A DNA stretch of 64,000 nt from Planctomycetaceae bacterium (GTDB taxonomy: Bacteria > Planctomycetota > Planctomycetia > Planctomycetales > Planctomycetaceae), in assembly GCA_020850695.1 (NCBI GenBank), contig JADZEF010000250.1, positions 1 to 64,000 of the forward strand, in the 5' to 3' direction. The notes below the pieces were generated by a model. The model was not told where the DNA came from and did not search any database. It saw only the letters and a list, made by a program, of their open reading frames with translations. The translations under genes were made by a program, and so were the position numbers. This document shows, piece after piece, positions 1-64,000 of the stretch; the stretch's first letter is position 1; every line of letters starts with the position of its first letter.

Positions 1-49
1 ACGTCCGCTGAGTACACTCTGTTTCCAAGCGACTGCCCTCCGTGTGGCT

Positions 50-79
50 CGTAAGTGTGCCGTAGCACTATCACTTACG
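50..79. repeat. intergenic hairpin, 8-bp stem
   Basis: CGTAAGTG at 50-57 pairs with CACTTACG at 72-79 around a 14-nt loop. It lies about 190 nt past the stop of the leftward DUF1501 gene. There is no T-tract, so a terminator role is only possible. I see no gene in 1-267. Confidence 0.4.
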
Positions 80-267
80 CCCCGGCGGGCAGTTCGTTTA
101 ATCTCGCTGGTGAGAAATGCGGGCTAGGCCAGCGTGGCGAACCAGTGCGGAGTCGAGGCTTCAACGAGTTCTTTGTCCCTCATAGCGCACCGAGACCCTC
201 GCACCGAGGTCGTTGACAACCTCGGTCGACTCCACCCAGTCCCTCGCTCGCCCCTTCCAGAGACCGC

Positions 268-1665
268 TCAGATCACTTCGCGGATCGGGTTCATTCCCTG
301 CTCGACGAGGTACTGCGGGACGCCCGACTGGTCGAAGACGCGGATGTTGGCCGCGTCGATCTGGGCGCACTTGTAGAGCGTCGCGAAGACTTCCTGGAAC
401 TTCACCGGGCGGTCGACCGGGTGCTCGCCGTTCTTGTTCGTCGCGCCGATCACCTGCCCCGTCCGCATGTTGCCCCCCGCCAGAATCGCGGCGTTCGCGG
501 CCGGCCAGTGGTCGCGGCTGTTGCTGCCGTTGATCTTCGGCGTGCGGCCGAACTCGCCCCACATCACCACCGCCACGTCGCGGCTCAGTCCCCGCTCGTG
601 CAGGTCGAGCAGCAGGGCGGCGAGGGCCTTGTCGAGCTTCGGGAATTCCTCGCGGCTCTTGGGGTAGTTCATCCCGTCCGAGCCGTGCCAGTCCCAGCGG
701 CTGTAGTTCATCGAGACGTAGCGGGCCCCGGCTTCGACCAGGCGGCGGGCGACGCAGAAGTTCTCGACCATCTGCGGGGCGCCGTCGCGCTGGAAGGCCT
801 CGTTGCTTTCGCCGTAGCGGGCGACGATCCGCGGGTCTTCCTTCGAGAGGTCAAGGGCGTCGGCCAGCTTCGACGACGTCAGAATGCCCATTGCCTTCTG
901 CAGCGAGACGTCGACGCTTTCCATCGTCCCGCTGGCGTCGAGCGTCCGCTTGAGGCTGTCCATCGACTGCCGCAACGCGTAGCGGTCGTTGAGGCGGTCG
1001 AGCGTGATTCCCTGGAGCACCATGTTGTCGTTGGTGCTGCGGGCGGTGCGGCCGAGGACGTTGAATGGAGCATGTCCCACGCCCAGGAACCCGCCGGTCC
1101 CTGGCTCGCCCCAGGTGCGGTTGCCCGTCTGATACATGACGGCCATGTGGGCGGGCACCGCATCATTCACGGGGCCCTGGATCTTCGAGACCCACGCCCC
1201 GCCCGCCGGCCATCCGCCCGGGGGGCTGCGGTCGTTCTTGCGGCGGCCGGTCATGCACTGGTAGCAGTCGTGAGCGCCGTCCGAGTCGCTGAGCGAGCGG
1301 ACGATGGCGAACTTGTCGGCCACCTTCGCCAGCTCAGGGAAGAGCTCGCAGATTTCCATGCCGGGGACGTTCGTCTTGATCGGGGCGAACTCGCCACGGA
1401 TCTCGCGGGGTGCATCGGGCTTCAGGTCCCACATATCGAGATGGGACGGACCGCCCGGCAGGTAGATGTTGATGATGGCCTTGTGCTGATGGCCGGTCGC
1501 GAGGCTCGGCTTGCCTTCAGCCGCCGCCGCTTCTCCCGCCCGCATCATGGAGGACAGGCTGAGCCCGCCCAACGCGAATCCACCGACCGTGAGGAAGTTG
1601 CGGCGCGAGATGCCGTCGCAGAACTTGCCGGCGCGACGATGAGCGGAGCCGAGGATGGTCAGCAT
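268..1665 (-). CDS. DUF1501 family protein, Tat-exported
   Basis: A 465-residue DUF1501 (sulfatase-like fold) protein, one of the paralogues that are abundant in planctomycetes. The start at 1665 places a twin-arginine signal (SRRNFLTVGG, about residues 18-27) near the N-terminus; the reading frame is open further upstream, but that extension carries no signal-like sequence. Seen motifs are YLPGGPSHLDMWD and, later, MWGEFGRTPKINGSNSRDHW, both typical of the family. The biochemical role of DUF1501 proteins is unsettled; they usually sit beside a DUF1549/DUF1553 cytochrome-type partner, which is absent here, the upstream neighbour being divergent. Export through Tat suggests a folded, possibly metal-bearing periplasmic protein. 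The family assignment is firm; the function is unknown. Confidence 0.9.
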   Translation of the reverse strand: MLTILGSAHRRAGKFCDGISRRNFLTVGGFALGGLSLSSMMRAGEAAAAEGKPSLATGHQHKAIINIYLPGGPSHLDMWDLKPDAPREIRGEFAPIKTNVPGMEICELFPELAKVADKFAIVRSLSDSDGAHDCYQCMTGRRKNDRSPPGGWPAGGAWVSKIQGPVNDAVPAHMAVMYQTGNRTWGEPGTGGFLGVGHAPFNVLGRTARSTNDNMVLQGITLDRLNDRYALRQSMDSLKRTLDASGTMESVDVSLQKAMGILTSSKLADALDLSKEDPRIVARYGESNEAFQRDGAPQMVENFCVARRLVEAGARYVSMNYSRWDWHGSDGMNYPKSREEFPKLDKALAALLLDLHERGLSRDVAVVMWGEFGRTPKINGSNSRDHWPAANAAILAGGNMRTGQVIGATNKNGEHPVDRPVKFQEVFATLYKCAQIDAANIRVFDQSGVPQYLVEQGMNPIREVI

Positions 1666-2272
1666 GATGAGATTCCTGGCAGGGAAGGCAGGCAGGATTG
1701 GCGAGCGTCGCATGAAGCAGCCGACAGATGATGATCGGCTGATTCGTGCGGGCCAGTCTAACCGGATTCTCAATCGGGAGTCAATTGGCTGGTTGGAGCG
1801 GGAGTTACGGAGAACGCAGTGCGGCAAGGGGTTGGGCCGGCCATACCCGCGACGGAGTTTCCGGAAGAGTTTCCGGAACCCGGGGGCGAGCCGTCACTCC
1901 GTACGGCAGGGAGGGGACCGCAAGTCCGTTTGTCTCGGCTGGTTGGATTGCGCCCCTCGGGTCGGACCGTTCTCATGCGACACGTCGTCGCGATACGATG
2001 AACCCTGAACGCCATCGGCGCAGGGCGACCGTCTGCGCGCGACAACCGACGAGTTGCCTTCCGGCAACGCGCCCTGTTGGGCGGGGCAGCTTGCACAAAA
2101 CAGGAAAATCTCGTTGTCTCCGGTCCCTCCCGGTTCCTAACATGGAGCTTCTCGGGATAAGCTAATGCCACGGGGGGAGATACGGTGTCGACCCTCGTCC
2201 AATTGCGGAAGTTCCAGCGGTTGCAACCTTTACGGTGACGTGAGGCCGTGCGTCCGCCAGGGAGTCTGCCGA
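1666..2272. other. 607-bp divergent intergenic region
   Basis: This spacer separates the leftward DUF1501 gene from the rightward HEAT/receiver-like gene and should hold both promoters. I see no convincing coding sequence in it. Its one notable element is a pair of TTCCGGAA palindromes at 1857-1878, listed separately. Confidence 0.5.
1857..1878. promoter_or_regulatory. tandem TTCCGGAA palindromes, possible operator
   Basis: The 10-mer GTTTCCGGAA occurs at 1857-1866 and again at 1869-1878, 12 bp start to start, just over one helical turn. Each copy contains the perfect 8-bp palindrome TTCCGGAA, so two dimers could bind the same face. It lies between divergent genes. The regulator is unknown; a chance repeat is possible. 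Confidence 0.3.
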
Positions 2273-4603
2273 ATGCCGCGCGTGCTGTGGAAACTTCTCG
2301 TTCTCGGGCTGGTTCTCGGACTTCGCCCCGGAGACCACACGTACGTTCACGCCCAGCCGGCGGCGGCACCCATGGCCGAAGGGGAAGAGGCCGCCGCTCC
2401 GGCCGCTCCGGTGGCCGGCGGACTGGAGGAATCCCCCTTCCTCATCGAGCCCAAGACCGTTGAAGAGTTTTTCCATGCGGTGACGTTTTCGGTCGACCTC
2501 GGTCGCCCCGCTCTCGCCCGTCGTTATCTCGACGGCATGATGGCGCTGAACCCGGACGACCAGGCCCTGCTGGCCCTGCGCGACAAGCACGGTCCCGCCA
2601 TCTTCCTGAAGCTGGCGAACGTCCCCGAGCTTCGTCCGACCTCCACGCAGCTCCTGGTGCGGGCGAACGAAGCCTTCCGGCGGCGCGGCGCCGATCCGGC
2701 CCGCATCGACTCAATCCTGAAGGACCTCAACGGCACGGCCCAGCAGCGCGACGTCGCGATTGTGACGCTCCGCAGCGCCGGGGCGGTCGTTGTTCCGCGG
2801 ATGATCAAGGTCTTCCGCAATCCCAACGGCGGGATCGACCGCGACACGCTGATCAACGCCCTCGTCGCCATGGGCGAGCCTGTCGGTCCGCCACTGATTG
2901 GGGCTCTCGAATCGACCGACGACAGCGTCCGGTCGATGGCGGCCCAGGTCCTCGGCTACGTCGGCGAACGCAAGACGGCCGCTTACCTCTGGTATCCGGC
3001 CTTCGGCCCCAATCAGCCTCCCGCGATTCAAACAACCGCCCGCACCGCCCTCGGCCGGTTGCTGCGGGTGCCCGGAGCCCGCGCGGCGACCGTTTCGGCG
3101 GCCGGCATCAATGCGGAACTGAAGCGGCTGGCTCTCGAGCACTATCGTCGAGAGTACGAATGGGCGACGAACGAAGCCGGCGAAGTCGAGCAGTGGTCGT
3201 GGGACGAGTCCGCCGGGACCGTGGTGATGGACCGCGTGACACCGCAAGCCGCCTCGCTTCGGGCCGGGCAGCTGTTCGCCCGCCAGGCACTCTCGCTTTC
3301 TCCCGAGAATGCGGAACTTCAGTCGATTGTCCTTGGCCTCGCCCTCGCGGATCAGGCCTATTACGCCGGGTGGGATCAGGGGCTCGCGAGCGGACCGGGG
3401 ACGGCTCATGACGCGGCCCTCTCGGCCGGCGCCGGCACCATCACACGTTCCCTGGGACTGGCATTGCAGTCGAGCTACCCGCAGGCAGCCATCGCGGCGC
3501 TGCAGGTGCTCGGGCAGGTGGGGACGAGGGAAGCTCTGGCGACGTCGTTCACCGGCCGTTCCCCGCTGATCGACGCCCTCAGCTATCCGAACCCGCGCGT
3601 TCAGTTCGCCGCGGCCATGGCCATCATGCAGCTGAACCCCACCGCGCCCTTCACCGGAGCCGAGCGGGTCGTGGCCATCCTGGCCCGGGCCCTGGGCGAC
3701 ACGGGCCAGCGGCACTGCCTCGTCGTTCATCCCAACTTGCAGAAGTCGTCGAATATTGCGGGACTGTTCTCACAGATGGGGTACCAGCCGTTGACGGCGC
3801 CCACCGGACGCGAAGCCTTCAAGATCGCCGTCAGCCGTCCGGATATCGAGCTGATCCTGCTCGATTACAACACGATCCAGTGGGACCTCTCGCAGACGAT
3901 CGCCAACTTGCGGGCCGATGCGCGGACGGCGTCGATCCCCATCGTGATTTTCGGCCCGGAAGAGCGCCGTGATGATCTGGCGCTGCGGGTGCGTCGGACG
4001 CCCAACAGCATCTACATGGTCGAATCGTCGACCGCGGACAATGTGCGGCTGCAACTCAAGCCGTTCCTTGATGCCCGTGCGGTGCCCGAGATGACGCCCG
4101 AAGCCCGGGCCGGGCAGGCCTCGGCTGCCGCGTTCTGGCTTGCTCAAATTGCGACGTCCGACCGCAGTCGCATTTATCCGCTCCGGACGACTGAGAATGC
4201 GCTGCTTTCGGCCATGTCCGACCCGGCCCTTGCCGAGAACGTCCTGCGGACGCTCGGATCGCTCGGAACCCGCCCCGCACAGCAGGCCCTGCTGCAGCTT
4301 GCGGTGAACGAAGGAGCGGAAGAAAAGCTCCGCGAGCTGGCGGCCGTACAGCTGGCCGTCCACATTCAGCGGTATGGGCTCCTGGCGTCATCGACCGACG
4401 CGGCCCGCATTGAGCCGGCCTGGCGTGCGGCGCAGTCGCCCGCGGTCTCGACGGCGCTGGCGGCGGTGGTAGGCTCGCTGAAACCCAACGCTCCGCTGGT
4501 GACCGATCGTCTCAATCGCATCGGGCCGGCGGCTCCGCCCCGCCCCGCGGCAGTCCCGGCGGCTCCGACCCCGGCTCCCGACGCCGACACATCGATGCAG
4601 TGA
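2273..4603 (+). CDS. exported HEAT-repeat protein with receiver-like domain
   Basis: 776 residues from the ATG at 2273, chosen because it begins a signal peptide (MPRVLWKLLVLGLVLGL, cleavage probably after HAQ). An upstream ATG-type frame is open but adds only polar sequence. Residues about 60-470 and 620-740 are alpha-helical, Ala/Leu-rich, with HEAT-like units such as PLIGALESTDDSVRSMAAQV. Between them, about residues 479-598, lies a receiver-like fold: a first hydrophobic strand (HCLVVHP), LILLDYNT with Asp531 in the phosphoacceptor position, IPIVIFGPE, and NSIYMVES. The acidic pair of strand 1 and the conserved Lys are missing, so it is probably a pseudo-receiver. The tail is Pro/Ala-rich. 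Likely a periplasmic protein-interaction scaffold; partner unknown. Confidence 0.8.
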   Translation: MPRVLWKLLVLGLVLGLRPGDHTYVHAQPAAAPMAEGEEAAAPAAPVAGGLEESPFLIEPKTVEEFFHAVTFSVDLGRPALARRYLDGMMALNPDDQALLALRDKHGPAIFLKLANVPELRPTSTQLLVRANEAFRRRGADPARIDSILKDLNGTAQQRDVAIVTLRSAGAVVVPRMIKVFRNPNGGIDRDTLINALVAMGEPVGPPLIGALESTDDSVRSMAAQVLGYVGERKTAAYLWYPAFGPNQPPAIQTTARTALGRLLRVPGARAATVSAAGINAELKRLALEHYRREYEWATNEAGEVEQWSWDESAGTVVMDRVTPQAASLRAGQLFARQALSLSPENAELQSIVLGLALADQAYYAGWDQGLASGPGTAHDAALSAGAGTITRSLGLALQSSYPQAAIAALQVLGQVGTREALATSFTGRSPLIDALSYPNPRVQFAAAMAIMQLNPTAPFTGAERVVAILARALGDTGQRHCLVVHPNLQKSSNIAGLFSQMGYQPLTAPTGREAFKIAVSRPDIELILLDYNTIQWDLSQTIANLRADARTASIPIVIFGPEERRDDLALRVRRTPNSIYMVESSTADNVRLQLKPFLDARAVPEMTPEARAGQASAAAFWLAQIATSDRSRIYPLRTTENALLSAMSDPALAENVLRTLGSLGTRPAQQALLQLAVNEGAEEKLRELAAVQLAVHIQRYGLLASSTDAARIEPAWRAAQSPAVSTALAAVVGSLKPNAPLVTDRLNRIGPAAPPRPAAVPAAPTPAPDADTSMQ

Positions 4604-4705
4604 CAGCGAGCGGACGATTGCCGGGGCTTCGCGGTCGGCCGAAGAATTGAGCGGTAGTTCGCCGCTGCGCCGACCTGATGACGCCCATTATTCCGCCGGA
4701 ATGCA

Positions 4706-5113
4706 CTAAACGCGAAATGCCAGCCGTGCGCGGTTCTCGGCATCGATCTGCTCGTTGAGCGTCCAGAAGTCGTAGATGATGCCGATTCCGCCGAGGCCAA
4801 CCGTGCACAGATAAAGGATGCCCGTCGGCCACTTCCCCAGATAGAAGCGGTGAAGTCCGAAGTAGCCGAAGAACGTCAGCAGGAGCCAGCCCGCACTGTA
4901 ATCCAGCGGACCCGCCTGATAGCGAAAGTCGCAATCCCGGTCCATTGCCGGGATGAGGAAGAAGTCGATGAACCAGCCGATCAGAAGCAGGCCGCCCGTG
5001 AAGAGCCAGAGCGTTCCAGTGATTGGCCGGCCGTAATAGAAGCGGTGCGATCCGGTGAAGCCCACAATCCAGAGGATGTAACCGATCGACTTACGATGGG
5101 TGTCGGCGGCCAT
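4706..5113 (-). CDS. TM2 domain protein
   Basis: A 135-residue membrane protein with two TM2-like modules. The first covers about residues 8-50 (GYILWIVGFTGSHRFYYG, then a second helix ending near FFLIPAMDRD) and the second about residues 72-120 (TFFGYFGLHRFYLGKWPTG, then LCTVGLGGIGIIYDFW). The GxHRFYxG signature appears in both copies. Four membrane helices are expected, in two hairpins. TM2 proteins are short helical-hairpin membrane proteins whose bacterial role is not established. It lies downstream of the FtsX-like permease on the same strand, separated by 181 bp that hold a large inverted repeat, so cotranscription is uncertain. Confidence 0.85.
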   Translation of the reverse strand: MAADTHRKSIGYILWIVGFTGSHRFYYGRPITGTLWLFTGGLLLIGWFIDFFLIPAMDRDCDFRYQAGPLDYSAGWLLLTFFGYFGLHRFYLGKWPTGILYLCTVGLGGIGIIYDFWTLNEQIDAENRARLAFRV

Positions 5114-5116
5114 GGA

Positions 5117-5291
5117 GAGGATGGGGGGATTGAGGGATGGGGCGATGGGGGGACGAGATCCAAAGCGTCTGCTGGCCGTTCCATCTGTCGAACATCGTCG
5201 ACTTCTGAAAGCGGAGCACCGATGCGGAAGGAACCAGACTTGTTGACTGTATTATCCCCCCATCGCCGCGTCCCTCAATCCCCCCATCCTC
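5117..5291. repeat. purine-rich inverted repeat built on a near-7-bp period
   Basis: A 21-bp arm (5117-5137, GAGGATGGGGGGATTGAGGG followed by A) is perfectly complementary to 5271-5291, and an inner 13-bp arm (5141-5153, GGCGATGGGGGGA) to 5255-5267. Each arm consists of GGATGGG/GGGATTG-like units spaced about 7 bp apart. It fills the gap between the TM2 gene and the stop of the permease gene. Tracts of similar design recur near 38.2, 40.9, 61.5 and 62.4 kb. Confidence 0.75.
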
Positions 5292-5294
5292 GTC

Positions 5295-7673
5295 TCACTC
5301 TTTTACATTCAGAGCCGCGAGGAAGTTCATCCGCGAGATCACCCGCCGCACCGGGAGGTAGGCCAGCAGCGTGAAGACGACTCCCAGCCCGAATGTGATC
5401 AGCCAGCTCTTCGGCTGAATGACCAGCGGAATGCGATAGAGTTCGGTGTCATAGAGCTGTACCAGGGCGGCGCAGAAAAGATAGGCGATCGGCATTCCCA
5501 GCAGCGTCCCGGTCACATTCACCAATAGGCTTTCCCGCAGAAAGATCGTCCCCACTTCGCGCGGCGTGTACCCGAGCACTCGAAACGTGGCGATCTCTGT
5601 CTCGCGCTCGGCCAGCGAGATCAGCGAGGCGTTCAGCACGCTTCCGAAGAAAATCATCCCCGCGAACAGGATCATCAGGGTGATGGAGACCATCATCTTT
5701 TCGACGATGACCTCGACCATTTTCCGCTTCGCCTCGCGCACGCCGCCGACGCTCTGAACGGCCGGCAGCTCCTTCAGCGTGCGGTAGAACTCTCGCTGCT
5801 CGGCGTCGCCGGGATGCACCTTGAGCTGCAGCATCGAGATGGCGTCCTGTTCGCCCACCGCGTGCGAGAGGTATTCGAGGTCTGCGTAGGCCGACAGCCC
5901 CAGGTAGCTGTCGACCACTTGCGAAACCGGCAATTTCAACGGCTCGCGAAGGCCTTGAGTCGGCTGAATGGTGAGCAGGTCTCCCGCTTTGACGTGGAGG
6001 AGCTGCGCCAGCTTGCTCGTCAGGAGAATGCCCGATTTCGGGACGACCGCGGGCCTTCCCGTCCCATCTCGCGGTACCGTAAGCCGTGCCCCGGGAATGA
6101 CGCCCGTGACGGCTCCCTGCCGCCGATGGTGGCCGTACTCGAACGTGCAGCCAAGCATGAACACCGGCTCGGCATAGTCGACGCCGGGCCAGCGTTTCGC
6201 CTCATACAGCGCGCTGAAGTGCCGCGCGTCCTTAAGCGTGATTTCGAAATCGCTCAGCAGCAGGCGATCGAACTGGAAATGGACAATTTCGTCCATCGCG
6301 TCGCGCGTATGGAGCCCCATGATGGTGAGCGTCGTCCCCATCCCGGCCGCGAACAGCCCCGCCACCGTCCGCATCCGGTGCCGCACAATCCCGCGCAGCA
6401 CCAGGTGCCAGCGGAAATCGAGCCGCTTCCACAGATTCGGCCAGCGTTCCAGAAAGACGCGGCGTCCGTGCGGCGGCGGCTTGGGACGCATCGCCTCGGC
6501 CGGCGCCAGCTTCATCACCGACCACACGCCGCGAATCGCCCCCAACACCGCACATCCCGTGCTGATCAACACGCCCGCGAGTATCACTCCGGGATACGCC
6601 CGATTCGGAAGCTCGGGAAATTCGAAGAAGCTGCGGTAAACGAAGGCCAGCCATCCCGCCAGCACGTACCCTGCTCCCCCTCCGGCGATTCCCCCCGTCC
6701 CGCCGACCGCCATGCCGAATTGCAGGTAGTGCCACAGGATTTCGCGATCGGTGTATCCGAGCGCCTTCAGCACTCCCACGATCGTCCGCTGATGTTCGGC
6801 CACCCGCATCATCAGCACGTTCAGGATGAGCGCGGCCACCGTCAGAAAAATCGACGGCATGATGGTGACCGAGATCCGCAGCTGCCGCAGCTCGTTGTTG
6901 AGGAACCAGTGCGAGCTCTGCCGCCACTGCGGCGTGGTCGCAGCGACGCCGTACGAGTCGAGCCGCGTCTCGATCTGCCGTAAGACTTCGTCCGTCTGCT
7001 CGCGAGCGTCGGGATTCAGCAGCCCGACGATCTGGTTGCAGGCCCCCTGCATGTCGAACGCGTCTTCGGCGAAGCTCTGCTTCACCCAGAACACGCCGTA
7101 CGCATTCGGATCCGGAATCAGGGCCCCCGGACCCAGCGTATGCACGAATTCCGAACTGATCGCCGTGCCGACGACCGTCACTTCCTGGCGGCGGTTATTG
7201 AGAATGAGGTGAATCGTCTGCCCGACGCGGATCTTGCGGGCGCGGGCGAATGCATCGTGAAGGATCACTTCTTCGCGGCGGAAGTCGGTGAAGTATCCCC
7301 CGCTCCGCAATACGATGTTATTGATGATCGGCTTGGGAAGGTCGGGCAGCGAAATGACGCGTCCCGACAGGGGCTTCTCTTCCCCCTCGAGGTCGACCGT
7401 CACCTCGAACACGATCCGCGGCAGGTATTCGGTGATGCCGTGGACCGATTGCAGGACGTCGAGCTCGGTGAGCGGTGCCTTCTTGAGATCGACCCAGAAG
7501 TCGGCCATGCGGCAACGGGCGTAGTAGCTGCGTCGAGCGCCGTCCATGTTGTAGAACATGGAAACCATCGACACGAAGCAGGCGATGCCGAGGGCAATGA
7601 TGGCGACGACGGCCGACAGCATGGCCTTGCTGCCGAGCAGGTCGCGCCGCAATTTCCGGTTGAGAATGCTCAC
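5295..7673 (-). CDS. FtsX-type ABC transporter permease, two modules
   Basis: 792 residues with the layout of MacB/LolC-like ABC permeases that contain two FtsX modules. There is a membrane helix at about residues 17-40, a large periplasmic domain (about 45-255), three helices (about 265-385, including the coupling sequence GVLKALGYTDREIL), a second N-terminal helix near 435, a second periplasmic domain (about 460-650), and three C-terminal helices with RVLGYTPREV. Such permeases work with an ATP-binding subunit in lipoprotein or lipid export or in macrolide efflux. No ATPase gene lies next to it in this window, so the partner must be encoded elsewhere. The start ATG at 7673 is the first Met and gives a natural cytoplasmic N-terminus (MSILNRKLRRDL). 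Confidence 0.9.
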   Translation of the reverse strand: MSILNRKLRRDLLGSKAMLSAVVAIIALGIACFVSMVSMFYNMDGARRSYYARCRMADFWVDLKKAPLTELDVLQSVHGITEYLPRIVFEVTVDLEGEEKPLSGRVISLPDLPKPIINNIVLRSGGYFTDFRREEVILHDAFARARKIRVGQTIHLILNNRRQEVTVVGTAISSEFVHTLGPGALIPDPNAYGVFWVKQSFAEDAFDMQGACNQIVGLLNPDAREQTDEVLRQIETRLDSYGVAATTPQWRQSSHWFLNNELRQLRISVTIMPSIFLTVAALILNVLMMRVAEHQRTIVGVLKALGYTDREILWHYLQFGMAVGGTGGIAGGGAGYVLAGWLAFVYRSFFEFPELPNRAYPGVILAGVLISTGCAVLGAIRGVWSVMKLAPAEAMRPKPPPHGRRVFLERWPNLWKRLDFRWHLVLRGIVRHRMRTVAGLFAAGMGTTLTIMGLHTRDAMDEIVHFQFDRLLLSDFEITLKDARHFSALYEAKRWPGVDYAEPVFMLGCTFEYGHHRRQGAVTGVIPGARLTVPRDGTGRPAVVPKSGILLTSKLAQLLHVKAGDLLTIQPTQGLREPLKLPVSQVVDSYLGLSAYADLEYLSHAVGEQDAISMLQLKVHPGDAEQREFYRTLKELPAVQSVGGVREAKRKMVEVIVEKMMVSITLMILFAGMIFFGSVLNASLISLAERETEIATFRVLGYTPREVGTIFLRESLLVNVTGTLLGMPIAYLFCAALVQLYDTELYRIPLVIQPKSWLITFGLGVVFTLLAYLPVRRVISRMNFLAALNVKE

Positions 7674-7710
7674 GCCACCAGCTTAGCAGCGGCAGCGGGA
7701 GTGCTTAAGT

Positions 7711-7735
7711 GTGGCACGATAGCCCTTGTCGTGAA
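7711..7735. repeat. copy of dispersed GTGGCACGA...TGTCGTGAA element
   Basis: GTGGCACGA (7711-7719) is followed 16 nt from its start by TGTCGTGAA (7727-7735). The same two blocks, 17 nt apart, occur at 27787-27812. This copy is 38 bp upstream of the permease start, in the spacer before the PQQ gene. In this copy the arms pair only partly. Confidence 0.5.
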
Positions 7736-7873
7736 CCGGCAAGGCGGACGAAACGTCTTCCCCATCCTCTCCCGCAAACATGCGGGAAAGTTCGTTTTGG
7801 GCAGGTTTCTTCAATGCCGTGCAGGTTCATGCGAAGAAGTCGAGCGCCTTGATGTTGGCAGGGCCGTACTGCC

Positions 7874-7905
7874 GAGGGGTCGGCTTCGATGGAAGCCGAC
7901 CCCTC
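7874..7905. repeat. perfect 14-bp hairpin after PQQ gene
   Basis: GAGGGGTCGGCTTC at 7874-7887 pairs perfectly with 7892-7905 around the tetraloop GATG. It begins 13 nt beyond the stop of the leftward PQQ propeller gene, so it may protect or terminate that transcript, although no T-run follows on the minus strand. It also resembles the dispersed hairpins elsewhere in the window. Confidence 0.7.
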
Positions 7906-7918
7906 ATGGAGCCTGACG

Positions 7919-9127
7919 TCACTTCGAAATCTTCCACAGGTGCCCGTCGCTTCGGACGTAGAGGCCGCCGTTCGAGATGGCCGGCGTGCAGAGGATCGCT
8001 TCGCCGTGCTCGCTCTTTCCGACGATCTCGCCTTCCTTTTCGCCGGGTTTCACGACAATCGCCTTCCCCTTCTCGTTGAAGAGGTAGATATGCCCGCCCG
8101 CGGCGACCGGCGTCCCGCTGAAGGGGCCTTCGACGCGAAGCTGCCACAGGATGTCTCCCGTGGCGGCGTCCGCACAGGCCAGGGCGCCGGCCGTGTTGCT
8201 GGTGTAGATCCGGCCTTCGTAGACGAGCGGGCTGGCGGTCGCCGGACGAAGCTTGGCCGTCTGCCAGACGGTCTTGTACGACTTCCCGTCGTCGGCCTGC
8301 TTGATGGCGACGAGGCCGTTGGACGGGATATAGGCGGTGTCGCCCGAGACCGAGAGTGAAGGAATCGTCGAAGCGCCGTCGGTGAAGGTCCAGCGGACGG
8401 CCCCCGTGTGCGGGTCGACCGCTTCGATGCCCTTCGACGACTGGAGCAGCACGACGTCAAGTTCGGGAGTCTTTCCCTTCAGCAGTGACGGGGAGGTCCA
8501 GTTGGCCGCTCGCGGGCGCTGGATCTTCCAGCGGTGAAGGCCGGTGGCGACATCGATACCGGTCGCGAAGGCCTCGGCGTCGCTTTCCACCTGCACGACC
8601 AGCGTATCGCCCACGACGATGGGCGACGACGCCATTCCGAGGCTGTTGCTGGCATTGGGATTGTCCCAGCCCAGGCCGCGATACCACAGAAGATTGCCGT
8701 CGAGATCGAGGCATGCCAGATCGTTCGACGAATAGAAGGCGAAGACTCGCTTTCCATCGCTCGCCGGATGCGAGGTGGCGACCGCCATCTTGGGATGGCA
8801 CATGGTGTTGCCGGTCGCCCAGAACTGACGGTCCCAGAGTTCCTTGCCCGACTTCGCATCAAAGCAATGGACGTGCAGGCGGTCCTGGCGGAACCCGCTG
8901 CTGCTCGTCACGTAGACCTTGTCGCCCACCACGATCGGCCCCGACAGCCCGCGGCCGGGGAGCGCCGACTTCCAGGCGATGTTGTCACCGTCCGACCACG
9001 TGAGCGGGAGATCGCTGTCGGGGGCGATCCCGTCCCCGTTGTTTCCGCGGAATTGCAACCAGTCGGCGGCGTGTGCCGCACCGGAAAGAGTCAACGCCAG
9101 AGCGAGGAGAGTCATCGACCGACGCAT
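7919..9127 (-). CDS. exported PQQ-like beta-propeller protein
   Basis: 402 residues from the ATG at 9127, where a clear Sec signal peptide begins (MRRSMTLLALALTLSGAAHA, cleaved before ADW). Mature sequence opens with DWLQFRGNNGDG, the usual planctomycete entry to a PQQ/BamB-like propeller. Blades repeat the pattern VYVTSSSG...CFDAKSGKELWDRQF, DLDGNLLWYRG, DVATGLHRWKI, DPHTGAVRWTF and DAATGDILWQL. Such proteins are periplasmic or outer-membrane-associated scaffolds, sometimes dehydrogenases; I see no heme-binding or known catalytic motif, so a scaffold role is the safer reading. The upstream HEAT gene starts 1,238 bp away on the same strand, its stop lying 83 bp from this start, so the two may form a transcription unit. 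Confidence 0.88.
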   Translation of the reverse strand: MRRSMTLLALALTLSGAAHAADWLQFRGNNGDGIAPDSDLPLTWSDGDNIAWKSALPGRGLSGPIVVGDKVYVTSSSGFRQDRLHVHCFDAKSGKELWDRQFWATGNTMCHPKMAVATSHPASDGKRVFAFYSSNDLACLDLDGNLLWYRGLGWDNPNASNSLGMASSPIVVGDTLVVQVESDAEAFATGIDVATGLHRWKIQRPRAANWTSPSLLKGKTPELDVVLLQSSKGIEAVDPHTGAVRWTFTDGASTIPSLSVSGDTAYIPSNGLVAIKQADDGKSYKTVWQTAKLRPATASPLVYEGRIYTSNTAGALACADAATGDILWQLRVEGPFSGTPVAAGGHIYLFNEKGKAIVVKPGEKEGEIVGKSEHGEAILCTPAISNGGLYVRSDGHLWKISK

Positions 9128-9210
9128 AAGGATCAGACTCCTGAAGGAGTGAATGAGCGAGGACTTTACACGGGGAACCGACAATCGCATTGAATCACGG
9201 AGCGACTCGG

Positions 9211-10365
9211 CTACTTCGCCGCGACGGCGTCGTTCGACGGAACAGCCGTGCCGGACGGATCGCAGACGCGCAGCTGAAGCTGGTAGCGCTGCGCCCAGTC
9301 CTGCTCTTGCTCGTTCTGGCAGAGCTTTACCAGGATCGTGTTCTTGCCCGCCTTCAGCTCGGCCGGAACGCGGTATTGATCGACGGCCATGCCGCGATGG
9401 TATTCCTCGCGGGCGAACAGCTCTTTCCCGTTGACCCACACCTTCCACGCGTTGGGCGTTCCGAGCCGAAGCTCGACCAGCCGCTTGCTGTCCGACGTGA
9501 AGTCGGTTGTCAGATACATCACGGCCCCCTTGTAGGGCTTGACCTCTTTCGCGATGTCGAGAATGCCGTAGTCTTCCTTCGTCGAGATCTCGGTCCAGGT
9601 CACTTCGCCGAGCTGTCCCTCATACCTGGCCTTCAGGTCGACCCCCTTCTCCGGCGGGTACTCCGTCGCGAAGCCCTTGAGCCCCTTGTTGTCGAACGGT
9701 CCCGCAATGTGCCACTTCGTCAGAAAGCCGAAATGCTTCTGCAGGTCGATCGTCTTGCCGTGCTTCTTGAGCTTTTCGACGAGGTCCTTCACCTGGTCTT
9801 CGTCGACGGCGCCGGCCATCGCTTCTTCATAGGCCTTCACCGCATCGGCCTTTTCCTTGGCGTCGGCGCCGATCTTGATGAGGCGGGCCACCGCTTCGCG
9901 CCGCAGGTCGGGGCTGGGGTCGGTGATCATCGCGGGGATGAGCGACTCGGCCAGCGGCTTGTCGGCCTGCTTGAGCCAGTCGAACGCGAGAGAGCGGGCC
10001 TTCGCGTCGTTGCCGCGATCATCGATGAATTTCTTCAACTCGGCGGTCGGAAGGTTGCCGCCGCTGCGGAGCGTGCGATCGGCGATCGTCTCGACGACGC
10101 CGCGCAGGTAATTCGCGGCGAGCGGATTGGCCCCCTTGAAGGCGGCGAGCACGGCGGGAATCTGGGAGGCATCCGCGGTCGAGAGGGCCTTCACGGCCTG
10201 CTGCGCTTCGGCGGCTCCCTTTCCGTCATGGTTGACGCTGAGAATCGCCTTGATCGAATCGGCCGGCTCGGCGGCTCTGGTCAAACTCGAGAATCCGTTC
10301 ATCCCGGCCACAGCCACGGCTGTGGTCAGAATCACTTTTGACAGTGTCAATCCACGCATCGTCAT
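9211..10365 (-). CDS. exported HEAT-like protein with C-terminal beta-sandwich
   Basis: 384 residues with a signal peptide (about residues 1-32, ending LTRAAEP). Residues 35-200 are helical and Ala-rich with HEAT-like units (PLAESLIPAMITDPSPDLRREAVARL). From about residue 215 the sequence changes to a beta-rich region: KWHIAGPFDN, YLTTDFTSDSKRLVELRLGT, KVWVNGKELF and YRVPAELKAGKNTILVKLCQ. That pattern is the galactose-binding-like sandwich seen at the front of glycoside hydrolase family 2 and in many planctomycete exported proteins. No catalytic residues are recognised. It probably binds a polysaccharide or a protein partner. An internal Met at 10359 is an equally possible start. Confidence 0.75.
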   Translation of the reverse strand: MTMRGLTLSKVILTTAVAVAGMNGFSSLTRAAEPADSIKAILSVNHDGKGAAEAQQAVKALSTADASQIPAVLAAFKGANPLAANYLRGVVETIADRTLRSGGNLPTAELKKFIDDRGNDAKARSLAFDWLKQADKPLAESLIPAMITDPSPDLRREAVARLIKIGADAKEKADAVKAYEEAMAGAVDEDQVKDLVEKLKKHGKTIDLQKHFGFLTKWHIAGPFDNKGLKGFATEYPPEKGVDLKARYEGQLGEVTWTEISTKEDYGILDIAKEVKPYKGAVMYLTTDFTSDSKRLVELRLGTPNAWKVWVNGKELFAREEYHRGMAVDQYRVPAELKAGKNTILVKLCQNEQEQDWAQRYQLQLRVCDPSGTAVPSNDAVAAK

Positions 10366-10530
10366 TCCTCAGCGGCAGGACCACTCATTAAGTAAATGTC
10401 GTGAGCGACTTCGGACGTCCCATGGAGTATAGCTGTCCCATGGTCGACGACCAGAGAAGGCGAACCGGGGCGGTGCTCCGCACTCTCGTCATGGACGAGG
10501 ATCGAACTCCAATGCGGGAGATTCTCGTTC

Positions 10531-13494
10531 TCAACCGTCCGGTCGGCAATGAAGAGCGAAGGGTGCGAGGACATCGCGATATATGATCGCGCGGTCCGTC
10601 GCGATCTTCTGGCGTGGATGTCCGAGTTCCGTCAGGTTGGGATGTCCCAGTTGCCGGCAACTCCCGCAGCGGGGCGTCTTGCTGCGATTAGTAGTGCCAC
10701 ACTTCTGGCACGTCCATTGAAGTGCGACCGGTGCGGGGGTCCGTGTCGCGCGTCCGGTGAAATAGGGGTCGCCGAAGAGCCGGCCGTCCGCACACCAGCC
10801 CGAGATGCCGTGATCAGTCAATACCAGCGAGATCTCGGGAATCTCGCGATGAGAACTCTGCAGGTGGACAAGGCCGCGCGAGTCGGCGAAGGCGCGACTT
10901 CCATCGGCCCAGGCGGCGACGCTCATCCGATACGGCGTTCCGCGGGGCATGCGTTGAAACCACTGGATGCCTGACGGTGCGGACGCCGCCTGCTTCAGCT
11001 TCAGATCGCTGGTCACTTCCCACCACATCCCGCGACGGGATTGAAGGAAGAGTCGCGAGCCAGTCGCTGCAATCGCTCTCCACCGACGCCGCTGCGTCGG
11101 CATCAGAGGATGATTCGCGACCCGCAACTGGTTGACCGTCAGATAGACGTCGGGGATTCTTTGCGCTATTCCAGATTTGAAGTTCACGGCGAATCGTCCC
11201 GGCTCGAAACCCTGCTTCCTCGCCGTCGCGGTGACTTCCGCATCAAGAATCACCGTCGCGCTTTCGGGATCCACGTCCCAGATCCGAACGGGTCCTGTCA
11301 GGTCTTGAGAAAGCGGTTGTCCCTCGCCGGTCGATAGATTGACCATGATGCCGTTCCGTTTGATCGCGAACGGACCATCTCTGCCCGGAATGTGGAAGAA
11401 AGCTCCTGAAATCATCTCGAAAAAGGGGACCGTTGGATGACTCGGTCGAAATTGAATGGAACTGGGAATGGCTTCGAGCTTCTCATTGACCCAGGAGACA
11501 TATGACAGTTGATATTCTCCGCTTGGATTTCCCGGATCCGGGGAGAGAACGAACCGGCCACACGGATTCGGAAATCCCACATTATGGACGAGCATTCCGA
11601 GGAGTTCTCCCGTTGTGCGATGGTATGCGGCCGAGACGACACCAGACGCCTTTCCCGGGACACGGCGTTTCTCTCTTCCCGTGAGAATCAAGACATCCGA
11701 TTGATGCGACGCACCGAGGATCGCCCCATCAATCCAGTTGAGGGGCATGACATGGGCGCGCCCGCTGGAGAGTTGAATTCGAATGAGTTGCGGTTTCTCA
11801 CTGCGAGTCCGTTGAATGAGAAACTCCACAACCTGAAGATCGCCGCTGACGTGAGACCAGAAAATCGTGCCTCCGAAGACCCCCTCGGCGATCTGCCTGG
11901 GCCCTTGCGACGGTTCGTCCCATAGCGTCAGCCTCCCGTCCGGGGCGCGCGACATCATGGACGATGGCTGGTTTGCCTGATGGATGAAGAAGACTCTCTT
12001 GGGGTCGAGGCGGTGCGGAAGCCTCAGCGGAAACGGTCGCACATGGAAGATCGCCGGCAAGGGCTGCTGGCCCGCGTCGATCAACGGAACGGGAGGAATG
12101 CGGCGCGGAGTTGGTGCAAACAGGATGCGTTCCAGGTCGAGCGTTGCCTCGCGGATCAACTTTCGTCCCTGCGGCGTGCGGAGCCAGAGGCGGAACTCGC
12201 CGTTGCGGCGAACGGTCGCCACGAAGAGTCGCGCCGGAGCGGATTCATCCAGGGCACGGACGAAGGTCTCATCGTCGAGGGTGTCGGTCTCGACGATGAT
12301 CACGGCTTCGGGCGGTTCCTCGCTCTGCTCGATCTCGCGGACGAAAGCGGGAATCGAGGCTCCCGGGTGCAGTGTCGCGTCGAGCGCTTCGAGGTGCTTG
12401 ACAAGACCCTCGCGAGTGCGGAGGTCGACCGGTTCGAGCGACTCGCCCGCCGCACGCCACGCCGATAATTCGGCTCCTTTGGAGGTGCGGGCGGCAAAGG
12501 CCAGCGCAACGGACGCGGCGAAGACGCGCGGGACGCCCCACATCCGCAGGCCCGAGTCGATCAGGATCAGGCGGCGCTGCGGGGGATTGCGAGGGGGGGA
12601 TTCGCGGCGGAGATAGAGGGCCTCGTTCAAGGCGACCCGCACCGAGAGCGTCAGGTCGTCCTGGGCGAGTTCGCTCAGCAGCAGCCGGTCGAAGGTCCCG
12701 CGATTGCCGATGTCCGAGACGCCCCCCAGCGGCAGTTCATCGGAGTCGGAAACGCTCCGCGGCAGATCGGTCACCGCAAGCAGGTTTCGCGCCAGCCGCG
12801 CCATGCCGCCCAGTTCGGCATCCTCGGACAGCCGTGCGATCAGATCGCCCGGTGTCGTGTGCGGATCGTCCTCGGTTGCTGCGGGTTGCGGCGGAACGTC
12901 GAGTCCAGTCTTTCGACGCAGTCGCAGCGCTTCGACATCGACCCGCTGCATGCCGCGGATCAGGTAATCGACGCTCTGTCGGAGCGTGCCTGTGCGTGCG
13001 GTGCCGAGGAACTCGACCCGCTGCGTGAATCCGTCCGGAGCGGCGGTGTCGAGAAGTTCGATGACGACCCGCGCCACTTCGGGAGGAACGATCGGCGGGC
13101 GGGTCTCGAAGACCACTTCGGCCAGCAGCGCCTTCGCTTCCAGCGGTTCGCGGACATCCGCGGGGAGCCGCCACATCTGGTCGATCGAACTGAAGGCTTC
13201 ATAGGGCCAGCTCGAACTCTCGCCATTTTCGCCGCTGTCCGACTCGAACATCGCGATGATGAGGTCGGTCGAGGGGGCGGAATCCCAGCGGCATGAAGCG
13301 AACAGCAGCAGGATCTCGTCGAAGGCGGGGAGCCCGCGTGGAGCGAGCCGCTCGACGACCGCCTTGAGTTCCTTACGGAAGGCGATCGTCGCCCCGCGCT
13401 GCCAGAGGACGACTTCCCCGTCTTCCGACCAGAGCCAGAAGTGGCCCGCGGGAGGCGTGAGGTAGAAGCGGGCGGCAACCAGAAGGTCTGTCAT
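10531..13494 (-). CDS. bpX-like protein with degenerate VWA, beta-propeller and RanBP2-type zinc finger
   Basis: A 987-residue cytoplasmic protein (no signal peptide). Residues 1-75 hold FWLWSEDGEVVLWQRG and GLPAFDEILLLFASC, resembling the N-terminal domain of bpX components of MoxR-VWA-beta-propeller ternary systems. Residues about 305-450 look like a von Willebrand A fold (RLILIDSGLRMWG) whose DxSxS metal site has become DSGLR, so metal binding is unlikely. About 460-910 is beta-rich, with many W/G-containing strands consistent with a propeller. Residues 927-946 form a textbook RanBP2 zinc finger: W927, C929, C932, N936, C943, C946. No MoxR ATPase, VMAP or effector gene is adjacent. The bpX assignment is my inference; the zinc finger is seen directly. 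Confidence 0.7.
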   Translation of the reverse strand: MTDLLVAARFYLTPPAGHFWLWSEDGEVVLWQRGATIAFRKELKAVVERLAPRGLPAFDEILLLFASCRWDSAPSTDLIIAMFESDSGENGESSSWPYEAFSSIDQMWRLPADVREPLEAKALLAEVVFETRPPIVPPEVARVVIELLDTAAPDGFTQRVEFLGTARTGTLRQSVDYLIRGMQRVDVEALRLRRKTGLDVPPQPAATEDDPHTTPGDLIARLSEDAELGGMARLARNLLAVTDLPRSVSDSDELPLGGVSDIGNRGTFDRLLLSELAQDDLTLSVRVALNEALYLRRESPPRNPPQRRLILIDSGLRMWGVPRVFAASVALAFAARTSKGAELSAWRAAGESLEPVDLRTREGLVKHLEALDATLHPGASIPAFVREIEQSEEPPEAVIIVETDTLDDETFVRALDESAPARLFVATVRRNGEFRLWLRTPQGRKLIREATLDLERILFAPTPRRIPPVPLIDAGQQPLPAIFHVRPFPLRLPHRLDPKRVFFIHQANQPSSMMSRAPDGRLTLWDEPSQGPRQIAEGVFGGTIFWSHVSGDLQVVEFLIQRTRSEKPQLIRIQLSSGRAHVMPLNWIDGAILGASHQSDVLILTGREKRRVPGKASGVVSAAYHRTTGELLGMLVHNVGFPNPCGRFVLSPDPGNPSGEYQLSYVSWVNEKLEAIPSSIQFRPSHPTVPFFEMISGAFFHIPGRDGPFAIKRNGIMVNLSTGEGQPLSQDLTGPVRIWDVDPESATVILDAEVTATARKQGFEPGRFAVNFKSGIAQRIPDVYLTVNQLRVANHPLMPTQRRRWRAIAATGSRLFLQSRRGMWWEVTSDLKLKQAASAPSGIQWFQRMPRGTPYRMSVAAWADGSRAFADSRGLVHLQSSHREIPEISLVLTDHGISGWCADGRLFGDPYFTGRATRTPAPVALQWTCQKCGTTNRSKTPRCGSCRQLGHPNLTELGHPRQKIATDRAIIYRDVLAPFALHCRPDG

Positions 13495-13658
13495 CGTCGG
13501 GACGCTGGCTCAGTCAGGGGAAGGCGCTCCGGTCATGATAACACCGGTCGAATCGAGCGTCCGTGGCGAAGTCACAGACGGTATGATGCACTCGTTCGTC
13601 TTTCGTCCATGGTCCGGACGAGGGACCGCCGATCGATTCGCAACTTCGAGTCTGTTCC

Positions 13659-14792
13659 ATGCGTCCGGTGCTTGTTCCACTCGCGCTCGCCGTTGCGTCG
13701 TTTGCCGGCATCTATACTCTCGTGAAGGTGTCGCAGCAGAAGCCATCCCCCCCGGACCCGATTCCCGTCGCCGTGACTCCGACGGGCAAGGAGTCGGTTG
13801 CTTCGGGAAACGTCGACCCCGCAGGAACCGACGCTCCCTCGGACCCGCCGGAAGGGATGATATGGGTTCGTGGCGGCGAGTTCGTGATGGGGACGAACGA
13901 CAAGACCGCCTGGCCCGACGAGCGTCCAGCGCACCGGGTGCGGGTGAGCGGGTTCTTCATGGACGCGACCGAAGTGACGAATGAGGAGTTCGAGCGATTC
14001 GTCTCTGCCACCGGGCACGTGACGACTGCGGAAATTCCTCCTTCGCTTGAGGAGATCATGAGGCAGCTGCCTCCGGGAACTCCGCCCCCGTCGAAAGCGG
14101 ACCTGGCGCCCGGTGCGGTCGTCTTTCGCCAGAGCGAGAAGCCGGTTCCCCTCGACAACGTGTCGCGGTGGTGGTTCTGGACCAAGGGGGCCAACTGGCG
14201 GCACCCGGAAGGTCCGGAGAGCGATCTGAAAGGGCGCGAGACTCATCCCGTCGTGCAGGTCTCCTGGGACGATGCGGTGGCGTACGCCAAGTGGGCAGGC
14301 AAACGACTGCCGACCGAAGCCGAATGGGAGTTCGCGTCTCGGGGCGGGCTCGACTCGCAGCCCTATGTGTGGGGTTCCGACCCTCCCAGCGCATCGCGCC
14401 CGCAAGCCAACCTGTGGGACGGGCAGTTCCCGTCAACCAATAACCGGCAGGATGGGTGGGTCCGCACGGCCCCCGTGAAGTCTTACAAGCCGAACGGTTA
14501 TGGCCTCTACGACATGTCGGGGAATGTCTGGGAGTGGTGCAGCGACTGGTATGACAAGGCGGAGTACCGTCGCAGGGCGGAACGGGACGTTGTTGAGGAT
14601 CCGCCCGGCCCGTCGAAAAGCTTCGATCCGAATCAGCCATTCACTCCGCTGCGGTCGCAGCGCGGAGGCTCGTTCCTGTGCAACGATGCCTATTGCTCGC
14701 GGTATCGCCCCAGCGCCCGGCACGGCTGCTCGCCCGACACCGGCATGTCGCACGTCGGCTTCCGGTGCGTGAAGTCACCCGAAGAGAGGTGA
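13659..14792 (+). CDS. formylglycine-generating enzyme (sulfatase-modifying factor)
   Basis: 377 residues: N-terminal hydrophobic anchor or signal (about residues 3-22), a Pro-rich linker, then the FGE-sulfatase domain from about residue 65 (GMIWVRGGEFVMGTND) to the end. Motifs include HRVRVSGFFMDATEVTNEEFERF, RLPTEAEWEFASRGG and GNVWEWCSDWY. The C-terminal RGGSFLCNDAYCSRYRPSAR carries Cys341 and Cys346, the same five-residue spacing as the two copper-binding catalytic Cys of human SUMF1. It is therefore probably a true FGE, converting the Cys of CxPxR in sulfatases to formylglycine, not merely a structural homologue. Planctomycetes have many sulfatases, though none is encoded in this window. 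The exported location agrees with periplasmic sulfatases. Confidence 0.85.
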   Translation: MRPVLVPLALAVASFAGIYTLVKVSQQKPSPPDPIPVAVTPTGKESVASGNVDPAGTDAPSDPPEGMIWVRGGEFVMGTNDKTAWPDERPAHRVRVSGFFMDATEVTNEEFERFVSATGHVTTAEIPPSLEEIMRQLPPGTPPPSKADLAPGAVVFRQSEKPVPLDNVSRWWFWTKGANWRHPEGPESDLKGRETHPVVQVSWDDAVAYAKWAGKRLPTEAEWEFASRGGLDSQPYVWGSDPPSASRPQANLWDGQFPSTNNRQDGWVRTAPVKSYKPNGYGLYDMSGNVWEWCSDWYDKAEYRRRAERDVVEDPPGPSKSFDPNQPFTPLRSQRGGSFLCNDAYCSRYRPSARHGCSPDTGMSHVGFRCVKSPEER

Positions 14793-14948
14793 GGTTGTCC
14801 TGTCCGGGATCGCCTTCGACGTCGGGCTATGGAGTGCAACGCCTTCAGCGCAAAGAACGCGGCACTCACTGTCGGACGACTTGGTGGGATGCAGGGTTTC
14901 GGCCTGTCGCTCGACATGACAGCCGCGCACGCTGACGCACGGGCCGGC

Positions 14949-15620
14949 TCAATTCCCCCGCAGCGTATACCCGCGCCCGCGGACGGTGTGGATCATCGGC
15001 TCGTCGAAGCCCTTGTCGATCTTGCTCCGCAGCCGGTTGATGTGGACTTCGATGACGTTCGTCGCCCCTTCCCAGTCCGATTCCCAGAGATGCTCGCACA
15101 GCATCTTCCGCGTCACCACCTGGCCGTGGTATCGCATCAGGAACTCGAGCATGCTGAACTCGGTCGGCGTCAGGTCGATTTCCTGCTCGTTCCGCGACAC
15201 CCTCCGGGTCGTCAGGTCAAGGTCCAGCGGGCCGACCTTCATCGATGTCGAAGGCTTGTTGAGCGACCGGCGGCACACCGCGGTGAGGCGGGCGGTCAGC
15301 TCTGCAATCGAAAAGGGCTTCACCAGGTAGTCGTCGGCCCCGGCGTTCAAGCCGGAAACCCGTTCATCCACCGAACTCATCGCGGAAAGCACAATCACCG
15401 GCGTCAGGATGCCGGCCCCGCGAAGCTGCCGCAGCAATTCCATCCCGGACATGTCCGGAAGCATCAGATCGAGCAGGATCGCGTCAAACTTCTGGGCCCG
15501 GGCCTGTTCCAGCCCTTTGCTCCCATTGCGAGCCCACTCGCACTGGTAGCCCGCTTCGTTCAACTCGCGCTGCACCACCCGGCCGAGCACCGCGTCATCT
15601 TCGACGACGAGCAATTCCAT
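14949..15620 (-). CDS. OmpR/PhoB-family response regulator
   Basis: 223 residues from the ATG at 15620 (MELLVVEDD), which gives the standard start for the family; the frame extends 12 codons further. The receiver covers residues 1-115 with the acidic pair D8/D9, phosphoacceptor D51 (LLDLMLPDMSG), a Ser/Thr near S79 (VLSAMSS) and K101 (DDYLVKPFS). The winged-helix DNA-binding domain covers about 130-223, with LTPTEFSMLEFLM, VVTRKMLCEHLW, NVIEVHINRLRSKI and HTVRGRGYTL. All catalytic residues are intact. No histidine kinase lies beside it, so it is an orphan in this window and its target genes are unknown. Confidence 0.93.
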   Translation of the reverse strand: MELLVVEDDAVLGRVVQRELNEAGYQCEWARNGSKGLEQARAQKFDAILLDLMLPDMSGMELLRQLRGAGILTPVIVLSAMSSVDERVSGLNAGADDYLVKPFSIAELTARLTAVCRRSLNKPSTSMKVGPLDLDLTTRRVSRNEQEIDLTPTEFSMLEFLMRYHGQVVTRKMLCEHLWESDWEGATNVIEVHINRLRSKIDKGFDEPMIHTVRGRGYTLRGN

Positions 15621-16606
15621 AGTCGACTCCGGAAACCTCATCGTCCACCGCCACACCAGCGGCAGCTGCCGTCATTGTGACCGTGAACGCCGCAGGGTGC
15701 CGACGAGGGACAGAATCGCCTGACCGGACCATGCAGCCTGATATGCCGGGCAACCCGCTCCCCGCCCCGCAATCCCATCATCCTATCGTCGGAGGGAAGG
15801 CCCTGTCGCGCTCGCCGCATCGATATTACGGAAACGTAAGATCTTGCGGGACCCTCAGGATACATGTACGGACGGCGTGCGGAAGCCCCGTCAACAAGAC
15901 TCCGAATCTGTCGAATTATCCATCGTACCGCCCTGTCGGAGTTTCAGAAATCTGCGATCTCCCTGGGGGAATGGATGAGTTGCTTCCGTCTGCTTCGGGA
16001 GGAAGCCGAATCGTCAGGGGATCAAATGCGAGTGGTTCGCCTCACGTGGCGCGAGGACTTCTTGTTCTCCAACGCTCTTGCTCCCTCTCTGAAGGATCCG
16101 GGACCGTTGTCCGCGGATGTGCGTGCAGGGTTGAGGCGACGCAGGCGCGGAGCAAAGGGAGCTCTGTCCCAAGCAAGCTTCGCCTGAACTCTTCGAGAAG
16201 CTCCTCGATCCATTTTCCGTTGATTCCGTGAAGCTGCCGAGCAAGGTTTCTAATCGGCGTTCCTTTGCTCCATTCGCGGGTGGTGTCTTTGTGGGCGTAG
16301 TAAGTTTTCGTTGCAGGAATTGTCGAAGTCGTGCGTTGAGATGCGAGGGGGAACGCAAGCGCTCTGTACGCCTTCGGCGTAGTGATGCTCGCCGCGTCTC
16401 TCAAGTCCACCACGACAGGCAATGCAGAAATCCGCTCCTATGCCCTGTCTTTGTCTTCCCAGGCTTCCGGCTTGACGCCTTAAAAAAGCCGAGGGGGTTG
16501 GGAGCGATCGCGATTCGCTCCCAACCCCGCTCCTCCGGCCGCGACCGGAACCGACTCCCGACAAGTCGTCCGAATTCGCACGTCACACACCACACCACAC
16601 CCCGTT
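15621..16606. other. 986-bp region without a convincing gene
   Basis: This stretch separates the response-regulator gene from the Gly-rich secreted protein gene. It is visibly less GC-rich than its surroundings, notably around 16200-16440. A 126-codon open frame (16042-16422, minus) has no recognisable domain or ribosome site, and no other frame is better. It could be a decayed gene. The right end contains the terminator at 16482-16528. A small palindrome TTACG-GAAA-CGTAA lies near 15830, upstream of the regulator gene. Confidence 0.5.
16482..16528 (-). terminator. rho-independent terminator of the Gly-rich protein gene
   Basis: Read on the minus strand, a perfect 14-bp stem (GGGGTTGGGAGCGA at 16494-16507 with its complement at 16515-16528, 7-nt loop) is followed by CTCGGC and then six T (16482-16487). 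It lies 79 nt past the stop at 16607, the right place to end that transcript. Confidence 0.8.
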
Positions 16607-17266
16607 TCACCACTGCAGTTCGACGATCCGTCCCGGGATCAATCTCACCGTCCGATACTCCACCGGAGCATCGTCCCCATCGCCCAGCACCGCCCGGATG
16701 TGGTAGATGTGGGGCAGACCGGGAATGAGAGGTTCTTTCGTTTCGAGCCGCCAGATTCCATCTTTGGCCCGGAACGATTTCATCCCCTCGGCGCCCATGT
16801 CGTAAGCCCCTTCCACCGACACATCGACGATGCCGGCCCGCGGATGCTTATCGGACCCAACCGGCCGTGAAGGCCGCCGATAAGTCGTCCCCACCGTTCC
16901 GGGCGGCGGTCCTACCGCCGGACCCCCGACAGGTCCTCCAAACGCGTGCCCCCCGTACCCCAGGCCCCCGAAACCGGGAGCCGTCGGTCCGTGGATCGGC
17001 GCCGGAGCATGCGCCTCGTCGTAGAAGGGGTCAGGCATCGGTCCTCCGATGGCCCCGCCGACCGGTCCTGCAATCCCGTGTCCATGGTCATAGACCGGTC
17101 CGGAGTATCCCCCCGGTCCGACATCGCCGTACGCTCCCCCACCGCAACACCCCGCCTTCTGGATCGTCGCCGGTTGAACGGCCATCGGCTCAGAATAGCA
17201 GGGAGGCGCGGCGAGGAAGAACGTGCCGGCCGCAATCGCCGCCACTCCTCGGAAACCTGCCGTCAT
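16607..17266 (-). CDS. exported Gly-rich protein with TIGR03000-like C-terminus
   Basis: 219 residues: a signal peptide (about 1-25, ending CYSEP), a Gly/Pro-rich low-complexity region to about residue 130 (GGAYGDVGPGGYSGP and similar, containing a CC pair), then an ordered domain from about 140. The ordered part (RLETKEPLIPGLPHIYHIRA... EYRTVRLIPGRIVELQW) follows the strand pattern of the planctomycete TIGR03000 domain, in which an LxPGxxYxYxIRA strand leads to a RTVxLxxG strand. The match is by eye and only the C-terminal half is convincing. Function unknown; probably surface-exposed or periplasmic. The gene is monocistronic and ends at a strong terminator. Confidence 0.7.
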   Translation of the reverse strand: MTAGFRGVAAIAAGTFFLAAPPCYSEPMAVQPATIQKAGCCGGGAYGDVGPGGYSGPVYDHGHGIAGPVGGAIGGPMPDPFYDEAHAPAPIHGPTAPGFGGLGYGGHAFGGPVGGPAVGPPPGTVGTTYRRPSRPVGSDKHPRAGIVDVSVEGAYDMGAEGMKSFRAKDGIWRLETKEPLIPGLPHIYHIRAVLGDGDDAPVEYRTVRLIPGRIVELQW

Positions 17267-17476
17267 GGTCAGCCCCCTGAAACAGTCGATCGTTGATGAC
17301 TCGGGCGATCAACTCATTCCCGAGTGCGGACAATCAACCGTATCACGCGGCGTTCGAGATGCCCGGACGAGGCGAACCAAAACCGGCGATTCGCGGCCGC
17401 TCCGTTCCCAAGCTGTGCATCAGGCAAACGCCGGAAACGAGGCAGACATTGCGGGCGCATCGACCGACTGAGCGAG

Positions 17477-19186
17477 TTACTCCTCACCGGTCGGATGCGG
17501 GATCCGTTTCATGACGCTCCGCCACGTGTAGTTCCGCTTCGGATCGTCTTCGTCGCTTCCAAAGAAGAGAGACAGTAGCCAGGCCGAGGCGACGGTTGTC
17601 GTCCACGGAACGAAGATCGCCAGGAACGGGCTCGGCGCCTTCTCGGCGCCGGTGATCTCTCTCCACCAGCTCCAGAGGATTGACAGCGTCAGCCCCAACA
17701 GGGCGGCCGGAATGGCGGTCCGCGTCCGGGCCCTTGGAATAAACATGCCGACGACGAACAGTGCCGCGAGAGGTCCCACGAACAGATTGAAGAACTTCGG
17801 CATCATGTCGAGCAGCGTCAGGTCGGGACGGCTCTTCGTCCAGTAGGCCACGGCCAGTGCCGTGGACAACACAATTGCTCCCACGACGACTGCGACGCCG
17901 CGGGCGATCTTCAGCTTGGATGATTCGCTGAGCTCGGAGACCGGGCCGACGTCATCGCTGGCATGGGCCTTCGACGGATTGAAGAAGTCGTTCGTCACGA
18001 CGGCCGAGATGGCGTTGATGCCCGACTCGAGCGTCTGAATGGCATCGCACAGGAACGCGGAGATGATCAGCCCCACGCATCCTGCCGGCAGCTGGCTGCC
18101 AAGGAAGTGTGGGAACAGTCGGTCCGGTCTAGCGGTCGGAGTCGTAATCCCCTCGGGGAGCGCCCCGGGGTGCTTGAGATAGAACGCCAGCAGCGCCAGT
18201 CCCGCCATGCCCAGCAGCACCGACATCGAAAAGTTCACGCACAGGTTGATCAGGTAGCTCCGCCGAGCCGACCGCAGCGACGACGTCGAGAAGTATCGCT
18301 GCAGGACGACCTGGTCCGAACCGTGCGTGCTGATCGTCCAGAAGAAGTTTCCAAGCATGACGAAGACGACGGTGGTTCGGGTGGTCACGTCGAATGAAAA
18401 GAACTCGACGGACGAGTGCGTGGGCCCGTATTGCGATGCGGTGTGCCACCAGTCGACGGGACCCGTGCCGTCCATCCAGGCCACGCCGCCGATCGCCAGC
18501 AGCACGCCGGACAACAGCAGCATGCACTGAATGACGTCGACCCAGATCATTGCCTGGATGCCGCCGAGGGCCGTGTAGACCGCCGAGATGACCCCGATGG
18601 CTCCGACAGTCCAATAGATATCGTCCCCTGGAAGCCGCGGGCTGTCGGTTCCCACCATGTCGGTCAGCGCCTTCGACGCCGCAAACGTCACCATGCTCAT
18701 CCAGCCCAGCCGCAGCGCGATGAACAGGCTCGCACCCAGGGTGCGGGCGATGCGGCCGAATCGCAGCTCGAGATATTCGTAGGCGCTCGTCAGCCGCAAC
18801 CGCATGAAGAAGGGGATCCACAGGCCGAGCACGACAAACGCCGTGAACGGCTCGGCCAGGTACCCCATGAAGTACCCGATCCCCTTGTTGATCATCTCGC
18901 CCGGCACCGCCAGGTACGAAAGGGTCGAAAAGAGAGTCGCCAGAATGCTGAGTCCGACGGCGAACCACGGCATGCGGCGGCCGCCGACGAAGTAGTCGTC
19001 GACGTTCTTTTGCTTGCGGCCGAACCAGATCGAGATGCCGAACGTCAGCAGGAAATACAGGACGATGGTGACGTAATCGGCCGGCCTGAGACCGACTGAG
19101 AGTTGGGCAGACCCCTCTTCCACGGAAGCCCCTTTCGACGTTCCGGTTGATGCCACAGACGCGTGCGGAAGCGCGGCTTCCAGCAT
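17477..19186 (-). CDS. sodium:solute symporter (SSS family)
   Basis: 569 residues with about 13 membrane helices, starting YVTIVLYFLLTFGISIWFG after a 36-residue cytoplasmic lead. The loop RKQKNVDDYFVGGRRMPWFAVGLSILATLFS is diagnostic for the SSS (LeuT-fold) family, as is TAVYTALGGIQAMIWVDVIQ in helix 5-6. Substrate cannot be read from sequence; family members carry sugars, amino acids, sialic acid or other small solutes with Na+. Planctomycetes often use such symporters to take up sugars released by exported hydrolases. An inverted repeat lies 37 bp before the start (listed separately), which could control it. Confidence 0.88.
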   Translation of the reverse strand: MLEAALPHASVASTGTSKGASVEEGSAQLSVGLRPADYVTIVLYFLLTFGISIWFGRKQKNVDDYFVGGRRMPWFAVGLSILATLFSTLSYLAVPGEMINKGIGYFMGYLAEPFTAFVVLGLWIPFFMRLRLTSAYEYLELRFGRIARTLGASLFIALRLGWMSMVTFAASKALTDMVGTDSPRLPGDDIYWTVGAIGVISAVYTALGGIQAMIWVDVIQCMLLLSGVLLAIGGVAWMDGTGPVDWWHTASQYGPTHSSVEFFSFDVTTRTTVVFVMLGNFFWTISTHGSDQVVLQRYFSTSSLRSARRSYLINLCVNFSMSVLLGMAGLALLAFYLKHPGALPEGITTPTARPDRLFPHFLGSQLPAGCVGLIISAFLCDAIQTLESGINAISAVVTNDFFNPSKAHASDDVGPVSELSESSKLKIARGVAVVVGAIVLSTALAVAYWTKSRPDLTLLDMMPKFFNLFVGPLAALFVVGMFIPRARTRTAIPAALLGLTLSILWSWWREITGAEKAPSPFLAIFVPWTTTVASAWLLSLFFGSDEDDPKRNYTWRSVMKRIPHPTGEE

Positions 19187-19222
19187 GACGTGCGACCGGG
19201 GGAATGTCGAATCCGTGTCGGG

Positions 19223-19245
19223 ATTCCGAAAGATCTTTTCGGAAT
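19223..19245. promoter_or_regulatory. inverted repeat ATTCCGAAA-N5-TTTCGGAAT, possible operator
   Basis: A perfect 9-bp inverted repeat with a 5-bp spacer (GATCT) lies 37 bp upstream of the symporter start. A third half-site, ATTCCGAA, follows at 19249-19256. The form and place suit a dimeric repressor site overlapping the promoter. Regulator unknown. Confidence 0.45.
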
Positions 19246-19361
19246 TTGATTCCGAATAGGCAGGGTCCGTTCAACCTGTGCACCCTGGTCGGACGCGGCC
19301 CTCCCGTGGGTGGACCGCTCGCCGACCACTTTGACGGCCGGAACGCCGCGTGTCGGCTGGC

Positions 19362-21014
19362 TCAGTGTGCCGAACGAGAGAGAAGCGTGCCGTCGTTGGG
19401 CCGCCAGTTGGCGCATAAAGCGTGGACCTCTTCGCGGCAGGCGAAGTAGGCTTCAATCACCTGCGGGTCCCACTGCTTGCCCGCCTGTTCGCGAAACGTC
19501 CGCTCGGTCTCTTCGAGAGGCATCCCGTCACGGTAGGAACGGTTGCTCTGCATGGCATCGAAGCTGTCGGCGACGGCGAGGATCCGTGCCATGAGGGGGA
19601 TCTCTTCTCCCTTCAGGCCATCGGGATAACCGAGCCCGTCGTACCGCTCGTGGTGGTTTCGCACACCCAGCAGCACCTGCCGCAGATCCTTGAGGCCGAC
19701 GAGGATGGTGTATCCCAGCATCGGATGCTGCTTGATGGCTTCGAACTCATCCGCCGACAGCCGTTCGACCTTGTGGAGCAGTCGATCGTCGACGCCGATC
19801 TTGCCGATGTCGTGCAGCAGTCCCGACAGATAGATGTCGTGAAGGTCCGCTTCGGGAAGCGTCATTTCGATGGCCAGGCGCCGCGCGACCAGCGCGACGC
19901 GCTCGCTGTGCCCTCGGGTGTAGGCGTCCTTGGCATCCAGCGTCGAGACCAGCGACCGGACGAAGCTTAGCAGCATCTCGTCCTGTTGCTCCTTGAGGTC
20001 GAGATTGCGGACGTGCGAGCCGAGAATCGTCGAGACCGAGCCAAGCACGCTCGTTTCGAGCATGCCGAAGCTGCGATTCCGCGGCAGGTTGACGCTGACG
20101 ATCCAGCCCGAACGTCGCGAGGCATCGCCGATCGGGGCCGCCGCCAGGTTATGCAAACCGGGGAAATCGTGTCCCAGGCACGACCGCTCGATATCGTTCA
20201 AGACGAGCGGCTGTGACCAGTCGTGGGCCTCCGATCCGGCCAGAATGCGGGCCAGCCCCAGTTCATCAAATGGAATCCGTCCGCGGATCAGCATGCGACC
20301 GCTGCCGCCCCGACGTTCCTCGATCCAGATCGCGGTCCCTTCGGATCGAATCAGGCCGTGCAGCCGGTTCATGCAAAGCTCGGACAACTCGAGCGGACTG
20401 CGCGAGAACTGCAGATTCTTCGCCAGACCGTGCAGGAGATTGATCTCCTCATAGGTTTGCTCGAGTCGCTCGGTCGAACGCGTCAGTTCCGACCGGAGCG
20501 ACTGCATTTCATCGGCCAGCAAAAGCTGCCGCCAGGCGCAGTCGACCACGGACCGCAACAACTCGGTCGTCGTCACATGCTGTCGCGACACCCAATGGTT
20601 GAGCCGTTCCTGGCTCCAACCACTTTCGACCGACGCCAGCACGAGATCCGAAGGGGGCGCGCATGGCTCGCGGAAGGCAAACCCCATCGCGACCGCCTGG
20701 CAGTCTTCCGCTTCCGGCAGCGGGATGGCGCAGCACAACACTTTGCGCGAGATCTCGACTACGCGGGGATGGCTGGTTGTCGCGAGATGTCTCCAGAGCG
20801 TCCCTGGCACAATCTGGAAGCTGTCGATGCCCGTCGAATCGAGAACGCGGCCTGTCATGATATCGACGGCCATCAGCTCGAGCCGGGTCAACTCGGAGAG
20901 CTGGCGGAACCGCCGCGCCTGACCGGTCGACAGTCCGCGGCCGGGCCGCGCGGTTTCGGCCCGAAGCGGCCGGTTGCGCGGTGGTACGGTCGATTGGAGC
21001 AGGTCGGACGGCAT
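19362..21014 (-). CDS. HD-GYP cyclic-di-GMP phosphodiesterase with sensor region
   Basis: 550 residues. The N-terminal 160 residues have no clear family; residues about 170-330 look like a GAF sensor preceded by a coiled coil (RSELTRSTERLEQTYEEINLLHGLA). The C-terminal HD-GYP domain, about residues 335-530, is complete: TRGHSERVALVARRLA, LSGLLHDIGKIGV (HD near residue 400), HPMLGYTIL, HHERYDGLGYPDGL (the GYP motif) and ARILAVADSFDAM. These residues bind the di- or tri-metal centre that hydrolyses c-di-GMP, so it should be active. No membrane helix, so a cytoplasmic sensor is likely. It stands alone between a symporter and an NHL gene. Confidence 0.9.
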   Translation of the reverse strand: MPSDLLQSTVPPRNRPLRAETARPGRGLSTGQARRFRQLSELTRLELMAVDIMTGRVLDSTGIDSFQIVPGTLWRHLATTSHPRVVEISRKVLCCAIPLPEAEDCQAVAMGFAFREPCAPPSDLVLASVESGWSQERLNHWVSRQHVTTTELLRSVVDCAWRQLLLADEMQSLRSELTRSTERLEQTYEEINLLHGLAKNLQFSRSPLELSELCMNRLHGLIRSEGTAIWIEERRGGSGRMLIRGRIPFDELGLARILAGSEAHDWSQPLVLNDIERSCLGHDFPGLHNLAAAPIGDASRRSGWIVSVNLPRNRSFGMLETSVLGSVSTILGSHVRNLDLKEQQDEMLLSFVRSLVSTLDAKDAYTRGHSERVALVARRLAIEMTLPEADLHDIYLSGLLHDIGKIGVDDRLLHKVERLSADEFEAIKQHPMLGYTILVGLKDLRQVLLGVRNHHERYDGLGYPDGLKGEEIPLMARILAVADSFDAMQSNRSYRDGMPLEETERTFREQAGKQWDPQVIEAYFACREEVHALCANWRPNDGTLLSRSAH

Positions 21015-21323
21015 GGATCGCTTCCAAGGGGATGAGACTCATGGAAGCCTATTTCCAATTCCGCTGGGGGAGCCGATGGACCGCGGCAACGTGTTTCGAT
21101 TCCGCAACGTGCGGGGGGTTGGTATCAATCAGTCCGGAAGTGCGTGCACGATAAACACCGCATAAGCGCTTCCAGCGGGTTTCCCGACCCGGCGCAATCG
21201 TTATCGCTGCCGCTTTCGGCAATCCCTGCACATACCGGTATCCGTCATATCGGAGCCTTCGTGCTCGCCGGCGGAGGCAGGACACGAACGATCGTGAAAT
21301 CCGTGAAACGAGGAGATTGAAAC
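21015..21323. other. 309-bp divergent intergenic region
   Basis: Between the leftward HD-GYP gene and the rightward NHL gene. It should hold both promoters, but I find no clear promoter, repeat or small gene in it. A good ribosome site, GAGGAGA, lies just before the NHL start. Confidence 0.4.
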
Positions 21324-22415
21324 ATGCGAACGATGACGGTTCCTCTGGTCGTGCTCTGCGTGGCGATCGTCGCACGACCCTCCCCGGCCGAGGACCTGGC
21401 TGCCGGCTCCCGGGCACGGCTGGTGGTCGTCGCGGGTCGACTGGCGAATGGACTCTTCGCCGGCGGCGAATTGAAGGAGCCGTTCGGAGTGGACGCCGAT
21501 GGAGCAGGCAACCTCTATATCGCCGAACTCGGCGGCGGCCGCATCCACAAGCTCACGCCGAAGGGAGAGTTCACGACAATCGCCGGGACGGGGCGGAAGG
21601 GGGACGAGGGGGACCGCGGTCCCGCGGCCCAGGCGACATTCAACGGAATGCACAATCTGGCCGTCACGAGAGAAGGAGCCATCCTGGTGGCCGACACCTG
21701 GAATAATCGCATCCGCCGGATCGACCCCCGGACCGGGCTCATTGGTCCGTTTGCCGCCACGGGAAAGAAAGGAGATTCGGGAGACGGTGGCCCGGCTCTC
21801 AAGGCCGAGTGCGGCGGCCTGTACTGTGTCTCACTCAATCCCGCGGGAACTCGGGCTTATGTGACCGACCTCGACAATCGCCGGATCCGCGGGATTGATC
21901 TCGAAACCGGCACCATCGCCGCCGTCGCGGGGAACGGCAAAAAGGGCGTTCCCGTGGATGGCTCCCTGGCGATCGAGTCCCCTCTCATCGATCCGCGTGC
22001 GGCCGTCGCCGATTCGAAGGAGAACGTTTATGTTCTCGAGCGCGGTGGGCATGCACTGCGGGTCGTCACACCGGACGGAAAGATCCGGACCGTGGCCGGC
22101 ACCGGAAAGAAAGGTCCGCCCCAGGATGACGTCCCGGCCCTGGAGGCGACTCTGAACGGCCCAAAGCACCTCTGTGTCGACCGCAACGACGACGTCATCA
22201 TCGCGGACGCGGAGAATAACGTCATTGTCCGCTATGTCCCCAGGTCCGGACGGTTGATCCGTATCGCAGGGACCGGCAAGCCGGGCAAGGGTAATCTGGA
22301 GGGGACACCCCGCGAGGCCGAGCTCAGTCGCCCGCACGGAGTCTTCGTCGATCCGAAAGGGACTCTCTACATCGTCGACAGTTACCACGAGCGCGTTCTG
22401 AAGTGGGTCGAGTAA
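21324..22415 (+). CDS. exported NHL-repeat beta-propeller protein
   Basis: 363 residues. Signal peptide at about 1-22 (MRTMTVPLVVLCVAIVARPSPA). The rest is a six-bladed NHL propeller: each blade carries a core such as PFGVDADGAGNLYIAELGGGRIHKL, MHNLAVTREGAILVADTWNNRIRRID and PKHLCVDRNDDVIIADAENNVIVRY. Between blades there are repeats of the form TIAGTGRKGDEGDRGPAAQATFNG, typical of planctomycete NHL proteins. NHL propellers bind proteins, RNA or ligands; some relatives (SMP-30 type) are lactonases, but I see no metal-ligand set. The start is supported by the ribosome site GAGGAGA at spacing 6-7. Likely periplasmic binding protein of unknown ligand. Confidence 0.85.
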   Translation: MRTMTVPLVVLCVAIVARPSPAEDLAAGSRARLVVVAGRLANGLFAGGELKEPFGVDADGAGNLYIAELGGGRIHKLTPKGEFTTIAGTGRKGDEGDRGPAAQATFNGMHNLAVTREGAILVADTWNNRIRRIDPRTGLIGPFAATGKKGDSGDGGPALKAECGGLYCVSLNPAGTRAYVTDLDNRRIRGIDLETGTIAAVAGNGKKGVPVDGSLAIESPLIDPRAAVADSKENVYVLERGGHALRVVTPDGKIRTVAGTGKKGPPQDDVPALEATLNGPKHLCVDRNDDVIIADAENNVIVRYVPRSGRLIRIAGTGKPGKGNLEGTPREAELSRPHGVFVDPKGTLYIVDSYHERVLKWVE

Positions 22416-22598
22416 AATCGGAACGCTGACCGTTCATCTCGGAGAGATGTGGCGGCATCGCGCCTGGACCGGTGGTATTTTTGCTGAACCACCGGCAGAC
22501 GTCTGTGACGCTTCCGGCTTTGAGCCGTTCCAACCGCTGCAACGGTTATGGACGGTCACTGGAGTCATGCATTGCGACCTGGTTTGTGTGCGGTTATG

Positions 22599-22707
22599 GC
22601 GCGTTACCGTCGGGTGTTCCGCTTCGTAGCCTGCCGTTCCATGGCCGGACGCGAGGTTTCGTCCGGCCTTGGAAGGCCGGACTACGGAAAGCGCGACGGT
22701 AACGCGC
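22599..22707. repeat. 109-bp palindromic element, MITE- or REP-like
   Basis: A 14-bp outer inverted repeat (GCGCGTTACCGTCG at 22599-22612 with its complement at 22694-22707) encloses an inner hairpin, GGCCGGAC at 22643-22650 with GTCCGGCC at 22661-22668, and a further GGCCGGAC at 22675-22682. It lies in the 378-bp spacer (22416-22793) before the TPR/GT41 gene, which holds nothing else I can name. No transposase is nearby. Confidence 0.6.
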
Positions 22708-22793
22708 TCTAACGGTCAACGCTTCTTCCTGCACGGTCTGGCTCCGCCGGGCAACTCGACGCTCCGCCCTCCCATTCGCCCCTGGACGGCAAC

Positions 22794-24872
22794 ATGCAGA
22801 AAACGTTCCTGGACGCGGTCGGCCGTTTTCAGGCGGGGCGGCTGGATGAGACGATTGCACTGTGCCGCAAGATCCTCGTGGCTTATCCGACGAACGCCGA
22901 TGCCCTGCACCTCCAGGGACTGGCTCTCAGTCGCCGAGGGGAGAATGCCGAGGGGGCTGCGGCGATTGAAAAGTCTCTCGCCCTCAATCCGAAGCAGCCT
23001 GCGGCTCTCTGCAATCTCGGAGAAATCTACCGGTTGATGGCGCGGTTGGTGGATGCGGAGCGTGTACTGCAGGACGCTCTAAAGCAGCAGCCCGGGTTCG
23101 TCGAAGCCACCTTCAATCTGGCGAACGTGCTGAAAGACGTGGGGAGAGCGGACGATGCGATTGCCGCCTACCAGCAGGCCATCGCCTTGAAGCCCGATTA
23201 TTCCAAAGCCCATTTCAATCTGGCGAATACCCTTCGCAGCGAAGGGCGATTGAAACGCTCGCTGGCCCACTACCATGAGGTTCTGCGACGGCAGCCTGAT
23301 CACATCGAGGCATTGAAATCGATCGGTGGCGTCCTCGCCGAATTGAGCGAGCACGAAGAGGCGATGGCCTGGCACGAGCGGGCCGCGGCGATGAAGCCCG
23401 ACGACCTCGAAATCCAGGCGGCGCTGGGCAACTCGTGGCACGCGATGGGGGAGATTGAGAAGGCGGCGGCGCCCTTTCGGCGGATTCTCGCGGCGAAGCC
23501 TGACAGCCTGTTGCAGAGATTGCGGGTGGAATCGCTGTGCGAGACGATCGCCCCGGATGAAGAGACCATCCGGCGTCAGCGTGCCCGTTTATTCGCGACG
23601 TTCGACGAGCTGGCGGCATCGAATCTTTCCGTCGACGTGAGCAAGCTCCACACGTCGGGGGCCGAGCCCCTGATGCCCTGGACCTACCAGGGATGCGACG
23701 AACGCCCTTTCAAGGAGCGGTACGCCGCGCTCTTCTCCCGCGCGATTGCCCCGCTGGATCACCCGCCGCGAACGGAAATGCCGCGCGTGGGCGTCGTCGT
23801 CACCAGCGGGCACGAGGGGGTGTATCTGGAATGCCTCGGACGCCTGGTCGCCCGGCTTCCGCAGGATGAAATGCGGGTGACCGTGGTCACGAGCGCCTCG
23901 GGCCGGAACATCCTGCGGTATCTCAGCCCCGAGTTACCGGTCGAGTATTGCGTCATTCCGGATCGGCTCGACGAGGCGGCCCGTCGCCTGCGGGACGAGC
24001 AGTTTGATCTGCTGCACTACTGGGAGATCGGCACCGATTCGACGAATTATTTTCTGCCGTTCTTTCGTCCCGCCCCGGTTCAAAGCGGTTGCTGGGGATG
24101 GCCCACCACGAGCGGGCAACCGCACGTCAACTACTTCGTCTCCAGCAAACTGATTGAGCCGGAAGGGGCCGACGCCCACTACACCGAGCAGCTGGTCCGC
24201 CTTGAGACACTGCCGACGTGGTATCGCCGGCCTCCGGTTCCGAAGCCCCTCAAACCACGCTCGGCCTACGGTATTCCAGAGGATGCGCGCGTCTACTTCT
24301 GCTCGCAGAACCTTCGGAAATACCATCCCGACTTTGACGTGATCCTGGCCGACATTCTGCGACGTGATCCGGAAGGCAGGGTCTACGTCATCGAAGACGC
24401 ACAGCCCCGGATCACGCGTCTGCTGCGCGACCGCTTCGATCGCCGCATCCCGGATGTCGCTTCGCGGATTGTGTTCGTGCGGCGGCACGAGAAGCCCGAC
24501 TATCTCAACCTGGTGGCCCTGGCCGACGTGATGCTCGACACCCCGCACTACGGCGGCGGCGCCAATTCGTTGAACGATGCCGTGGCCTGTGAGACGCCGT
24601 TCGTGACGCTTCCCGGCTCTTACCATCGGGGTCGGTATGGTTTCGGGATCACGCAACGGCTCGGCATGCCGGAACTGGTCGCGACTACTCCCGCCCACTA
24701 TGCGGAGCTTGCGGTGGGCATCGCAAATGATCGCGATCGCCAGCAGGTGTTGCGGGCGCTTCTCAAAGAGCGCGGGCCCGTCCTTTTTGAGGACGAGTCA
24801 GCCGTCGCGCAGCACGCTCGGTTTTTCCTCGAAGCGATCGCCAGATCCCGCAGCGGTGCAGGCTCTGCTTGA
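22794..24872 (+). CDS. TPR / O-GlcNAc transferase-like glycosyltransferase (GT41)
   Basis: 692 residues. The N-terminal 235 residues are about seven tetratricopeptide repeats in register (for example EATFNLANVLKDVGRADDAIAAYQQAIALKPDY). From about residue 310 comes a two-domain GT-B region of the OGT/SPINDLY type: GVVVTSGHEGVYLECLGRLVARL, QSGCWGWPTTSGQPHVNYFVSSKLIEP, YCSQNLRKYHPDFDVILADILRRDP and DVMLDTPHYGGGANSLNDAVACETPFVTLPG. These correspond to the donor-binding half of GT41. The probable reaction is transfer of GlcNAc or another sugar to Ser/Thr of proteins held by the TPRs. The acceptor is unknown. No signal peptide, so it acts in the cytoplasm. Confidence 0.87.
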   Translation: MQKTFLDAVGRFQAGRLDETIALCRKILVAYPTNADALHLQGLALSRRGENAEGAAAIEKSLALNPKQPAALCNLGEIYRLMARLVDAERVLQDALKQQPGFVEATFNLANVLKDVGRADDAIAAYQQAIALKPDYSKAHFNLANTLRSEGRLKRSLAHYHEVLRRQPDHIEALKSIGGVLAELSEHEEAMAWHERAAAMKPDDLEIQAALGNSWHAMGEIEKAAAPFRRILAAKPDSLLQRLRVESLCETIAPDEETIRRQRARLFATFDELAASNLSVDVSKLHTSGAEPLMPWTYQGCDERPFKERYAALFSRAIAPLDHPPRTEMPRVGVVVTSGHEGVYLECLGRLVARLPQDEMRVTVVTSASGRNILRYLSPELPVEYCVIPDRLDEAARRLRDEQFDLLHYWEIGTDSTNYFLPFFRPAPVQSGCWGWPTTSGQPHVNYFVSSKLIEPEGADAHYTEQLVRLETLPTWYRRPPVPKPLKPRSAYGIPEDARVYFCSQNLRKYHPDFDVILADILRRDPEGRVYVIEDAQPRITRLLRDRFDRRIPDVASRIVFVRRHEKPDYLNLVALADVMLDTPHYGGGANSLNDAVACETPFVTLPGSYHRGRYGFGITQRLGMPELVATTPAHYAELAVGIANDRDRQQVLRALLKERGPVLFEDESAVAQHARFFLEAIARSRSGAGSA

Positions 24873-24940
24873 CCGCCCGAGTCCCCGGACGCGATGATTC
24901 GCGTCGGACAACCGGCAAACCTCTCGGACTCACGCCTGCA

Positions 24941-26029
24941 ATGCACGCCCGCGAATTCCACGACGGTACTAACGACGACCTCAAGCCCCTCGAAAGCCTC
25001 AGCCTCGACGATGTGAAATCGTTTCCCGAACTGCTGCGGGCGATGAGCCGGACCGCCTTTTCGGGCCGCTCGCTCGGCGAAGCGTTCGAGATCCTGACCG
25101 AGATGTTCCACCGTCCGAACGTCACGACCGTCATGACGATCTCGGGAGCGATGACCGTCGCCAAGCAGGGGCGGATCATCTGCGACATGATCGACCGTGG
25201 CTACATCCAGGCGGTCGTCGCCACGGGCGCCCTCATGGCTCACGGCCTCACCGAGTCAATCGGGCTGACGCACTACGCCTACGACCCCAGCAAGACGGAC
25301 GAGGACCTCTTCGAGCTTGGCTACAACCGCATCTACGACACGCTCGAGATGGAGGCCAACCTCAACGACGTCGAGCGGCTGATGACGGCGGTCCTCAATG
25401 AGAACACGCCGCCCGACGGCGTCTGGTCGTCGGCCCGCCTCTGCCGCGCCATCGGCAAGAAACTCGACGAAATGGGAGACGGTCCCGGCGTCCTCCGCAG
25501 CGCCTACCGGGCGAACGTCCCGGTCTTCGTGCCGGCCTTCACCGACAGCGAACTCGGACTCGACGTCTCCACCTGGGCGATGGGACGGGCGTTGAAAGCG
25601 GCGGGCAAGGAAGCGGCATCGCTCAACTCAGAAGAGCTTCTGACGTCTGTCCCGCCGTTCAATCCTTTCCTCGACCTGCAGGAATACGCCCGGCTCATCG
25701 GCCGTTCAGAAGATCTTGGCATCTTCACGATCGGCGGCGGCGTTCCCCGCAACTGGGCTCAGCAGGTCGCCCCGTACTACGACATCACCAACCATCGCCT
25801 GGGGGCGAAGCTCAAGGCCCCGCGGTTCAAGTACGGCGTTCGCATCTGCCCCGAGCCGGTGCACTGGGGCGGCCTTTCGGGTTGCACTTACTCCGAGGGT
25901 GTGAGCTGGGGTAAGTTCATGCCGCCGGCCGAGGGGGGCCGGTTCTCCGAAGTCTATGCCGACGCAACCGTGGTCTGGCCGATTCTGATGAAGGCGGTCT
26001 TCGACGAACTGGGGAGCAGGAAGGCGTGA
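24941..26029 (+). CDS. deoxyhypusine synthase-like protein
   Basis: 362 residues from the ATG at 24941; an alternative TTG 72 nt earlier would overlap the preceding gene. The whole length aligns with deoxyhypusine synthase: MTISGAMTVAKQGRIICDMID and VATGALMAHG (NAD-binding), VFVPAFTDSELGLD, IFTIGGGVPRNW and SEGVSWGKF, where K325 matches the enzyme-intermediate Lys (K329 in human DHS). Bacteria lack eIF5A, so the substrate is not hypusine. Known bacterial homologues work in polyamine metabolism, for example making homospermidine. The stop overlaps the next start by 4 nt (GTGA), implying translational coupling with the PTS enzyme I gene. Fold and active Lys are certain; substrate is not. Confidence 0.88.
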   Translation: MHAREFHDGTNDDLKPLESLSLDDVKSFPELLRAMSRTAFSGRSLGEAFEILTEMFHRPNVTTVMTISGAMTVAKQGRIICDMIDRGYIQAVVATGALMAHGLTESIGLTHYAYDPSKTDEDLFELGYNRIYDTLEMEANLNDVERLMTAVLNENTPPDGVWSSARLCRAIGKKLDEMGDGPGVLRSAYRANVPVFVPAFTDSELGLDVSTWAMGRALKAAGKEAASLNSEELLTSVPPFNPFLDLQEYARLIGRSEDLGIFTIGGGVPRNWAQQVAPYYDITNHRLGAKLKAPRFKYGVRICPEPVHWGGLSGCTYSEGVSWGKFMPPAEGGRFSEVYADATVVWPILMKAVFDELGSRKA

Positions 26030-27735
26030 TCCTCAAAGGACGAGGCATCAGTCCGGGAGCGGCACGAGGTCGAGCCCGCGTTCTCGAACCCGACAGCACC
26101 TTCGCGAATGCGGCGGCGCTCCCGCAACGACACCCGGCTCCTCGGGAAGTTGAGCGATTGCAGTCGGCCGTGAGTCGCGCCGTCGCGCAGCTCGAACGCC
26201 TGCGAAAGCAGCTGGGTCGTTTCAGCAACAAGGATGCGGCGCTGCTGACGGCGCACGCGACGATGCTGACCGATCCCTCGCTGCTCGAACGCATCACGCA
26301 GCGAATCATGGACCAGGCCATGTCGGCGGAAGCCGCTGTCGCCGCCGTGGTCATGGAACTGCATGACGACTTCGCCGCCAGCGACCACCCGGTCTTCCGC
26401 GACCGCAGCGCCGATGTCCTCGACCTCGGCCGCCGCCTGATCGAGAACCTCAATGAATCGGCCCCGCGGACTGCCACGCCGGGGGCCGTCATCGTCGCTC
26501 CCGAGGTCGCGCCGTCCGAGTTCGTGCGGTTCGTCCACCAGGGGGCTGTGGCATTCGTCACCGAGACCTGCGGCAACAAGTCTCACACCGCCATCCTGGC
26601 CCGCGGACTCGGCGTTCCGTTCGTTACGGGGGTCTCTGCGGTTCTCGAAAGGATTGCCGAAGGAACGGAGATTGTGCTCGATGCGGGCGAAGGGACGGTC
26701 CTCGTCGACCCATCCGGCGTAGAAACCGGCCGGGCCGAGCGGATCATCGCCCGCATCGCCGTCGCTCCCACCCTCCAGGCAGGCCAACAGGGGGCGATCT
26801 CTCAGGACGGGATCCACATCACCACGCTGCTCAACATCAGCGACCCGATCGAAGCGGCAGCGATCGGAACGGTCGGCGCGGAGGGAGTCGGACTGTTCCG
26901 CACCGAGTTCCTCTACATCGACCGCACCACCTGGCCGACCGAGGACGAGTGCTTCGCCGATTACCTTCGCGTGGCCGAGGCCTTGGGGCCGGACCGCGAA
27001 CTCAACCTGAGACTGGCCGACTTCGGCGCGGAAAAAAGCCCCCCCTACGCCGACATTCCGATCAACCGCAACCCGAGCCTCGGCATTCGCGGGATCCGTC
27101 TGTTGCTGCAGCGGGACGACATCCTCCGTCCCCAGGTGCGGGCCATCGCGCGCGTCGCCAGGCAACGTCCGGTGACGATGCTGATGCCGATGATCGATTC
27201 GCTCGACACGCTCGACGCGACCATCGAACGCCTGCTGGCTATCTGCGGGGTTAAGGAACGCGGCCAGCTGCCGTTCCGCATCGGGACGATGATCGAGGTC
27301 CCCGCGGCCGGTCTGATGATCGAAGAGATCCTGGATCGGGTCGATTCGGTCGCCGTGGGACTCAACGATCTGACGCAATACCTGCTCGCCGCCGATCGCG
27401 ATGACGAAATGCTCGAGCGGTACCACGACGCACTTCAACCCCCCGTGCTGCGGCTTGTGAAGTCGATTCTCGACGCCGCCCAGCGCAAGAACCGCCCCGT
27501 GACCATGTGCGGGGAACTGGCCGGCGATCCGACCTTGGCGGCGGTGCTGCTTGGCTTGGGGGCGCGGCGCTTCAGCGTCTCGCGGACGCACTATCCGACG
27601 GCCGTCTCGACGATTGGCCGGCTCAATATCGCGGAACTTTCCTCAGCTGCCGGCCAGTTCCTGAAGCTCGGATCGGGAGCCGAATTACGGCGGTTCATCG
27701 CGCAGAAATTTCCCCAGATCGTTGCCGGAGCATGA
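26026..27735 (+). CDS. ptsI: phosphoenolpyruvate-protein phosphotransferase (PTS enzyme I)
   Basis: 569 residues beginning with GTG at 26026, overlapping the stop of the DHS-like gene. Domains run in the usual order: N-terminal HPr-binding helices, swivelling phosphohistidine domain with CGNKSHTAILARGLGVP (H187 is the phosphorylated residue), linker, then the PEP-binding TIM barrel with GVGLFRTEFLY, NRNPSLGIRG, TMIEVPAAGLM, VAVGLNDLTQY and MCGELAGD (catalytic C495). Normal length for EI (about 570-575). It transfers phosphate from PEP to HPr. No HPr, EIIA or EII gene lies in the window, so it may feed a regulatory phosphorelay and not only sugar uptake. The ribosome site GGAAGG sits inside the preceding gene. 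Confidence 0.93.
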   Translation: MILKGRGISPGAARGRARVLEPDSTFANAAALPQRHPAPREVERLQSAVSRAVAQLERLRKQLGRFSNKDAALLTAHATMLTDPSLLERITQRIMDQAMSAEAAVAAVVMELHDDFAASDHPVFRDRSADVLDLGRRLIENLNESAPRTATPGAVIVAPEVAPSEFVRFVHQGAVAFVTETCGNKSHTAILARGLGVPFVTGVSAVLERIAEGTEIVLDAGEGTVLVDPSGVETGRAERIIARIAVAPTLQAGQQGAISQDGIHITTLLNISDPIEAAAIGTVGAEGVGLFRTEFLYIDRTTWPTEDECFADYLRVAEALGPDRELNLRLADFGAEKSPPYADIPINRNPSLGIRGIRLLLQRDDILRPQVRAIARVARQRPVTMLMPMIDSLDTLDATIERLLAICGVKERGQLPFRIGTMIEVPAAGLMIEEILDRVDSVAVGLNDLTQYLLAADRDDEMLERYHDALQPPVLRLVKSILDAAQRKNRPVTMCGELAGDPTLAAVLLGLGARRFSVSRTHYPTAVSTIGRLNIAELSSAAGQFLKLGSGAELRRFIAQKFPQIVAGA

Positions 27736-27786
27736 CGCCGGGCGATCTGGGGAAGTGTTCGCGTCAGGTTGTGATGACAGGCCAGA

Positions 27787-27911
27787 GTGGCACGACATTT
27801 CCATGTCGTGAAGGAGCGTTGCGAGCCAGAAACCGCGACCACGCAGGTCGAGTCGCATGCGGCAGTTGATCGGCCTGCCGAGCGTCTTCACGAGACGGAG
27901 TCTCGTGCCAC
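27787..27911. repeat. paired-hairpin palindromic element after ptsI
   Basis: Outer 9-bp arms GTGGCACGA (27787-27795) and TCGTGCCAC (27903-27911) enclose two hairpins: CACGACAT-TTCC-ATGTCGTG (27791-27810) and CACGAGAC-GGA-GTCTCGTG (27889-27907). It fills the spacer between the converging ptsI and the Cys-rich exported protein gene. Its left half recurs at 7711-7735. No T-tract, so a role as terminator is not shown. Confidence 0.7.
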
Positions 27912-27941
27912 AATGACAGACCGGAAGCCTGTCCCACGGAC

Positions 27942-28550
27942 TCAGTCGTCGTAGTCGATCTCGATCGTGCCGTCGCTCCTCGTCTTGATCTCGACTTCAT
28001 ACGAACCGAACTGATACTCGAGTTCGTGCCCGTGGTGCTTGCAGACGACCTTGGGGCGGCAGTTCGGCGGAACGCAGATTTGCACGTAGGTGTAACAGCA
28101 CTTCTTGCAGGGATGCGGGACCGCCACGATCATCGGCACCGCGCACCTCGGAACGTTGTCGAGGTCCTTGTACCGCACGTGCGGGTAGAGGATCGAGACG
28201 GACGTTCCTTCCATCGGGACCGGAGTGATAGGCTGGAAGTTCTCTCCCACGCCCGGAGTCGGCAGGGCGGCGGGCGCCGGCTCGGGGGCAGCGACGGGTG
28301 CGGGAGGAGGCGGAGTCGGTTCCCCTTCCCCGGCCAGAATGGTCGGAAGCAGCAGCGGAGCCGGCGTGCGGACCGCGAGCCGCGGAGCGGCGGGCTCGAT
28401 GCCGGCCTGCCGAAGTTCCGGTCCGAACGACGTCTGACGAATGACCGAGGGACGCTTCACGTTGGGCTCAGAGCGACGCTCGGCCGCATTCGAGAAACCG
28501 ACAGAGAGTCCCAGAAGCAGCAGGGGAGTGGTTCGAATCGCGAGAAGCAT
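27942..28550 (-). CDS. exported Pro-rich, Cys-rich protein
   Basis: 202 residues from the ATG at 28550, chosen because it starts a signal peptide (MLLAIRTTPLLLLGLSVGF, cleavage near SNAAE). Residues about 60-120 are Pro/Ala/Glu-rich (PTPPPPAPVAAPEPAP), a flexible linker. The C-terminal 85 residues are ordered and Cys-rich: PHCKKCCYTYVQICVPPNCRP, VVCKHHGHELEYQFG, then alternating strands to IEIDYDD. The Cys and His could form disulfides or bind a metal. I do not recognise a family. It is probably an exported planctomycete-specific protein. It converges with ptsI. Confidence 0.7.
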   Translation of the reverse strand: MLLAIRTTPLLLLGLSVGFSNAAERRSEPNVKRPSVIRQTSFGPELRQAGIEPAAPRLAVRTPAPLLLPTILAGEGEPTPPPPAPVAAPEPAPAALPTPGVGENFQPITPVPMEGTSVSILYPHVRYKDLDNVPRCAVPMIVAVPHPCKKCCYTYVQICVPPNCRPKVVCKHHGHELEYQFGSYEVEIKTRSDGTIEIDYDD

Positions 28551-28805
28551 GGTTTCTCCCTGGAGATGAATTGTTCGGGAGAGTCGTCGAAGGTTTCCGA
28601 ACCAGGATCCGGCGGCGTCTGGCGGCGGACAGCTCGTGAACGTGAAACGGCTCTGATCAACTCTATCCCACGCCCCCACCGCGGCGCGACGTGTCAATCT
28701 CCGCGAGAAACTTTGTTCCGTTGACCGTGAGGGGGCTGTGCAGAACTCCGCGCAGGCAAGATATGCGCCGGGCTTGGCATGTGCGGCGTGCCACCAGCGG
28801 GTCCT

Positions 28806-29648
28806 CTACCTGCCGCTCTCGGCCTTCTGTTCGGCCAGCAGCTTGCGGAACGCTTTCTCCTTCATGTCGACATAGTCCCGGTAGCCGGCGGCGTCGACAA
28901 AGGGATTCGCTTCGCCCGCCTTCAGCTTCGGGTACTTGGCCTCCATCCCGTAGTACGCGCCGTGCGCTCCGAGAAATAGATCGCAGGGAAGCTCCTTGAG
29001 CGTCTTGAACGTCCGGGCGTAGTCGTCGGCGATGCCCGGGTAATCGGAATTGTCGACCAGGCGATAACCCGGATTGATGTTGGGACTGCCGATGACCACC
29101 ACGTTGTACGTCTTGTCGCCGTCAGTCACCTTCCATGTCCACGTCGTGCAGCCGCGCGTATGCCCGGGCGTGAGGCGCGCGACGAGGGTCGTTCCCCCCA
29201 GCGTCACCTTCTCGCCGTCCTCCAGCACCCGGTCGACAACGCACGGTTTCCAGCGGCTGTCGGTGTAGAGGTACTGCCCCTTGCCCCCCTCGGCGATCAC
29301 ACTCGCGTCCCCCTTCATCACCAGCACCTTCGCTCCGGTCAACTCCTTGAGGTCCGCGTGGCCGGCAACATGGTCCGAATGCGCATGACTCGCGAGGACG
29401 TACTTGACGTCCTTCATCTTGAACCCAAGCTTCTTGACCGACGCCCGGATCAGCGGCACCGTTTCCTCGAAGCCGCTGTTGATGAGGAAGTGGCCTTCGG
29501 CCGTCGTGATGAGGTAAGTCGCCAGAGCCTTCGAACCGACGTAGTAGGTGTTTCCCGCAATCTTGTGCGGCGGATACGCCTCGTCGGCGAACGTCTGAGC
29601 GGGAAGGGCGGCAGCCAGCAGGAGCGCGGGAGCGGCGAGAATCGTCAT
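28806..29648 (-). CDS. subclass B3 metallo-beta-lactamase
   Basis: 280 residues with a signal peptide (about 1-21, MTILAAPALLLAAALPAQTFA). The start at 29648 is chosen for that signal; the open frame runs 61 codons further. Zinc ligands in B3 order: H88, H90, D92, H93 (SHAHSDHVAGHADL), H163 (TPGHTRGCTTW) and H229 (LGAHGAYY). The phrases GHTRGCTTWTW and GSPNINPGYRL are characteristic of subclass B3, which lacks the B1 Cys ligand. B3 enzymes hydrolyse penicillins, cephalosporins and often carbapenems, but some relatives serve as lactonases. No regulator or mobile element is nearby, so it is probably an intrinsic chromosomal gene. Substrate range cannot be told from sequence. Confidence 0.88.
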   Translation of the reverse strand: MTILAAPALLLAAALPAQTFADEAYPPHKIAGNTYYVGSKALATYLITTAEGHFLINSGFEETVPLIRASVKKLGFKMKDVKYVLASHAHSDHVAGHADLKELTGAKVLVMKGDASVIAEGGKGQYLYTDSRWKPCVVDRVLEDGEKVTLGGTTLVARLTPGHTRGCTTWTWKVTDGDKTYNVVVIGSPNINPGYRLVDNSDYPGIADDYARTFKTLKELPCDLFLGAHGAYYGMEAKYPKLKAGEANPFVDAAGYRDYVDMKEKAFRKLLAEQKAESGR

Positions 29649-29963
29649 GGATGGCCTGATTTTCTCGAAAGCGGCCGGCGATTGCGGAGTGACATCTCGT
29701 TCCGGTGACAACGCTTCGATTCTGGTCCTGTCCTGGTCGAAACACAATTCTGCGACGGGACGGTTGCGGCGACCGCGACCGTCCGGATTGCAGCGCCTGA
29801 ACCGGCCGCCCGGTCCGGAACACGGCGACAAACGGCCAGTTTGCCTGGATTAACCTTTGCCAACCTGAACTTCCCGTGAGACAATCGCCGCGCTTGTCGA
29901 CTTGTGTCTGCCGCCGCCCTCGCCCTTGATCGCCCTCTCCCATTCACCTCCGTGGAGTCGTCC
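29649..29963. other. 315-bp divergent intergenic region
   Basis: Lies between the leftward metallo-beta-lactamase gene and the rightward exported protein gene, so both promoters should be here. I see no convincing promoter hexamers, repeats or small gene. Confidence 0.4.
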
Positions 29964-30545
29964 GTGAAACGTCCTGCCGCCTTGTTCGCGGTCCTGCTCG
30001 CAGTCGCTGCTCCGGCATTCGCCGAAGAGACAATCGAATCGGCCCCCTACTATCCGACGAAGATCGGATCAACCTGGAAGTACAGGTTCGCCCGCGGAGT
30101 GCTCACGAACAAGATCACCCGGCACGAAAAAGTCGGCGACGTCCTGTGCGCGCGGCTCGACACGCTGTCCGGGGACAAGGTCGTCAGCAACGAGCATGTG
30201 ACGATTACGAAGAACGGCGTCGAGCGGCACGCGACGCTCGGTTTCCGCCCCGAGCCGCCGGTGTTGCTCCTGAAGTTCCCGCTGAAGGACAAGGACGAGT
30301 GGGACATCGATAGCAAGGTCGGCGATGAGACGATCAAGGGGAAGGCGAACGTCGAGAAAGAGGAGCTGAAAATCGGCGACAAGACCTACGACACGTTCAA
30401 GGTCACGACCGATGTCAAGACCGGCACGATGCAGATCAAGTCGGTCTGCTGGTACGCGAAGGACGTCGGAATGGTGAAGCAGAACCTCAACTTCGCCGGT
30501 AATGAGGTGAAGCTCGAGCTGGAAGAGTTCAAGGCAGGCGAGTGA
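29964..30545 (+). CDS. exported protein of unknown function
   Basis: 193 residues if started at the GTG at 29964, which begins a signal peptide (VKRPAALFAVLLAVAAPAFA, cleaved before EET). A GTG 60 nt upstream is possible but places the hydrophobic stretch too far in. The mature part opens with YYPTKIGSTWKYRF, a common start of planctomycete exported proteins, and then consists of alternating beta strands rich in Lys and Glu (KVGDETIKGKANVEKEELKIG). No Cys pair or catalytic motif is visible. Its last codon overlaps the next start (GTGA), so it is translationally coupled to dgkA. Function unknown; a lipid- or peptide-binding barrel is conceivable but unproven. Confidence 0.7.
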   Translation: MKRPAALFAVLLAVAAPAFAEETIESAPYYPTKIGSTWKYRFARGVLTNKITRHEKVGDVLCARLDTLSGDKVVSNEHVTITKNGVERHATLGFRPEPPVLLLKFPLKDKDEWDIDSKVGDETIKGKANVEKEELKIGDKTYDTFKVTTDVKTGTMQIKSVCWYAKDVGMVKQNLNFAGNEVKLELEEFKAGE

Positions 30546-30931
30546 CGGCCGCGATGAAAGCCCGGTCGTTTCTCGCGAGCCTGCGTTTCGCCGTGGCCGG
30601 CCTGGCCTCTCTGGTGCGGACCGAACGGAACGCAAGGATCCATGTCGCGGTGGCGGTCCTGGTGGCCGTCGCCGCTTTTTTGCTGCGCGTGTCGTGGACC
30701 GACGCCGCGCTCCTCGCACTGGCCATTGGCCTGGTCATGGCGGCCGAGGCCTTCAACACGGCGATTGAGACGTTGACCGATCTGGCATCGCCGAATCCCC
30801 ACCCGCTGGCCCGAACGGCGAAGGATCTCGCGGCGGCCGGTGTCCTACTGACGGCGCTTTCGGCATTCGCCGTGGGGCTTTTTGTGCTCGGACCGCCTCT
30901 CTGGGCGCGCCTGATGTCCGGTCTGCAATGA
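30542..30931 (+). CDS. dgkA: diacylglycerol kinase / undecaprenol kinase family (DgkA)
   Basis: 129 residues with three membrane helices (about 36-50, 55-75, 98-120). Key family motifs are present: RTERNARIHVAVAV, EAFNTAIETLTDL (the catalytic Glu and the ENTAIE-like box) and ARTAKDLAAAGVLLTA. These residues bind ATP-Mg and the lipid. The pattern RNxRIH with EAxNTAIE is closest to the Gram-positive-type members, which phosphorylate undecaprenol. The reaction recycles lipid carriers or diacylglycerol at the inner membrane. Start is either GTG at 30542 (overlapping the previous stop) or ATG at 30554. It follows the exported protein gene as a two-gene operon. Confidence 0.9.
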   Translation: MTAAMKARSFLASLRFAVAGLASLVRTERNARIHVAVAVLVAVAAFLLRVSWTDAALLALAIGLVMAAEAFNTAIETLTDLASPNPHPLARTAKDLAAAGVLLTALSAFAVGLFVLGPPLWARLMSGLQ

Positions 30932-30983
30932 CGTCGCATCGAATCCCGCGGCGGAAACGTCTCCCTGTCACGGCGCGACGCTT

Positions 30984-32033
30984 CTAGTCGTCGTGCGGCG
31001 ATTGCATGGTCTTCGCGTTCCGCGATCGACGGACCAGCTTCACCATGGATTCAATCTGAGTGGCCAGGACGTTGCCCGGCAGTTCCACCCGTTGCTGACG
31101 GATGACGAGTTCGCCAGCCCGCTCCACGAGGCCCGCCAGGACATCCCAGGCCCGATAATCCATCTTCTGTCGAGGCCAATTGAGCTCTGTCCAGAGCCGC
31201 ACGAACATCGCGCGAAGCACATGCCGCGGCAGCGCGGCAATTCTTCCGACGTTCAGAACACACTCGTTCCCATCCGCAGCGATCTGCGGATCGCACTGCC
31301 GGAGTGCGGAGACCGCAAGCTCCTTCAAGGCTTCATCCGTCTCCGCGACCTGGCGTCCCAGCTTCAGCAGTGCCTGCACAATTTGCGGATTGAACTCCGC
31401 AGCCAGTTGTGGAAGCAGACTGTGACGAATCCGATTTCTGGTAAAACGCAGCTCCTCATTTGTGGAGTCGGTGCGGTAGCTCTGGTTGTGGTCGACTAAC
31501 CATTCGATGAGATCCTTCCGTGGAGTCTCGAGGAGCGGACGCACAAGCGTGACGCCCGTCGCCAGTTCCCGAGACCGCGGGATGCCCCGCAGGCCTGCGA
31601 TGCCGGTTCCCCGCAGGATGTGATGGAGAATCGTCTCCGCCTGATCGTCCGCCGTATGCGCCACGGCCACGAATTTGCAGTCGTGCTCCAGCGCAGCGTC
31701 GGTCAAAAACTGATAGCGGGCCGTGCGTGCCGACTCTTCGCTGACCGCCACTCCGGGACTCGGTTCCTGGGCCGACTCCACGACGACCTCTTCGGCGTGA
31801 CAGGCTCCGTGTTGCCGGACCCATTCCGCATCCCCATCCGACTCGGCGCCGCGCAGCTTGTGATTGTAATGCGCGACGATCACGCGAAACCTGACATCCG
31901 GCAGAATCGCGTGAGTTCCCGACATCAGTGCAACGCTGTCGGCCCCGCCCGAGACCCCTAGCAGCACGGCGTCCCTTTTGCGTACGCCGCACGCGTCCCA
32001 TCCAGTGCGGAGTTTTTCGAGGAAGCTGGCCAT
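30984..32033 (-). CDS. tilS: tRNA(Ile)-lysidine synthase
   Basis: 349 residues. The N-terminal ATP-pyrophosphatase domain has the PP-loop LGVSGGADSVAL (SGGADS at about 29-34), HYNHKLRG, SEESARTARYQFL and HTADDQAETILHHILRGTGIAGLRGIP. The second part (LVRPLLETPRKDLIEWLVDHNQSYRTDSTNEE..RNRIRHSLLPQL) is also diagnostic. It attaches lysine to C34 of the CAU-anticodon tRNA so that it reads AUA; essential in most bacteria. It is shorter than the E. coli enzyme (about 430) and closer to the compact Aquifex type (about 310), so the C-terminal tRNA-binding domains are reduced. It lies 108 bp after fhcA on the same strand, probably cotranscribed. Confidence 0.93.
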   Translation of the reverse strand: MASFLEKLRTGWDACGVRKRDAVLLGVSGGADSVALMSGTHAILPDVRFRVIVAHYNHKLRGAESDGDAEWVRQHGACHAEEVVVESAQEPSPGVAVSEESARTARYQFLTDAALEHDCKFVAVAHTADDQAETILHHILRGTGIAGLRGIPRSRELATGVTLVRPLLETPRKDLIEWLVDHNQSYRTDSTNEELRFTRNRIRHSLLPQLAAEFNPQIVQALLKLGRQVAETDEALKELAVSALRQCDPQIAADGNECVLNVGRIAALPRHVLRAMFVRLWTELNWPRQKMDYRAWDVLAGLVERAGELVIRQQRVELPGNVLATQIESMVKLVRRSRNAKTMQSPHDD

Positions 32034-32140
32034 CGCGGTGTGGAACCCAATGGATCAAACGACGGGGCACCCATCGCCCCGTCAATCTCGTGGCCTTGCG
32101 CGGTTCGCCCGTCCAGTGCCCGATTTCCGGAAGGACGTCG

Positions 32141-33793
32141 TTAATCCGTCGCAACAGTCTCATGCCGGTGCAGAAAGCTCTCCTCAACCGGATAGTTGCG
32201 GAACTGCACGGTATAGCACTCCTCGAACCACATCCGGATGTGCGGGAGCTCCCCTTCATCGTACCGCGGAGCGATGTGCAGCAGCTTCCCTTCGTCACTC
32301 GATCGGATCTCGCCATCCTCGACGACCACCCGCCCCGCACTGATCACGTATCGCGGCAGTTCGAACATCCGCTGAATGTCGACGTCGGGCTGATAGATCG
32401 TCACATCGCCGTCCGCACCCGGTCCAAGGTGCCCCTTTGTCTTCAGCCCGAGAATGCGTGCCGGCGCCGCCCGCGTGATGATCGCGATCTCCCGCAGCGT
32501 GTATTCGCGTGAAATGTCCGGAAGCACCATCCGCTCCCGCGCCTTCGCCGGAATCCGTGCCAGGAGATCGTTGCGGCGGCTCCGGTCCATCAGCAGTGCG
32601 ATGATCTGCGGGTACGCGAGGAACGAGCTCCCGTTCGGATGATCGGTGCTCATGGCGATCCGCCACGGATCAGCCGTCAACAGATACCATTCGAGCCCCA
32701 CCGCCCACTGGATGGCATGGACGAAGCTCTTGTCCTTGTAGGTGATCGGCACGATCCCGCAACCCGACTCCATCTCGGTGTCGCCGCTGAACCACTTGTG
32801 CCCGGTCACCTTGTGCAGGAAGTAACCGAGCGGGCCGTCCCCCGTCATGGAGGTCGTGTTGCCGAACATCACCTGCCCGACATCGACCGTGAGGTTGGTA
32901 TGCCCCGCGACGTACTCGACCAGTCGCGGGACCTCCGAGCGGAACGTCGACTGGTCGTCGGGATCGCCGCCGTAGCTGTGAAACTGGATGTGCGTGAGAT
33001 GCCCGCGCTGCCCCTCCAGCGTCTTCATCGTCTCGAGCGTCGTCGACCAGTTCCCCGGCATGCCGAGGTTGTTGCAGTGGATGTGCACCGCGTGCGGGAA
33101 GCGAAGTTCGTCGACCGCACGGGCCACTCCTCGCACGATCTGACGCGGGGTGATGCCGAAGTGGTCAATCACCTGGTCGAGGCCTGTCGCATTCCCGCCC
33201 GACGCCTTCCAGACTTCCACGCCGCCGGGATTGACGATCTTCGCCCCGTACCCTTTCGTCGCGTTGAGCAGCCACCCGATATAGTGCCGCACCCGTTCAG
33301 GCTCATTCTCGCGCAGCCGGTCCATCACATAGTGGTTGTTCCCCATCAGGACATAGAACCCCTTATCGATCAGCGGGGTGTCCTGAAGCTCCTCGTGGGT
33401 GTGGCGGGCCGTCAGCGGTGGGATGGCGGCGTCGAATGCCGTCGTATAGCCCAGCCCCGCATACAGGTAGCCGGTCGCGAACGTGCTGGGGACGCTGCCG
33501 GTCGTTCCGGACCGTGTGATCGCCGTTCGATGGACCGGCGGGGTGGATCGCTTCTCATCGGGGATCATCTTGCGGGCCGTGTTGACCTTCGGACCCGCGA
33601 TATGGCAGTGCATGTCGACGCCTCCCGGCATCACCACCATGCCGGCCGCATCGATCGTCCGATCGGCCCGCACCGCCGGATCCGCCGGTGCCTCAACAAC
33701 GCGTCCATCCCCGATCCAGACGTCGCGCGTCTCCCCATCGATGCCATTCGCCGGATCGTAAAGGGTGCCGTTCGCAATGCAGAGAAGAGACAT
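32141..33793 (-). CDS. fhcA: formylmethanofuran dehydrogenase subunit A (formyltransferase/hydrolase complex)
   Basis: 550 residues from the ATG at 33793 (MSLLCIANGTLYDPANGI); an ATG 36 nt upstream is also possible. An amidohydrolase fold with DMHCHIAGPKVNTAR (H62, H64), YGAKIVNPGG (Lys near the metal centre), HIHCNNLG, HIQFHSYGG and MSTDHPNGSSF (catalytic Asp). The family signature HPxxGPKVNxARxM is matched. FhcA acts in tetrahydromethanopterin-linked C1 metabolism, moving or hydrolysing the formyl group between methanofuran and H4MPT. Planctomycetes are known to carry this archaeal-like route. FhcB, C, D and the H4MPT enzymes are not in the window, so the pathway is scattered. Upstream neighbour is a DUF1501 gene on the same strand. 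Confidence 0.92.
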   Translation of the reverse strand: MSLLCIANGTLYDPANGIDGETRDVWIGDGRVVEAPADPAVRADRTIDAAGMVVMPGGVDMHCHIAGPKVNTARKMIPDEKRSTPPVHRTAITRSGTTGSVPSTFATGYLYAGLGYTTAFDAAIPPLTARHTHEELQDTPLIDKGFYVLMGNNHYVMDRLRENEPERVRHYIGWLLNATKGYGAKIVNPGGVEVWKASGGNATGLDQVIDHFGITPRQIVRGVARAVDELRFPHAVHIHCNNLGMPGNWSTTLETMKTLEGQRGHLTHIQFHSYGGDPDDQSTFRSEVPRLVEYVAGHTNLTVDVGQVMFGNTTSMTGDGPLGYFLHKVTGHKWFSGDTEMESGCGIVPITYKDKSFVHAIQWAVGLEWYLLTADPWRIAMSTDHPNGSSFLAYPQIIALLMDRSRRNDLLARIPAKARERMVLPDISREYTLREIAIITRAAPARILGLKTKGHLGPGADGDVTIYQPDVDIQRMFELPRYVISAGRVVVEDGEIRSSDEGKLLHIAPRYDEGELPHIRMWFEECYTVQFRNYPVEESFLHRHETVATD

Positions 33794-33863
33794 CAGACCG
33801 TGGACGTTTCTGGGAAGTGGGACGGACATCGAGAGTTCAAGACGGCGACTCCAAAAATGTAGC

Positions 33864-33882
33864 CTTCTTGCTCCGCAAGAAG
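33864..33882. repeat. compact hairpin upstream of fhcA
   Basis: CTTCTTGC (33864-33871) pairs with GCAAGAAG (33875-33882) around TCC. It lies in the 187-bp spacer between the DUF1501 stop and fhcA. It could be a weak terminator or a processing site; no T-run follows on the minus strand. Confidence 0.45.
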
Positions 33883-33980
33883 TAAGCCGGGCGCAGTTGC
33901 GGCGTGGCAGAATGTTCCGGAGAACGATCGCGCCGGAAGCCAGATTGCGGCGATCAAATCACGTCGAATCGCGGCCCGCC

Positions 33981-35444
33981 TCACCCCGAATACGCCTCGT
34001 GAATCGCCCGACCGGTCGCGATGGGGTACGGACGTCCCTCGGGATCCTGGAAGTGTCCCGCCGGATCGACTCCCAGGGCAGCGAACATCGTGGCGGAGAG
34101 ATCGCCAGGAGAGTACGGCGTCGTGGCGGGATAGCCGCCGGTCGCGTCGGTCTCGCCGACTGTCGCGCCCCGCTTGATCCCCGCCCCCGCCAGCAGAATC
34201 GAGTAGGCCGACGCCCAATGCTTGCGTCCCGGCGACGCGCCTTTGAATTTCGCCTCGTGAGCGACGACCGGAGCGCGGCCGAACTCGCCCATGCACACGA
34301 CCAGTGTCGTGTCGAGCAGCCCGCGCTGATCCATGTCTTCCAGCAGCACCGACAGCGTGACGTCGAACCGTGGCAACAGATACTTCTTCAAGGCGTCGAA
34401 GATGTCGTTGTGCGTGTCCCATCCGTAGGCGTCAATGTCACGCGGCGAATGGTCCTGCCCGCGATTCTGGTTATTCCAGATGACGGTGATCCACGGAACT
34501 CCCGCCTCGACCAGCCGCCGTCCCAGCAGGCACGCCTGCCCCGTGCGATGCCTTCCGTATCGATCGCGGACAGCCTTCGGCTCGGCCGACACATCGAACG
34601 CCTTGCGGCACTGCGGAGCCGACAGCAACTCGTACGCCTGGCGATAGATTGCATCGAGCTCGAGGCGTCGACGATCTCCCTCCAGCGTGCGGGCATGTCG
34701 ATCGATCGATTCCAGGAGCGTCCTCCGCGAATCGTGCCGCACCGGCGGCAGCCCCGGCAACTGCTGCAACTCGGGAATCACGATCGAGCCGGCCGAGACG
34801 TCCCCGATCTCAAGAGGGTCGAACCCACGACCGAGCAATCCCGCCGATTGGCCCGGGGCCGGAAGAGTCGGCGTCAGGGCCGGAGCGTTGACATGGACTG
34901 ACGTGTAAGGAAACGTCCGGCAGGGCCGCACCCGCGTCAGCACGGACCCATACGTCGGAATATCATTGGGCGAAATCGGCGGATTGCCGGACTTCTGCGC
35001 GTGGAACTGCCCGGTCAGCGCGAGGTATGTCGCCGATCCATGGTCGACGTCGTCATGCGACATCGTCCGCAACACCGTGCAGCGGTCCATGACTTGCGCC
35101 AGCTGCGGCATGTGCTCGCACAGCCGCAATCCCGGCGTCCGCGTGCCGATTGACGAGAACTCCCCGCGAATCTCGACCGGCGCTTCGGGCTTCGGATCCC
35201 ACATGTCGAGCTGGCTCTGCCCGCCGCTCGCATAGATCAACAGGACCGACCGTGCCCGCCCGAATCCCGGTCCGCCAACCGCCGACTCATTGGCAAGCGC
35301 CGCTCGCGGCAGGCTCCCCAGCAGGCTCGAACCGAGTCCGAAGCCGCCGATCCGCAGCCATTCGCGACGGGACAGGGCCAACGGCCCGACGGGAGAGTCA
35401 TCGACAAATCGCAGCACGACGACACCCGAGACAGGGGAATCCAA
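33981..35444 (-). CDS. DUF1501 family protein, Tat-exported
   Basis: 487 residues, the second DUF1501 paralogue of the window. Twin-arginine signal at about residues 25-45 (LSRREWLRIGGFGLGSSLLG). Family motifs: VLLIYASGGQSQLDMWDPKPEAP, the residue run HDDVDHGSATYLALTG near the centre, NNQNRGQDHSPRDIDAYGWD and VCMGEFGRAP. Substrate and reaction are unknown for the family. The usual DUF1549/DUF1553 partner is missing here too: upstream lies a divergent WD40 gene, 100 bp away, and downstream is fhcA on the same strand. The divergent WD40 neighbour fits the common planctomycete association of DUF1501 with propeller proteins. Confidence 0.9.
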   Translation of the reverse strand: MDSPVSGVVVLRFVDDSPVGPLALSRREWLRIGGFGLGSSLLGSLPRAALANESAVGGPGFGRARSVLLIYASGGQSQLDMWDPKPEAPVEIRGEFSSIGTRTPGLRLCEHMPQLAQVMDRCTVLRTMSHDDVDHGSATYLALTGQFHAQKSGNPPISPNDIPTYGSVLTRVRPCRTFPYTSVHVNAPALTPTLPAPGQSAGLLGRGFDPLEIGDVSAGSIVIPELQQLPGLPPVRHDSRRTLLESIDRHARTLEGDRRRLELDAIYRQAYELLSAPQCRKAFDVSAEPKAVRDRYGRHRTGQACLLGRRLVEAGVPWITVIWNNQNRGQDHSPRDIDAYGWDTHNDIFDALKKYLLPRFDVTLSVLLEDMDQRGLLDTTLVVCMGEFGRAPVVAHEAKFKGASPGRKHWASAYSILLAGAGIKRGATVGETDATGGYPATTPYSPGDLSATMFAALGVDPAGHFQDPEGRPYPIATGRAIHEAYSG

Positions 35445-35470
35445 CGATCGTGAACACGACGACTGTCGTT

Positions 35471-35498
35471 TTTACCACAACCTTCGTCCTGCTAGAAT
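35471..35498 (+). promoter_or_regulatory. candidate sigma-70-type promoter of the WD40 gene
   Basis: TTTACC (35471-35476), 16-bp spacer, TAGAAT (35493-35498). Start of transcription would be near 35505, about 40 nt before the ATG at 35545. The -10 matches 5 of 6; the -35 is weaker. Planctomycete promoters are poorly known, so this is tentative. Confidence 0.3.
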
Positions 35499-35544
35499 CG
35501 GAGCTCGGTGATCGCCCGTCCCGACGCGTCTCAGGTTCGATGCC

Positions 35545-36609
35545 ATGAACGATCCGAAGCAGCTCGAAGCGCAGTTCAAGCCGAAGCAACTGAAGGTCGT
35601 CACCTCGGAGATCCAGGTGCTGGCGGCCCGGTTCAGTCCGTGCGGACGGTTCCTGGCCGGCGGGGATTACGAAGGGAAGGTCCGCCGCTGGAAGGCCGAC
35701 GGGGACGAGTTCGACGCCCTGCCGTCCATCGAAGCAAACGGATCCTGGATCCAGGGGCTGGCGTTCGACAAGACGGGCGAGACAATCTTCGAAGCCGACA
35801 CCTGGGGCCGCCTCGCCGCCTGGAAGCATGCGGGGGAGAAGCCCGCGCGGGTCTGGCAGGTCGATGCGGCACACGATGGCTGGATTCGCAATCTCGCGCT
35901 TTCGCCGGACGGGACGCTGCTCGCGAGCGGAGGGTCTGACCGGGCCGTTCGTCTGTGGAATGCCGCCGATGGCAAGCCAGTCAAAGAGTTGAAAGGCGAC
36001 AGCGCCGACGTCTACTGCGTCGCCTTTCATCCGGATGGCAAGACGTTGTTTACCGCCGACTTCAAAGGGACGGTGCGCCGGTGGGACCTGGGGACCGGGG
36101 AAGTCGTCAAATCGTATACCGCTTCGATGCTGACCAAGTCCGACCGCCTGCAGGACATCGGGGGTATCCGCGCGATGCGGCTCTCGGACGACGCGAAGTC
36201 ATTGTTCGTCGGCGGGACCCAGCCGGCGAACGGCGGCAACGTGCAGGGAATTCCGACGCTGCTGACGTTCGACGTCGAATCGGGTCAGCAGACGAAGAAG
36301 GCCGACCTCGGCGCGGTGGGCGACGTGTATGTGACCGACATTGCCGTCCATCCCGCCGGCTTCCTGATGGTGGCCTCGAGCGGCAACCCCGGGCAGGGAA
36401 AGTTCCATTTCCTCAGCCCCGGGGACGACAAGCCGTTCTTCACGCAGTCCCTTTCGAACGTTCATTCGATTTCCCTGCATCCCGGCGGCAAGAGGTTTGC
36501 AGTCGCCACCACGAACCCAGGGAGCAACGGAAACGGCCGGAACCTCGACAAAGAGGGGAAGTATCCGGCGAACAAGTCGCCAATCCACTTCTACGACTTC
36601 CCGGCCTGA
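35545..36609 (+). CDS. WD40-repeat protein
   Basis: 354 residues, no signal peptide. Seven WD40-type blades can be followed: VLAARFSPCGRFLAGGDYEGKVRRW, IQGLAFDKTGETIFEADTWGRLAAW, IRNLALSPDGTLLASGGSDRAVRLW, VYCVAFHPDGKTLFTADFKGTVRRW, then less regular ones (IRAMRLSDDAKSLFVGG, VTDIAVHPAGFLMVASS and VHSISLHPGGKRFAVAT). The propeller closes by pairing with the N-terminal strand. It has no catalytic domain and is probably a protein-interaction platform. It is divergent from a DUF1501 gene with only 100 bp between them, suggesting joint control. ATG at 35545 is the only reasonable start. Confidence 0.87.
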   Translation: MNDPKQLEAQFKPKQLKVVTSEIQVLAARFSPCGRFLAGGDYEGKVRRWKADGDEFDALPSIEANGSWIQGLAFDKTGETIFEADTWGRLAAWKHAGEKPARVWQVDAAHDGWIRNLALSPDGTLLASGGSDRAVRLWNAADGKPVKELKGDSADVYCVAFHPDGKTLFTADFKGTVRRWDLGTGEVVKSYTASMLTKSDRLQDIGGIRAMRLSDDAKSLFVGGTQPANGGNVQGIPTLLTFDVESGQQTKKADLGAVGDVYVTDIAVHPAGFLMVASSGNPGQGKFHFLSPGDDKPFFTQSLSNVHSISLHPGGKRFAVATTNPGSNGNGRNLDKEGKYPANKSPIHFYDFPA

Positions 36610-36779
36610 TCACACGGACCGGCAAATCGCCGCCGGCCAACTCCGGATTGCACGAATCGCCGCGATCCAATAGAGAATACGCAGATCCGGAAGCCTGCGC
36701 CGTCGGAATGGCCAGGGAAAGATAACGGCGTGCGACGGGAAGCGCGCCGCGACGACGGATGATCTTCAGGGAGGGAGCC

Positions 36780-38144
36780 ATGCGGACGGTGCTGTGGAGT
36801 TCGGTGCTGAGTTTTGTGGGCCTCGCGGCCGCCACCGTGGCCCGCGCCGAGTCCTTCCCGGTCGATGAGCCCACGTCCGACACGCGGGTCTTCCAGGTTT
36901 CGGCCCGGCAGGTGATTACCGGCAACCTGGAAACGTCGCTGAGCAACGGCAAGTCGCAGGCCCTCCCCCTGTCCGTCGATGCCGTGCAGAAGTATCTCGA
37001 ACGGCGTCTGCCGGCGGCCGGTCGCGAGGCGGAAGCGTATCGATCGTTGAGGTCGTACCAGGCGGCCGAATCGAAGATCGACGTCGAGAAGACGCACTCG
37101 TCGGGGCGACTCGTCGCGGCCCGGAGTCTTGTCGTCTCTCAGGGCCGCCGCGAAGGCATTTCGAGGTATTCGCCCAATGGGGCGATGACGCGGGCCGATG
37201 TCGACCTGCTCAATGTGCCCGGCGACAGCCTTGCGCTCCTGGCGCTGCTGCCGAAATCGAATGTGGAAAACGGCGAGAAGTGGACTCCCGAAGCCTGGGT
37301 GTTGCAGTCTCTCGCCGGGATCGATGCGGTGACCAAGAGCGAGCTTTCGTGCGAGATCGAATCGGTGACGGCGGACGTCGCCGTCGTGAAGTTCGCGGGC
37401 ACAATCGAAGGCGCCACGGTCGGGGCCGCCGCGACGGTGAGCATCTCGGGCAAGCTGCGATATGACCGAAAGGGCCGCTATGTCCGCTCGGTCGAGATGG
37501 AACAGAAGGAAAAGCGTTCGGTCGGAGCGGTCTCGCCCGGTCTGAACGTCACCGCCAAGGTGACGATCGAACGTTCTCCCTCGGCCGATCAGGGCCCCCT
37601 GACCGACGCCGCCGCGGAGAAGATTCCGCTCGAACCGGACGTCAGCGTGTTGATGCTGTACTACGATGCCCCGTGGGGCATCCGCATGGTGCACGACCGC
37701 GACTGGCATGTCTTCCACCAGTCAGGTGATGCGGCGATCCTGCGACTGCTCGACAAGGGATCGCTCATCGCGCAGTGCAACCTGCACCTGATGACGCCGG
37801 CCAAAGCCGGCCAGCACACCTCCGAGGACTCCTTCCAGGCGGACATCCAGAAGGGGCTGGGCGATCAGTTCAAATCGTTCGCCGGCGCGGAAGAGATCAA
37901 GAGCGACGACGGTCGCTACCTCTATCGCGTGATCGTCGATGGCGAAGGGAAGTCGAAGGCCGACAACGCCGTCAAGCCGATTCCGATGAAGTGGATTTAC
38001 TACCTGTGCGCTTCGCCGAGCGGACAGCAGACGTCGATGGCGTTCGCCGTTCAGGCCGACCTCCTCGAGAAACTCGGGAATCGCGACCTGGCCATGGTCA
38101 AGAGCCTGAAGTTCCTGACGCCGATGACGGCCAAAGCGCCATAG
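36780..38144 (+). CDS. exported protein of unknown function
   Basis: 454 residues from the ATG at 36780, preceded by a strong ribosome site (GGGAGGGAG). Signal peptide at about 1-22 (MRTVLWSSVLSFVGLAAATV, then ARAES). Residues 25-270 are a mixed alpha/beta region with long beta strands (VAVVKFAGTIEGATVGAAATVSI) that recall lipid-binding or beta-barrel-type exported domains. Residues 285-450 contain VLMLYYDAPWGIRMVHDRDWHVF and a long region ending KSLKFLTPM, similar to the plant-lectin-free DUF families of exported planctomycete proteins, but I cannot name one. No metal site is visible. It precedes the SEDS gene by 85 bp that hold a hairpin and heptamer array. Confidence 0.65.
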   Translation: MRTVLWSSVLSFVGLAAATVARAESFPVDEPTSDTRVFQVSARQVITGNLETSLSNGKSQALPLSVDAVQKYLERRLPAAGREAEAYRSLRSYQAAESKIDVEKTHSSGRLVAARSLVVSQGRREGISRYSPNGAMTRADVDLLNVPGDSLALLALLPKSNVENGEKWTPEAWVLQSLAGIDAVTKSELSCEIESVTADVAVVKFAGTIEGATVGAAATVSISGKLRYDRKGRYVRSVEMEQKEKRSVGAVSPGLNVTAKVTIERSPSADQGPLTDAAAEKIPLEPDVSVLMLYYDAPWGIRMVHDRDWHVFHQSGDAAILRLLDKGSLIAQCNLHLMTPAKAGQHTSEDSFQADIQKGLGDQFKSFAGAEEIKSDDGRYLYRVIVDGEGKSKADNAVKPIPMKWIYYLCASPSGQQTSMAFAVQADLLEKLGNRDLAMVKSLKFLTPMTAKAP

Positions 38145-38174
38145 ACGTGTTGGACTCGAACGGATCAGTCTTCC

Positions 38175-38222
38175 TCAGGAGCGCGACCGTCGGCGCTCCT
38201 GACTCCTGACTCCTGACTCCTG
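38175..38222. repeat. hairpin plus 7-bp tandem array (CTCCTGA x 3.9)
   Basis: TCAGGAGCGC (38175-38184) pairs with GCGCTCCTGA (38193-38202). From 38196 the heptamer CTCCTGA is repeated exactly three times and then CTCCTG (38217-38222), 8 bp before the SEDS start codon. The hairpin and the array share the last unit. Confidence 0.85.
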
Positions 38223-38229
38223 CAATTCC

Positions 38230-39357
38230 ATGTCCCCTCCGCAATGGTTCCTGCGGCTCCCCTGGGGAGTGGTCGCGTGCACCATCGCCCTGATCGGGCT
38301 GGGACTGACCGCCATCGATCGAGGGGACGTCCTGTCGCAGGCGGGGACGTTTTTCAGCCGTCAGGCGATGTGGGGAGCGGTCTCGATCCCCGCCATGCTG
38401 CTGATGACGCTGTTTCCGTACCGCCGCCTCAAGCACATCGCGGCGCCCCTGTTCGCGCTCAGTCTCGTGCTGCTGGTTGCGGTCTATTTCTTTCCGCCGC
38501 GGAGCGGCGCGCAGCGGTGGATCCCGCTCGGATTCCTGTTTCTGCAGCCCTCGGAGCTGGCGAAGATCGCGTTCATTTTCGCCCTCGCCCACTACCTGAT
38601 GTTCCGCAGCAATTACCGGACGCTCCTGGGGTTGATTCCCCCCTTCGTGCTGACCTTCGTCCCGATGGGGTTGATCCTCAAGGAACCCGACCTCGGAACG
38701 TCGCTGGTCTTCATGCCGATTCTCTTCGCCATGCTGTTTGCTGCGGGAGCGCGATCGCGTCATCTGGTGTTTGTGACGATCGCCGGGATCGCCATGCTGC
38801 CGGTCCTCTGGATGGGAATGAGCGCCGAGCAGCGATCGCGGGTCACGGCAGTCTTTACACAGCAGGACGGGGGGACCGCTCCCAAGGGGGACGGGTATCA
38901 TCTTCACCAGTCGAAGCAGGTGCTGGCGCTGGGGGGCGTCTGGGGAAGCGAATTCGGCGAGATGCCCATTGACGACCGCGCCGCTTACCATCTCCCCGCC
39001 TGCCGGACCGACTTCGTCTTCTGCATGGTGGGCGAACGCTGGGGCTTTTTCGGTGGAATGGCGACCTTCGGTCTCTACCTGCTCCTCTTTGCCCAGGGCC
39101 TGCGGATCGCCGCCCGCACTCGCGAACCCTTCGGCCGACTGCTGGCGGTCGGAATCGTCGCGCTCATCGCCACTCAGGTCGTCATCAACACCGGAATGAC
39201 CGTCGGCCTGATGCCCGTCACAGGGATCACGTTGCCGCTCCTGAGCTACGGCGGATCGAGCCTGCTGACGACGTGCCTGGCGCTGGGATTGCTCCTCAAC
39301 GTCGGCATGCGTCCCGGTTACGAGATGACCGCCGAACCGTTCCGTTGGGCAACCTGA
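38230..39357 (+). CDS. SEDS glycosyltransferase (RodA/FtsW family)
   Basis: 375 residues, about ten membrane helices. Family signs: GAQRWIPLGFLFLQPSELAKIAFIFALAHYL, ILKEPDLGTSLVFMPILFAM, a large loop with LPACRTDFVFCMVGERWGFFGG holding the catalytic Asp (TDFVF), and TGITLPLLSYGGSSLLT in the last helices. SEDS proteins polymerise lipid II glycan strands. Length and the compact first half fit RodA better than FtsW, but sequence alone cannot settle it. Planctomycetes were long thought to lack peptidoglycan; this gene supports a working cell-wall polymerase, though no adjacent class B PBP gene is seen. The start at 38230 lies 8 bp after the heptamer array, with no clear ribosome site. Confidence 0.9.
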   Translation: MSPPQWFLRLPWGVVACTIALIGLGLTAIDRGDVLSQAGTFFSRQAMWGAVSIPAMLLMTLFPYRRLKHIAAPLFALSLVLLVAVYFFPPRSGAQRWIPLGFLFLQPSELAKIAFIFALAHYLMFRSNYRTLLGLIPPFVLTFVPMGLILKEPDLGTSLVFMPILFAMLFAAGARSRHLVFVTIAGIAMLPVLWMGMSAEQRSRVTAVFTQQDGGTAPKGDGYHLHQSKQVLALGGVWGSEFGEMPIDDRAAYHLPACRTDFVFCMVGERWGFFGGMATFGLYLLLFAQGLRIAARTREPFGRLLAVGIVALIATQVVINTGMTVGLMPVTGITLPLLSYGGSSLLTTCLALGLLLNVGMRPGYEMTAEPFRWAT

Positions 39358-39553
39358 CCGGCGGCACGCCGAACCGCCGATTGAATCAGACCTTGTTGAT
39401 TCGACAATCGGCCAGACGGTCGGCGCAAGACGGGCAATCTGCGAGTATCGTGCGGGTTCCGTCCGAAGTGCCGACTGCGACGCAGGAACGGGGCGACGGA
39501 TGAAACTTGAACGGATTCGGCCCGATTCGTGCATTGTGCCGGTACGGGCTTCG

Positions 39554-39559
39554 TATAAT
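39554..39559 (+). promoter_or_regulatory. candidate -10 box upstream of nadA
   Basis: A perfect TATAAT, 185 nt before the nadA start. The -35 region at 16-18 bp spacing (around 39531-39537, GCATTGT) is a poor match, so the assignment depends on the -10 alone. Confidence 0.3.
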
Positions 39560-39687
39560 CGGATAACATCACACGACCGCTGCCTTCCGTCGCCGAGGGG
39601 GACTTCGAGCGGATCGAAATCGGACGTCCCCTCAGGATGGGCCGGAACGGTCCGATGTTCGCACGACGGAGAGTCCAACGCACGGGA

Positions 39688-39709
39688 AGCCGGCCGATGA
39701 AGGCCGGCT
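39688..39709. repeat. hairpin in nadA leader
   Basis: AGCCGGCC (39688-39695) pairs with GGCCGGCT (39702-39709) across GATGAA. It lies 36 nt before the nadA start. The sequence GGCCGATGAAGGCCGG resembles REP-type intergenic repeats, or it may be a control element. Confidence 0.45.
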
Positions 39710-39744
39710 GCACGACGCGGGCATCAGTTACGTCGGGAGGCCCT

Positions 39745-40749
39745 ATGCCCCTTCCAGTCATTGACCTTCCCATTGCGGGAATCGAACCTGAATCGACCGA
39801 GGATCCGCTCGACCTTCTGGACGAAATTGATCGTCTGAAGGTCGAGAAGGATGCCACGATTCTTGCGCACTACTATGTCGACGGCGACATTCAGGACTGT
39901 GCCGACTTCACCGGAGACAGCCTGAAGCTGGCCCGCGACGCAACCAAAGTCACCACGTCCACGATTGTCTTTGCCGGCGTCCACTTCATGGGGGAGTCGG
40001 CCAAGATTCTCAACCCGCAGAAGCGAGTGCTGATGCCCGACCTCCTGGCCGGGTGCTCGCTCGCGGACAGTTGTCCTCCCGACAAACTTGCGGCGTTCCA
40101 GCACAAGCTGCGAGCCGAAGGGCACGACATCGCGACCGTCGCGTACATCAACACGTCCGCTGCGGTCAAAAGCCTCTGCGACTGGATTGTCACCAGCGGA
40201 AACGCCCGGGAGATCATCGACCGCGTCCCGAAGGATAAGGAGATCCTCTTCGTTCCCGACCAGCATCTGGGCCGCTACCTCGAAGAGGTGACCGGCCGCA
40301 AGATGATCCTCTGGCCGGGCTCGTGCATGGTTCACGAAGTCTTCAGCCTTCAGGATCTCATCCGCGCGAAGAAAAACAATCCCGAGAGCGTGGTCATCGC
40401 GCATCCGGAATGTCCGCAGAACATCCTCGCGGTGGCCGACGTCATCGGCGGCACCGAGAAAATGCGGCGGCACGTCATGGCGACCACGACGCCGACCACT
40501 TTCCTCGTCGCGACCGAAGCCAACATGATCCACCCCTTGCGGGCGGCCGCCCCTCAGCACACCTACATTCCCGTCCCGGGAATCATGACGTCGACCGGCG
40601 AGACATGCGCCTGCAACCGCTGCCCGCACATGGCTCGCAACACGCTGGCGAAAGTTCGCAATTGTCTGCGGGACGGCAAGCCGGAAATCGTCTGGCAGCC
40701 GTTCTTCGAGAAAGCCCGGGATGTCCTCGTGAAAAGCCTGCTGGAGTAA
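39745..40749 (+). CDS. nadA: quinolinate synthase
   Basis: 334 residues from the ATG at 39745, with ribosome site GGGAGG 6 nt upstream; the frame is open further but without signal. The three-Cys Fe-S set is present: C104 in [10 protein letters not shown], the Cys of AHPECPQN, and the C-terminal CACNRCPHM. Also seen are [21 protein letters not shown] and [14 protein letters not shown], which bind substrate. NadA condenses iminoaspartate with dihydroxyacetone phosphate to make quinolinate, the de novo NAD precursor; the [4Fe-4S] cluster is oxygen-sensitive. NadB and NadC are not in the window. A strong hairpin follows 20 bp after the stop. Confidence 0.94.
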
Positions 40750-40769
40750 ACGACGTTCGCAAGTCCTGT

Positions 40770-40793
40770 CGCACGGGCACTTCTGCCCGTGCG
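40770..40793. terminator. hairpin after nadA, probable terminator or 3-prime stabiliser
   Basis: CGCACGGGCA (40770-40779) pairs perfectly with TGCCCGTGCG (40784-40793) around CTTC, 20 nt past the nadA stop. There is no T-run, so intrinsic termination is doubtful; stabilising the 3-prime end is equally likely. Confidence 0.5.
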
Positions 40794-40858
40794 TGTGACG
40801 TTCTTCGATTCGCCACGACACTCATCATGCGTGGTGGATTGCTGACTGACTCATTCGA

Positions 40859-40911
40859 CCCTCAATCGCTCCGTCTCTTCATCCCTCAATCCTCCAACAC
40901 CCGGTCACGGA
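40859..40911. repeat. degenerate CCCTCAA/TCCTCC tract before hydrolase gene
   Basis: Two CCCTCAATC units (40859-40867 and 40883-40891) are joined by a C/T-rich linker made of near-heptamer units. It ends about 35 bp before the hydrolase start. It is much more decayed than the arrays at 38.2 and 62.5 kb but of the same pyrimidine character; the preceding segment 40841-40855 has a CTGACTGACTCATTC run. Confidence 0.4.
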
Positions 40912-40944
40912 CGGCCGCAACGCATTGGAAGGCACGAAGCTGCC

Positions 40945-42987
40945 ATGCGACCGTTCCCCCTGACACTCGCGCTGCTCGCGTCGACCTTGGCCTCGGGATC
41001 GGCGGCCTTCGCCGCCGATCGTACGCCCTCGGCCATTCGGGCACGCCAGATTTACGGCACCGCTCCCGGCAGGACTGTCCGGCCCGTGCAGGATGGCGGC
41101 GACTCGGGAGGGCCGCGGCTCCTCAAACCCTCGATTGAACCGCTCCCCGACTCGGACGCTCCCGTCGACACGACGCCGACTCCGACCTTCGAGCCACCCG
41201 CCGCCACGGAACCGGACCGCAGCGTCGTCCCCTTTGCTCCCGACAGTCTCGGTCCGGCCCAACGTCGCCCGGCACCCATCCCCCGGATCGTCGGGTCGGC
41301 CCCTCCCTGTCCCGTCGAGGCGAACGACTTCTGGATCGTCAGCAGTCGCAACTGCATCCAGCAGGGGAACCGCACGAGTGCGTCATGCCCTCTCGACTAC
41401 TACCGTTGTGACCGGGGAAACCGTCGCGTCGCGAAGGATGAGAACGAATTCCGCCGCTCGATTCCTCCCGGCGTTCCGGTCTGCATCGTGGTGCACGGCA
41501 GCTTCACCGACTGGGACACCGTGTGTGCGGACGCCGCCGCTACACAGCGCTGGTTGAGGGCGGCCGCACCTCACCTTCCCGTGCAGATCGTCCTTTTCTC
41601 GTGGCCGAGCGAACCGACGACCGTCCTGCTTCCCCCGGTCGACACCGGCATCATGGGGACTCGCGCCGAATTCAATGACGTCTACCTGTCGCAGCTTATC
41701 CAGCGAATTCCCGCCGAATCCCCGGTCTCGATGATCGGTCACAGCCATGGGGCCCGGGCGATCTCGTCGACCCTGCACTTGATGGGCGGGGGAATCGTTC
41801 AGGGGTATCGTTATCCCAACCCGCAAGCCTTTCCGCACCGTGTGCGGGTTGTCTTTATGGCGGGAGCACTCGACCACCACTGGCTCGACCCTGGCGAACG
41901 GTACGGCCGCGCCCTGCCGCGGATCGACGCCCTCTTGAATGTCCGCAACTGCCAGGACTGGGCCCTGGCCTTCTATGAGTGGCGGCGTCCGTTCGCCGGG
42001 GCCGCCCTCGGAAAAGACGGTCTCTATAACGAAGATCGCCGTCGCCTTGGCGAATTGAACAGCAAGATCCGCGAAGTGGATGTCTCGCGTTTGCTGGGGA
42101 CCAACCACCTCTGGCCGTCCTACATCCGGCGTCCCGAGATTGCGACCGCTGCGGTGCCGTACGTCTATTTCGAAGGGGACGTGACCGGCGGTCAGGTTCC
42201 CCTGGTCCCGAACTCCGTTTCTCCCACGGGCCCTTCCGGCGGTTTCACTCCGAATCCGGGATCCCAGTCGCCCGACCTCGGCGCGCCGGCGGCCCAACCG
42301 ACATTCGAAGAGCTTCCCTCCGACGTGTCGCGGTATCGTCCCGCAACGCCTGGTTCCACGACTCCCCAGGGAACAGCGCGTTTCGCTCCCGCCCCGGGAG
42401 ATCCATTCCGCCAGCCGGGAGTTGGACAGACGCCTTCCAACGTCCGACAACCTGCGGGCAACCCGCTCTCGGCACAGCCGGCATCGAACGGCGTTCCGGG
42501 CACGCTGCGCACCAATGTTCCTCCGACGAACTACGGCACCGGGCGCTACCCGGCCAGTCCCCAGGGGGCCGGTGTGAATGGTGCGGGAGCGGGTCGCACG
42601 CCGCCCACGCGGACGCCGCCGAATCCGGCGACGCTCCTTCCGCCTCAATCTTCGATTGGTCCGCGTTCACCGGCTCAAGGCTCTCCCTTGCACCCCATCG
42701 AGCCTGACCGGACGTTCCCGACTCGCATCGATCCTCCCGCGGTGACGAAGACGTCCCCCTCGCCGAATCCCCTCTTCCGTTCCCGAGGCAACGACGGCTG
42801 CAATCTCAACCCTTTACCCAGGCTCCCCGAGACAGAACCGCTTCCGACTCCGTCTCCGGGCACTGAGGAGACGCACCCCGTTCACGTCGATGATCCGCCC
42901 CGCGACGCTCCACGCTTCCGGCTCCCCACCATCATTCGGAAGTTCTATCCCGAGGCAATGCGCTCGGAGAGTTCTCCGGAAATCTAA
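40945..42987 (+). CDS. exported alpha/beta hydrolase with Pro-rich C-terminal tail
   Basis: 680 residues. Signal peptide at about 1-23 (MRPFPLTLALLASTLASGSA). A low-complexity linker to about residue 115 is followed by four Cys in CPVEAND...SSRNC...ASC...YRC, possibly disulfides. The hydrolase core spans about 160-410: VCIVVHGSFTDWDTVCADAA, LFSWPSEPT, and the nucleophile elbow GHSHGARAISSTLHLMG (Ser of GHSHG). The fold and lay-out recall the DUF900/lipase class 3-like hydrolases. From about 420 the sequence is a long Pro/Gly/Ser-rich tail to residue 680, likely a cell-surface spacer. Substrate unknown: esterase or lipase is probable. Confidence 0.75.
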   Translation: MRPFPLTLALLASTLASGSAAFAADRTPSAIRARQIYGTAPGRTVRPVQDGGDSGGPRLLKPSIEPLPDSDAPVDTTPTPTFEPPAATEPDRSVVPFAPDSLGPAQRRPAPIPRIVGSAPPCPVEANDFWIVSSRNCIQQGNRTSASCPLDYYRCDRGNRRVAKDENEFRRSIPPGVPVCIVVHGSFTDWDTVCADAAATQRWLRAAAPHLPVQIVLFSWPSEPTTVLLPPVDTGIMGTRAEFNDVYLSQLIQRIPAESPVSMIGHSHGARAISSTLHLMGGGIVQGYRYPNPQAFPHRVRVVFMAGALDHHWLDPGERYGRALPRIDALLNVRNCQDWALAFYEWRRPFAGAALGKDGLYNEDRRRLGELNSKIREVDVSRLLGTNHLWPSYIRRPEIATAAVPYVYFEGDVTGGQVPLVPNSVSPTGPSGGFTPNPGSQSPDLGAPAAQPTFEELPSDVSRYRPATPGSTTPQGTARFAPAPGDPFRQPGVGQTPSNVRQPAGNPLSAQPASNGVPGTLRTNVPPTNYGTGRYPASPQGAGVNGAGAGRTPPTRTPPNPATLLPPQSSIGPRSPAQGSPLHPIEPDRTFPTRIDPPAVTKTSPSPNPLFRSRGNDGCNLNPLPRLPETEPLPTPSPGTEETHPVHVDDPPRDAPRFRLPTIIRKFYPEAMRSESSPEI

Positions 42988-43313
42988 GCAGTCCTCGCGG
43001 GCGGGCGATGCCATTCGGCAACGGGCGTTCGCTGCCCGCAGGAATCGACTCGACAAAGTCGTCACAGTCGGACCGCTCGTCGGGCAGAGCCCAGCGGAAT
43101 CCCGCCGACGAGGGTTTTCCTCGCCCCGTCGAAAGCTACGTTTCCTTCGAACGTGTCTTCCCCGGCAGATCCATTCGAGCCTGGCGAATACGTTCAGCGT
43201 GGCAGTTCGCCTCGGCCTCCGGAATCCATGCCGCGAACCGCCGGTCTCTTCCCCACTCGAGCCGTTTTCCGACGACGCGTTCCTCCGGCTGCGGTCGAGG
43301 GCGGGCCACGTCC
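42988..43313. other. 326-bp spacer, nothing recognised
   Basis: The frame of the following GGDEF gene is open through it, but it has no start with a ribosome site and the sequence has no domain character. I see no repeat or promoter that I can defend. Confidence 0.35.
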
Positions 43314-44276
43314 ATGAAGCACAGCGCACTGCTGGATGCCATCCAGACGCGGGATGCCGGGCGGCGTTACGTCGTTCCGGGAGAGACCGTTCTCTCGCGT
43401 CTTCCGGAACTGGTCGCCAGCCAGGACGTCCGCTATCTTCTGGTCGAAAGTGCGAATGGAGTCATTGACGGCGTCGTCGACCTCTCTCACGTCCGCGAAC
43501 TGCTCGCGGTTCCGAATCCGGTGGAACGTGCCCGCTGGGAACAGCTCCCCGCCAGCAGCATCGCCGAGCCCCTTGCCGCGGGAAACGGCGCCGCACAGTC
43601 CGCGAACCATTCGTCTTCGTACGCGTTCGAGTTGGACGATTGCCACACCATCCACGACGACGCCGGAATCGCCGCCGTCGTGTCGAATGGCGTCACTTAC
43701 GTGAACTGGAATCGCGTCAGCGGCGCCATTGCCCGCACGCACGTCGATCCCGTCACCATGCTCCCGCTTCGCCTGGCGTTCAATCGCCGCATCCGGGAGG
43801 AGGTCGAGCGGGCGGCGCGATCGCAGCAGCCGCTTGCGGTCCTGCTGATCGACCTCGATCACTTCAAAGCGGTGAACGATCGCTATGGCCACCGCGTCGG
43901 CGACAGCGTGTTGCGAGCGGTCGCCTGCAGCCTGCGAGACGGAATTCGCTCGTACGATTTCGTCGCCCGATACGGAGGCGACGAGTTTGCCATCCTGTGC
44001 TCCGGATGCCACCCGGAGAACATTGCGCTCCCCCTCAAGCGGCTGCGCGAATCGTTGGCTGGACGTCAGTCGTCAACCGCGGCCGCGAGCGGGATTTCGC
44101 TGTCCATCGGCGCGGCCGTCATGCACACCGTCGATACGGGTTGCTCGCCGGAAATCTTGATCGAACAGGCGGACATCTGCCTCTACCGAGCCAAGCGAGG
44201 CGGTCGGGCCACGGCGTACGTGGTCGAGCTCGATCCGTTTGGAATCGCGGTTTCGACACCGCGTGAATCGAAATGA
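43314..44276 (+). CDS. diguanylate cyclase with CBS-like N-terminal region
   Basis: 320 residues from the ATG at 43314. Residues about 5-135 contain two repeats that look like CBS motifs (DVRYLLVESANGVIDGVVDLSHVRELL and GIAAVVSNGVTYVNWNRVSGAIA), suggesting a nucleotide-sensing Bateman pair; this is by eye. The GGDEF domain begins near residue 142 (DPVTMLPLRLAFNRRI) and contains LIDLDHFKAVNDRYGHRVGD, the active motif YGGDEF (GGDEF at about 221-225), and EQADICLYRAKRGGR. The I-site RxxD (RSYD) stands exactly five residues before GGDEF, so product inhibition is expected. It makes c-di-GMP from two GTP. No membrane helix. It complements the HD-GYP genes of this window. Confidence 0.88.
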   Translation: MKHSALLDAIQTRDAGRRYVVPGETVLSRLPELVASQDVRYLLVESANGVIDGVVDLSHVRELLAVPNPVERARWEQLPASSIAEPLAAGNGAAQSANHSSSYAFELDDCHTIHDDAGIAAVVSNGVTYVNWNRVSGAIARTHVDPVTMLPLRLAFNRRIREEVERAARSQQPLAVLLIDLDHFKAVNDRYGHRVGDSVLRAVACSLRDGIRSYDFVARYGGDEFAILCSGCHPENIALPLKRLRESLAGRQSSTAAASGISLSIGAAVMHTVDTGCSPEILIEQADICLYRAKRGGRATAYVVELDPFGIAVSTPRESK

Positions 44277-44318
44277 AACGGGACGGCGGCGATGGACGTG
44301 TGGCTTCGAAGGAGTCGA

Positions 44319-45098
44319 TCACGCGTCGCGCGACGATCTGGCCGTCGAGGGCTCTTCGGACCTTCCTTCCGCATTGACGCCGTGAATCGGACGGTGGCGT
44401 CTGCCTCCCCCCCGCACGCTCGCCAAGGCCGCTTGAAGGGGGCGTCGGCGTGGATCGTTGGAGCGATCACGCGTACGGACGGGGCCGTCGACGCGGGTCC
44501 GCAGCAACCTCGCGGAGAGCCTCGTCCGCACTTCCGCAGGCTTTCTCCAGCAGTACACCCGGAGCGGCGGAATGTTGAGCGGCTCGACCTCGACCGCGGC
44601 CGGCTGTCCGCAGAATCCCGCGATTCGCTCGACGTCCCGGCGGAACTGGTAGATCACCAGCCGCCCTCCGGGAGCCAGTGTTTCCCACGCTTCGCTCAGC
44701 AAGGACGCGGATTCCCTGCGCGGCATGACCGCAAGGGGAATGCCACTGATGATTACGTCTGGCCGCGCCAATTCGGAAGCCTTCAGAACGTCGCGAAATT
44801 CCCCCGCCGATCCCTCATGGACAATCAGCCGCGGATCCTTCCAGGTGCGGAGAACACGGGCCAACGGCGGGCTCAATTCCACCGCAAGGAGTGTGCTTCT
44901 CTTGGGGAGGCATTCCAGTGCGCGCGACGTAATGCCGCCAACGCCGGCTCCCAGTTCCACGGCGACATCGGCTTGCTCCAGCTCCGCAAGCCGGACCACC
45001 CGCCGTTCAAGAAAAGGCGAGCTGGGGAGGAAAGTCCCCAGTTGCATTGGCTGGCGGAAGAACTCGCGAAAGAACGAAGCGTAATGAATCCACTGCAT
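44319..45098 (-). CDS. PmtA-like SAM-dependent methyltransferase
   Basis: 259 residues. The start MQWIHYASFFREFFRQPMQLGTFLPSSPFL is the typical entry of the phospholipid N-methyltransferase (PmtA) group, followed by SAM motif I ELGAGVGGITSRAL (about residues 48-61) and post-motifs LLAVELSPPLARVL, VIISGIPLAVMPRRE and LAPGGRLVIYQF. The rRNA dimethylase superfamily fold is clear. PmtA methylates phosphatidylethanolamine to phosphatidylcholine; close relatives methylate other lipids. From about residue 190 the sequence turns into a 70-residue Arg-rich tail (RTRLSARLLRTRV) unlike the family, so the end may be extended or recently frameshifted. Head-on to the GGDEF gene. Confidence 0.75.
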   Translation of the reverse strand: MQWIHYASFFREFFRQPMQLGTFLPSSPFLERRVVRLAELEQADVAVELGAGVGGITSRALECLPKRSTLLAVELSPPLARVLRTWKDPRLIVHEGSAGEFRDVLKASELARPDVIISGIPLAVMPRRESASLLSEAWETLAPGGRLVIYQFRRDVERIAGFCGQPAAVEVEPLNIPPLRVYCWRKPAEVRTRLSARLLRTRVDGPVRTRDRSNDPRRRPLQAALASVRGGGRRHRPIHGVNAEGRSEEPSTARSSRDA

Positions 45099-45186
45099 CG
45101 GCCGGTCTCCCCAGATCCGGTGGCGCAGAAACCTGACACGGAAACTGACTTCTGATGAGAGTCGCCGCCCGCTCCGCGAGACGGGC

Positions 45187-46293
45187 TCACTTGGGCGTAT
45201 CGGCGTGGACTAGTTCCGGCTCTTCCACTGCCGGCTTCGTCCGGGATTGATTCCGATCGGGGCGCCGCACTTTTTCGGGAAGGTCCAGGGCGACCGACTT
45301 TCCCTCGCGGGCCGATTGCTCGATCGCTTCCATGATCTCCATGTCGATCAGCCCTTCGAGCCCCGAAGGTTCGGGATCGCGGCCCTTCAGGACGCATCCG
45401 GAGAAGTACACGATTTCCGGTGCGACTTGATCCCCAAGAGGAAAGGTTTTCGATTCGTTCTGCTCCCCCTTCTGGATTGTGCGGGTAATCGGGGAATTGA
45501 ACGAGAAGCCCGACTCCATCCCGATCTCCCCCTCGGTCCCGATAACAGAGTAACGGGAAACGGTCGCTTCTCCAAAACCGCAATTGAACGTCGCCAGGCG
45601 ATCGCGGGGGAATCGAAGCACCGCGCTCACCATTTCCGGAACTTCCTTGAACCGAGGATCGTCGCTGCTGGCGGCGAAGGCGGTCACCTCCGTCGGTTCA
45701 CTCCGGAAGACGTACCGAGCGGCATTGATGCAGTAGATGCCAATGTCGCGCAGCGGTCCCCCGGCGAGGTTCCCCTCGAGCCGCGTGTTGCCCGGTTTGA
45801 CGTTATTCGTATGAGTCGCGGTAAACAGTCGAGGCTCGCCAATCGCCCCCTGGTCGATCAGGGAGACGACGCTGAGGTTGGCAGGCTCGAAGTGGAGCCG
45901 GTAGGCCGTCATCAGACGGACATTCGCCCGCTGGCACGCATCGATCATCTCCTTCGCCTCGCTGGATGACCCCGCGAGCGGCTTCTCGCACAGGACGTGC
46001 ACACCCTGCCGCGCCGCACGCAAGGTGTAGTCGTGGTGCAGCGAGTTCGGCAGCACAAGGTAAACCGCGTCGATTGTCCCGGACGCAAGCAGCGCGTCGT
46101 AGTCCTGGTAAGAGCAGGCCGGGACGTTGTACTCCCCGCTCAATTCTTCACGCTTCTTCGGATCGTCCGAAACGATCGCGCGCAGCTCGCTGTTCCCTTT
46201 CGCATTCTGAAATGCGGGAAGCACGGCCGCCTGCCCAAACCAACCCAGCCCGACGACGGCATAACGTACCCGGCGGGACTGTTCCTGGCCCAT
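45187..46293 (-). CDS. Gfo/Idh/MocA family oxidoreductase
   Basis: 368 residues from the ATG at 46293, with ribosome site GGAGG just upstream; a longer frame is rejected for lack of one. The Rossmann domain starts YAVVGLGWFGQAAVLPAF and contains VYLVLPNSLHHDYTLRAARQGVHVLCEKPLAG, the EKP motif holding the catalytic Lys. The C-terminal alpha/beta domain begins near residue 125 and includes GGPLRDIGIYCINAARY, where D and the downstream Y/H shape the active site. Such enzymes use NAD(P) on sugars and inositols; cofactor handling in this subgroup resembles glucose-fructose oxidoreductase relatives. Unlike many planctomycete copies it has no Tat signal, so it is cytoplasmic. Confidence 0.88.
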   Translation of the reverse strand: MGQEQSRRVRYAVVGLGWFGQAAVLPAFQNAKGNSELRAIVSDDPKKREELSGEYNVPACSYQDYDALLASGTIDAVYLVLPNSLHHDYTLRAARQGVHVLCEKPLAGSSSEAKEMIDACQRANVRLMTAYRLHFEPANLSVVSLIDQGAIGEPRLFTATHTNNVKPGNTRLEGNLAGGPLRDIGIYCINAARYVFRSEPTEVTAFAASSDDPRFKEVPEMVSAVLRFPRDRLATFNCGFGEATVSRYSVIGTEGEIGMESGFSFNSPITRTIQKGEQNESKTFPLGDQVAPEIVYFSGCVLKGRDPEPSGLEGLIDMEIMEAIEQSAREGKSVALDLPEKVRRPDRNQSRTKPAVEEPELVHADTPK

Positions 46294-46718
46294 GACGCCT
46301 CCTCGCCGCCATCGATTGGCAGCGTGTCGCCCATTGAAACGCCATCCGCATTTCGCGCTGAAGGAGAAGTGCCGATGGCTTTGCTCGTCTCCCTGGCAGC
46401 GTGAATGCAAAGTTTGTGCCAGTCGGCAAGGTTCGCTCAGAGGAACTGTCGTGAGGAGCCCCTTCAACGACGGTTGGCGAACGACCGGGGATTCAAGTGG
46501 GCGGCTTGGCCAAAAGCCCTGATGGCCTTGCCATCACCCGGTGCGGATAGCCTGCGCGGGCAGGCAACGCAATGATCGCGGATTCGCCAAGTCTGGCTTC
46601 CGAACGGAGATCCACTTCGTTCCATTCCCGAAGCGTGGAAACCCTCGCTTTTCGGAGCATTCAGGCGAGATTGAGGGCGCGAATGGCGCCCGATCAGCGG
46701 GGTCGGCGGACAATTGCT
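46294..46718. other. 425-bp spacer with small hairpins
   Basis: Separates the oxidoreductase start from the polX stop. Two small hairpins are visible: GATGGC-CTT-GCCATC (near 46521-46535) and GCCTGC-GCGG-GCAGGC (46550-46565). No gene is convincing. Confidence 0.4.
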
Positions 46719-48440
46719 CTACCGATTCCGACGCAGGAGCTTCCGCAACTGGGCGGCGGTCCGCGTGTTGGCCACGTCTTTCTTTTCGAGGCCCGCCCGC
46801 CGCGCCTGGAAGACGCCATATTCCATCAAGTCGAGGTTGCTGATGCTGTGAGCGTCGGTGTTGATGACGATGGGGATCCCCAGGTCGCGGGCCGCCGCGG
46901 CATGGACGTCATCGAGGTCGAGCCGGCTGGGATTCGCGTTGATCTCCACCAGCGTTCCATGATCGGCGCACGCCTTAAGGAACGGATCGAAGTCGATGTC
47001 GGCTCCTTCGCGTGCTCCGACCATGCGACCGGTCGGATGGCCGATGGCGTCGACCCAGGGGCAGCGGATGGCCGTCATCAGACGCTCCATGATCTTTTCC
47101 CGCGGCTGCTTCAGTCCGTAATGCAGCACCGCCAGCACCCAGTCGGCCTCTTTCAGCACGTCGTCCGGAAGATCGAGCGTGGCGTCTTCGAGGATGTCGC
47201 ACTCGACGCCGCACAGAATCTCAATACCCGAAATCTGCCCGCGGACCTTGTCGATCTTCTTCCAATGGGCACGCAGGCGAGTGGCATCGAGACCGTTGGC
47301 CATCGTCACGCGCTTCGAGTGATCGGTGATCGCGATGTATTTCAGTCCGCGGGCTTTGGCCGCCTCCGCCATTTCGAGAATGCTGCACGCACCGTCGGTG
47401 GCGGTCGTGTGCATGTGCAGGTCGCCGCGGATGTCGGCGAGCTCGACCAGTTCCGGAAGTTTCCCCGCCTCCGCCCGCTCGATCTCCCCGCGATTCTCAC
47501 GCAGCTCGGGCGGAATCCAGGGGAGTCCAACCGCCGCATAGACGTCCGCTTCGGTCCGCCCCGCCACCTGCTCGTCGCCGCGAAAGACGCCGTATTCATT
47601 CACTTTCAGGCCGCGTTCCTGCGCCCGGCGGCGGATGACGATGTTGTGCTCCTTCGAGCCGGTGAAGTACTGCATCGCCGCGCCGTAGGATTCGTCGGGC
47701 ACCACCCGCAGATCGAGTTCGATACCGGACTTCAGCCGCACGCGCTGCTTGGTCTCGCCGCGCGCGAGGACTTCTATGACGCGTTCGTTCGCCGCCAGCC
47801 GGTCCATCGCGGCAGCGGAGTCGCTGGACGTTACGACCACGTCCAGGTCGGCAACCGTTTCGCGTCGGCGCCGGCAACTGCCGGCCACTGAGGCCTGCGT
47901 CACCGATTTGAGCTTCAACAGATCGGCGACGATCGACTCGGCTTCGACGCGTCCCTGAGCGATCGAATACCGCTTGCCGGCTTCGCTCACGCGGTCGATC
48001 TCCTTGAGGATCGAATCCTGAGTCTTCTTGCCGAATCCTTTCAGCTCGGCGATCTTCCCCGCCACGGCCGCGGCCTTCAGCATGTCGAGCGACGCGATGT
48101 GAAGTTCCTTGAAGAGCGACGCGACCTTCTTCGGACCGAGCCCGGGACTCCGCAGCATCTCGACGACGCCCGGCGGCACCTGCGCCTGCAACTCTTTCAG
48201 CTGCGGTAGTTCTCCGGTTGCCGCAATCACCTTGATCTTCCCCGCGAGGTCCGCGCCGATCCCTGGAATGTCGTCCAGCTTTCGTGACGGGTCGACCGCA
48301 ATCGCCGCCACCGACTCGGTCATGTCGCCAATCGTCCGCGAAGCGTTCCGGTAAGCCCGCACGCGAAACGGATTGGCTCCCTGGATCTCAAGGAGATCGG
48401 CGAGGTCGTCAAAGAGGCGGGCGATCTCGGCGTTCTGCAT
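46719..48440 (-). CDS. polX: DNA polymerase/3'-5' exonuclease PolX
   Basis: 573 residues, the normal length for bacterial PolX. Order: helix-hairpin-helix 8-kDa domain (about 1-85, [12 protein letters not shown]), fingers HhH ([13 protein letters not shown]), polymerase palm with [17 protein letters not shown] (metal-binding Asp pair) and ELDLRVV, thumb with [28 protein letters not shown], then a PHP domain from about 335 ([43 protein letters not shown] and VINTDAHS). The PHP gives Mn-dependent 3'-5' exonuclease and AP-endonuclease activity; the enzyme fills short gaps in base-excision repair. All metal ligands I can check are present. Its start lies 97 bp from the divergent Uma2 gene. Confidence 0.94.
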
Positions 48441-48537
48441 GTCTCACCGGAGAGGCGTTGGCTGAGGGCGAAGTTCGCGGATACGATAGAAGCGGCGTTG
48501 GACGGGTTGAACGGGAATCCATCGGTTGCGAGCTATC

Positions 48538-49218
48538 ATGTCCTCTGCGACGGAATCTCTCCAGCGGCTGGAGCTGCACAGCGGGGACCGCATGACCCGC
48601 GAGGAGTTTCATCGCATCTACTCGCGGATGCCTGAGAACACCCGGGCGGAACTCGTTCAGGGGGTGGTCTACGTGGCGTCGCCGCTTCGCCGGAAACACG
48701 GGACGCATCACATTTCGCTCGGTATTGTCTTCGGAATCTACGAAGGGCGGACCCGCGGCGTCGAATCCGGCGACAACGCGTCGATTCTGCTGGGGGATGA
48801 CTCCGAACCGCAACCCGATCTCTACCTGCGGATTCTCGAGGACTTCGGCGGGCAATCGACCATTTCGGACGACGACTACGTCGTCGGACCGCCGGAAATG
48901 CTGGCAGAGATTGCTCTGAGCAGCCAGTCGATCGACCTGCATTCAAAGCACGACGACTACCGGCGTGCGGGGGTCAAGGAATATCTGGTGGTCTGCGTCA
49001 ACGAAGAGCGGCTCAGGGCCTTCGACCTGCAGAATGACGTGGAGAAGCCGCTTGATCCGGACGGCGTCTATCGATCGGCGGTTTTCCCGGGTCTCTGGAT
49101 TCATGCGGCCGGCCTGTTCGCCCGCAACCACACTCAACTGATTTCCACGCTCGAGCAGGGACTCGAGAGCCCCGAACATACGGATTTCGTACAGCGAATC
49201 GCCGGCCGGCGTCGTTGA
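48538..49218 (+). CDS. Uma2 family (DUF820) putative endonuclease
   Basis: 226 residues from the ATG at 48538. Fold of the Uma2/DUF820 family, a restriction-endonuclease-like (PD-(D/E)xK) group: MTREEFHRIYSRMPENTRAELVQGVVYVASPLRRKHG at the start (Glu of strand 1), DNASILLGDDSEPQPDLYLRI (catalytic Asp of the PDxxL strand), and LAEIALSSQSIDLHSKHDDYRRAGVKEYLVV (E and K of the ExK motif and the conserved K-Y-R helix). The biological role of the family is unknown, despite copies being numerous in cyanobacteria and planctomycetes. It is followed after 32 bp by coaB in the same direction. Confidence 0.88.
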   Translation: MSSATESLQRLELHSGDRMTREEFHRIYSRMPENTRAELVQGVVYVASPLRRKHGTHHISLGIVFGIYEGRTRGVESGDNASILLGDDSEPQPDLYLRILEDFGGQSTISDDDYVVGPPEMLAEIALSSQSIDLHSKHDDYRRAGVKEYLVVCVNEERLRAFDLQNDVEKPLDPDGVYRSAVFPGLWIHAAGLFARNHTQLISTLEQGLESPEHTDFVQRIAGRRR

Positions 49219-49250
49219 AACTCCTCGACTTCGAAAAGCTTGACAGACGC

Positions 49251-49868
49251 ATGCGAATTCTGATCACCGCCGGTCCGACACGCGAATACCTTGATGACGT
49301 CCGCTATCTATCGAACGCCAGCAGCGGGCGGATGGGTTATGCCCTCGCCGAGGCCTGCCTGGCGGCCGGGCACAGCGTGGTGATGGTGAGCGGTCCGGTT
49401 GATCTGCGGCCTCCTGCCGGCTGCGAACTGCTGGCTGTCGAGACGACCGCCCAGATGCGCGATGCCTGCGTGCGGCGATTTCCGGAGTGTGACGGAGTCA
49501 TCGCTGCGGCAGCGGTTTGTGACTACAAACCGAAGCAGCGAATCACGGGGAAGATCGCGAAGACCGGGGAGCCGGTGACGATCGAGATGATCGAGACCGA
49601 CGACGTGCTGGCCGAGTTGGGTGCGACCAAGGGAAGCCGTTGGGTCGTGGGGTTCGCCCTCGAAGCGACGAACGCCCGCGAGAACGCGCTGCAGAAGCTG
49701 CGAGCGAAGAACTGCGACTGGATCGCCCTGAACGCTCCGACGGCGATTGGCGCGGAAACCAACCGCATCGAGCTGATCGATCCGACCGGCTCGGTCGTGC
49801 AGACGTGGTCGGGAACGAAGACCGACGTGGCGCGGCAGCTCGTCGCCTGGATTGATCGGCCGTCGTGA
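49251..49868 (+). CDS. coaB: phosphopantothenate-cysteine ligase, stand-alone CoaB
   Basis: 205 residues from the ATG at 49251. It equals the C-terminal half of bifunctional CoaBC: ILITAGPTREYLDDVRYLSNASSGRMGYALAEA (nucleotide and substrate loop), VIAAAAVCDYKPKQRITGKI (with the Lys of the KIKK-like strand), VVGFALEATN and ALNAPTAIGAETNRIELI. The flavin-dependent decarboxylase half (CoaC) is absent and must be encoded elsewhere. The ligase joins cysteine to 4'-phosphopantothenate, here presumably with CTP, in coenzyme A synthesis. Probably cotranscribed with the Uma2 gene 32 bp upstream. Confidence 0.9.
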   Translation: MRILITAGPTREYLDDVRYLSNASSGRMGYALAEACLAAGHSVVMVSGPVDLRPPAGCELLAVETTAQMRDACVRRFPECDGVIAAAAVCDYKPKQRITGKIAKTGEPVTIEMIETDDVLAELGATKGSRWVVGFALEATNARENALQKLRAKNCDWIALNAPTAIGAETNRIELIDPTGSVVQTWSGTKTDVARQLVAWIDRPS

Positions 49869-50654
49869 TAATGCGCCAAGTCCTGCTCGACAGGTCGAGA
49901 GTTCACCCCTCTTCGTGGCGTTTCGGCAACGCTCCGCGCCCCACGAACTGCCGCGAACGACGATTCTATCAGTTGTTCCCGCGTCGCGACCGACACGTTC
50001 GTTGCGACCGCATTGCATTCGGGAGTCGCGTCCAAAGGGTGTCGCTTTTTTTCATCATTTGACACCACGCGTGATAGGGTTCGAGTGACACCCCGAAACG
50101 CCTTCTCCGCGCGCAAGCGAATGCCTGCACGCGGGGAGGAATGCCGGCGTGTCCCTGCACGGCATGACGGCCGCTCTCGGGCGGTTGTTCCGCTCTCTTT
50201 GTTGACTGCATCGCCTGCCCCCTGGGCAGGCGACTGATGGCGCATTGACTCTTCAGCACGGTTCGCAACACCGGACCGGACGCTTGGAGTCCGTTCGCGG
50301 AAATTGCCTGCGGCGACTGTTCGTCGCCGCGCGTTCCGTGACACGGACAGCGTCCGAACTGTCTTCGCGACCGGCGATCGAAGTCCGTGCGCCCATAGAC
50401 CGCACATCGACATCCTGCCAGATCAACCCTCGACGGCGAGGTCCGTGGGCCGACGCGCTCATCGACCGCCTCGCCGATCGAAATCGCCTGGACATCCAGA
50501 GGCCCGGTTCGCATCGCGCGCCGTGATCCGTGGTTCGCCCGTCTTTGGACGAACTCCGGAAGGCACGCGCCGTGCGCGCAGCGTCCTCGTGATGAGGATG
50601 CCTCTTCCATGGAAGGGGCTGTGTGGCACTGCGCTCGTCATTCGGGCTTTTCCG
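49869..50654. other. 786-bp spacer before ftsK without a gene
   Basis: Frames on both strands are open in parts but none has a domain, codon bias or ribosome site that convinces me. It contains a run of seven T near 50046-50052, an isolated TTGACA at 50059-50064 without a -10, and a strong hairpin at 50211-50233. The ftsK frame is open back to 50304 through this DNA. Confidence 0.45.
50211..50233. repeat. perfect 10-bp hairpin upstream of ftsK
   Basis: TCGCCTGCCC (50211-50220) and GGGCAGGCGA (50224-50233) pair around CCT. It stands about 420 bp before the ftsK start, and may end the coaB transcript or be one more copy of the dispersed hairpins. Confidence 0.6.
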
Positions 50655-53063
<2,409 letters not shown>

Positions 53064-53288
53064 CGCGGAACGACCCGCACGTTCCGCACCGGCGGAATGA
53101 CGCGAGGATTCGATGCGTCGTCCCATTCGCGTTCGCCACGCGTTGCTCATTCGCAACGTAAGGTTGTGCGGCGGCAGCATGTGGCGTGACACGAGCGCCG
53201 CCTGACGAACAACGACGCGACTGTAGATCCCTGCAGTCGTCCCGTTTTGGCAGCCACCACCTCGTGGCGCCCCGCACCGGAGTCTGAC

Positions 53289-54812
53289 GTGGCGACAAAC
53301 GAATCGACTGTGCTGCGCGCCGATGGCGAACATCCCACCCCGCCCCCGCCCGCCAATCCCAACGTCACCATCGATGTCAGCAGGCTCATCCTCGGGCGGG
53401 AGATTCGGTTCCCGTTACACGATCGCTCCGGGGTTTTGTTGCTGCGCGAAGGGTCGGTCATTACGTCGGAGTTCAAGCGGAAGCTCGAAGCGCGACAGAT
53501 CGCGGCCGTCTGTGTCCATCAAGACGACGCCAGCCTGATCGCGTTCGACCTTCCCGCCGAGTCGCGTACCGAAATTCAACCGTCCATTTCCCATTGCACG
53601 GCGGAGTCCACGCGCAAGCTCGAGAGCGCGCTGGCCGAAGGCCTTCCGTTCGTGACCAACCAGGGCCCGGCGGTTCGACGGAGCGTCGTCCGGCACGGGG
53701 TGATGGGCTACGACGCGGCCCGCGGCGAACAGATTGCCGAGCAGTCGCGCGAAACGGCGACCGTCGTCGACACCCTGATGGCGAACGCACTCGCCGGCGG
53801 CGAGGTCGATGGACAATCTCTGTGCGATGCCGCGACGCGCTGTCTCGGCCACCTGACGGCCGATATGGATCAGACGCTCGGCGCGACGATCGATCTGGGA
53901 CGCGAACGGCAGATCGCCCAGCATGGACTCCAGATGTCGACCCTGGGAATGGCGATCGGCGTCGAACTTGGATTGAACGCGGAAAACGTCGGGCGGATCG
54001 GCGTGACGGCCCTCGTGCACGACTGGGGGATGCTGCGAATCCCTCGGGAAATTCGCGACGCGGAGCGCCGCCTGAGCGAGTCGGAGATGATCGAGATCCG
54101 CAAGCATCCGATCTACGCGATCGAAATCCACGAGCGGATCGCCGGGCTGCCGTCACTGGTGCCGTTCATTTCGTACCAGGTTCACGAGAAGCTCGATGGG
54201 AGCGGGTATCCGCGCGGACGCGTGGAGCGAAACATTCACCTCTTCGCCCGCATCCTACATGTGGCCGACATCTATTGTGCGCTGACGACGCCGCGCCCGT
54301 GGCGGGCAGCATTCACGCCGTACGCTGCGATGCGTTCGTTGCTCACGGGCGACAACGCCCACGGCTGCGATCCAACTGTGTTGCGGGCGCTCCTTCGAGT
54401 GAAGTCACTGTTTCCGGTCGGAAGCTACGTGACCTTGTCAGACTCGAGCGTTGCCCAGGTGATGCGGGCCAATGGAGACCAGTACACCCAACCGATCGTG
54501 AGGCTGGTGCAGGATTCCCGCGGCCGGACTGTGCCAAGGAATTCGAGCGGCGCTTTGTTCGACCTCGCCGATTCCCCGCTGTGCGTGGCGGAAGCTCTCC
54601 CGACGCCCGGCCGGCATGAACTGACGGTCGCCCCGTCGTTCGTGCGGACGCACAACGTCGCAGCGAGCGCGGCTCATGCCGGAGTCAAGGCACCCCACGT
54701 CCCCATGGGCAACCCGCACGCCGCGGCTCAGTCGTCCGGAGAGACGCCTCGCCCGCACATTCGAACTCATCGAAGTGGAAACGCGCGCCGAAACGTCCTT
54801 CGGCGTCCGTGA
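53289..54812 (+). CDS. degenerate HD-GYP domain protein
   Basis: 507 residues from the GTG at 53289 (a TTG at 53247 is the alternative). The HD-GYP region spans about 205-360: QHGLQMSTLGMAIGVELGL, ALVHDWGMLRIPREI (H244, D245), KHPIYAIEIHERI, HEKLDGSGYPRG (the GYP motif, about 299-310) and ARILHVADIYCALTTPRPWR. The usual HDIGK is HDWGM, so the Lys that supports the metal centre is lost and phosphodiesterase activity may be weak or absent. The first 200 residues show a PilZ-like or regulatory strand-rich segment (GREIRFPLHDRSGVLLLREGSVIT). The C-terminal 90 residues are polar and disordered. No membrane helix. Confidence 0.8.
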   Translation: MATNESTVLRADGEHPTPPPPANPNVTIDVSRLILGREIRFPLHDRSGVLLLREGSVITSEFKRKLEARQIAAVCVHQDDASLIAFDLPAESRTEIQPSISHCTAESTRKLESALAEGLPFVTNQGPAVRRSVVRHGVMGYDAARGEQIAEQSRETATVVDTLMANALAGGEVDGQSLCDAATRCLGHLTADMDQTLGATIDLGRERQIAQHGLQMSTLGMAIGVELGLNAENVGRIGVTALVHDWGMLRIPREIRDAERRLSESEMIEIRKHPIYAIEIHERIAGLPSLVPFISYQVHEKLDGSGYPRGRVERNIHLFARILHVADIYCALTTPRPWRAAFTPYAAMRSLLTGDNAHGCDPTVLRALLRVKSLFPVGSYVTLSDSSVAQVMRANGDQYTQPIVRLVQDSRGRTVPRNSSGALFDLADSPLCVAEALPTPGRHELTVAPSFVRTHNVAASAAHAGVKAPHVPMGNPHAAAQSSGETPRPHIRTHRSGNARRNVLRRP

Positions 54813-55025
54813 TTTCCCGACATGGATGACCGCATTCGCAGGATGCCGTTCACAAATCGGGTCGAAGCAGATCCGTTGCAATCGTTTCCATCGATTCCCT
54901 CGGACGAAGAGGCGACTGCGATCGAATGAGGTGGGGACGCAACGCCTCTGGACGCTTTTCACGCGACGTAAGCTCCTGGCATCTCCCCACAGTGCACTCT
55001 CGGGGAGACTTCAAAGCCTATCGAC

Positions 55026-56045
55026 ATGGGTGGGGCCATGCAGGAATCCATCACGGCAGATCCGCCGACGAACATCAACGAGTCGTTCGAGTCTCAGTCG
55101 CCGGCCGGATTCGACGCGCCGCCTGAAGGCGAATCGTGCGAGGCCTTCTCTGCCGTCCGCCTGGCGCTGGGCCTGGCGATCGCGCTGCTGCTGGGGGGGA
55201 TCGGCGCTGTGGCGATTGATTCGCTGGTTCCCGATCTGGCCGGCCCGCAAGTGCCGACCGATCAACCCGCGGACGAACCGAAAACAATGGATCATGCCGC
55301 TGAAACGCAGGCCGCGGCAGCACCGGCTTCGGCTCCGACGAAATCAGAGCCCGTCGTCCGCCATGCGGACCCGGCATCTCCGTCGACGGCTCGTGAGGAA
55401 GAACTGACTGCCGACGGTGGACCGCGACGCGACACGCTCGAGTTTCGCGCCGCACGCGAGCGGCGGCGCCAGCGCGAACTGGAAAGCCTCCGCAAGGAAC
55501 TCGCGGCGATCCCTTCGGACGTCGAGGCGACGCCCTCGATGAACACCCACCCGCGTGAAACACGTCCTCAAAGGCTCCCGACGGCGACGGGATCCCGGCC
55601 CGAGGCGACCGCGCCGGGCCCCGCCACGCTCGCCTACTGGAATTCGATGAACTCGGTGATCGAACAGGAAGAGAAGATGCGGGCGGCGCCGACGGGAGGC
55701 ATTACGAACTCGAACGCCGTCGACTTCGTCGACCGCCGCATCGCGGCCGGCACGTTCGCAGCCGAGAGCCTCAAGTCGATTCCAAGCGCCGGCGTTGATA
55801 CGGAAGCCCTCGCACTGAGCGGGAAGCTCGCCGCGTGGTATCTGAAAGGTGTCGAGATCTGCAAGAAGGGAAAGTACCTGCTGGAAAAGGCGGACATGAA
55901 AACTCGCAAGGGTCCCCAGGGAAAGGAATGGCAGAAGCAGGATAAGGAACACCAGCAAAGTGTTGCTGGACTGAACACCCAGGGAGAACAGGTCCGGACC
56001 CGTCTCGCGGCGAAATACCGTTTGGAATTTCCCGCATTGAAGTGA
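55026..56045 (+). CDS. membrane-anchored protein of unknown function
   Basis: 339 residues. One membrane helix at about residues 46-66 (LALGLAIALLLGGIGAVAI) after a 45-residue cytoplasmic Ser/Pro/Glu-rich lead. A charged, Ala/Pro-rich linker holds a short coiled coil (EFRAARERRRQRELESLRKEL). The C-terminal 130 residues are helical and end with a Lys/Glu-rich segment (GKYLLEKADMKTRKGPQGKEWQKQDKEHQQSV). I recognise no family. An ATG 12 nt downstream (55038) is an equally good start. It lies between the HD-GYP protein and the converging phosphohexomutase gene, which shares no obvious relation with it. Confidence 0.6.
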   Translation: MGGAMQESITADPPTNINESFESQSPAGFDAPPEGESCEAFSAVRLALGLAIALLLGGIGAVAIDSLVPDLAGPQVPTDQPADEPKTMDHAAETQAAAAPASAPTKSEPVVRHADPASPSTAREEELTADGGPRRDTLEFRAARERRRQRELESLRKELAAIPSDVEATPSMNTHPRETRPQRLPTATGSRPEATAPGPATLAYWNSMNSVIEQEEKMRAAPTGGITNSNAVDFVDRRIAAGTFAAESLKSIPSAGVDTEALALSGKLAAWYLKGVEICKKGKYLLEKADMKTRKGPQGKEWQKQDKEHQQSVAGLNTQGEQVRTRLAAKYRLEFPALK

Positions 56046-56077
56046 CGGACGCCTCACCCGCGATCGCCAGGCCGCTC

Positions 56078-57442
56078 TCAGGGAGTGGCGGTCGATGCGA
56101 TCTCGGAAAAAGGCCGATCGCTCTGGCTCAGCAGGTCGAGCCCGCGGGCCAATGTGATGATGGCATCGCACGCAGCGAAGCCTTCGCGGAACCAGTAGCG
56201 GTCATCGAGACCGGACCCCCAGTCGGCACGGTGTTGGCGAAGGGCTTCCGACATGCGTTGAAGCCCCGGCCCGACAACGACCACGCGTCCGCCATGCCGC
56301 TCGACCTCGGATCTCACGGTCGGATCGACGGTCTCGGGCAGGACGACAACTCGGTCGTTCTGGTCCGTGGCCGTCCGTCGTGCCATCAGTCGGGTCATGA
56401 CGGAAACCGGGACGAGGCTTCCTCGATCGTCGAGAAATGCGCAACGCTGGCCGTCGTCGTCGATCAGGACTCCCAGGTCGGCCCCCGATTCCGTGACGGC
56501 GGCTCCCACCCGCCGGACATCGTCGTCGTTCTCATCGCGCACATCGCGCGCCCGTTCCGGGATGTCGACGCGCTGCAGACGGCAGGGAAGGTTCTCGAAC
56601 AGCCTCTCGATCGTCTGCTGGACCAGCCGGACGGAACTCCCCCACCGCACATTCAAAGGTCGCAGAGCGTGAAAATGCCGCAGCAGCCCTGCCTCGTAAG
56701 GTGCGGAGGCGTGGAAGGTCCGTTGCGGGCGGGCGTCGCGGGCCGGTCGCAGGAACGGTTGTCCAAGGCGTTCTTCGATTCGACTGAGCGACAGTCGGTC
56801 CATTCCTGGAATGGGGAGGGAACATTCATGGGGCAAGCCGATCTCCCAAGCCGTTCGATCGAGGGAGAGGGGCGTTCCATTCTGGCCGACAAAGTCGAGT
56901 CCGGTCCACGAGGGAGGACGGCCGCTTCCGGTCACATGGATGCCACCGGACGCCTCGAGGTGGTCGACCGCGAACCACAGCGTCGGCCGGGTCGAAAGTC
57001 CAATGTCGATCACCTCGCAGCCCATCAGTCGCAGGGCTGAGGCGACTCCCGTGACAATGTCAGGAGCCGAGGGGCGGGCATCATGTCCGACGACGATCGT
57101 CGGCGCTGAACGACGGTCGCCGGCGGACAGGTCCCACAGTAACGAAGCGAATGCCGCGGCGATGTCGCTGGCCCGCGCACGCGTCAGTTCATTCCGCCAT
57201 ACGCCGCGAACACCGTCGGTCTCGAACATCGAGCGCCGCAGGGGAAAGGGATTCCGGGCGGGTTCGACGGACGGATCGCCCGCGGGGCCGGTGAGCCGGA
57301 CCAGCGATTCCGGATCGTCACGAAACGGACACTCGCGGCATGCCGGATAATACGATGCGAGGCGCGACAGATGCACGGCCCGCGAGATCGGATGCGATTC
57401 ACCCGGGCAGATGTACTGGTTCTGAAGCGTTTGGAGCAGCAT
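56078..57442 (-). CDS. degenerate alpha-D-phosphohexomutase family protein with Cys-containing N-terminus
   Basis: 454 residues from the ATG at 57442, selected over longer frames since the first residues are the conserved planctomycete lead. Residues 12-43 contain CPGESHPISRAVHLSRL and YYPACRECPFRDD (C12, C35, C38), perhaps a metal site. The mutase domain begins MFETDGVRGVWRNELT (about 72). The active loop reads TGSGRPPSWTG where mutases have TASHNP: Ser173 is kept but the His-Asn-Pro part is changed. The metal loop is DDDGQR (D328, D330), acceptable as DxDGxR. The sugar-binding GEMSGH loop is not found. So the fold is sure but catalysis is doubtful; a regulatory or altered-substrate role is possible. 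Confidence 0.72.
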   Translation of the reverse strand: MLLQTLQNQYICPGESHPISRAVHLSRLASYYPACRECPFRDDPESLVRLTGPAGDPSVEPARNPFPLRRSMFETDGVRGVWRNELTRARASDIAAAFASLLWDLSAGDRRSAPTIVVGHDARPSAPDIVTGVASALRLMGCEVIDIGLSTRPTLWFAVDHLEASGGIHVTGSGRPPSWTGLDFVGQNGTPLSLDRTAWEIGLPHECSLPIPGMDRLSLSRIEERLGQPFLRPARDARPQRTFHASAPYEAGLLRHFHALRPLNVRWGSSVRLVQQTIERLFENLPCRLQRVDIPERARDVRDENDDDVRRVGAAVTESGADLGVLIDDDGQRCAFLDDRGSLVPVSVMTRLMARRTATDQNDRVVVLPETVDPTVRSEVERHGGRVVVVGPGLQRMSEALRQHRADWGSGLDDRYWFREGFAACDAIITLARGLDLLSQSDRPFSEIASTATP

Positions 57443-57660
57443 GGCGGAGAGCGTCGTGCCGGCGTCGAATCGCACTACGGCGGAATTATCGTGGAATCGC
57501 CCGTTGCGCGAAGGGAGGATTACGTTCCGGACGCCTCCGCCCGCGTTGGTACAGGCTTTGCGTTCGAGAGTTCGGCGCTTCCCCCACGGAATGAATGGGG
57601 CAGAACGCCGTCTTGATTGAAAAAAATGCGTGCATTGTGGTCGACGAAGTAACAATCGCC

Positions 57661-58833
57661 ATGAAAACTCCGTCCCGCTCCAAGCCCTCTGCGCTCCGGT
57701 CCCGCACTGAAGGTCGCTCGTCCGGAGAGACGGTGTCGCGCTCCGCCGATCCGAAGCTGAGCGCCCGGCGTGCGGGGCTGAAGTACGTCACGGACAGCCA
57801 TCCCGGGCTGGTGCGAGTACGAGTCGGAAAGAATTTCTCCTATCGAACCGCCAAAGGGGCGATCATTCGACGCGAGTCGACGCTGGCCCGCATCCGTTCG
57901 CTCGCGATTCCCCCGGCATGGACTGACGTCTGGATCTGCGCGGACCCCAACGGGCACATCCAGGCCGTGGGCCGCGACGCCCGCGGGCGGAAGCAATACC
58001 GCTATCATCCCGAATGGAACAACGTCCGCGACGATCTGAAATATGGGCGGATGATTGCCTTCGCCGAGGCGTTGCCAGGCATCCGGCAGCGCGTGAACGA
58101 ACATCTCGCCCTGCGCGGTCTGCCGCGGGAGAAAGTTCTCGCCGCCGTCGTCCGGCTGCTGGAAACGACACTGATCCGCGTCGGCAACGACGAATATGCC
58201 CGTACAACCGGGTCGGTCGGACTGACCACGATGCAGAACGATCACGTCCAGATCGACGGGTCGAAGCTGCAGTTCGAGTTCCGCGGCAAAAGTGGAGTCG
58301 AGCACGAAGTCGACCTGGAAGACAAACGACTGGCCCGCATCGTGCGCCAGTGTCAGGAACTTCCCGGGCAGGAACTGTTCGAGTATCTCGACGAGGACGG
58401 AAATGTCCGCGACGTCCGCTCGGACGACGTCAATCGATATCTCCAGGAGATTTCGGGCCGCGATTTCACGGCCAAGGATTTCCGGACGTGGGCGGGAACG
58501 GCGCTCGCGGCGCGCGCCCTTCAGGAGTTCGAAGACTTCGACAATCAGGCTGCCGCCAAGCGGAATGTCACGCAGGCCATCGAACGGGTCGCGTCGCAAC
58601 TTGGCAACACGAAAACCGTCTGCCGCAAGAGTTATGTCCATCCGGCGGTGATAGCGTCCTACCTCGATAAGACGCTGGTCGAAACTCTGAAACGCCGTAC
58701 CGAGGAACGCTTGAGACAGGATCTGCACTCACTCACGCCGGAAGAGGCGGCGGTCCTTGCCCTGCTTCAGCAGCGCATGGAGCGCGATCTGAAACCAAGG
58801 CGCAGACGGGTTGGCGGGTCGAGTCGAGCGTGA
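57661..58833 (+). CDS. DNA topoisomerase IB (poxvirus type)
   Basis: 390 residues from the ATG at 57661; an earlier ATG at 57595 is possible. The N-terminal beta domain contains YVTDSHPGLVRVRVGKNFSYRTAKG and IPPAWTDVWICADPNGHIQAVGRDARGRKQYRYH. The catalytic domain begins around residue 135: VRLLETTLIRVGNDEYARTTGSVGLTT, QFEFRGKSGVEHEV (Lys of the pentad), DFTAKDFRTWAGT (Arg), and CRKSYVHPAV, in which the Tyr is the nucleophile that forms the 3'-phosphotyrosine link. All five catalytic residues I can assign are present. It relaxes both positive and negative supercoils without ATP. Bacterial TopIB is found scattered in several phyla, planctomycetes included. Confidence 0.93.
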   Translation: MKTPSRSKPSALRSRTEGRSSGETVSRSADPKLSARRAGLKYVTDSHPGLVRVRVGKNFSYRTAKGAIIRRESTLARIRSLAIPPAWTDVWICADPNGHIQAVGRDARGRKQYRYHPEWNNVRDDLKYGRMIAFAEALPGIRQRVNEHLALRGLPREKVLAAVVRLLETTLIRVGNDEYARTTGSVGLTTMQNDHVQIDGSKLQFEFRGKSGVEHEVDLEDKRLARIVRQCQELPGQELFEYLDEDGNVRDVRSDDVNRYLQEISGRDFTAKDFRTWAGTALAARALQEFEDFDNQAAAKRNVTQAIERVASQLGNTKTVCRKSYVHPAVIASYLDKTLVETLKRRTEERLRQDLHSLTPEEAAVLALLQQRMERDLKPRRRRVGGSSRA

Positions 58834-58889
58834 GCGGTTGAATCCCTCGCCGGGGCAACTCATTCGTTCCGGCCAGGCCACCACGATCA

Positions 58890-60032
58890 TCATGCGCCGC
58901 CGACGAAGTCGGTGTGGCAGCCGTTGCACTTCTTCTCGACGTTGTTGATGGCTCCTTCGAACGCCTTGAAGTCCTGCGTCTCGACCGACTTTCTAATAGT
59001 GATTGCGGCTTCGATCATTTCCTGGACGTGCTTGCGGTAATTTTCGTCGTCGACGTACTCGTAGCCGGGAGTCAGCTGAGCCTTGGTAATCGTGCCGAGC
59101 ATCGAGGCCTCGTGCTTGACCTTTTCGATCTCGGCCTTGTACTTCGCTTCGGTGGTCACTTCCTTGCGCAGCCAGTCCTTGGCCCGCTGCATGCGGTACA
59201 TGAGCATCTTGCGGCTCGCCTTTTCGTGGAGTTGGGCCTCGTCCGGAACGTCGGCATCGGACGGGGCGTTCCCGTCCAGCACTCCTGTCAGTTTCTCGAA
59301 AACGCCCTGAGTCGCTTCAAACGGTTTCTTGCCGAGTCCGTTCGCTGTCTTTTCGAGTTGCGAACCGTACTCACGGACGTATTTTGCGTTGGCTTTCCAC
59401 TTCACCGATTCCGGATGATGCTGGGCGATCGTCCCGAGGGCCGCGAGCACCGCTCCGTCCCACTGCATCTCTTTGTATTTGCCGTTGTACTGGCCGACCC
59501 CCGTCAGTCCGGCGGACGTGCGATTGCGGATCTCCTTGATCTCGTCCTCGATGTCCTTGGCCGAAATGAGAACCGTCCAGTCATCCCCGGCGGGTGCGGC
59601 CTTGCCGGTGTCCATGGGCTTCGGCGTGTCGGTGCTGGCGGTCGCTTCGGGCTTCTCGGCCGGCTTCGCATCGGCGGCGGGGGCCGGAGTCGCACCCGCC
59701 ACTTTGCTCGAGTTGCTGGCCACGGCGAGCGGGTTGTCGAAGAAGGCGTCGTACGGCACCTTCCCGACCCATTTCGTTCCTCGGGCGTCCGCATAGACTT
59801 CGTTGCGTGCGGCGTTCTTCTTCGCTCCAGCCGGCGCGTCATTGGCAGCGGCAGACTTCGATTCCCCGCCGCTGCTCGACGAACCGGCGTGCTCCCCACT
59901 CGATGGCGTTTTCGCACCGCCGCAACCGCTCACCGCAAGGCTGACACCGCAGGCGGCCACCATGGCCAACGTCGAGCGACACACCGACCAAAACGAACCG
60001 TTCGCCAGTAACCGCAACATAAACATCCTCAT
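58890..60032 (-). CDS. lipoprotein cytochrome c'-like (class II) heme protein
   Basis: 380 residues. The start at 60032 gives a type II signal peptide (MRMFMLRLLANGSFW...VSLAVSGCGG) with lipobox LAVSGC, so it should be lipid-anchored. Residues about 40-140 are Ser/Ala/Lys/Pro-rich linker. The C-terminal part (about 145-380) is a string of amphipathic helices, and the last helix ends KKCNGCHTDF: C369, C372 and H373 bind one heme c, at the very C-terminus as in class II (cytochrome c') four-helix-bundle proteins. These bind NO or act as electron carriers. The helical region appears longer than one c' domain, so the rest may be a second, heme-free bundle. Confidence 0.82.
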   Translation of the reverse strand: MRMFMLRLLANGSFWSVCRSTLAMVAACGVSLAVSGCGGAKTPSSGEHAGSSSSGGESKSAAANDAPAGAKKNAARNEVYADARGTKWVGKVPYDAFFDNPLAVASNSSKVAGATPAPAADAKPAEKPEATASTDTPKPMDTGKAAPAGDDWTVLISAKDIEDEIKEIRNRTSAGLTGVGQYNGKYKEMQWDGAVLAALGTIAQHHPESVKWKANAKYVREYGSQLEKTANGLGKKPFEATQGVFEKLTGVLDGNAPSDADVPDEAQLHEKASRKMLMYRMQRAKDWLRKEVTTEAKYKAEIEKVKHEASMLGTITKAQLTPGYEYVDDENYRKHVQEMIEAAITIRKSVETQDFKAFEGAINNVEKKCNGCHTDFVGGA

Positions 60033-60254
60033 CGCGCGAGAACGCCGTGGGCCGATGCCGCAGGACCAACTCGAATTATCACCCGCCCGCGGTACGGTCG
60101 CAAGATCGTGCGGCGATCGGGCTTCCCTCTCAATGACCTCGCTCGCTACAGATTCGTTCGTTGGAATCCCGTTCATTGCAAAGACGGCGGCGGAATCGTT
60201 CAATGCGCGGAGTCGCGAAGTATCTCATCCCGCGCTCCCTTCGGTTACCCTGTC

Positions 60255-60749
60255 ATGACAACTTCGAATCCCCTGCACGCCGTCGCCTACGGCGTGGCCG
60301 ACCTCACCACTCCGGCAATTCCCGAGGACGAGCGGTTGTGGGTCCCGCAAGCTCCGGACGTCTGGTTCCGCCCGCTGTTCCTTAACCGCGTTCAGGGAGA
60401 GTGGGTGAATCTGTTGCGGGTCCGGAAGGCAGGGATGCTGAGCCGGCACCGCCATCCCGCTCCGGTGCACGGATACGTCATCAAGGGGTCGTGGCGGTAC
60501 CTCGAACACAACTGGGTCGCGCGGACCGGTATGTATGTGTTCGAGCCGCCGGGCGAGGTTCACACGCTCGTCTGCGACGAGGCCGACGAGATGATCACGC
60601 TGTTCCATGTGTGCGGCGCGCTCATCTATTGCGATGAAGCGGGCAAGACCGTCGGCTTCGACGACGTGCATACAAAGATCGAAATGTGCCGCCGCCACTT
60701 CGAGTCGTGCGGGCTTGGCGGAGACTACGTCGAGCGGTTCATTCGCTGA
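60255..60749 (+). CDS. cupin of the 2,4'-dihydroxyacetophenone dioxygenase family
   Basis: 164 residues from the ATG at 60255; the frame extends upstream without a ribosome site. A single cupin fold with LLRVRKAGMLSRHRHPAPVHGYVIKGSWRYLEHNW (the HxH ligands and a Glu-free first motif), FEPPGEVHTLVCDEADEMITLFHVCGALIYCDEAGK (second motif). The wording, including RHRHPAPVHGYVIKG, is that of the 2,4'-dihydroxyacetophenone dioxygenase family, which cleaves a C-C bond with non-heme iron. In a planctomycete without obvious aromatic-degradation neighbours, the real substrate is open. It is not part of an apparent operon; clpP starts 121 bp downstream. Confidence 0.82.
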   Translation: MTTSNPLHAVAYGVADLTTPAIPEDERLWVPQAPDVWFRPLFLNRVQGEWVNLLRVRKAGMLSRHRHPAPVHGYVIKGSWRYLEHNWVARTGMYVFEPPGEVHTLVCDEADEMITLFHVCGALIYCDEAGKTVGFDDVHTKIEMCRRHFESCGLGGDYVERFIR

Positions 60750-60870
60750 CGCCGGAGTTTGCGCCGTTCGCCGCAACAGGCTCCCTTGACGATTTTCCCG
60801 TCGCAACGTATCCATCAGCTAGCGGACGACTTGTCCGCCCTGTTGTGGGTTCTTCCGTAAGGATTTGCTG

Positions 60871-61503
60871 ATGTTTGACCAGCTCGCCGTTCGGGACCAT
60901 TTCGTTGTCAACCAGCGCGGCCGCGACTACGCGCGGCAGCGGCAGATGGGCATCGGCGACCTGCTCCTCGAGAACCGCATCGTCTTCCTCGACGGTCCGA
61001 TTCACGACGCGGCCGCCAACCTGCTCGTGATGAAGCTGCTGTATCTCCAGTCCGAAAACCGCCACCAGGACATCCACTTCTACGTGAATTCGCCCGGCGG
61101 GTCGGTGACGGCCACCATGGCCATCTACGACACCATGCAGTTCGTCGAATGCGACGTGGCCACCTACTGCGTCGGCCTGGCGGCCAGCGGCGGGGCGATC
61201 CTCGTGGCGGGCGGCGCCAAGGGCAAGCGGTACATCCTCCCGCACGCCAAGATGATGATTCACCAGCCGTACGGTCAGGTCGGCGGGCAGGTCTCCGACA
61301 TCGAGATCCAGGCGAAGGACATCCTCGATACCCGCGAAACCCTGAACAAGATTCTGGCCGGCCACACCGGGCAGCCCATCAGCGTGATCGCGAAGGACAC
61401 GGAACGCGACCGCTTCATGACGGCCATCCAGTCGAAGGAATACGGCCTCGTCGACCAGGTTCTCGAGCGTCCGGCCGCTCCGTCAAAAGAGAAGAAAGAC
61501 TGA
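60871..61503 (+). CDS. clpP: ATP-dependent Clp protease proteolytic subunit (first copy)
   Basis: 210 residues from the ATG at 60871, preceded by TAAGGAT. The triad is complete: S106 in GLAASGGA, H131 in MMIHQPYG, D180 in TERDRFMTA. The handle region and the [16 protein letters not shown] strand are normal. It differs from the textbook enzyme at the oxyanion turn (GLAASGGA where most have GQAASMGA). ClpP forms heptameric rings that degrade unfolded proteins with ClpX or ClpA. The two adjacent clpP genes suggest a mixed-ring (ClpP1P2) protease as in actinobacteria and cyanobacteria. No tig or clpX gene is in the window. Confidence 0.93.
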   Translation: MFDQLAVRDHFVVNQRGRDYARQRQMGIGDLLLENRIVFLDGPIHDAAANLLVMKLLYLQSENRHQDIHFYVNSPGGSVTATMAIYDTMQFVECDVATYCVGLAASGGAILVAGGAKGKRYILPHAKMMIHQPYGQVGGQVSDIEIQAKDILDTRETLNKILAGHTGQPISVIAKDTERDRFMTAIQSKEYGLVDQVLERPAAPSKEKKD

Positions 61504-61616
61504 CGCAGAAGGGACATAGGGGTTGAGGTACAGAGGGGCAAAGGGACGCGGAAAGCAAGTCGGTGTTAGTCCCTCTGTCCCATTGACCCTGATCCCTTTG
61601 CCCCTTCCCTCTCCGA
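61504..61616. repeat. 7-8 bp periodic G/C-strand tracts forming an inverted repeat
   Basis: After the first clpP stop, units AGGGACAT, AGGGGTTG, AGGTACAG and AGGGGCAA follow at 8-bp spacing (about 61509-61548). From 61569 the opposite strand shows TCCCTCT/GTCCCAT/TGACCCT/GATCCCT-type units at 7 bp. A 12-bp core GGGGCAAAGGGA (61535-61546) pairs perfectly with 61593-61604. It lies 120 bp before the second clpP. Confidence 0.75.
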
Positions 61617-61737
61617 TTCCCCTTGTTGATTTTCCACCGGTCTGATACCCAACCGCTCCTTCGAGGAGGGTTGGACAGCGAATTGGCACTTCCGCAATTG
61701 CCGGGGCTGCCCGTCTTCACTCGAAAGAGCCTTTCAC

Positions 61738-62340
61738 ATGACGGTTCTCGTCCCTTATGTCATCGAGAAAAGTGGCCGCGAAGAGCGGGCCATGGACATC
61801 TACAGCCGGTTGCTCCGCGACCGGATCATCCTGCTGGGCAGCCAGGTCAACGATCAGGTCTCGAACAGCATTGTCGCCCAGCTGCTGTTCCTGCAGTTTG
61901 AAGACCCCAAAGCCGACATTCACATGTATATCAACTCGCCGGGCGGCTCCATCACGGCCGGCATGGCGATTTACGACACGATGCAGTACATCACCTGCGA
62001 CGTGGCGACGTACTGCATCGGACAGGCCGCGAGCATGGGCGCCGTCCTGCTGACCGCGGGGGCTCCCGGCAAGCGGAACGCCCGCCCCAACAGCCGGATT
62101 ATGATTCACCAGCCGCTGGCGGGGATGGAAGGAACGGCCGCCGAACTCGAAATTCACGCCAAGGAAGTGATCCGCATCAAGCAGCGGATGAACGAGATTC
62201 TGCTGAAACACACCGGTCAAACGCTCGAAGCCATCGAGCGGGATACCGATCGCGACAAGTTCATGCTGTCGGAAGAAGCCAAGGCCTACGGCCTGATCGA
62301 CAACGTCCTGGAACGCCTCGAACTTCCGCCGGCGGCGTGA
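61738..62340 (+). CDS. clpP: ATP-dependent Clp protease proteolytic subunit (second copy)
   Basis: 200 residues, the canonical size. Triad S99 ([11 protein letters not shown]), H124 (IMIHQPLAG), D173 (DTDRDKFML). The N-terminal [34 protein letters not shown] is the usual ClpP lead, with an autoprocessing-prone first loop. This copy matches the textbook sequence better than the first copy, 235 bp upstream. The intervening spacer holds the 7-8 bp periodic tract, so whether the two are one transcript is unclear. With the first copy it likely builds a hetero-tetradecamer. Confidence 0.95.
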
Positions 62341-62349
62341 GGGAGAAGG

Positions 62350-62491
62350 AGACAGTAGTCAGGAGACAGGAGTCAGTAGAAAGACAATCCGGCCCCACGG
62401 CCTGGTGTTGACCCTCTGACTCCTTCCGCTCTTCTGCTGTTCCAGCTTTCTTTCGTCTGCCTACCCACTGCCAACTCCCCACTACCCACTG
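62350..62491. repeat. heptamer arrays in the spacer before the lipoprotein gene
   Basis: Left array GACAGTA/GTCAGGA/GACAGGA/GTCAGTA (62351-62378, four units of 7). Right array CCCACTG/CCAACTC/CCCACTA/CCCACTG (62464-62491, four units of 7), ending 7 bp before the start codon at 62499. AGGAGTCAG (62368-62376) and CTGACTCCT (62416-62424) are inverted copies linking the two halves. Confidence 0.85.
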
Positions 62492-62498
62492 TTTTCCC

Positions 62499-63743
62499 AT
62501 GCGACTTGCACTGACATGGATGTCGGTGTGGACGACGGCCGTCCTGTGCGGCTGCGCGTCGCGTGGCAACGTGGAGATGCTGGAAGGCCGGCTGCGGGTG
62601 CAGGAAGACCAGATCTACGCCCTGCAACGGCAGTTGAAGACAGCTGGTAGTGAGCTGGTCGCTGCCCGACGCGAGACAGAGGCGTTGCGGGCCGAGATGA
62701 CGCAGTATGCCTCGGCGATGCCTGCTCCCGAAGAGTCGCGGGCCTTCCATCGCGTCGAAGGGATCCGGATCAACAAGCTGCTCACCGGCGGCCTCAACCG
62801 CGACGGACAGCCCGGCCACGATCATCTGTCGACGGTGATCGTCCCTGTCGACGCCCAGGGGGAACTGGTCAAGGTGCCCGGCGCACTGCGGATCGAACTC
62901 ATCGACCTCACCGGAGACGGGGCCGAACGCCAGGTCGGCGTCTGGGAGTTCTCCGCGGAAGAAGCCGAGCAGTTCTGGAAGAAGGGATTCGTCGGCTCGG
63001 GATACTCGCTGACCCTGCCGTGGCAGCAGACGCCGCAGTCCGAAAAGCTGACGCTTCACGCCCGACTGACGACGACCGACGGCCGCCAGTTCGACACCTC
63101 GCACGAGGTCGCGATTTCGCTCGCGGGCGAAGCCACCTTCGCACGCAAAGACCGTCGCCGCCCGGCCCGCATGGCGTCGAAGCCGAGCGGCAAGGCAACG
63201 CTCAAGGACACGTCGGCCCCCGCGCTGGAACGTCCGGGATTCGCGACTCCCGGACCGGCGGACGAAGAGATCGAAATGCCGCCGCGCGTTCCGGCGAACA
63301 AGCCGGCTCCGGCTCTCGAAGGACCGCAATCGCGACGAACTCTGCCCCGCAGCGCAGCCCCCCTGCGTCGCGCCGGCGCCATCACGACGCCCCGCGGTCG
63401 CGCTCGCCTGCCGGACGTTGAACCCGAAGAGTGGGAGACAGACCCTCAGCCGGTCGTTCCAGACGAAGCGAGTCCGGATGAGGAATGGAACGATTTCCCC
63501 GAAGACCGCTCCCCGGTCGTCCCGCCACCGCGCGATCTCGACGACGATCCATGGGAATCGCTCCCCGCCCCGTCGGCGAAGAATCCCCCGAAGCTGATGA
63601 CCCCCGCTCCCGGCAAGGCCGCGAGGGAAGAGCCGGCTGAAGACGAGGAAGCGTCCGATTCGCCGCCGTTCGAAACGGAAACCCGTCGCCCCATCCGCAC
63701 CAGCGACCGCTGGACGAACTTCGACGCGCCCGTCATCCGCTGA
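62499..63743 (+). CDS. coiled-coil lipoprotein of unknown function
   Basis: 414 residues. Signal peptide with lipobox ending VLCGCAS (probable lipid Cys19). Residues 25-68 form a leucine-heptad coiled coil (VEMLEGRLRVQEDQIYALQRQ..) that could trimerise. Residues about 75-215 are an ordered beta-rich domain (VEGIRINKLLTGGLNRDGQPGHD.. STVIVPVDAQGELVKVPG.. RIELIDLTGDGAE) of a type seen in planctomycete outer-membrane lipoproteins; I cannot name the family. From about 230 onwards the chain is a charged Pro/Asp/Glu-rich tail without fold. No enzymatic residues recognised. The start ATG follows the heptamer array directly. Confidence 0.7.
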   Translation: MRLALTWMSVWTTAVLCGCASRGNVEMLEGRLRVQEDQIYALQRQLKTAGSELVAARRETEALRAEMTQYASAMPAPEESRAFHRVEGIRINKLLTGGLNRDGQPGHDHLSTVIVPVDAQGELVKVPGALRIELIDLTGDGAERQVGVWEFSAEEAEQFWKKGFVGSGYSLTLPWQQTPQSEKLTLHARLTTTDGRQFDTSHEVAISLAGEATFARKDRRRPARMASKPSGKATLKDTSAPALERPGFATPGPADEEIEMPPRVPANKPAPALEGPQSRRTLPRSAAPLRRAGAITTPRGRARLPDVEPEEWETDPQPVVPDEASPDEEWNDFPEDRSPVVPPPRDLDDDPWESLPAPSAKNPPKLMTPAPGKAAREEPAEDEEASDSPPFETETRRPIRTSDRWTNFDAPVIR

Positions 63744-63764
63744 GCGCATTGCCGGCGCACACTC

Positions 63765-63845
63765 GGGTGGCCGGGTCTGACCGAAGGGAAGGCCCGGAAT
63801 CGGCGTCCGCTCCGGGCCTTCGCAAAGCCTCAGACCCGGCCACCC
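63765..63845. repeat. nested 16-bp and 11-bp inverted repeat
   Basis: Outer arms GGGTGGCCGGGTCTGA (63765-63780) and its exact complement at 63830-63845 enclose inner arms GAAGGCCCGGA (63788-63798) and TCCGGGCCTTC (63811-63821). The 81-bp element could fold as one long cruciform. It starts 22 bp past the lipoprotein stop. Confidence 0.8.
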
Positions 63846-63976
63846 AGTCGTGTTGTAGACACCGGGGCCTGCTGAGGTTCATCTCTTCGGGCTGAAGGCC
63901 CGCAACTCAATAGCCTGGGCCAAGCGAAGCGCCGGCCCAGGTTGGCGAAGAATCCAAGTCTCCAAGGCCCAAAGGG

Positions 63977-64000
63977 CCGTGACTCCATCCCGAGTCACGG
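63977..64000. repeat. 9-bp hairpin at the window edge
   Basis: CCGTGACTC (63977-63985) pairs with GAGTCACGG (63992-64000) around CATCCC. The loop region before it, near 63918-63945, also has CCTGGGCC...GGCCCAGG. The element may continue beyond the window. Confidence 0.5.

Follow-up and report, generated by a model that had tools for sequence, protein, structure and literature searches.

Two heptanucleotide repeat families in the spacer downstream of a planctomycete clpP gene, and the dispersed intergenic arrays to which they belong

Background

What keeps a seven-letter period in bacterial intergenic DNA when the letters themselves differ from one array to the next? The question is raised by a 158-nt spacer (positions 62341–62498) leading from clpP to a putative lipoprotein gene in a Planctomycetaceae bacterium (GenBank assembly GCA_020850695.1), whose two ends are built from different heptamers. 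A preliminary description of the window (the whole stretch of DNA that was analysed, 64,000 nucleotides at positions 1 to 64,000 of contig JADZEF010000250.1) held that five spacers share a period of 7–8 bp and differ in sequence, and that what is kept appears to be the period rather than the sequence.

Intergenic heptamers have been described in other bacteria, including Xanthomonas (GGGAATC) and Anabaena/Nostoc (GGGGA(C/T)T). They lie mostly 0–50 bp from an ORF, their G-rich strand directed outward from it; they form convergent inverted pairs (70–75 in Xanthomonas genomes, few in Anabaena) and vary in length between relatives, and no function was found for them (Rehm et al. 2015, PMC4692102). 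As related by Rehm et al. and by MacGregor, Mrazek and colleagues found an excess of heptamers among the repeats of bacteria, for which polymerase slippage was proposed (PMC4692102, PMC4679880). Our search of the literature returned no paper joining heptanucleotide repeats with planctomycetes.

Arrays in the focal spacer and the window

The arrays are a real, non-random feature of the spacer (Table 1). Both of those named in the preliminary description were recovered by Tandem Repeats Finder, the left at 62347–62380 with a period of 14/7 and the right at 62461–62490 with a period of 7, and when the spacer was shuffled 2000 times with its dinucleotides preserved, no shuffle attained the lag-7 or the lag-14 score. 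The left array begins 6 bp past the clpP stop codon, and the right array, counted with its trailing G at 62491, stops 7 bp short of the ATG at 62499, the distance originally given; this ATG agrees with the ortholog N-termini MKFRRRTWMS / MKQYLSTWTS. The F2 word of the right array reads GTGGGTA on the minus strand and CTACCCACTGCCAAC on the plus strand. Save for the F1 remnant and the array edges, the interior had no second copy in the genome, and no genome match spanned it. The putative lipoprotein gene gave no Pfam match.

Table 1. Coordinates of the repeats and genes discussed, numbered from the first letter of the window
Feature	Position	Strand	Details
Left array AGGAGACAGTAGTCAGGAGACAGGAGTCAGTAG, family F1 (GGAGACA/GGAGTCA/GTAGTCA)	62347–62379	+	about 4.7 units
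Right array CTACCCACTGCCAACTCCCCACTACCCACT, family F2	62461–62490	-	4.3 units
Short F1 remnant CTGACTCCTTC, opposite polarity	62416–62426	-	pairs 10/11 with 62345–62355
Interior separating both arrays	62380–62460		genome comparison
ClpP protease gene, left neighbour	61738–62340	+	PF00574
Putative lipoprotein gene MRLALTWMSVWTTAVLCGCAS, right neighbour	62499–63743	+	ortholog N-termini
F1 array (CTCCTGA)3.9, perfect	38196–38222	-	7 bp ahead of ATG 38230
8-bp array, family E2 (GGATGGGG/GGATTGAG), left arm of inverted repeat	5117–5153	+	
Right arm of E2 inverted repeat	5255–5291	-	
Inverted repeat AGGGGCAAAGGGA...TCCCTTTGCCCCT, in spacer separating two clpP genes	61534–61605		

The claim that five spacers of the window share the period stood for three of them, those with arrays at 5.12–5.15/5.25–5.29, 38.20–38.22 and 62.35–62.49 kb, the first being an inverted repeat whose 37-nt arms are 95% complementary. 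It did not hold at 61.5 kb, where the inverted repeat is exact over 13 nt (AGGGGCAAAGGGA) and no tandem array passed the threshold, nor at 40.9 kb, where the signal is weak and consists of two 14-nt copies with 24 bp between them.

Period and word families across the genome

The genome carrying the window comprises 8.6 Mb in 440 contigs, and its 81 PSCyt2 matches point to a planctomycete. Across it the F1 pattern GGAGWCAGGAGWCAG, a 15-mer built from the word GGAGWCA, had 203 exact matches versus 0 for the pattern read backwards, and the F2 pattern GTGGGTAGTKGGYAGTGGGTAG, built from GTGGGTA, had 105 versus 1 with up to 2 mismatches allowed. Periodicity was examined in a sample of 1.04 Mb, with 195 kb of intergenic DNA in 542 spacers delimited by a simple, purpose-made codon-usage gene finder. 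Mean autocorrelation over all spacers was uninformative, as lags 3, 9, and 18 rise too, probably because of missed coding DNA; this measure being too blunt, local arrays were counted instead.

Intergenic DNA showed, by a wide margin, the excess of lag 7 over shuffled spacers on which the preliminary description turned. In the sample, which was partly picked for F1 matches, lag 7 gave 39 arrays scoring at least 13 and lag 8 gave 12, versus 0 in shuffles; lags 6, 9, and 10 gave one or two each (one at lag 6, two at lag 9), with no enrichment at 6 or 9. In a check on 19 contigs that were not picked by matches (42 kb intergenic), 6 arrays scoring at least 11 were found at lag 7 and 6 at lag 8, versus 0.00 and 0.05 in shuffles. 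The density of lag-7 arrays was 205 per Mb in intergenic DNA versus 11 per Mb in coding DNA. Six word families (GGAGTCA, GTGGGTA, GGGTTGA, TTGGTCA, CACGGAGA, and GGATGGGG) cover 67 of the 74 arrays at lags 7 and 8, a descriptive figure given that the families were defined on the same 74 arrays.

Assembly breaks also fall within heptamer arrays, at the end of contig C193 and at the start of contigs C274/C174, and array lengths and numbers are therefore probably underestimated.

Orientation and pairing

The arrays sit close to gene edges, their G-rich strand directed outward from whichever gene is nearer, and often form convergent inverted pairs. Of 81 arrays in the sample, 70 had the G-rich form nearer the left gene or the C-rich form nearer the right one; the distance to a gene edge was at most 15 nt for 51% of arrays, versus 19% under random placement. 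Neighbours of opposite polarity less than 600 bp apart had the G-rich member first in every pair of F1 (6:0), F2 (3:0), and E1 (6:0), with a less regular order in F3 (3:2); among loci from cyanobacteria and others, F1 pairs closer than 400 bp stood at 11:0, and a hand count of listed places in four genomes gave 18:1 for F2. The focal spacer obeys the same rule with two families, having F1 at the left and F2 at the right, plus the F1 stub.

Inverted repeats scoring at least 13 were present in 135 of the 542 spacers, versus 3 in shuffles. In one class the arms are rich in purines, which stand in the left arm in 57 cases versus 8 with pyrimidines there, and the interiors are unique; a second consists of self-palindromic, REP-like units that also flank several of twelve Y1 transposase genes. 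The quarter of the spacers with a significant inverted repeat includes many arm families, for example TTAACGCAAAGACGC, TTTAACAGGAGCAAGCAGAGG, and TGAATAAGGAACCCAGGAAGGCAGG.

Distribution among other genomes

Orthologous spacers, whose alignment the preliminary description proposed as a check, showed no arrays: with minus-strand loci turned, the clpP–lipoprotein spacers of four other planctomycete genera measured 52, 58, 97, and 194 nt (158 nt in the focal genome), and all were array-free. Spacers downstream of clpP across the genomes of the family, compared with minus-strand loci left unturned, likewise held no matching arrays, and some had other inverted repeats at the same place. F1 and F2 are patchy and independent of one another within the family, F1 occurring without F2 in three genomes (G003, G013, G021) and F2 without F1 in another (G036).

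F1 itself is widespread, with at least 115 stretches among 84,980 genomes scanned. The matches listed are mostly from cyanobacteria, together with Acidobacteriota, Verrucomicrobia, Anaerolineae, and other labels, many of them on MAG contigs, so that single phylum labels may be wrong.

An all-against-all comparison of F1 loci produced almost no orthologous pairs; targeted searches within Okeania gave them. Downstream of one Okeania gene, two genomes carry 5 and 3 F1 units at 95% identity (G083 vs G088), a third carries a pair of F1 (GGAGTCA) arrays (G087), a fourth has GGGAGTA (G086), a fifth has GGGAACA/GGGAATA at the left with the complements ahead of the next gene (G084), and a sixth has a short spacer without arrays (G089). 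At a second locus, the spacer is 315–374 nt long with arrays in three genomes versus 31 nt in G088, and a third locus shows a right arm of 7 units, one of 4 units, or none. Differences in unit number of 4/3 were also seen among congeners. Arrays and array-bearing segments thus turn over quickly in Okeania.

The long spacers of the second locus (L292, L293, and L294, against L296 with 31 nt) hold two array-bearing segments, one of which encloses an F1 array and is bounded by GGCGTTGG...CCAACGCC. Elsewhere in Okeania (L159 vs L266), a clean insertion of about 127 bp has the ends TATCATGTCCGG...CCGGACATGATA and occurs in many copies in Okeania genomes.

Interpretation and alternative explanations

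The arrays are best read as a planctomycete representative of the slippage-prone heptamer repeats already known from the intergenic DNA of other bacteria, the class of Rehm et al. (PMC4692102), whose tandem G-rich 7-nt units, intergenic bias, outward-reading G-rich strand, and convergent pairs are all found here. The two agree in geometry and differ in words and in host, the present one being a planctomycete, and here at least six word families, of 7 and 8 nt, share one genome, and two of them share one spacer. Quadruplex motifs in the narrow sense, with G-runs of at least 3 per unit, were not found throughout, as F2 has GGG in most units and F1 has GG only and is not a G3 motif; we therefore assign the arrays to the class by geometry and not to the quadruplex motif. 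The STRR heptamers of cyanobacteria are likewise dispersed intergenic arrays, and the F1 word is found in many cyanobacteria. To our knowledge, the STRR1–3 words differ from those of F1 and F2. The TAACTGA repeats of Beggiatoaceae are also intergenic heptamer arrays that are patchy across phyla and often stand beside start codons; unlike the present arrays, they consist of one AT-rich word in essentially direct repeats only (PMC4679880).

We put a probability of about 0.6 on the reading that the spacer holds two dispersed families of slippage-prone, G-rich heptamer repeats that turn over by slippage, gain and loss of segments, and selective removal. By analogy with Okeania, replication slippage favouring units of 7–8 nt would add and remove units, and array-bearing segments would be inserted or deleted as whole pieces; slippage and segment gain are both carried over from Okeania, the genomes searched having included no congener of the host. 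Selection would remove arrays inside genes and probably also some orientations beside start and stop codons. The focal spacer would then contain what may be left of an F1 pair, one arm still good and the other reduced to a stub, with an F2 arm adjoining the downstream gene.

Between them, slippage, the turnover of segments, and selective removal account for most of the pattern, and repeat turnover explains the common period with no need for selection to keep it. The proposal that the period is kept rather than the sequence must be narrowed: inside one genome, sequence is kept alongside the period, as the assignment of nearly all sampled arrays to six families and the numerous matches to both focal families attest, and the proposal survives in the weaker sense that unrelated words have a common period and geometry and that Okeania words differ at one orthologous spacer. 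Slippage alone does not explain the origin of paired arms with fixed polarity and shared words. The occurrence of the same F1 word in planctomycetes, cyanobacteria, and several other phyla is unexpected under pure local slippage, and the array-free orthologous spacer of 194 nt, longer than the focal one, is a further point against our explanation. We regard as improbable a word-independent process, common to several phyla, that lays G-rich repeats of 7–8 nt outward from both gene ends and sets their period and polarity while leaving the word replaceable; broken 3' ends undergoing repair or templated addition would be one example.

The fixed polarity of convergent pairs would also be expected if each spacer had received one copy of a transposase-mobilised, MITE-like element with the arrays as its terminal inverted repeats, and it fits this idea that one Okeania congener lacks the array-bearing segments and that an F1 array sits inside a segment with the terminal inverted repeats GGCGTTGG...CCAACGCC. 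Such elements should share an interior between their termini, and none was found: the purine-arm class has no conserved core and its interiors are mutually dissimilar, unlike those of the REP class, and the genome contains no near-identical whole copies of the focal spacer. Of the 12 Y1 transposase genes, those with recognisable repeats on either side have different ones, self-palindromic REPs, and F1 arms occur only outside one such unit, at L253, where F1 arrays bracket the entire Y1–REP unit and adjoin the neighbouring ORFs. We think a MITE-like origin unlikely.

Most array-bearing spacers (53 of 73) lie between co-directional genes and the transcript of the focal spacer is able to fold, as would suit arms that act as RNA hairpins stabilising or terminating mRNA. 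Spacers between divergent genes have arrays too, however, and the fold is unexceptional (z -1.5), while mismatches between arms, read in the transcribed direction, comprise 30 G-U versus 34 A-C, with no excess of G-U; on the latter two counts, selection for an RNA hairpin was rejected. The focal spacer had no Rfam, promoter, or terminator match, and a role as RNA appears very improbable. Equally doubtful is the idea that the G-rich strand adopts a non-B structure (G-quadruplex or triplex) which regulates the neighbouring genes and for which the 7–8 bp spacing is retained. The F2, E2, and F3 words do have G-runs like those of GGGAATC/GGGGAYT, motifs that fold into quadruplexes in vitro (PMC4692102), and related intrastrand triplex motifs have been tied to instability (PMC4666352); yet F1 and E1, among the commonest families, have GG runs only, Rehm et al. 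found no gene-regulatory role (PMC4692102), and orthologous spacers lack arrays.

With the reading as turning-over, slippage-prone repeats, a poorly explained class of bacterial repeats now extends to Planctomycetota, and one genome can carry many words under one geometry. In Okeania, orthologous spacers reveal the birth of arrays, the replacement of their words, and their loss, and with such comparisons the long-standing preference of bacterial repeats for seven letters becomes open to direct test.

REP-like repeats and Y1 transposase genes

GTAG REPs/RAYT and TIRtrons (PMC3733652) are, like the heptamer arrays, inverted intergenic repeats and occur in the same genome; they are self-palindromic and flank Y1 transposases, and the heptamer arrays do neither. 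RAYT/REP was rejected as the owner of the arrays, the REPs being separate and the F1 arms not self-palindromic. Candidate REPtrons, with Y1 (RAYT-like) genes and inverted, self-palindromic REP-like repeats of several families on either side, were seen at L253 (C370:1844-5188), L254, L255, L256, L261, and L263. Within the window, a REP-like hairpin (GTCGCACGGGCACTTCTGCCCGTGCG) at 40768–40793 is kin to the repeats flanking the Y1 gene of L261, and from 63889–64000 and onward in the contig, an inverted-repeat arm (GGGCTGAAGGCCCG...GCGAAGCGCCGG) resembles the repeats beside the Y1 gene of L255.
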